Below are positions 1 to 21,409 of a DNA stretch of 21,409 bases, piece by piece (positions within the stretch are counted from its first letter, which is position 1; every line of letters starts with the position of its first letter). The notes beneath the pieces were generated by a model. It did no database searches. It was not told where the DNA came from and worked only from the letters and a program-made list of their open reading frames with translations. Made by a program: the position numbers and the translations under genes. Source of the DNA: a virus; IMG/VR virus record IMGVR_UViG_3300027963_000386, positions 1 through 21,409 of that record. One strand, given 5' to 3'.

Positions 1-14
1 AAATATTTAGATAA
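1..14 (+). CDS. 3' end of an upstream LRR-family paralogue (partial)
   Basis: In frame 3 the first bases read Ile-Phe-Arg-stop (ATA TTT AGA TAA, 3-14). This is the ending of the paralogue that stops at 2577. The stop overlaps the next ATG by one base, exactly as at 1523, 2170 and 2577. The LRR array therefore almost certainly continues upstream of the window. Only about four codons are visible, so the call rests on the junction match. Confidence 0.55.
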
Positions 15-553
15 TGGAAAAAGAAGCAATAAAAAATATATTTGATTTCCTTGAAAAGAAAGAAAATAAAAAACATAAAGATAGAGATACCTTTATTTGG
101 AAATTAAAACTTGGTGATCCCCTAACAAAAGAAGATTTAATTGTTGATGGTGATTTGGATTTAACAGATTCAACTTTAAAATCATTACCAGATAATTTGC
201 AAGTTAAAGGTAGAATGATTACTAGATTTTCAAAAATAGAAGAATTGCCAAAAGGGTTAAAAGTTGATGGTTCTTTGGAGTTATCGCATTCAATTATAAA
301 AAACATACCAAATGATATTAAAATTGGCGCTTCTTTGTATTTACATAATACAAAAATAACTTCATTGCCAGAAGGGTTAGTAATTGACCTTTGGTTATCA
401 ATAATGGATACGCCAATAAAAAGATTACCAAAAGGCTTGGAAGTTAATGGATATTTAGCCATAAGTGTTGAAGATAGTTTAGACAAATTTTCAAATGCTG
501 AATTAAGAGAAATGGTTAAACCTGGGCGTATAGGTAGAATAATTAGGATATAA
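14..553 (+). CDS. LRR-family paralogue 1 (179 aa)
   Basis: This is a small protein of the window's LRR family. It has an N-terminal cap (MEKEAIKNIFDFLEKKE..., then W-K-L-K-x-G-D-P-L-T) and five LPxGL-type repeats of about 20 residues (SLPDNL, ELPKGL, NIPNDI, SLPEGL, RLPKGL). Each repeat is followed by a V-x-G-x-L-x-L strand. The C-terminal cap is FSNAELREMVKPG. No signal peptide or membrane segment is visible, so it is probably intracellular or virion-associated. LRRs of the SLPxxL type generally form curved solenoids that bind proteins; the partner here is unknown. The start is set by the stop/start overlap with the preceding paralogue. The cap ends RIGRIIRI, slightly unlike the GFIxGxIxR of its sisters. 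Confidence 0.85.
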   Translation: MEKEAIKNIFDFLEKKENKKHKDRDTFIWKLKLGDPLTKEDLIVDGDLDLTDSTLKSLPDNLQVKGRMITRFSKIEELPKGLKVDGSLELSHSIIKNIPNDIKIGASLYLHNTKITSLPEGLVIDLWLSIMDTPIKRLPKGLEVNGYLAISVEDSLDKFSNAELREMVKPGRIGRIIRI

Positions 554-692
554 CCACATACAATTTAATCACAACAGCAGATTTTAATAAAGATGACATA
601 GTAATAGGCTAAAACAAAAAGTCCATTAAAATCAAAATATGAGAGCCATAAACAAAATAAAGAATAATGATATTTATAATAAAAAATAAGAT
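554..692 (+). other. Intergenic spacer with a promoter-like box
   Basis: This stretch of 139 bases has no credible gene. A 20-codon open stretch ending in D-D-I-V-I-G-stop near 612 has no start and is not supported. The only patterned element is the TATTTATA box at 671-678, listed separately. Confidence 0.5.
671..678 (+). promoter_or_regulatory. TATTTATA box before the 693 gene
   Basis: TATTTATA lies 14 nt upstream of the ATG at 693 and is followed by an A-rich leader. It is the only plus-strand member of a set of seven identically oriented boxes in this window, all 11-20 nt before start codons. The promoter role is inferred. Confidence 0.45.
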
Positions 693-1115
693 ATGATACA
701 TCCAGTAATTAAAAAAATTGTTAAGAATGCAATAAATGAGCAAGCAACAGAAAATTATATGTTTTTTGGAAACTTAAAACAAATTAAAAGACAATGTGAA
801 TTATTGCTTGAATTTCAACCTGATGAAATTAATGAATTGTTGAACAATGGGCATGATTGGGCTGATGACCATGTGACAGTTGCAAAAGAAAACTTGGATC
901 AAGTTTTTGATTTTATGATGAATGAATTTGAAAACAGGGATAACCAGAACATAACAGAAGCAAAAGAAAAAAAGAATAAACCAACAAATCCCAAGTTATG
1001 GAGTCAATGTTTGAGTTGGGCAAGGTCAAGGTATAAGGTATGTCCAAGCGCATATTGTAATGGTGCTGCGGCAAAAAGGTATAAGAAATTGGGTGGTAAA
1101 TGGAAGAAAGGATAG
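693..1115 (+). CDS. Conserved-type phage protein of unknown function (140 aa)
   Basis: There are two parts. The N-terminal half (about 1-80) is helical and carries an H-D-W-A-D-D-H motif at residues 54-60 inside a Glu/Asn-rich helix pair. The C-terminal part (about 98-140) is a basic Trp/Cys motif block, P-K-L-W-S-Q-C-L-S-W-A followed by Y-K-V-C-P-S-A-Y-C-N-G and K-K-L-G-G-K-W. Small proteins with this W/C pattern occur in T4-like phages as uncharacterised proteins; I know no assigned role. Three Cys (106, 117, 122) could bind metal, but this is speculative. It interrupts the LRR array and has its own TATTTATA box. Its stop at 1113-1115 is followed after 3 nt by the next LRR start. Confidence 0.8.
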   Translation: MIHPVIKKIVKNAINEQATENYMFFGNLKQIKRQCELLLEFQPDEINELLNNGHDWADDHVTVAKENLDQVFDFMMNEFENRDNQNITEAKEKKNKPTNPKLWSQCLSWARSRYKVCPSAYCNGAAAKRYKKLGGKWKKG

Positions 1116-1118
1116 ATA

Positions 1119-1523
1119 ATGGAAAAAGAAACAATAAAGAATATATTATCTTTTATTGAAAAGGTAGATGGTTCAAAAATGTCAATTGTTTGGAAAATAA
1201 AAAATGGTTTACGATTAACAGAAGATGAATTAAATATTGATGATGATTTGCATTTAGAGTTTTCAAAAATAACTTTATTGCCAGAAGGGTTGAAAGTTGG
1301 GGGTGATTTGTTGTTACTTGGAACACCAATAACCTCTTTACCAGAGGGTTTAATTGTTGGGGGGGATTTGTTCTTAGACTATTCAAAAATAACTTCACTA
1401 CCAAAAGGATTAAAAGTTTGGGGTGGTTTGTATATTAAAAACGCACCATTAAAAAAATACACAGATGAACAATTAAGAGAAATGGTTAAACCTGGATTTA
1501 TACAAGGAAAAATAAATAGATAA
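1119..1523 (+). CDS. LRR-family paralogue 2 (134 aa)
   Basis: This is one of the shortest members, with only three LPxGL repeats (LLPEGL, SLPEGL, SLPKGL) between the standard caps. The N-cap is MEKETIKNILSFIEKVDG... W-K-I-K-N-G. The C-cap is APLKKYTDEQLREMVKPGF. The repeats follow the pattern SLPxGLxVxGdLxLxxTxI with a period near 20 residues. No export signal is visible. The sequence around the start (GATAATGGAAAAAG) is the same as at the other LRR junctions, although here the upstream gene is not an LRR gene. The stop overlaps the next start by one base, which implies translational coupling. Confidence 0.85.
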   Translation: MEKETIKNILSFIEKVDGSKMSIVWKIKNGLRLTEDELNIDDDLHLEFSKITLLPEGLKVGGDLLLLGTPITSLPEGLIVGGDLFLDYSKITSLPKGLKVWGGLYIKNAPLKKYTDEQLREMVKPGFIQGKINR

Positions 1524-2170
1524 TGGAAAAAGAAACATTAAAGAAGATATTTAATTTCCTTGAAAAGAAGGATAATAGGAATACACCACTTATGTGGAAA
1601 TGGTCAAGTGGTTATCCATTAACAGAAGATGATTTACATATTAAAGGTGATTGTAATTTATCAGATTCAAAGGTAGAAACATTACCAGATAATTTACATG
1701 TTGAAGGTGATTTGTTTTTACAAAATTCAGATATTAAATCATTGCCAGAAGGATTGGAAGTTGGGGGGCATTTAGTTTTAAATTATACAGAAATAAGAAA
1801 ATTACCAAAAAGATTAAAAGTTAAATTAGATTTGGATTTATCATATACACAAATACAATCATTACCAGAAGGATTGAAAATTGAAGGTGAATTAAATTTA
1901 AATACCACCCCATATTTGGAATCATTACCAGAAGGAATGGAAGTTGGTATATTATCTTTGGAGGATTCAATGATAGAATTTTTACCAAAAGGATTAAAAG
2001 TTAATAGAATGTTAAATTTAATGCATTGCAAAAATTTAACTTCATTACCAAAAGGGTTGGAGGTTTATGGTAATTTGGCCATTGACAAGTCTGGGTTAGA
2101 AAAATTTTCAGATGAAGAATTAAGAAAAATGGTTAAACCAGGATTTATACTTGGAAATATAGAAAGATAA
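1523..2170 (+). CDS. LRR-family paralogue 3 (215 aa)
   Basis: This is the longest plus-strand member, with seven LPxGL-type repeats (TLPDNL, SLPEGL, KLPKRL, SLPEGL, SLPEGM, FLPKGL, SLPKGL) between conserved caps. The N-cap is MEKETLKKIFNFLEKKD and the C-cap is KFSDEELRKMVKPGFI. One repeat carries an extra residue (T-P-Y-L-E-S-L-P), as is common in LRR solenoids. The start and stop each overlap the neighbouring paralogue by one base. The difference in repeat number from its neighbours is the main visible variation. Function is unknown, and protein binding is inferred from the fold class. Confidence 0.86.
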   Translation: MEKETLKKIFNFLEKKDNRNTPLMWKWSSGYPLTEDDLHIKGDCNLSDSKVETLPDNLHVEGDLFLQNSDIKSLPEGLEVGGHLVLNYTEIRKLPKRLKVKLDLDLSYTQIQSLPEGLKIEGELNLNTTPYLESLPEGMEVGILSLEDSMIEFLPKGLKVNRMLNLMHCKNLTSLPKGLEVYGNLAIDKSGLEKFSDEELRKMVKPGFILGNIER

Positions 2171-2577
2171 TGGAAAAAGGAACGCTAAAGAATATATTAT
2201 ATTTTCTTGAAAAGGTAGATGGTGCAAAAATTCCATTTTTATGGAAAATAACAAATGGATCACCATTAACAAAAGAAGAATTAAATGTTAAGGGTGATTT
2301 GGATTTGGAATTTTCAAAAATAACATCATTGCCAGAAGGATTAGAAGTTGAGGGGGATTTGAATTTGCTTGAATCAGAAATAACCTCCTTGCCAGAAGGT
2401 TTAAGAGTTGGGGGGGATTTGGATTTAAATTGGTGTATTAACATATCATCATTACCAAAAGGATTGGAAGTTGGACGAAATTTGTTTATTAGCCCAACAC
2501 CATTACGCAAATACACAGATGAGGAATTACGAGAAATGATTAAACCTGGATTTATAAAAGGAACAATATTTAGATAA
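2170..2577 (+). CDS. LRR-family paralogue 4 (135 aa)
   Basis: This three-repeat member (SLPEGL, SLPEGL, SLPKGL) has the N-cap MEKGTLKNILYFLEKVDGAK and the C-cap TPLRKYTDEELREMIKPGFI, ending T-I-F-R. Its N-cap coding sequence (2206-2276) is identical over 71 bases to the same part of the next paralogue, which suggests recent duplication or gene conversion. It is coupled to both neighbours by one-base stop/start overlaps. Confidence 0.85.
   Translation: MEKGTLKNILYFLEKVDGAKIPFLWKITNGSPLTKEELNVKGDLDLEFSKITSLPEGLEVEGDLNLLESEITSLPEGLRVGGDLDLNWCINISSLPKGLEVGRNLFISPTPLRKYTDEELREMIKPGFIKGTIFR
2206..2276 (+). repeat. 71-base exact repeat, copy 1 (LRR N-cap)
   Basis: It runs from cttgaaaaggtagat to aacaaaaga. 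It matches 2613-2683 base for base, including synonymous positions, inside two adjacent paralogues. Confidence 0.9.
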
Positions 2578-3143
2578 TGGAAAAAGAAACATTAAATAAT
2601 ATACTATCTTTCCTTGAAAAGGTAGATGGTGCAAAAATTCCATTTTTATGGAAAATAACAAATGGATCACCATTAACAAAAGATGAATTAAATGTTGATG
2701 ATGATTTGGATTTATCAAATTTTAAAATAACTTCATTACCAGAAGGATTAAAAGTTAGTGGCAATTTGAATTTAGACTATTCAAAAATAACTTCACTACC
2801 AGAAGACTTGGAAGTTGAGGGCGATTTATCTTTTCAGCATTCAAATATAAAATCATTACCAGAACGATTGAAAGTTGGGGGTGATTTGGATTTATATGGT
2901 TGCGAAAAACTTGAATCACTACCAGAAGGATTAAAAGTTAATGGCACATTATATTTAAATCATTGTTACAAATTACAATCATTACCAAAAGGATTGAAAG
3001 TTGATGATGGGATAAACATAACTTACACAAAATTAACCAAATACACTGAAAATCAATTAAAAAAAATGGTTAAACCTGGATATATTAAAGGTATTATATT
3101 AAATGAGGATCCTGATTGGGATGAAACAGAATTTGCTATTTAA
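2577..3143 (+). CDS. LRR-family paralogue 5 (188 aa)
   Basis: This is the last plus-strand member, with five repeats (SLPEGL, SLPEDL, SLPERL, SLPEGL, SLPKGL). Two of them have the one-residue-longer form that places Cys at the turn (Y-G-C-E-K-L, N-H-C-Y-K-L). The C-cap is KYTENQLKKMVKPGY. Unlike its sisters, the protein continues with an acidic tail (N-E-D-P-D-W-D-E-T-E-F-A-I). The N-cap is nearly identical to that of paralogue 4 at DNA level. No LRR gene follows; a promoter for the next gene overlaps its 3' end. Confidence 0.86.
   Translation: MEKETLNNILSFLEKVDGAKIPFLWKITNGSPLTKDELNVDDDLDLSNFKITSLPEGLKVSGNLNLDYSKITSLPEDLEVEGDLSFQHSNIKSLPERLKVGGDLDLYGCEKLESLPEGLKVNGTLYLNHCYKLQSLPKGLKVDDGINITYTKLTKYTENQLKKMVKPGYIKGIILNEDPDWDETEFAI
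2613..2683 (+). repeat. 71-base exact repeat, copy 2 (LRR N-cap)
   Basis: This is the exact second copy of 2206-2276, lying in the N-terminal cap of the following paralogue. Confidence 0.9.
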
Positions 3144-3163
3144 TTCAACTTGTAGTATATTTG
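3133..3163 (+). promoter_or_regulatory. Bacteroidetes-type promoter (TTG-N20-TATATTTG)
   Basis: TTG at 3133-3135 (TTTG if 3132 is included) and TATATTTG at 3156-3163 are separated by 20 bases. This matches the known Bacteroidetes primary-sigma consensus TTG / TAnnTTTG. It overlaps the end of LRR paralogue 5 and leaves a very short leader before the ATG at 3177. It is likely read by host RNA polymerase. Confidence 0.7.
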
Positions 3164-3176
3164 TAATAAAAAAACT

Positions 3177-3563
3177 ATGAACATTAAATCTTGGTTGACC
3201 CCCCTAATTGATTCGTTTAAAGAAAACATATTGGCAATAACTGAACCAACAGAGGATGAAGTTAGATACAAAAACATTATCTTTAAACTTCTGGACAAAC
3301 CAGATGTTAAACTTGCATATTCATCAAAATCGCCAGAAAGGTTAATTTATCTTGCAGATGAGAATATCTTTATCAATATATACGATAGAGAAATCCATAT
3401 GATTTATGAAAATGAACTTTTCAAGTTTTTTATTAACCATCATCAAGTGCATACTGATATTCTCAGCAAATTTGATGATAAGATGCAATCAAAATTTGAT
3501 GTCTTTTATGAGTTATCAAATCATCTAAAAGATAACTTTTTAATTAAGGTTGAAGCCTTTTAG
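3177..3563 (+). CDS. Hypothetical protein with host-type promoter (128 aa)
   Basis: I do not recognise this family. It is a soluble, mixed alpha/beta-looking protein without a signal peptide or membrane segment. It is rich in Asp, Lys, Ile and Phe, with pattern pieces such as Y-L-A-D-E-N-I-F-I-N-I-Y-D-R-E-I-H-M-I-Y (residues about 60-80) that suggest beta strands. A near-consensus Bacteroidetes promoter stands directly upstream, and a strong hairpin follows 18 nt after the stop. It therefore looks like an independently transcribed single gene, possibly expressed early by the host polymerase. That timing is inference. Confidence 0.7.
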   Translation: MNIKSWLTPLIDSFKENILAITEPTEDEVRYKNIIFKLLDKPDVKLAYSSKSPERLIYLADENIFINIYDREIHMIYENELFKFFINHHQVHTDILSKFDDKMQSKFDVFYELSNHLKDNFLIKVEAF

Positions 3564-3581
3564 ATTATCACTTGTTTGCAT

Positions 3582-3625
3582 AATAACTTGAATTGTCATC
3601 TATTTGTATGATAATTCAAGTTATT
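3582..3625. terminator. 16-bp hairpin between convergent genes
   Basis: The left arm at 3582-3597 (AATAACTTGAATTGTC) pairs with the right arm at 3610-3625 over 16 bp with one G-U, around a 12-nt loop. It sits between the plus-strand stop at 3563 and the minus-strand stop at 3649, so a bidirectional terminator is the simplest reading. Neither side has a good T-run, which lowers confidence. Confidence 0.55.
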
Positions 3626-3648
3626 GCTTATTTATGTGATATTTATCC

Positions 3649-3975
3649 TTAATCTAAAATTTCACTAATAATTCTTAATATACTTTCTTTTGTGACCATA
3701 GTTGGTTTATTGCCGGTTCCAGATTTTGGATTCTTTTTTTCAGCCGCTCTTTTCTTTGCACAGGCTGACTTCTTTTCAGCATCACTCATCTTACCAGCAA
3801 CACCTGCTGCTCTACATTTAGGATAAGCACCCTTATCATCAGATTCTCTACCACAAGGCGGATGCTTGCCATTTGAATCTTTTCTACATATATTAACCCA
3901 GGGGCCTTTTGGCTGGTTGCTACCTTTTGGTTTTTTCTTATCCCCAAACCAAACTCTTAAATCTTCATTTATCAT
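3649..3975 (-). CDS. Small Cys-containing phage protein, DUF6321-like (108 aa)
   Basis: This is a short basic protein with a core K-G-P-W-V-N-I-C-R-K, H-P-P-C-G-R, Y-P-K-C-R-A-A-G-V-A-G-K-M-S and A-C-A-K-K-R-A-A-E-K-K. I have seen this pattern in uncharacterised tailed-phage and cyanophage proteins, and I associate it with DUF6321. Cys30, His38, Cys41, Cys54 and Cys72 could form a metal site. A C-terminal helix follows (E-S-I-L-R-I-I-S-E-I-L-D). An AATAAATA sequence (3987-3994), one mismatch from the window's box on the opposite strand, lies 11 nt before the start. The domain name is from memory and function is unknown. Confidence 0.7.
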   Translation of the reverse strand: MINEDLRVWFGDKKKPKGSNQPKGPWVNICRKDSNGKHPPCGRESDDKGAYPKCRAAGVAGKMSDAEKKSACAKKRAAEKKNPKSGTGNKPTMVTKESILRIISEILD

Positions 3976-3995
3976 GTTTTTTTTAAAATAAATAT

Positions 3996-4865
3996 TTAAT
4001 AATTTGTAATAACCAAATGCTTGACATTATTATCATATCTATTTTTAATATTTGTTGAATATTTTAAATCATATTCTGAAACAATATAATCCTTATACAA
4101 ATCATAGGTGAAATCATCTTTATTTATTATAATCATAACTTTTGCAAATTTTATATTTTTAAATATATCAAAAAGTTTGAACTGGCTATCTTTGTCAAAA
4201 CTATTATTATGTGAATATTCCTTAAACTCTCTGGTATATGGTGGATCAATAAAAATGAATGTATTTTCTGTATCATTATTCATCATAATATTTTCATATG
4301 AATCACAAAAAATTTGTGTTTTAGCCAATTTTTCAATATGTTCATCCTGCAAATTTATATTAAATGCTTTGTAATTACCATATGGGATATTAAATTCGCC
4401 ATGACTATTAAATCTACGCATACCATTAAAAGATAGTTGATTGACTAAATAAAACCTAAATGCCCTATCAATACTGCTCAAACTTGTCAATCCATTTTTT
4501 CTATCTTTGTTTCTCCATTCATAGTATATTAAACCCCTTAACTTCTTTGCTTCAGAAATACTTATTGTTTTATTTTTCTCCTCATTTGAAATAACACTAA
4601 TTTCATTTGAAATTGTTTTAACCATAGAGATTATCTCATTAGAATTACTTTTCAATACATTCAAAAAATTAATAAGATCATAATCAATATCATTTATGAT
4701 ATTGTCATTAGAATTTAAACTCCAATATACGGCACCACCACCAAAGAAGGGCTCAACAAACTTATAATCTTTTTTTTCTTTCACAAAATCTGGATAAAAC
4801 TCTTCAAAAAGTTTAATCTCCTTTCTCTTTCCCCCAGTCCATTTGTAAATAGGAATTAATGACAT
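3996..4865 (-). CDS. dam: DNA adenine (N6) methyltransferase, Dam/D12 class (289 aa)
   Basis: The protein would transfer a methyl group from SAM to adenine N6 in DNA. K-W-T-G-G-K at residues 8-13 and V-E-P-F-F-G-G-G-A at 37-45 are the SAM-binding motifs. N-D-I-D at 58-61 is the acidic loop. D-P-P-Y at 207-210 is the catalytic motif IV, preceded by F-I-F-I. The motif order and length match phage T4 Dam and bacterial Dam, whose target is GATC; the specificity here is not proven by sequence. It stands alone, without a cognate nuclease next to it, as is usual for phage Dam enzymes used for protection or regulation. It has its own promoter at 4881-4911. Confidence 0.9.
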   Translation of the reverse strand: MSLIPIYKWTGGKRKEIKLFEEFYPDFVKEKKDYKFVEPFFGGGAVYWSLNSNDNIINDIDYDLINFLNVLKSNSNEIISMVKTISNEISVISNEEKNKTISISEAKKLRGLIYYEWRNKDRKNGLTSLSSIDRAFRFYLVNQLSFNGMRRFNSHGEFNIPYGNYKAFNINLQDEHIEKLAKTQIFCDSYENIMMNNDTENTFIFIDPPYTREFKEYSHNNSFDKDSQFKLFDIFKNIKFAKVMIIINKDDFTYDLYKDYIVSEYDLKYSTNIKNRYDNNVKHLVITNY

Positions 4866-4880
4866 ATTTGCGTATTTTTA

Positions 4881-4911
4881 TAAATATAAGCATTTTATAT
4901 TAAAAAAACAA
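4881..4911 (-). promoter_or_regulatory. Promoter for the dam gene (TTG-N20-TATATTTA)
   Basis: On the minus strand, TTG (4909-4911) and TATATTTA (4881-4888) are 20 bases apart, one mismatch from the Bacteroidetes TAnnTTTG consensus. The -7 part overlaps a TATTTATA box (4879-4886) lying 13 nt before the ATG. Confidence 0.5.
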
Positions 4912-4923
4912 CCAAACATATTT
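4902..4923 (-). repeat. Conserved upstream element, divergent copy
   Basis: On the minus strand this reads ATATGTTTGGTTGTTTTTTT, a variant of the ATATGCTGGGTTGTTTTTTT element seen at 5700-5721 and 7098-7119. Its TTG forms the -33 part of the dam promoter. Confidence 0.55.
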
Positions 4924-4976
4924 AAAATATAAAGATAGATACGCTTATTTTTTATACTTTTTTTTTAAAAAATACT

Positions 4977-5005
4977 TTGGAATTAAAAATAATTTTGTAT
5001 CTTTG
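4977..5005 (+). promoter_or_regulatory. Bacteroidetes-type promoter of the small RNA locus
   Basis: TTG (4977-4979, as TTTGG) and TATCTTTG (4998-5005) are separated by 18 bases, a full match to TTG / TAnnTTTG. No open reading frame of note follows. The downstream region instead holds three hairpins and a terminator. Confidence 0.7.
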
Positions 5006-5063
5006 TGTTGTTATCAAAGGAAAACAATTTATGTGCAAGTAATCATAATTCCTTAGATGTGGG

Positions 5064-5083
5064 AGAGAACGATTTAGATACAA
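5064..5083 (+). repeat. Loop motif copy 1
   Basis: AGAGAACGATTTAGATACAA is flanked by GGG (5061-5063) and CCC (5084-5086). This is the weakest stem of the three. Confidence 0.9.
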
Positions 5084-5126
5084 CCCCTCTATATTTTGCA
5101 ATTATAATCTATTTTGTGCATATAAG

Positions 5127-5165
5127 CATTAGTGAAGAGATACGATTTAGATACAATCATTAATG
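5127..5165 (+). repeat. Hairpin 2 with loop motif copy 2
   Basis: CATTAGTGA (5127-5135) pairs with TCATTAATG (5157-5165) with one G-U. The 21-nt loop is exactly the motif with one inserted base (AGAGATACGATTT...). Confidence 0.85.
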
Positions 5166-5179
5166 ATTCCTTTGGATAG

Positions 5180-5228
5180 AGAGGGGGGGGAGAGAACGAT
5201 TTAGATACAACCCCCTCTTTTATTTTTC
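5180..5228 (+). terminator. Hairpin 3 with loop motif copy 3; intrinsic terminator
   Basis: AGAGGGGGGGG pairs with CCCCCTCT around the 20-nt motif (5191-5210), with alternative registers in the G run. A T-rich tail (TTTTATTTTT) follows on the plus strand only, so it terminates plus-strand transcription. Confidence 0.7.
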
Positions 5229-5639
5229 TAAAACTAATTGGTCAGGACCAACCCTTAATCTATTTTTTGAACTTTCTCTAAAAACAGTAACTACAACTAA
5301 TTTCCAGTATGATTCATACCCATATTCAGACTTAGGACTAATTACACAAGCAAGTTCTTTTTCAATAGATTTTATAATAAATGGCACATTATGTTCAATT
5401 TTATTATATGCTATATTCTCTGCAATATCTCTTTTAAACAAATTAATAAAATAAAGTAATTCATTATTACTAATTATTTTTTCATTATAATCTTCAATGT
5501 TATCTCTTGTTTTTTGATCATATGAATGGGTTGTAGTAATAACATCAAAATTAAATATAACCTCAATTTTTGATAAAATCTGGCCAATTTTTTTCTCTAA
5601 AAGTAAAGTTTCACTTAATAGATTTATTAAATTTTTCAT
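5220..5639 (-). CDS. Hypothetical phage protein (139 aa)
   Basis: I do not recognise this family with confidence. It has an N-terminal helix (M-K-N-L-I-N-L-L-S-E-T-L-L-L-E-K-K), then T-T-H-S-Y-D-Q-K-T-R (residues about 36-45), I-S-N-N-E-L, and a C-terminal strand pair (W-K-L-V-V-V-T-V-F-R-E-S). A His...Arg element, an I-S/T-x-x-E helix and a V-V-T-V-F strand in this order resemble small phage proteins sometimes compared with RelE/BrnT-like folds; this is only a loose pattern. A TATTTATA box lies 11 nt upstream of the ATG. It converges with the small RNA locus at its 3' end. Confidence 0.7.
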   Translation of the reverse strand: MKNLINLLSETLLLEKKIGQILSKIEVIFNFDVITTTHSYDQKTRDNIEDYNEKIISNNELLYFINLFKRDIAENIAYNKIEHNVPFIIKSIEKELACVISPKSEYGYESYWKLVVVTVFRESSKNRLRVGPDQLVLEK

Positions 5640-5650
5640 AAATGTTTTAT

Positions 5651-5658
5651 TATAAATA
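5651..5658 (-). promoter_or_regulatory. TATTTATA box before the 5639 gene
   Basis: On the minus strand, TATTTATA followed by ATAAAA lies 11 nt before the ATG. It is the same arrangement as at 671-678. Confidence 0.45.
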
Positions 5659-5699
5659 TCTTATTATATAAATTTTTATTCACCAACAACAATTTTAAC

Positions 5700-5721
5700 A
5701 AAAAAACAACCCAGCATATTT
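5700..5721 (-). repeat. Conserved upstream element, copy b
   Basis: On the minus strand it contains ATATGCTGGGTTGTTTTTTT, identical to the copy at 7098-7119, and is preceded by GTCAAATAT-like sequence. It lies between the methyltransferase stop (5737) and the 5639 start. Confidence 0.7.
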
Positions 5722-5736
5722 GACTTTGAAATATAT

Positions 5737-6513
5737 TTAAAGCATATTATTTTCAATAATTTTTACTATTTCTGATTTACCTATACTTCTTGGACCTGTG
5801 GTGTTATTGTGATCCCATTTATAATTCTTTAAAAATTCTTTAACTTCTAAACTTGACTTTATGAAATAATGAGATTGAGGGGATTTTTCATTTATTTCAT
5901 CATACACTGTGCCTGAATAAAAACCAACTCTTCTAAATGAATAATCTGGATTATTAGATTGCTTAACAAAACTTATTAAATCTGATTTTATTTTTAACTT
6001 ATTCTTTTCTCTAACTACATCTTTTCTTTCCCATATTTGGAATATAGAAGGAACTAAATAATCTTCATTAAGTAGCATATATGAATTATCATCCAAATCA
6101 ATCTCTTTGATTAAATGATAAAAATCTGGTATTCTATTTTTTAATGTTTCTTTTTTGAAAGATTTAGGTAAAATAAATGCAATTGTATCCACTTTTAATT
6201 CATCACATTTCTTAAAAAATTTAACTACCAATGATCCTTGATTGCCAAAGGGGGGATTACCAATTACTAAAACTTTGCCTTTTTTATCATATTCAAAATC
6301 AAACCAATCCATTTTAATAACCATATCATCCTCTGGGTCAATATCCAAGGCAATTAGATTTTTATGGTTTATATTTTTAGAAAATGAACCATTACCTGCA
6401 CTTGGTTCAATAACACAATCATAATTTGATAAATCTATTAAATTTATAAGTTCAATAGCAATATTATTTTTTGTATAAAATTTATCATTTTTGTGCTTTT
6501 TATTTTTTGCCAT
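5737..6513 (-). CDS. SAM-dependent DNA methyltransferase, likely N6-adenine (258 aa)
   Basis: This is a class I methyltransferase. Motif I is E-P-S-A-G-N-G-S-F (residues 36-44), the acidic strand end is A-L-D-I-D-P (55-60), and the catalytic motif IV is N-P-P-F-G (86-90). The NPPF form is typical of N6-adenine (or N4-cytosine) methylases. The N-terminus K-N-D-K-F-Y-T-K is the usual lead-in of such enzymes. The region after about residue 180 may act in target recognition. The gene begins 3 nt after the stop of a nuclease-like gene, so the two form one operon and plausibly a restriction-modification pair in which this enzyme protects the phage's DNA. The target site cannot be read from the sequence. 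Confidence 0.8.
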   Translation of the reverse strand: MAKNKKHKNDKFYTKNNIAIELINLIDLSNYDCVIEPSAGNGSFSKNINHKNLIALDIDPEDDMVIKMDWFDFEYDKKGKVLVIGNPPFGNQGSLVVKFFKKCDELKVDTIAFILPKSFKKETLKNRIPDFYHLIKEIDLDDNSYMLLNEDYLVPSIFQIWERKDVVREKNKLKIKSDLISFVKQSNNPDYSFRRVGFYSGTVYDEINEKSPQSHYFIKSSLEVKEFLKNYKWDHNNTTGPRSIGKSEIVKIIENNML

Positions 6514-6516
6514 ATA

Positions 6517-7050
6517 TTATAATTTAAAATTATTTTTAATAATTACATTTATGAAATTACTTTTAGTAATACCACATTGTATTCTTTTTTGTTTTTTATG
6601 ATCCCTTTTAAACCTTAAAGAGATTATAGATTTACCATACAACTCTTTATACTTTTTTCTAAAAAGTTTCCACATATTGTCATCAGAATGATTATTAGAT
6701 ATGCATTTCATTTCATCTAACATTTCTTGGATAATATTTTTATTACCAAAATAGTCATCCCAATTATCTTTTGTTATTAAAACCTTATAGTTTTCAACTA
6801 TATTAGTTTTTTTACCCTTCCAAAACCCAACATATAAAATAAAATTACTATCCACTTCTGTCTGCCTTCTAAAATCACCAAAATCAATACTAGAATTAAA
6901 TCCAATACATTTAATAGAAACAGGATATTTAACTCCATTATATATTTCATATGTATCCCATTTGTTGGTATAACTATTCTCTTTAGAGAGATTATTTTTC
7001 TCAATTAAATATTGTTCATACTCAAATCCATGTATTTGTCTTTCAGCCAT
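6517..7050 (-). CDS. Putative restriction-endonuclease-like protein
   Basis: The reading frame is open from an ATG at 7089 (190 aa), but a promoter -7 box covers codons 2-5. The ATG at 7050 (M-A-E-R-Q-I-H-G-F-E, 177 aa) is therefore the better start. Numbered from 7089, the nuclease-like core is G-F-E-Y-E-Q (21-26), K-W-D (43-45), P-V-S-I-K (56-60) and I-D-F-G-D-F-R-R-Q (68-76), followed by F-I-L-Y-V-G-F-W. D45 with S58-x-K60 resembles a PD-(D/E)XK centre in which Ser replaces the acidic residue, as known in the Cfr10I/NgoMIV group, where a later Glu compensates. A basic C-terminal segment (F-K-R-D-H-K-K-Q-K-R-I-Q-C) could contact DNA. Its stop lies 3 nt before a DNA methyltransferase gene. 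The family assignment comes from pattern and context only. Confidence 0.55.
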   Translation of the reverse strand: MAERQIHGFEYEQYLIEKNNLSKENSYTNKWDTYEIYNGVKYPVSIKCIGFNSSIDFGDFRRQTEVDSNFILYVGFWKGKKTNIVENYKVLITKDNWDDYFGNKNIIQEMLDEMKCISNNHSDDNMWKLFRKKYKELYGKSIISLRFKRDHKKQKRIQCGITKSNFINVIIKNNFKL

Positions 7051-7076
7051 TTTTAATTTATTTAAATAATCCTCCA

Positions 7077-7107
7077 CAAATATAATCATTTTATACTAAA
7101 AAAACAA
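7077..7107 (-). promoter_or_regulatory. Bacteroidetes-type promoter (TTG-N20-TATATTTG)
   Basis: On the minus strand, TTG (7105-7107) and TATATTTG (7077-7084) are separated by 20 bases, a full consensus match. The -33 part lies in the conserved element at 7098-7119. The -7 box covers the first codons after the ATG at 7089, so the mRNA should start downstream and use the ATG at 7050. Confidence 0.65.
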
Positions 7108-7119
7108 CCCAGCATATTT
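7098..7119 (-). repeat. Conserved upstream element, copy a
   Basis: On the minus strand it contains ATATGCTGGGTTGTTTTTTT. It is identical to the copy at 5700-5721 and similar to 4902-4923. All three stand upstream of minus-strand genes. Confidence 0.75.
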
Positions 7120-7148
7120 TATTTTATATTTGACCCATATTTAAAACG

Positions 7149-7178
7149 AAAAAAGGGTTGCAAAAACTTGCAACCCTT
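7149..7178 (-). terminator. Intrinsic terminator of the capsid gene
   Basis: An 11-bp perfect stem (7168-7178 with 7153-7163; AAGGGTTGCAA/TTGCAACCCTT) with a 4-nt loop continues into TTTTTT on the minus strand. It lies 25 nt after the capsid stop. Confidence 0.9.
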
Positions 7179-7202
7179 CCTATTATATCAATATAAAATT
7201 GA

Positions 7203-8993
7203 TTATCTCAACTCTTGTAAGTCAAATGTTCTAACACCATCAACTGTAATTCTACCGTAGAAACGGTTGTTTACTAGTTTTTTAGCGTATCTTGTCATTA
7301 TACCTTTAATTGGTGTAAAGTTGAATGGATTATACATTGTTGGTGTTAATTGTAATGGTACATATGGTGCATAGATATAACCAGTATCTAATAATGATGT
7401 TCCTTTGTGTCCCATTAACACTTGGTTTGCTGGGAAGTAAGGATCACGATACACTTGGTAACGACCTGCTAATGTTCCAACTCTTTCAATACCCATATTG
7501 TATTGGTCTTGCTCTGGTGAAGCATTTGATACGTGGAAGTATTCCAAATCATCAAAAATTGCACTAACCTCAGAAGAAACAACAATCCAGTTTGCACCAC
7601 CTCTCAAAGTTGCTTTGTGAATTTGTGCAGATACTTGATTGATTGATGTGATTAATGTTTGATTCCAGTCTTTTTGAGTGTAAGGGATAGCTTGTGAGCC
7701 CAATCTCTTCCAACCATTATAATCCCAACGTAAATTCCAAGCAGCACCTTTTCTAAGGTCTCTTAAAATTTCTCTATCAATCTCAGCTGCAATTTGCTCT
7801 GATAATAAAGCAGTTAATTCTGCTTCAGCATCAATGTTATGGAATGCAGCAACATCTTGTGCCATTTCTGGTGACCATTGTGCTCTTAACTTTCTTTCTG
7901 TAACAGAAACTGTAACTGATTGTAAATCAAAAGAAACCTCACCAATTTTATCTTCAAATTCTAAATTTTTGTAAATTCTATAAGTTGCAGTAAATGCACC
8001 AGTAGTTGACCCAGTACTTGTTGTTGTATATCCTGTATAACCATCTAGTGAATCAGCACCAACTGTTGCTGGCTTTTGTAAATCAACTTCAAGATATATT
8101 ACACCTTCTGGTGTTGATAAATCATTGTAGTTTCCACCACCAGTTCTATCATTAGGGAATGTTGATGTTCTATCACTACCATAATCAACAATACCTTTTC
8201 CGTATTTCTGTGTAACAACTCTAAATAATAATGGATTAGTAAGTCCATAAGCTGCTGCTGTTATACCAGAGAATATACCATTTGTTGTTGCACTAATTGA
8301 TAATCCAGCTAAGAAACTTTCATTATCCATTGGATGTCCATCAGGTCCAATAAGTTTGCCCTCACCATCACTTAAAAATCCTGTTAATGCTACTATTACT
8401 TTTCTATAGTTACCTATAGGTAAAATTGTACTAACTAAACCAGTACCACTCCAAGTAACAGTAGTTGCAGTTGTAGTAACAGCACTAAATTGACCTTTTG
8501 AATAATCATAAAGACCTTCTGGGTTCAAACTTGGCTCATTACCTTCATAAAATCTATCATATAGATTTCTACTACCATCATGATATCCATCAAGAGGGTT
8601 TGTAGATGCATTACCTGGTGCACCATATGGCTGATAATGATTATTATTAGCAGCATATGATTGAATTTGTGGTACAAAGAAGAACAATTTACCAATTGGT
8701 AAGTTCATTGCTTGTACAGAAACAATATCATTTGCCAATAATTTAGAGAATACTCTCCTTACAATTGGGAAAACAACTGTTTCAAATGCACCAGTATCAG
8801 CCGTACTAGCTGCTTCATTTATAAGATATGATGCTTGGTTTTCATATAACTGCGCAACATTCTCTTTTAGGTGGCCTTTAAGACCTTCAAGGAATCCTAA
8901 TTTATTCCATTTGTTAATAGTATCTTCTTTGATAACTTTTAGGTGTTTCAACCCAATATTACCAACAAGACCTGATTCTAATAATGCTCCCAT
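7203..8993 (-). CDS. gp23: Major capsid protein, T4 gp23-type (596 aa)
   Basis: This is the shell-forming HK97-fold protein of T4-like heads. The segment E-R-K-L-R-A-Q-W-S-P-E-M-A-Q-D (about 367-381), then D-A-E-A-E-L-T-A-L-L-S and A-E-I-D-R-E, aligns by eye with T4 gp23 S-R-Q-L-K-A-A-Y-S-I-E-L-A-Q-D and E-I-N-R-E. Y-R-V-Y or Y-Q-V-Y, G-Y-I-Y-A-P-Y-V-P-L and T-R-Y near the C-terminus also match. The N-terminal region (1-60) is helical and ends L-I-N-E|A-A, which fits the (L/I)-x-E cleavage rule of gp21-type proteases, so the mature chain would start at Ala61. At 596 aa it is longer than T4 gp23 (521); the extra length lies in the Gly/Thr/Ser-rich middle (about 120-345). It follows the scaffold gene by 25 nt and has a strong terminator. 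Confidence 0.95.
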   Translation of the reverse strand: MGALLESGLVGNIGLKHLKVIKEDTINKWNKLGFLEGLKGHLKENVAQLYENQASYLINEAASTADTGAFETVVFPIVRRVFSKLLANDIVSVQAMNLPIGKLFFFVPQIQSYAANNNHYQPYGAPGNASTNPLDGYHDGSRNLYDRFYEGNEPSLNPEGLYDYSKGQFSAVTTTATTVTWSGTGLVSTILPIGNYRKVIVALTGFLSDGEGKLIGPDGHPMDNESFLAGLSISATTNGIFSGITAAAYGLTNPLLFRVVTQKYGKGIVDYGSDRTSTFPNDRTGGGNYNDLSTPEGVIYLEVDLQKPATVGADSLDGYTGYTTTSTGSTTGAFTATYRIYKNLEFEDKIGEVSFDLQSVTVSVTERKLRAQWSPEMAQDVAAFHNIDAEAELTALLSEQIAAEIDREILRDLRKGAAWNLRWDYNGWKRLGSQAIPYTQKDWNQTLITSINQVSAQIHKATLRGGANWIVVSSEVSAIFDDLEYFHVSNASPEQDQYNMGIERVGTLAGRYQVYRDPYFPANQVLMGHKGTSLLDTGYIYAPYVPLQLTPTMYNPFNFTPIKGIMTRYAKKLVNNRFYGRITVDGVRTFDLQELR

Positions 8994-9018
8994 TTTTTTT
9001 ATTTGTTTTTTTTATTTA

Positions 9019-10626
9019 TTAACTTAATTTACCCATTAAATCTTTCATCCTCAAAAACTGTGGATTTTCATAAGTTTTGGATTCAATTAAGTTAGCAGAT
9101 GAACCTGTTGATGCAACATTTGAAATCTTACGATTAACAGATTCATTTAAAGACGTATTTGAGTCTTTTGACAATTCATTATTGATAATACTATATAAGT
9201 TTTTTGATTCTTGTAATGATTGAATGTTGTCAAAACGTCTTAAAATGTTTATTTTTTCTTTTTTTGTTGTTGAGTGTTCAGTGAACAATCTTGTTGCATA
9301 TGCCAAATTGGCATTGAAAACTGCAACATCATTTAGTTTCTCTCTAAAGATATTTAGTGATTTTTTATAATCACTATTTCTTTGTTTTAACTCTAAAACT
9401 TGGTCTTCTAAAGACTCTAAATTCAAATTTCTATTTGGTGTAATGCCTTTTCTAAGACCCCTACCAGCTTTGCTTCCCATACCATAAGTTCTTGATGCTT
9501 CTTTGGTTTCTTGTTTTTTACCAGGAGTTACTTTTTTCATCTTGCCATCAATATTTGCAGCAGACTTATCATAGTCAAACTTGGCTTTTCCTGTCCCTAT
9601 TTTTTTAGGACCCTCTTTCATTTTTTCATTAAAACCATTTTTAGCCATCTTATACTTAAATTTGGAAGCCTTTTTAGCTTCACCTAAATAGTCATATTTT
9701 TCAGATGTTTCACTTTTACTTGCTAAACATCCATTAGTTTCTAAAACTTTCATTATTTTTCCAGCCTCTGTAATTCCGTGTTCTTCTATGAAATCACTAA
9801 CTGAAAAATTATCACAATCAACTTCAATGTTGTTTAAATCACTTTCCATACCCATATCATCTTCCATATCAAATTCATCTTCATCTTCCATTTGTTCATC
9901 TATTTCAATTTCATAAATAATGTCAGAATTTTTAGTTTTAGTTTTTTCAAAAATTTTATCAATGGTTGATTGAGTGTCATCTTCATACATTTCACCCATT
10001 TCATCATCATCTTCCATATCCATTTCATCCTCATCTTCCATATCCATTTCATCATCATATTCATAATCCATTTCCATTTCATCCTCATCTTCCATATCCA
10101 TTTCATCATCATATTCATAATCCATTTCCATTTCATCCTCATCTTCCATGTCCTCATCACCAAATTCACTTATTTGCTCACCTAGTCTTATTAAATATTC
10201 ATCACCATCATCAGTTAATGAAATATCACTACCATCTTTTGATATAATTATACCATCTTCATCATCCATTGCTTTAAATACTTTTAAAAGTTCACTTTGT
10301 GAAGCCCCCCTCATGTCAATGACATCATCTTCCATATCCATTTCATCTTCCATATCCATATCATCCTCCATATCCATTTCATCCTCCATATCCATTTCAT
10401 CTTCCATATCCATTTCATCCTCCATATCAGATTCACTATCATCCATATCTAAATCAGTTTCATCATCTTCAATATCTGCTTGCTCATTTAAAGATTCTTT
10501 AACTAATTCTTCGATTTCTTCCTTCATTGTTGAAGCAAGTATTCCTTTTGCGTTTTCTGCAAGCACATCTTCAATTTGTTTCATTTGAATTAGTGCTTCT
10601 TCTACTAAGTTTTTTTCAGATTGCAT
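9019..10626 (-). CDS. gp22: Prohead core/scaffold protein, gp22-like, with acidic repeats (535 aa)
   Basis: Position between protease and capsid genes, and composition, identify this as the internal scaffold that guides prohead assembly and is later degraded. The N-terminal helices (1-50) contain L-N-E sites. Two Asp/Glu/Met tracts follow (about 56-101 and 158-215), then a third short tract (245-262). A Lys/Gly-rich linker (316-395) precedes a coiled-coil-like C-terminus (403-485: S-L-E-D-Q-V-L-E-L-K-Q-R-N and I-F-R-E-K-L-N-D-V-A-V-F-N). L-x-E sites such as L-I-E|S (513-516) fit proteolytic processing. It is about twice the length of T4 gp22 (269 aa), the excess being mostly acidic tracts, as if merged with a gp67-like acidic core protein; that is a guess. 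It has its own TATTTATA box. Confidence 0.85.
   Translation of the reverse strand: MQSEKNLVEEALIQMKQIEDVLAENAKGILASTMKEEIEELVKESLNEQADIEDDETDLDMDDSESDMEDEMDMEDEMDMEDEMDMEDDMDMEDEMDMEDDVIDMRGASQSELLKVFKAMDDEDGIIISKDGSDISLTDDGDEYLIRLGEQISEFGDEDMEDEDEMEMDYEYDDEMDMEDEDEMEMDYEYDDEMDMEDEDEMDMEDDDEMGEMYEDDTQSTIDKIFEKTKTKNSDIIYEIEIDEQMEDEDEFDMEDDMGMESDLNNIEVDCDNFSVSDFIEEHGITEAGKIMKVLETNGCLASKSETSEKYDYLGEAKKASKFKYKMAKNGFNEKMKEGPKKIGTGKAKFDYDKSAANIDGKMKKVTPGKKQETKEASRTYGMGSKAGRGLRKGITPNRNLNLESLEDQVLELKQRNSDYKKSLNIFREKLNDVAVFNANLAYATRLFTEHSTTKKEKINILRRFDNIQSLQESKNLYSIINNELSKDSNTSLNESVNRKISNVASTGSSANLIESKTYENPQFLRMKDLMGKLS
10003..10152 (-). repeat. 54-bp tandem repeat in the scaffold gene
   Basis: It encodes an 18-residue unit (MEDEDEMEMDYEYDDEMD) present twice, identical at DNA level, followed by a partial third unit ending near residue 208. 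The period is a multiple of three, so the frame is kept. Confidence 0.9.
10324..10425 (-). repeat. 18-bp tandem repeat in the scaffold gene
   Basis: It encodes about five to six copies of D-M-E-D-E-M (residues about 68-101). The unit is close to CATCTTCCATATCCATTT on the plus strand, with only small T/C variation between copies. Confidence 0.9.
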
Positions 10627-10646
10627 AATTTTTTATTTATTTTTAT

Positions 10647-10654
10647 TATAAATA
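10647..10654 (-). promoter_or_regulatory. TATTTATA box before the scaffold gene
   Basis: On the minus strand, TATTTATA followed by ATAAAA lies 20 nt before the ATG and downstream of the terminator at 10706-10736. This suggests that scaffold and capsid are transcribed from here. Confidence 0.5.
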
Positions 10655-10705
10655 TACAGAAAAGCAAAAAAGTTACTGATTATCACTATTTTTTTATAAA
10701 ATAAA

Positions 10706-10736
10706 AAACCCCTAACATTATTTATGATAGGGGTTT
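10706..10736 (-). terminator. Intrinsic terminator after the DUF4494-like gene
   Basis: On the minus strand, AAACCCCTA (10728-10736) pairs with TAGGGGTTT (10706-10714) over 9 bp and is followed by TTTTTATTTTAT. It lies 20 nt after the stop at 10757. Confidence 0.85.
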
Positions 10737-10756
10737 AAGAGAAAAACAATTAGTTT

Positions 10757-10966
10757 TTATTGGAAAACTTCATCAATTTTTGATTCTGACACAGCAGTTA
10801 TTCTCCATTCTTGTGTGAAATTTTTATACTTTTCAGTAACTTTTGCCTCCACATCTGTTACAGAATAACCTTTAACTAATTTCTCTTCTCTTACTTTTTT
10901 CATTTTACCAGTATTCTCATCAGGTAGAGAAAAAGTTAATCTGGCAACAAAGAATTTTTCATCCAT
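10757..10966 (-). CDS. DUF4494-like small protein (69 aa)
   Basis: This is a short beta-rich protein: F-F-V-A-R-L-T-F, then K-M-K-K-V-R-E-E-K-L-V-K-G-Y-S-V-T-D-V-E-A-K-V, then W-R-I-T-A-V-S-E-S-K-I-D-E-V-F. The order of a first strand, a K-K-V-x-E strand, a V/S-x-T-D/E-A-E helix and a final I-x-x-x-K-x-x-E-(V/L)-F matches my memory of DUF4494, a small family common in Bacteroidetes. Function is unknown. Its presence supports a Bacteroidetes host. A near-copy of the box (minus strand TATTTACA, 10990-10997) lies 23 nt upstream. Confidence 0.65.
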   Translation of the reverse strand: MDEKFFVARLTFSLPDENTGKMKKVREEKLVKGYSVTDVEAKVTEKYKNFTQEWRITAVSESKIDEVFQ

Positions 10967-11041
10967 AGGTATTGTTTTTTATTTGTTTCTGTAAATATAG
11001 TTATTTTTTTTGTAAAAATAATGAAAAATAATTAATTTTTT

Positions 11042-11632
11042 CTAATTTCTAATTATTGGATCATTTATAAATCCAGGCTTAACCATTCTTCTTAATTCAT
11101 CATCTGAATATTTTTCTAATGGTGTTCCAGCAATTTCCAAACCACCTTTAACTATCAAACCTTTTGGTAATGTTTCTATTTTTGTAAAGGTTAAACCTAA
11201 CTCTCCCCCAATTTTAACTCCTTTTGGTAATGATTTTATTTGGCTATTAAATAAGTTTAAATCCCCATCAACAACCAATCCTTCACCAATGGAAACTATT
11301 TTTTTTGCATATAATTGTATGTTTTTGCCAACATATAATCCTTTTGGTAATGAGTTTATTGCTTCACAAAAAATTATGTTTAAATCACCTCCAACTTGCA
11401 AATCATCTGGTAATGAGGCTATTTTTGAAGCAGTTAACATCAAATCACCCTCAACTTTTAAACCCTTTGGTAAGGAGGTTATTGGTGAATGTTCTAAATG
11501 TAAATCACCTTTAAAAGTCAAATCTTCTTCAGTCAATGGCATATCATTTTTCAATTTCCAAAATAATGGTATATTTTGTTTACCGTTTTCTTTAATAAAT
11601 TCAAATATTCTTTTTAATGTTTCTTTTTCCAT
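11042..11632 (-). CDS. LRR-family paralogue 8, head cluster (196 aa)
   Basis: This is the last of the three minus-strand LRR genes, with six LPxGL-like repeats (SLPKGL, SLPDDL, SLPKGL, SIGEGL, SLPKGV, TLPKGL). SIGEGL is a degenerate unit lacking the Pro. The caps are the family type: MEKETLKRIFEFIKENG...PLFWKLKND and TPLEKYSDDELRRMVKPGFI. It begins one base after the stop of paralogue 7. With the same caps as the distant plus-strand array, it shows that the family expanded at two separate places in the genome. Confidence 0.85.
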   Translation of the reverse strand: MEKETLKRIFEFIKENGKQNIPLFWKLKNDMPLTEEDLTFKGDLHLEHSPITSLPKGLKVEGDLMLTASKIASLPDDLQVGGDLNIIFCEAINSLPKGLYVGKNIQLYAKKIVSIGEGLVVDGDLNLFNSQIKSLPKGVKIGGELGLTFTKIETLPKGLIVKGGLEIAGTPLEKYSDDELRRMVKPGFINDPIIRN

Positions 11633-11633
11633 T

Positions 11634-12035
11634 TTAATATATGTTACCTATATAGCCATCTGGTTTTACCATGTTTAATATTTTCTCATCTGACATTCTT
11701 CCTAATGGTGTGCCACCAAGCCATATATTACCCCGAACTTTTAAATCTTTTGGTAGTGATTTTAAATTTTCACAATCTTGTAACTGCAAATCACCACCAA
11801 CTCTTAAACCTTTTGGTAATTTTTTTATTGGTGTGGCATTTAACAATAAATTACGTTTAACATATAACCCTGCTGGCAATTGTTCTATGTCTTCCCCTTG
11901 TAAATCCAAATCACCTTTGACATATAATTGTTCTTTAGTAAAGGGGATTTTATTCATCATTTTCCATTTTATGGAGAACTTTTTTTCACTTCCTTCAAGG
12001 AAATTAAATATGTTTTTTAATGTGTTTGCTTCCAT
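11634..12035 (-). CDS. LRR-family paralogue 7, head cluster (133 aa)
   Basis: This is a short, more divergent member with three repeats (QLPAGL, KLPKGL, SLPKDL). The N-cap is MEANTLKNIFNFLEGSEKKF...KWKMMNKIPFTKEQL. The C-cap has changed to RMSDEKILNMVKPDGYIGNIY, with an inserted Asp in the usual KPGF. Its start lies inside the upstream paralogue (19-nt overlap), so translation is probably coupled. Confidence 0.83.
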   Translation of the reverse strand: MEANTLKNIFNFLEGSEKKFSIKWKMMNKIPFTKEQLYVKGDLDLQGEDIEQLPAGLYVKRNLLLNATPIKKLPKGLRVGGDLQLQDCENLKSLPKDLKVRGNIWLGGTPLGRMSDEKILNMVKPDGYIGNIY

Positions 12036-12739
12036 TTTCTACCTATTTGACCTTTTATAAAACCAGGTTTAACCATTTTTCTCAAATCATCATCTGAAAG
12101 TTTTGCTAATGGTGTTCCAGCAATTTCCAAACGACCCCCAACTTCCAATCCTTCTGGTAATGATTTTATCTTATTATTTATTAAAACTAAATCCCCACCA
12201 ACTTTTAATCCTTTTGGTAGTGAGGTTATGTTTGTATATGATAAATTCAAGACACTACTTATTGTTAAACTTGAATTAAGTATTAATTTGTTGATAGTTA
12301 CAATCCCTTCAGTTATTACACCTTTTGGTATTTCATCTATATTAAATATATGACTATTTATTGCATAGATAACTCCACCAACTTCCAATCCTTTTGGTAG
12401 TATTCCTATACTTGTATAAGATATAACCAGAGAACCACCAACTTTTAATCTTTTTGGTAATTTACTTACACTTGTATCAGAAATACTTAGCCAGCCACCA
12501 ACTTCTAATCCTTCTGGTAATGATCTTAGCCTTGAACTAGCTAAATTCAAATTACCCCCAACTTTTAGCCCTTTTGGTAATGAGGTTATATTTGAAAGAC
12601 CTAACCCCAAATCACCTCTTACATTCAAATCATCTTCTGTAAATGGCTCCTTAATTGCAATTTTGTAAGCAAAAGGCATTCTTATATTTTCTTTTTTCTC
12701 AATAAAATCAAATATTCTTTTTAATGTTTCTTTTTCCAT
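12017..12739 (-). CDS. LRR-family paralogue 6, head cluster (240 aa)
   Basis: This is the longest LRR protein in the window, with seven LPxGL-like repeats (SLPKGL, SLPEGL, KLPKRL, ILPKGL, EIPKGV, SLPKGL, SLPEGL). An irregular middle section (about residues 125-165, N-S-H-I-F-N-I-D-E-I-P-K-G-V) may be a decayed or inserted unit. The caps are MEKETLKRIFDFIEKKE...PFAYKIAI and TPLAKLSDDDLRKMVKPGFI, with an extra basic tail (R-K-W-K-Q-T-H). Its ATG follows the prohead protease stop by one base, so it should be made in the same late transcript. No signal peptide is visible. A virion or prohead role is possible but unproven. Confidence 0.85.
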   Translation of the reverse strand: MEKETLKRIFDFIEKKENIRMPFAYKIAIKEPFTEDDLNVRGDLGLGLSNITSLPKGLKVGGNLNLASSRLRSLPEGLEVGGWLSISDTSVSKLPKRLKVGGSLVISYTSIGILPKGLEVGGVIYAINSHIFNIDEIPKGVITEGIVTINKLILNSSLTISSVLNLSYTNITSLPKGLKVGGDLVLINNKIKSLPEGLEVGGRLEIAGTPLAKLSDDDLRKMVKPGFIKGQIGRKWKQTH

Positions 12740-12740
12740 T

Positions 12741-13442
12741 TTATTTTAAATAACTATCAAGTTTATTCATTAATTTTAATATATTATTTGATGGGTCAAT
12801 TTTCTTTTCTTCTTCCAATTTCTCATCATACTTATGCCTATCTTCCTTATTTGAGAATAGGTATGCCCCAGGCGTTGATGGTGATGAAACCAAATCAAAA
12901 CAAATCAATTCAAAATCATCTTGAACCTCATTTTTCTCTCCAACTTTTTTAAGCGATCCAACCCCCCTAGAACTAATTCCTAGGCTCACTCCTTGCCTCA
13001 TTAGGTTTGCCGCAATATCTCCTTTGGTTGAAACTATGCCCCTCTCATGGAAGCCAGGTGAGGTTAATAGCAATAATTTACCCATTAGTATATTGCTGTC
13101 CCACCAAATATCTGTTATTAAGTGAGCAACTCTATCTAAATCAATTAAGGATGATTCTGGGTGGTTTAATTCTGATGTTGATAAACCTTTTTCAATAATC
13201 TTTTTATATCTTTCTGCTTCCCTTTTTAATATCTTTTCAGGGTATGTTCTACCATTTCTATTTGGTACATCATGTTTTTGCAATACAGCATAAAATTCAA
13301 AAGGTTTGCTATAATCTAATTTCCTATTTTCTTTTATTAAATCAAGGTTCAAATCATCTTTTGGATTAATCCACCCAGCATCCATCTCAATTAGAATACC
13401 ATGCCCTATTTCATTTGCTTCAAGAAGTCTTAATTCTTTCAT
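12741..13442 (-). CDS. gp21: Prohead maturation protease, T4 gp21-type (233 aa)
   Basis: This serine protease would cleave scaffold and capsid proteins during head maturation. Diagnostic pieces are N-R-N-G-R-T-Y-P (61-68), E-L-N-H-P-E (91-96) with the likely catalytic His94, and G-I-S-S-R-G (155-160) with the likely catalytic Ser157 or Ser158. F-D-L-V-S-S-P-S-T-P-G-A (182-193) follows. These match the herpesvirus-assemblin-like fold of phage prohead proteases. Length agrees with T4 gp21 (212 aa). It lies between portal and scaffold genes as in T4, but three LRR genes and a DUF4494-like gene separate it from the scaffold. A TATTTATA box lies 14 nt upstream. Confidence 0.93.
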   Translation of the reverse strand: MKELRLLEANEIGHGILIEMDAGWINPKDDLNLDLIKENRKLDYSKPFEFYAVLQKHDVPNRNGRTYPEKILKREAERYKKIIEKGLSTSELNHPESSLIDLDRVAHLITDIWWDSNILMGKLLLLTSPGFHERGIVSTKGDIAANLMRQGVSLGISSRGVGSLKKVGEKNEVQDDFELICFDLVSSPSTPGAYLFSNKEDRHKYDEKLEEEKKIDPSNNILKLMNKLDSYLK

Positions 13443-13456
13443 ATTGTATTTTAATA

Positions 13457-13464
13457 TATAAATA
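13457..13464 (-). promoter_or_regulatory. TATTTATA box before the protease gene
   Basis: On the minus strand, TATTTATA followed by TATTAAAA lies 14 nt before the ATG at 13442. Confidence 0.45.
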
Positions 13465-13479
13465 TTAAAATATTTTGTT

Positions 13480-13920
13480 TTAAACAGATAAATCCTTTTT
13501 TGTTATAAAAAAGTCAAAATATTTGTTTTTTGAAATGTTTTTGTTGTAAATCTCTTTTATGATTTTCCTAACAGATTCTTTTAATTCATTGGATTTGAAT
13601 AATACTCCATCCTTAACAAATAATGTTATTTCAAGATTCATAAAAGATTTTTTATCAAGGGATATACCACTATGCCTAATATCCAAATCAACTATGGTTG
13701 ATTTGTGAAATAAATCCAAATCATTAATGTCCAATATTGTGTGTTTAATATCCCTTGATTGGGTGCATACAATTTTCCTCCAATTGCTATAATCATCCTT
13801 GGGACATACCCAAGATTGTATATTAATATATATTGATTTTAATTCAACATAATCAATTGTCCCATAAAAAACCTTTAAATTGTTAAATAATCTAAGCCTT
13901 ATTTTTTTCCCATTCTTCAT
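13480..13920 (-). CDS. Conserved-type head-region protein of unknown function (146 aa)
   Basis: I cannot name this family. The protein looks beta-rich in its first half (I-R-L-R-L-F-N-N-L-K-V-F-Y, then S-I-Y-I-N-I-Q-S-W-V) and continues with D-I-K-H-T-I-L-D. The most ordered block is T-I-V-D-L-D-I-R-H-S-G-I-S-L-D-K-K-S-F-M (about 74-93), followed by N-L-E-I-T-L-F. The C-terminus is helical and basic. It lies between portal and protease, where T4 carries the small core proteins gp67 and gp68, so a head-assembly role is plausible. No sequence evidence ties it to either. Confidence 0.75.
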   Translation of the reverse strand: MKNGKKIRLRLFNNLKVFYGTIDYVELKSIYINIQSWVCPKDDYSNWRKIVCTQSRDIKHTILDINDLDLFHKSTIVDLDIRHSGISLDKKSFMNLEITLFVKDGVLFKSNELKESVRKIIKEIYNKNISKNKYFDFFITKKDLSV

Positions 13921-13976
13921 TTGTTGTTAATTGTTTACATAAAAATAAACAAAAACAATACAATTATCAAATTAAA

Positions 13977-14681
13977 TTATCCGTTTAATGATTTATTTAA
14001 TGATTTTAGTTCATAATAATTCAATATATCAAACTTATCAGATTTAACTTTTTCAATAGCTTTTAATAGTTTTTCCTTAACCTCAATATTTGTTTCAGTT
14101 AACGTTAATTCAAATAGTTTTTTTTCTGTATCCTCTTTCAAGGAAAGGAAATCAGTATTTAATTTAGTTCTATCTTCCTTCAATAAGGATAATATTTCTT
14201 TTTTTGTTTCCTCATTCAAAGAATTAATATATTCATTAACCTTGTTATTAACAACTTTAACCATTGAACTTACTGGTATGTTCACCTTGTTCTCATTGAC
14301 GGCAATAGGCTGCATCAAAACCTTTAAAACACTTCTCCTAATAACAACCAATTCATCAAGATTGTTTGTTGTTTCATATATTAATTTATCAATATTTTCA
14401 TATTGGTTTTCATCAACCTTATTTAATATTACAGGTATTTTTGATTTGCTTATAAGTTTTTTACCCCAATCAATACCTTCATCCAAATATGTCCTAGCGG
14501 CAGATTCACTTAAACCCCTTGGTTTAGTTAAATCCCCATATAATACATATAATTTTGATAAACTCTTATCACTTAATATATGTTTTTTAAAGTTTTTGAT
14601 ATTTTCTTTAAAAATCTTTTTATCTTTCACTGATTCAGAAAGATTATTTTCAATAATTGTTTTTACTTTACCAAATTTCAT
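13977..14681 (-). CDS. Helical head-region protein of unknown function (234 aa)
   Basis: The chain is almost entirely helical and Lys/Glu/Asn-rich, with coiled-coil-like stretches at about 150-234 (N-S-L-N-E-E-T-K-K-E-I-L-S-L-L-K). The N-terminus is M-K-F-G-K-V-K-T-I-I-E-N-N-L-S-E-S. A motif P-R-G-L-S-E-S-A-A-R-T-Y-L-D-E-G (about 53-68) precedes a conserved-looking helix. Position directly after the portal gene fits a prohead core or scaffold-associated protein, but the family is not recognised. It starts 24 nt after the portal stop and has its own TATTTATA box inside that gap. Confidence 0.78.
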   Translation of the reverse strand: MKFGKVKTIIENNLSESVKDKKIFKENIKNFKKHILSDKSLSKLYVLYGDLTKPRGLSESAARTYLDEGIDWGKKLISKSKIPVILNKVDENQYENIDKLIYETTNNLDELVVIRRSVLKVLMQPIAVNENKVNIPVSSMVKVVNNKVNEYINSLNEETKKEILSLLKEDRTKLNTDFLSLKEDTEKKLFELTLTETNIEVKEKLLKAIEKVKSDKFDILNYYELKSLNKSLNG

Positions 14682-14694
14682 ACTTCTTTTTTTA

Positions 14695-14702
14695 TATAAA
14701 TA
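14695..14702 (-). promoter_or_regulatory. TATTTATA box before the 14681 gene
   Basis: On the minus strand, TATTTATA followed by TAAAAAAA lies 13 nt before the ATG, in the 24-nt gap after the portal gene. Confidence 0.45.
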
Positions 14703-14705
14703 CCA

Positions 14706-16556
14706 TTAACCTAATAACTTTTTTAGTTCATCTTCCAAATCCCCCAAAGATTTTTGACCTTTTGCAAATGGAAAATAATTTGACCCATTAATTTTATTAT
14801 TTTCAACCAAAATATTTAGATTGTCTAATCTTGATTCTGGTGCTAAACCTGGTTCTCCTGGTGGTGGCATTTCACCCCCTCCTGGTGGTGGCGGTGGTGG
14901 CGGTGGTGCCCCCATATCCATACCTCCCATATCCATGCCTCCCATATCCATTCCCCCCATATCATTTGGTGGTGGTACAGCACCTGCTGTTGGTGTTCCA
15001 CCTGAAACTGATCCATATAACTTATCAATATTGTCAAACAAACCAGTCTTCTTGATGATAAGAGGTGTTTGTTTTAATTCCTCGCCAACTGCTTTCTCAA
15101 TTCTTTGTTGTTGTAAATCCAATCTAATTTCTTCATCTGAAAATCCAAAAATATGTTTCTTTGCCCAAGTTGCTGAAACTGGGGCAATCCCTGTTCCGGG
15201 GTCTGACACAGCATCACGATATAATCCAATTTTTTCTTTCCATATATCAATTTTTAATAAATCAGATTGTGTAGAAGGATTTGTTAAACCTAATGTAAAG
15301 TTGGATATTTCATCTTCAAACCCCAATAAGAATAAATGTATAATAGCAATTTTATTCAATTCAGAAATCATACATTTTTGTATTCTATTTATTGTTCTAG
15401 CAAATCTAATATCTTGTAATGCTAATGTCTTGCCTTCCCCAGCCACATCTTCAAAACCCAAGAATGTTTTTGGTATTCTTAATGCTGTAACCAATTTCAT
15501 TTGAATGTATTCAATATCTGCTATTTCTCCAAGATTTGCAGCACCTGATAAAGTTTCAATTGGACTTCCTTGGCTTGGATCTCTAACCGGAACAAAATAA
15601 TCTTGGTCAACAGCCATTTGATTATATCTCATATCAACATTTCCTGTTTTGCTATCAACAATTTGCTCCCTCTTGAATTTATTTGCAACACGTTGTACAT
15701 ATGCCTCAACATCATTATCATCCATATTACCAACAAACACTTTAAATACCCTACGTTCTGGGGCTCTTGATGTTCTATATATTAACATAGCATCTTCTGC
15801 CAATAAAAGTTGTTTCCAAATACGCCTTGCTTTTTCCAATAAAGATGTACCATAAGGTAATTTTCTATCATCTCCCAATATTCTAAAGTGGGCTATTTCC
15901 CAAGGCTGAAATTCCATCTGTTTATTTTTCCACTTGAATTTAAGGGATTGACTTTCTGATGACATTTCACCATAATTTGGTGATTTTTCAGCACTACCTG
16001 GTTCCAATCTTTCAATCTCAATATTTGGTAATTGATTGCATCCAACAATACCTTTTTCTGGGTCTAACTTTAAATAGACAAAATTATCACCAAACTTACA
16101 ACAATTCCTAGTCCACATAGGTAATGATGTATTTATATCCAAAACATTATTAAATAAATCAGTTAGTACTGATTTAATTCTTTTTGATTCAGAATATATT
16201 TGTAGCATATGACCATCTTCATTTGCGGTTGTTGATTCTTCAGCATATATATCTAATGCTGCCCCAATTTCTGGAGTATACTCCATAGATTCGAAATCAT
16301 AAACAGATGCTAATCTTGTTGGTTCATAATATACTGCTTGGGTATATAAGTGGTTATCAATCTTTGCCCATTGATTTGATAAATAAAATGATTGCTGTGC
16401 TTGTAATTTTTCACGCTCAAATTCAATCTTATTTTGAGTTCTTAACAACTCTTTTTTATCAAACTTATATGTGGGAATATCTTGATTTAAAAGTGAGTTT
16501 GGACCAAAAGTGGAAGATAACCTTTGCCAAACTGTTAGATTTTCATTATTGCTCAT
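14706..16556 (-). CDS. gp20: Portal vertex protein, T4 gp20-type (616 aa)
   Basis: This is the dodecameric channel at the head vertex through which DNA is packaged. Typical portal pieces are Y-T-P-E-I-G-A-A-L-D-I-Y-A-E-E-S-T-T (about 94-111), E-I-A-H-F-R (about 220-225), L-P-Y-G-T-S-L-L-E-K-A-R-R-I-W-K-Q-L and R-T-S-R-A-P-E-R-R-V-F. T-F-L-G-F-E follows at about 364-369. The T4 protein is 524 aa; the extra C-terminal part is a low-complexity tail of G-G-M-D-M repeats followed by a run of Pro and Gly (about residues 535-570), likely flexible. The order terminase then portal is kept, 14 nt apart, but no tail sheath or tube gene lies between them, unlike T4. Confidence 0.93.
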   Translation of the reverse strand: MSNNENLTVWQRLSSTFGPNSLLNQDIPTYKFDKKELLRTQNKIEFEREKLQAQQSFYLSNQWAKIDNHLYTQAVYYEPTRLASVYDFESMEYTPEIGAALDIYAEESTTANEDGHMLQIYSESKRIKSVLTDLFNNVLDINTSLPMWTRNCCKFGDNFVYLKLDPEKGIVGCNQLPNIEIERLEPGSAEKSPNYGEMSSESQSLKFKWKNKQMEFQPWEIAHFRILGDDRKLPYGTSLLEKARRIWKQLLLAEDAMLIYRTSRAPERRVFKVFVGNMDDNDVEAYVQRVANKFKREQIVDSKTGNVDMRYNQMAVDQDYFVPVRDPSQGSPIETLSGAANLGEIADIEYIQMKLVTALRIPKTFLGFEDVAGEGKTLALQDIRFARTINRIQKCMISELNKIAIIHLFLLGFEDEISNFTLGLTNPSTQSDLLKIDIWKEKIGLYRDAVSDPGTGIAPVSATWAKKHIFGFSDEEIRLDLQQQRIEKAVGEELKQTPLIIKKTGLFDNIDKLYGSVSGGTPTAGAVPPPNDMGGMDMGGMDMGGMDMGAPPPPPPPPGGGEMPPPGEPGLAPESRLDNLNILVENNKINGSNYFPFAKGQKSLGDLEDELKKLLG

Positions 16557-16570
16557 AATATTTTTATAAT

Positions 16571-18319
16571 TTATTTAACACCAAACAGCCAACCATATTT
16601 TTGATAATCATTGACATTTGGTTTATTTGCTACATTATCTGTTGAACTTGATATCATAGGGTTAAAAAACATAGATTGTTCTGTATATATGTTTTTAAAT
16701 GAACTCCAAGAATTTATCATTGCTTTTGTATGGTTTGTTACCTTTTCCAAGACTTGAAATGATTTTTCAGCAACATATGTAGCCATAGCAATTGCCATAA
16801 TACAATCATCGTGATGTCCCTTCTGGTGATCAGGTCTTCCATTTATATATATAAACGTATTCATCTCATTGTATAGTCTATTTGAATAAATTTTAAAATC
16901 ATGTCTTAATGCCTCCTCAAATGAGGCAATCATTTGAACTCTTTTATTGTTAAAATTTATTCCGGGAATTTTATCTGCCATCTTTAAATCATATTTCCAT
17001 TTGTTGCTATTATCAATATTATCATAATACAAACTTGGATAATTCATCTCTTGCAATTTCCTTGACGTTGCAACCCCCATTCCACCAGTTAAATCCACAA
17101 CAACAAATGCCTTATATAATGAACACCACTTGAAAACAACTTCAGCCAATATGTCTGGGGGTATTTTGCCAACATATTCCAAAACTTGTTCTTGTGAATC
17201 AAAATCAATAATCTGAATGGTTGAAAAATCTTCTGAATCACCCCTAGATACATCAACACCTGCAACATATCTATGGCCATTCTCTGGTTCTTTAAACATC
17301 CATAAACTATTTCCCATCAATTTTGATATGGGGTTTGCCAATTGGTTCTTTAAGATATTTGTTAATAATTCTGAATCAAATACATTATCACCAGACCCCA
17401 AGAAATTACTTTCAATCTCTTGTGATACCTTTCTCTTATCATATTTGAGTTTTTTAACCATACCCTCATACCAAGATGAACATGGCTTATAACCTTCTTC
17501 AATATATTCAATAACTCTCTGATGGTCTCTTTCATATGAATTCTCATTTGATAAATCTATTATATCATCATTGGTGTATTCTTCTTTATTTAAAAGATAA
17601 TGAATCATATCTTTTGTCTTCACCATATACAAATCTTTTGTATATCTTGGATCCCTAAACCAAACCATTTCAGTAATCTTGAACTCATTCATATTACGCA
17701 ATGCTTGGTCATATATTTCATAATATATTCTATCATAACCATTTGGTGTTGATATTACAACAACCTTACCCCCGGTTGAAAGTGAAGCCATAGAGGCTGC
17801 CCAGAAGTCGGGGTCAGCATCAATATAGGCAGCCTCATCAAATATTAGCGTGGTTGGTGTATAACCCCTTAATGCATCTTTTGATGTTGCAACTGCCTTA
17901 ACCTCACAATCATTATTTAATTTAAAATGCCTTGCTGAATTTTTTTCAGATGAAAAACCAATACCAACCCAATTAGGCCATTGTTCTGTAAAATGTCTAA
18001 CCTTATTTGCCATTTCCACTGCTGTATCCAACTTATTTGCAATAATCAATATCTTTTCAGGTTTACTCCTATTTGCAAATGCCAACTTTTTTGATATCCA
18101 TGCTGCCGTTACAGTAGAAACCCCTGCTTGCCTATATTTTAATGCTATATTTTCATTATATAAATCAAAATCCTCAATCAATTTAACTTGGTCTGGGAAT
18201 AAATCTAATGGAACATATTTCTTTGCTGTATTGTCATATGTCTGTAGATATGTCTTTAAACAATATGGTGTACTTTTTATGCACTTGGCAGATTCAATCA
18301 ATACTTGATCTCTTGTCAT
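16571..18319 (-). CDS. gp17: Terminase large subunit, T4 gp17-type (582 aa)
   Basis: This is the packaging motor ATPase and headful nuclease. The ATPase half shows a variant Walker A (Y-R-Q-A-G-V-S-T, 62-69), Walker B (T-L-I-F-D-E, 157-162) and the coupling motif (V-V-I-S-T-P-N-G, 187-194). The RNase-H-like nuclease half shows G-V-D-V-S-R-G (354-360, Asp356), V-V-V-D-L-T-G-G (406-413, Asp409) and H-H-D-D (502-505), the expected three acidic positions. E-S-N-F-L-G-S-G joins the domains. Length is close to T4 gp17 (610 aa). All key residues are present, so it appears functional. A TATTTATA box and an upstream terminator indicate that it starts its own transcript, leading into the portal gene. 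Confidence 0.96.
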   Translation of the reverse strand: MTRDQVLIESAKCIKSTPYCLKTYLQTYDNTAKKYVPLDLFPDQVKLIEDFDLYNENIALKYRQAGVSTVTAAWISKKLAFANRSKPEKILIIANKLDTAVEMANKVRHFTEQWPNWVGIGFSSEKNSARHFKLNNDCEVKAVATSKDALRGYTPTTLIFDEAAYIDADPDFWAASMASLSTGGKVVVISTPNGYDRIYYEIYDQALRNMNEFKITEMVWFRDPRYTKDLYMVKTKDMIHYLLNKEEYTNDDIIDLSNENSYERDHQRVIEYIEEGYKPCSSWYEGMVKKLKYDKRKVSQEIESNFLGSGDNVFDSELLTNILKNQLANPISKLMGNSLWMFKEPENGHRYVAGVDVSRGDSEDFSTIQIIDFDSQEQVLEYVGKIPPDILAEVVFKWCSLYKAFVVVDLTGGMGVATSRKLQEMNYPSLYYDNIDNSNKWKYDLKMADKIPGINFNNKRVQMIASFEEALRHDFKIYSNRLYNEMNTFIYINGRPDHQKGHHDDCIMAIAMATYVAEKSFQVLEKVTNHTKAMINSWSSFKNIYTEQSMFFNPMISSSTDNVANKPNVNDYQKYGWLFGVK

Positions 18320-18332
18320 ATTTTGTTTTTCC

Positions 18333-18340
18333 TATAAATA
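18333..18340 (-). promoter_or_regulatory. TATTTATA box before the terminase gene
   Basis: On the minus strand, TATTTATA lies 13 nt before the ATG at 18319 and directly after the terminator of the upstream gene. Confidence 0.5.
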
Positions 18341-18351
18341 CATACAAAACA

Positions 18352-18384
18352 AAAAAACCCCCAAACTAATTAAGAATGGGGGTT
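18352..18384 (-). terminator. Intrinsic terminator after the 446-aa gene
   Basis: On the minus strand, AACCCCCA (18377-18384) pairs with TGGGGGTT (18356-18363) over 8 bp with a 13-nt loop, followed by a T-run (TTTTTTTG including stem). It lies 22 nt after the stop at 18406. Confidence 0.85.
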
Positions 18385-18405
18385 AATTCTATGAAAAAAT
18401 AAAAA

Positions 18406-19746
18406 TTAATTTAACATATTTGCATCTCTCAAATTTTTAAGTAATTCAGGTAAACTGACATCCACATAATCATTTGGGTCAAAATTTGTAATTTGTTTGC
18501 CACCAGAATATGTAGTATCTGGGGTATTTGTATCATCATCATCTTGGTCACCTAAACCACCATCATCAAACTGACTCATTAAATAATCAAGATATCTTTG
18601 CTTACCTTCTCTTGCAGCAGCAACTAAATCTTTAAATTCATTTTGAGCATATGAATTATCACTAGGATTATTTGATATAACATATTTCATTAGGTTAAGA
18701 AACTCTTTTGCAGGTATTTTATACAATTCAACAAAAAAGAAATTAATTAATCCAACATCTGATTTATCCAATACATCCATTGGTAAAATATTTCTTATCT
18801 TCTTTAAGATGGCAGGACCAATTCTTAAACCTTCTGTTTCTGCTCTTAATGTATCTGCTTGACCTAATGTCATATTAGCCATATTAGTGTCAGATGGGTA
18901 GCCTTGTCTTGCTAATGCTTCTTGAACTCCCTTACCTATTTCATGGCATAGAACTGGAAAAATAAATCCAGCAGCATTTATAACAGTTTTTAAGTCATTT
19001 GTTTCCTCATCTTCTTCATCATCAACTTCAACAGCACCAGCAACACCACCACCACTACTAGCAGCATCCATAAAACTTTCATTTAAATAATAAAAATGAA
19101 GGTCAATTAATGGTAATGTTGATTTATATAGTTGATATAATCTTGGATTAATTTCATCTAATCTTGCTTTTATTTCTGGCTTTTCATAAATGTATTGAAC
19201 TTTTTTACCTGTTCCACCAATTAAAGCATTAATGATATCTCTTTTAAATACTTCATCATCCAGCACCTCTTGTTCCTCAAAAGTTAATTCATCCTCTATT
19301 TCCTCTTTTTGCTTTTTCATTTTTCCCACAACATCATTACCTGGCATATCTAATGTTGCTCTGATTATAAATGTATCATCAGAAATTTCCATTTCATTTA
19401 ATGTTCCTTCAATTGCTAACTCTACTAATTCATCACTATTTGACTGTTCAATCTGTTGAATTGCTTGAACATTTCTCATCATAGTGCTTGATATTACACT
19501 AGCCAATTCATTTGGTGTCAAATCATCCTTGCCAGTCATATTTCTAACCTTTTCAACCAATTCATTAAATGAATCACTATATAATTTTTGAACATCAGCA
19601 GCACCCCTCTTAAATGCAGGGTTTTTAGCAAACATACTATTAGGATCAGCCAACTTCTTTTCAAGTCTTGGATCCATTCTTTCAGAACCACTATAATCTA
19701 ATTGCTCTTTTAGTTTTCTTTTTATTAATTTGTTAATATCCTTCAT
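18406..19746 (-). CDS. Uncharacterised, probably structural protein (446 aa)
   Basis: I do not recognise the family. The protein is mostly helical. Its N-terminus is basic (M-K-D-I-N-K-L-I-K-R-K-L-K-E-Q), a Glu-rich segment lies near residues 140-165, and a flexible G-G-G-V-A-G-A plus acidic linker lies near 228-245. The tail is Asp/Gly-rich, ending in Y-V-D-V-S-L-P-E-L-L-K-N-L. A C-H-E-I-G-K-G motif resembles but does not complete a zincin HExxH. The gene ends a four-gene minus-strand unit with overlapping starts and stops (ATG shared with the 19746 stop). Next to terminase and among low-complexity structural genes, a virion or assembly role is plausible. Confidence 0.75.
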   Translation of the reverse strand: MKDINKLIKRKLKEQLDYSGSERMDPRLEKKLADPNSMFAKNPAFKRGAADVQKLYSDSFNELVEKVRNMTGKDDLTPNELASVISSTMMRNVQAIQQIEQSNSDELVELAIEGTLNEMEISDDTFIIRATLDMPGNDVVGKMKKQKEEIEDELTFEEQEVLDDEVFKRDIINALIGGTGKKVQYIYEKPEIKARLDEINPRLYQLYKSTLPLIDLHFYYLNESFMDAASSGGGVAGAVEVDDEEDEETNDLKTVINAAGFIFPVLCHEIGKGVQEALARQGYPSDTNMANMTLGQADTLRAETEGLRIGPAILKKIRNILPMDVLDKSDVGLINFFFVELYKIPAKEFLNLMKYVISNNPSDNSYAQNEFKDLVAAAREGKQRYLDYLMSQFDDGGLGDQDDDDTNTPDTTYSGGKQITNFDPNDYVDVSLPELLKNLRDANMLN

Positions 19747-20534
19747 TAGTTTTCAAAATTTAGTAATTGCATAATGTTATCTATAATAGCATTTTTTGCC
19801 TTTTCAGGTGAAATTGCTTTTGGGTCTGGATTAACTTTTGGGTTTGGGTTAATAAATGGGTTATCTCTCCTTGTTGGTTTTGTAGTTGGTTTTGCTGGTT
19901 TAACAACTGGCTTTGTTTCAGTATTTGCTTTTGGATCTGGATTAACTTTTGGATTTGGGTTAATAAATGGATTATCTCTCCTTGTTGGCTTTGTAGTTGG
20001 TTTTGCTGGTTTCACAACTGGCTTAGTAGTTGGGGCATCTTGTTCTCTTAAATGTATTAACAAATCTTTTTTTGTAATCTTGGGATTTAAATGTGATTCA
20101 ACCATTTTACTCATTTGGGCTTCAATAAACGAATCAACCATATTTGCTTCTTTCATACTTTTCTTGGATTGACCCTTAATATCCATAACACATCTTTCGT
20201 ATTTTTTCATTTGAGTTTTTGACCACTCACTTCTTTCAGATGTGCCAAATTCCTTTTTTAATTGTGCTGTACAAATTGCAAAAGGATTTTTTGTTTGAGA
20301 TTTTTTCTTTGCCTCACCCATTTCCTTTTTCTCAAGTCTAACATTATAACCTTTAGCAGCTAATTGCATTGCCTTTGTTTCATTTTTAGTTTTAATCTCA
20401 CCCTTGGTTGATGTAGTTTGCTCTGTCACTAATTTTGAATATAAATAATTTATGTTATTATCACTCATATTCCTTAATGTATTCATAGAAAAACCTTCTT
20501 CTAACAATGTTATTACTTTTTTATTAATTTTCAT
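19746..20534 (-). CDS. Uncharacterised protein with a perfect 37-residue tandem repeat (262 aa)
   Basis: The N-terminal third is helical. The middle has K-N-P-F-A-I-C-T-A-Q-L and K-K-Y-E-R-C-V-M-D-I-K (about 82-121), a Cys-paired motif that I have seen in unnamed phage proteins. The C-terminal third is a Pro/Lys/Thr-rich low-complexity region in which a 37-residue unit (T-K-P-V-V-K-P-A-K-P-T-T-K-P-T-R-R-D, then N-P-F-I-N-P-N-P-K-V-N-P-D-P-K-A) occurs twice. Such a region is probably extended and unstructured. The start overlaps the upstream gene by 11 nt and the stop overlaps the next start by one base, so the four genes are an operon. Confidence 0.75.
   Translation of the reverse strand: MKINKKVITLLEEGFSMNTLRNMSDNNINYLYSKLVTEQTTSTKGEIKTKNETKAMQLAAKGYNVRLEKKEMGEAKKKSQTKNPFAICTAQLKKEFGTSERSEWSKTQMKKYERCVMDIKGQSKKSMKEANMVDSFIEAQMSKMVESHLNPKITKKDLLIHLREQDAPTTKPVVKPAKPTTKPTRRDNPFINPNPKVNPDPKANTETKPVVKPAKPTTKPTRRDNPFINPNPKVNPDPKAISPEKAKNAIIDNIMQLLNFEN
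19816..20028 (-). repeat. 111-bp tandem duplication
   Basis: There are two copies with a period of 111 bases (gctttt at 19816 and 19927). They differ at only a few third-position-like bases but encode the same 34-residue stretch, so the protein repeat is kept while the DNA drifts slightly. Confidence 0.9.
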
Positions 20535-20916
20535 ATACTATGGTTTTTTCAAATTGTAATATTAAATCTCTCTCATATAGTTTATTTTTTAATTCTTGTT
20601 CAGTTTCACCAAACTTAAATACCAATCTATTTTTCACATCTTCATTAACCTCCCATCCTAATGCTATAACACCATCAACAGAATCAATCATAGAGAAATA
20701 ATCTGAATTTTGTATTAAATACAATGATACATCTTCTGTTGTCAACTGTCCAACTTTTGTTATATATTTTAATTCAGGTGGTTTTGGATATCCATTGGCA
20801 GGCTTTGCTTCCCAACTCTCCCCCCAGACTGAGTCAGAAGATGAAAAGATAAACTCATATATGAAATCACCTTTATAATTGATACCCAAAGAATTTATGA
20901 AAATTAGTCTATTCAT
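20524..20916 (-). CDS. Conserved-type phage protein of unknown function (130 aa)
   Basis: The protein looks compact and beta-rich with aromatic motifs: F-I-Y-E-F-I-F-S-S-S-D-S-V-W-G-E-S-W (about 18-35), K-P-A-N-G-Y-P-K-P-P-E-L (38-49), Q-N-S-D-Y-F-S-M-I-D and D-G-V-I-A-L-G-W-E. I believe similar small proteins occur in other large phages, but I know no function. The ATG overlaps the upstream stop (ATGA). A GAGGAG sequence about 9 nt upstream could serve as a ribosome-binding site, although it is also coding. Confidence 0.75.
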   Translation of the reverse strand: MNRLIFINSLGINYKGDFIYEFIFSSSDSVWGESWEAKPANGYPKPPELKYITKVGQLTTEDVSLYLIQNSDYFSMIDSVDGVIALGWEVNEDVKNRLVFKFGETEQELKNKLYERDLILQFEKTIVYEN

Positions 20917-21409
20917 TTTATAATTTCTCCTCTTTTTGTTATTTTTACAGTATTTTCATTTAATTTCAACATAATATTACCCAAGTTAGTCTTACCCATA
21001 ACATTAAATCTCTTAAATTTATTTAAGAAATCATTTGCTACAGAATATTGCTTTTCTGTTTCAGATAAAATTTTAATTGATTTTAAATTTTCATTTAGTG
21101 ATTTTTCTAATTTTCTTTTCTTCTGTTCTGATAATACTTTCTCTTGTGGGCTTAATTCAAAATAATTTGAAATAATTCTATCAACTTTTGATTCTGCATA
21201 TCTCTTTTTTGGAGCATATTCTTCACCCCCACCTTGAGGCATAGCACCCATATCTGGCATAGCACCATCTTGAGGCATAGCATCCATATCTGGCATTCCT
21301 TCCATATCAGGCATTTCATCACCCATATCTGGCATTCCTTCCATATCACCCTCTTCTTCACCACCTTCAAATTTTGAAATGATGTCATCAATATCTTCCT
21401 CATCAAGAA
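20913..21409 (-). CDS. 3' part of a low-complexity, probably structural protein (partial)
   Basis: The frame is open to the window edge (L-D-E-E-D-I-D-D-I-I-S-K-F-E-G-G from 21407), so the true start lies outside. The ATG at 21344 should not be taken as the start. The visible chain begins acidic, then has M-E-G-M-P-D-M and D-A-M-P-Q-D-G-A-M-P-D-M repeats. It ends in a helical Lys/Glu-rich part (about the last 100 residues: S-P-Q-E-K-V-L-S-E-Q-K-K-R-K). The Met/Asp/Gly repeats resemble those in the portal tail and the scaffold. Identity and function are not recognised. Confidence 0.75.
   Translation of the reverse strand, partial: LDEEDIDDIISKFEGGEEEGDMEGMPDMGDEMPDMEGMPDMDAMPQDGAMPDMGAMPQGGGEEYAPKKRYAESKVDRIISNYFELSPQEKVLSEQKKRKLEKSLNENLKSIKILSETEKQYSVANDFLNKFKRFNVMGKTNLGNIMLKLNENTVKITKRGEIIK

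What the first reader, a model, noticed from the sequence alone, without database searches (positions are those of the whole stretch)
4977..5228. Apparent new small RNA: three hairpins presenting one constant 20-nt loop
A consensus promoter, no ORF, and a terminator enclose three copies of AGAGAACGATTTAGATACAA (one with an extra base). Each copy sits exactly in the loop of a hairpin whose stems differ (GGG/CCC; CATTAGTGA/TCATTAATG; AGAGGGGG/CCCCCTCT). Stem change with kept pairing around a constant loop is covariation-like evidence for RNA structure. A triply displayed loop suggests a sponge or decoy for a protein or RNA, comparable in logic to multi-hairpin decoy RNAs. I cannot match it to a known family. 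Alternative: DNA iterons of an origin or regulator site.
Basis: partly seen in the sequence, partly recalled or inferred. Interest (0 to 1): 0.85.

Follow-up and report, generated by a model that had tools for sequence, protein, structure and literature searches.

The report
Phage small RNAs displaying one loop
Viruses of Bacteroidota bacteria carry a previously unlisted family of small RNAs, built of one to four hairpins that all show the same loop sequence; the loop is so well preserved across very different viruses that it probably grips one particular partner molecule during infection, but that partner is still unknown.

Summary
Window 4976-5229 holds a Bacteroidota-type promoter, three hairpins with the loop AGAGA(U)ACGAUUUAGAUACAA, and a terminator formed by the third hairpin. 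The same hairpin, variable stem plus near-constant loop RGGNA-ACGAUUHAGAUACAA, occurs in about 80 IMG/VR contigs, one of 385 kb, and in a 634-kb phage. Stems covary strongly (all 9 pairs changed on both sides; covariation 0.86 against 0.28 shuffled and at most 0.34 slid), so it is RNA and not a DNA iteron. Eighty loci fetched by a neighbouring protein, not by the motif, give the same answer (68 carry it). The first hairpin starts at the transcription start (loop core 17 or 20 nt after TAnnTTTG in 32 of 41 promoter-linked places). Contexts: two- to four-hairpin sRNAs beside the capsid gene; single hairpins heading tRNA arrays or GOLLD RNA loci; hairpins between tRNAs. It matches no Rfam family, and 296 Flavobacteriales genomes show no excess over control. 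Best reading: a trans-acting display hairpin that binds one conserved partner, probably an RNA-binding protein, as decoy or competitor. The RNA family is near certain; the decoy function is inferred and the partner unknown. Antitermination, RNA antitoxin, CRISPR-repeat mimic and antisense are weaker rivals.

The parts
4976..5005 (+). Bacteroidota-type promoter: -33 TTTG (4976-4979), -7 TATCTTTG (4998-5005); start of transcription expected near 5010-5012
   Evidence: sequence; the same TAnnTTTG box lies directly before the first hairpin in most relatives
5010..5229 (+). predicted sRNA of about 210-220 nt with three display hairpins
   Evidence: promoter and terminator enclose it; nearly identical in L001
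5012..5022 (+). 5' strand of long-range closing stem TATCAAAGGAA
   Evidence: fold; pairs with 5167-5178, one bulged G; identical in L001 so not tested by covariation
5061..5087 (+). display hairpin 1: stem GGG/CCC(C), loop 5064-5083 AGAGAACGATTTAGATACAA (weak stem)
5127..5165 (+). display hairpin 2: stem CATTAGTGA/TCATTAATG, loop 5136-5156 AGAGATACGATTTAGATACAA (one extra U)
   Evidence: in L001 the stem is CATTAATGA/TCATTAATG (G-U to A-U)
5167..5178 (+). 3' strand of long-range closing stem TTCCTTTGGATA
   Evidence: fold
5180..5218 (+). display hairpin 3, also the terminator stem: AGAGGGGG../CCCCCTCT, loop 5191-5210 AGAGAACGATTTAGATACAA
5218..5229 (+). U-tract of the intrinsic terminator (TTTTATTTTTCT)
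   Evidence: sequence
5220..5639 (-). 139-aa convergent neighbour gene (called FAM0 here); usual neighbour of the multi-hairpin class but not found in most searched records with single hairpins
   Evidence: no Pfam match

Best explanation
This is a phage-encoded small RNA of a new family. Its working unit is a hairpin with a freely changing stem and a constant loop, RGGNA-ACGAUUHAGAUACAA. The unit is made in one to four copies, either as a stand-alone RNA whose last hairpin is its own terminator (window type), as a promoter-proximal hairpin in front of tRNA arrays or GOLLD RNA loci, or as a spacer inside tRNA arrays. Shown here: the RNA structure, the loop conservation, the promoter-proximal position, the absence of an excess in host genomes, and the variety of contexts. 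Inferred: the loop binds one conserved partner in trans, most likely an RNA-binding protein of the host or phage, and multi-copy display titrates or occupies it during infection (decoy or competitor). Confidence that it is a real structured phage RNA family is about 0.95. Confidence in the decoy mechanism is what is scored below.
For: Covariation: all 9 stem pairs show changes on both sides, score 0.859 vs 0.280 +/- 0.032 shuffled (0/500) and at most 0.34 for slid partners. In loci chosen by the neighbouring protein, 68 of 80 carry the motif on the expected strand and 0 on the other, and 52 of 57 distinct hairpins beat shuffled flanks at p<=0.05 while the loop stays nearly invariant. The first loop core lies 17 or 20 nt after the -7 box in 32 of 41 promoter-linked places, against 3.4% chance of such a box within 45 nt. 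Multi-copy display: 2-4 hairpins in L009, L010, L022, L005 and others. Context independence, which argues for a trans role: tRNA-array spacers without a promoter (L040, L090, L094); three separate places in one 634-kb phage; phages with both the sRNA and a hairpin before GOLLD; a phage lacking it at the capsid locus but carrying it before GOLLD. No second-site complement within 1 mismatch in 26 phage records, which favours a protein partner over antisense.
Against: No partner was identified. A host decoy would usually copy a host ligand, yet the core is not enriched over its reversed control in 296 Flavobacteriales genomes and model hits there look like chance, mostly in coding-like sequence. 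Several single hairpins are followed by A-runs rather than U-runs and lie just upstream of a second promoter, so they need not be released RNAs. In L154 the hairpin is the 5' hairpin of the GOLLD transcript itself, which would also suit a cis tag. No expression data.
Confidence: 0.42

Rival explanations
1. Cis-acting nascent-RNA element: the hairpin emerges first from RNA polymerase and, like HK022 putRNA or nut sites, modifies the polymerase or recruits a factor so that long untranslated RNAs (tRNA arrays, GOLLD) are completed, or it protects their 5' end.
For: Fixed spacing from the -7 box; frequent position before tRNA arrays and GOLLD; in L154 it forms the GOLLD 5' hairpin. HK022 put is known to act as a nascent RNA element (PMC9378689).
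Against: In the multi-hairpin class the RNA ends within about 110-220 nt at a terminator made of the same hairpin; hairpins between tRNAs have no promoter box just upstream; many single hairpins have a second promoter between them and the ncRNA; the TTCTTTGA box after GOLLD-type hairpins is absent in the other classes (0 of 38) and in four host rRNA leaders.
Confidence: 0.2
2. The loop is bound by a phage-encoded protein and serves phage-internal regulation, RNP assembly or packaging (like an operator or packaging hairpin).
For: The motif is practically confined to phages and shows no host excess while being near invariant among them; several hairpins can occur in one genome.
Against: No gene near it is shared by all contexts: the 139-aa neighbour was not found in most single-hairpin records searched, including the 385-kb one.
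Confidence: 0.17
3. RNA antitoxin or inhibitor of the convergent 139-aa protein, which may be an injected nuclease (its N-terminus resembles a T4-type capsid-targeting signal; its model weakly resembles RelE/HigB/YoeB toxins).
For: 68 of 80 loci of the protein have the RNA convergent beside it; weak structural similarity to RelE-like toxins and YeeU, Z 2.4-4.8.
Against: 19 of 24 searched records, nearly all motif carriers and many of them fragments, show no such gene; the structural match is far below significance (Foldseek best E 0.3); the RNA is not upstream on the same strand as in type III systems.
Confidence: 0.09
4. Antisense RNA whose exposed loop pairs with a conserved host or phage transcript.
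For: A 15-20 nt exposed conserved loop is the classic shape of a seed; U/C/A variation at one position is tolerated.
Against: No complementary site (<=1 mismatch) in 26 phage records beyond rare single hits and no excess in 296 host genomes; no significant complement in 16S or 23S rRNA.
Confidence: 0.08
5. DNA iterons of an origin or regulator site.
For: Repeated 15-20-mers lie in an intergenic region.
Against: Stem pairing is kept through many two-sided changes, always on the transcribed strand, mostly just after a promoter, never on the other strand.
Confidence: 0.02

Closest known systems
CsrB/RsmZ-type multi-hairpin decoy RNAs
   Same: Several hairpins present the same loop sequence; stand-alone small RNA with its own promoter and terminator
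   Different: Loop is 15-20 conserved nt; the third base of the GG-N part is any base, so it is not the CsrA GGA signal; phage genes; partner unknown
HK022 putRNA (nascent antitermination RNA)
   Same: Phage RNA hairpin element placed directly after promoters
   Different: Single large-loop hairpin, also found between tRNAs and as the terminator of its own RNA; other sequence
GOLLD RNA (RF02032) and phage tRNA islands
   Same: Shares the same phages and gene islands; many single hairpins lie a few hundred nt before GOLLD
   Different: The hairpin is a separate element, not in the Rfam GOLLD model, and also occurs without GOLLD nearby
RNA anti-CRISPRs (Racr, solitary CRISPR-repeat mimics)
   Same: Short phage RNA with a repeated unit under its own promoter
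   Different: No CRISPR array with this unit among 84,980 species genomes; the loop is conserved, not the stem
Type III toxin-antitoxin RNA (ToxI-like repeats)
   Same: Repeated RNA units with a terminator next to a small protein gene
   Different: Neighbour gene is convergent, not a recognised ToxN, and not found in many motif carriers
FopS sRNA family of Bacteroides (bound by RbpB)
   Same: Small RNAs from the same sigma-type promoters; related sequence reported in a phage (PMC11697453)
   Different: FopS has a single-stranded seed and a plain terminator hairpin; only a short U/A-rich stretch (UUAGAU) is alike

Membership tests
Rfam families (4227 models, release 15) | match at or above the gathering score | tested here: not met
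   no match for the window; permissive search gives only chance matches far below cut-off
CsrB/RsmZ decoy RNA | several hairpins with the same exposed loop | tested here: met
   2-4 hairpins per RNA
CsrB/RsmZ decoy RNA | GGA in the loop for CsrA | tested here: not met
   base after GG is A, C, G or T among hairpins
CsrB/RsmZ decoy RNA | titrates a protein | not testable with these tools
   needs pull-down
HK022 putRNA | promoter-proximal hairpin element in the nascent RNA | tested here: met
   17 or 20 nt from -7 box to core in 32 of 41 promoter-linked places
HK022 putRNA | RNA continues past terminators into a long transcription unit | tested here: not met
   by sequence, in the multi-hairpin class the RNA ends at a terminator made of the same hairpin; the single-hairpin class is open
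Racr (CRISPR repeat mimic) | unit matches a CRISPR repeat of a host | tested here: not met
   19-mer pattern over 84,980 species genomes gives 15 scattered hits and no array
Type III toxin-antitoxin | same-strand downstream toxin gene of the ToxN/TenpN/CptN kind | tested here: not met
   downstream gene is convergent and has no Pfam match to such a toxin
GOLLD RNA | match to RF02032 | tested here: not met
   GOLLD matches lie hundreds of nt downstream of the hairpins
DNA iteron or operator | repeat kept without pairing of its flanks | tested here: not met
   flanks covary as stems

The most novel reading that the evidence does not exclude
A phage-wide address or decoy hairpin: one 15-nt loop, held nearly constant across small and megaphages of Bacteroidota, is shown in several copies on stand-alone sRNAs, in tRNA arrays and at GOLLD nanocage RNA loci, and captures one conserved host factor (for example of the translation, transcription or defence machinery) by RNA alone. 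Where it forms the GOLLD 5' end, the 14-mer cage would show fourteen copies.
Probability: 0.2. Interest if true: 0.9.

Novelty: new variant of a known kind. Interest (0 to 1): 0.72.

Why it matters
It adds an unlisted, strongly supported RNA family to Bacteroidota phages, ties it to tRNA and GOLLD RNA islands whose function is an open question, and gives a short loop that can be used directly as bait to find the partner. If the partner is a host defence or gene-expression protein, this would be a new way for phages to act through RNA alone.

Tried and rejected
Alignment A2 contained one sequence that I mistyped; it was discarded and replaced by A3. A3 keeps three 21-nt-loop hairpins that are off register by one column, which lowers the pairing score slightly. 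Similarity of the loop to the 16S rRNA helix-24 (790) loop, GAUUAGAUAC against GAUUHAGAUAC: p 0.04 for the window loop but 0.17-0.39 for four other loops against shuffles, so only a weak lead. Host mimicry by sequence: no enrichment in 296 Flavobacteriales genomes; 43-nt model hits there are chance matches, mostly in coding-like sequence. A start-codon-like hit in ribosomal protein L30 genes of two Bacteroidales (L121, L122) was judged chance. BoxA-type antitermination: TTCTTTGA follows 9 of 12 GOLLD-group hairpins but 0 of 38 others, and none was found in four rRNA leaders. The 139-aa neighbour: no Pfam match for the window protein, weak scattered matches otherwise, no significant PDB sequence match, Foldseek best E 0.3, VIA-align best Z 4.8 to YeeU-like and RelE-like proteins, inconclusive. 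Named phages: no meaningful hit with the sRNA region; hits only in uncultured megaphages, of which the 634-kb one carries the hairpin and the 642-kb one does not; the cultured relative Flavobacterium phage immuto has no match. Literature: the loop sequence occurs in no held paper; none of the papers listed by the searches describes such an RNA by title or abstract.

Full report
WHAT IS THERE. The window is a 21,409-base IMG/VR virus record with T4-type portal, terminase and major capsid genes. Its capsid protein is 42% identical to that of Flavobacterium phage immuto over part of its length. Between a DNA adenine methyltransferase gene (3996-4865, -) and a 139-aa gene (5220-5639, -) lies a + strand region with a Bacteroidota-type promoter (TTTG 4976-4979, TATCTTTG 4998-5005), three copies of AGAGA(T)ACGATTTAGATACAA, each in a hairpin loop, and a U-tract after the third. 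Hairpins 2 and 3 fold far better than shuffles; hairpin 1 has only a GGG/CCC stem and is weak alone. A long-range stem TATCAAAGGAA/TTCCTTTGGATA encloses hairpins 1 and 2. The closest relative, L001, keeps all of this.

NOT CHANCE AND NOT LOCAL. Exact scans of viral contigs with parts of the loop found the motif in about 80 contigs after removing some 20 single chance hits that look coding or lack a fitting hairpin. The consensus hairpin is a stem of roughly 5-12 bp of any sequence, then RGGNA (variable), then ACGAUUHAGAUACAA (H = U, C or A), then the other stem strand. Seventy-one distinct stem/loop combinations were collected. In 26 whole records the core occurs almost only at these places and the reversed control almost nowhere. 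Over 84,980 bacterial and archaeal species genomes a 19-mer pattern gave 15 hits, close to chance; at least one (L118, a Flavobacteriaceae MAG contig) has two hairpins of this kind and may be phage. In 296 Flavobacteriales genomes the core is not enriched over control, and apart from L118's own contig the covariance-model hits inspected are chance-level matches, mostly in coding-like sequence.

IT IS RNA. On 32 hairpins the nine stem pairs form standard pairs in 83% of cells against 53% when partners are shuffled; the covariation score is 0.859 against 0.280 +/- 0.032 (0 of 500) and 0.15-0.34 when the partner strand is slid. That set was chosen by loop and partly by pairing, so an independent set was drawn: 80 loci fetched by the 139-aa neighbour protein. 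Of these, 68 carry the motif on the expected strand, none on the other, and 52 of 57 distinct hairpins pair better than shuffled flanks at p<=0.05, with the core near invariant. In the two-hairpin class RNAalifold, given only the alignment, finds the terminator hairpin and a third small hairpin between the two, with two-sided changes in 12 of 14 pairs.

WHERE IT SITS. In 41 places with an upstream TAnnTTTG box, the loop core begins 17 nt (18 places) or 20 nt (14 places) after the box; such a box occurs by chance in 3.4% of 45-nt windows. The first hairpin therefore starts at or near the transcription start. Three contexts exist. (a) Stand-alone RNAs with 2-4 display hairpins whose last hairpin is the terminator, convergent to the 139-aa gene near the capsid gene (window type). 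(b) Single hairpins before tRNA arrays (L035, L043 of a 385-kb record, L061, L068, L076) or a few hundred nt before GOLLD RNA (L038, L058, L074, L082, L099, L155, L315), often with a second promoter between; in L154 the hairpin is the 5' hairpin of the GOLLD transcript itself. (c) Hairpins between tRNAs without their own promoter (L040, L090, L094). A 634-kb phage (LR745206.1) has three, before a tRNA array, before tRNA-Met plus GOLLD, and before a gene. Records G008, G010, G013 and G021 have both the capsid-locus sRNA and a further hairpin about 23 kb away; the two of these read (L155 of G021, L157 of G013) show the same promoter-hairpin sequence, and L155 carries GOLLD. G333 lacks it at the capsid locus but has it before GOLLD. 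The neighbour gene of context (a) was not found in 19 of 24 searched records, nearly all motif carriers, several of them fragments.

HOW IT MOST LIKELY WORKS. The loop is the conserved part, the stem only a holder, and the unit is moved between expression contexts and multiplied within one RNA. This is the pattern of a binding site displayed in trans. A protein partner is favoured over antisense because no conserved complementary site within one mismatch is found in the carrying phages, no excess in hosts, and no significant complement in rRNA. I therefore commit to a decoy or competitor RNA for one conserved RNA-binding partner (0.42). The step from loop conservation to a single partner, and the decoy effect, are inferences. 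The main rival is a put-like nascent-RNA element or 5'-end tag for long untranslated RNAs (0.20), which fits contexts before tRNA arrays and GOLLD but not the short self-terminated sRNAs or the tRNA-spacer hairpins. Next are binding by a phage-encoded protein (0.17), an RNA antitoxin for the 139-aa protein (0.09) and antisense (0.08).

COMPARISON. No Rfam family matches. It works like CsrB-type multi-hairpin decoys in layout but is not one by its loop (CsrB is from my own knowledge). It resembles HK022 putRNA in position (PMC9378689), but the self-terminated class fails that definition. It is not a CRISPR-repeat mimic (compare PMC10651486; tested), not a type III antitoxin, and not part of the GOLLD model. 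GOLLD itself forms a 14-mer RNA cage of unknown function, encoded in phages often near tRNA islands (PMC12286853); if the L154-type hairpin is part of it, a cage would show fourteen loops, which is speculation.

VERDICT. This is a new phage RNA family with a clear, cheap next experiment (loop pull-down).

Noticed in passing
L154:1700-2300 (G015 106500-110500), - strand: A second unknown ncRNA of about 170 nt carries the same 5' display hairpin just upstream of the GOLLD transcript, which itself starts with such a hairpin.
   Followed up: partly
L005, L008, L036-L042, L046, L048, L063, L072, L079, L083 (alignment A4): The two-hairpin sRNAs hold a third, small covarying hairpin between the display hairpins, with a loop around CGAAA.
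   Followed up: partly
window 5220-5639 (-) and 80 relatives: The 139-aa neighbour begins with LLLEK, like a T4-type capsid-targeting/prohead-protease site, and its model weakly resembles RelE/HigB/YoeB toxins and YeeU; it may be an injected head protein.
   Followed up: partly
L304 about 1900-2200: A relative of the neighbour gene has a different, unrelated promoter-to-terminator RNA in the same place.
   Followed up: no
L038, L039, L058, L062, L074, L082, L099, L155: GOLLD-group transcripts share TTCTTTGA after a small 5' hairpin such as TCGGAAACGTCCGA; it looks like a boxA but was not found in four Flavobacteriales rRNA leaders.
   Followed up: partly
L074, L082, L099, L155: Phage tmRNA genes lie within about 2 kb of GOLLD on the opposite strand.
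   Followed up: no
window 14-3143 and 11042-12739: Many paralogous ORFs built of repeats such as LTSLPEGLKVGGDL surround the structural genes.
   Followed up: no
L118:341-419: A Flavo-1 RNA (RF01705) lies on the same Flavobacteriaceae MAG contig as two display hairpins.
   Followed up: no
L121, L122: The start of a probable ribosomal protein L30 gene in two Bacteroidales reads ATGGCAACGATTAAGATACAA, matching the loop core; judged chance.
   Followed up: partly
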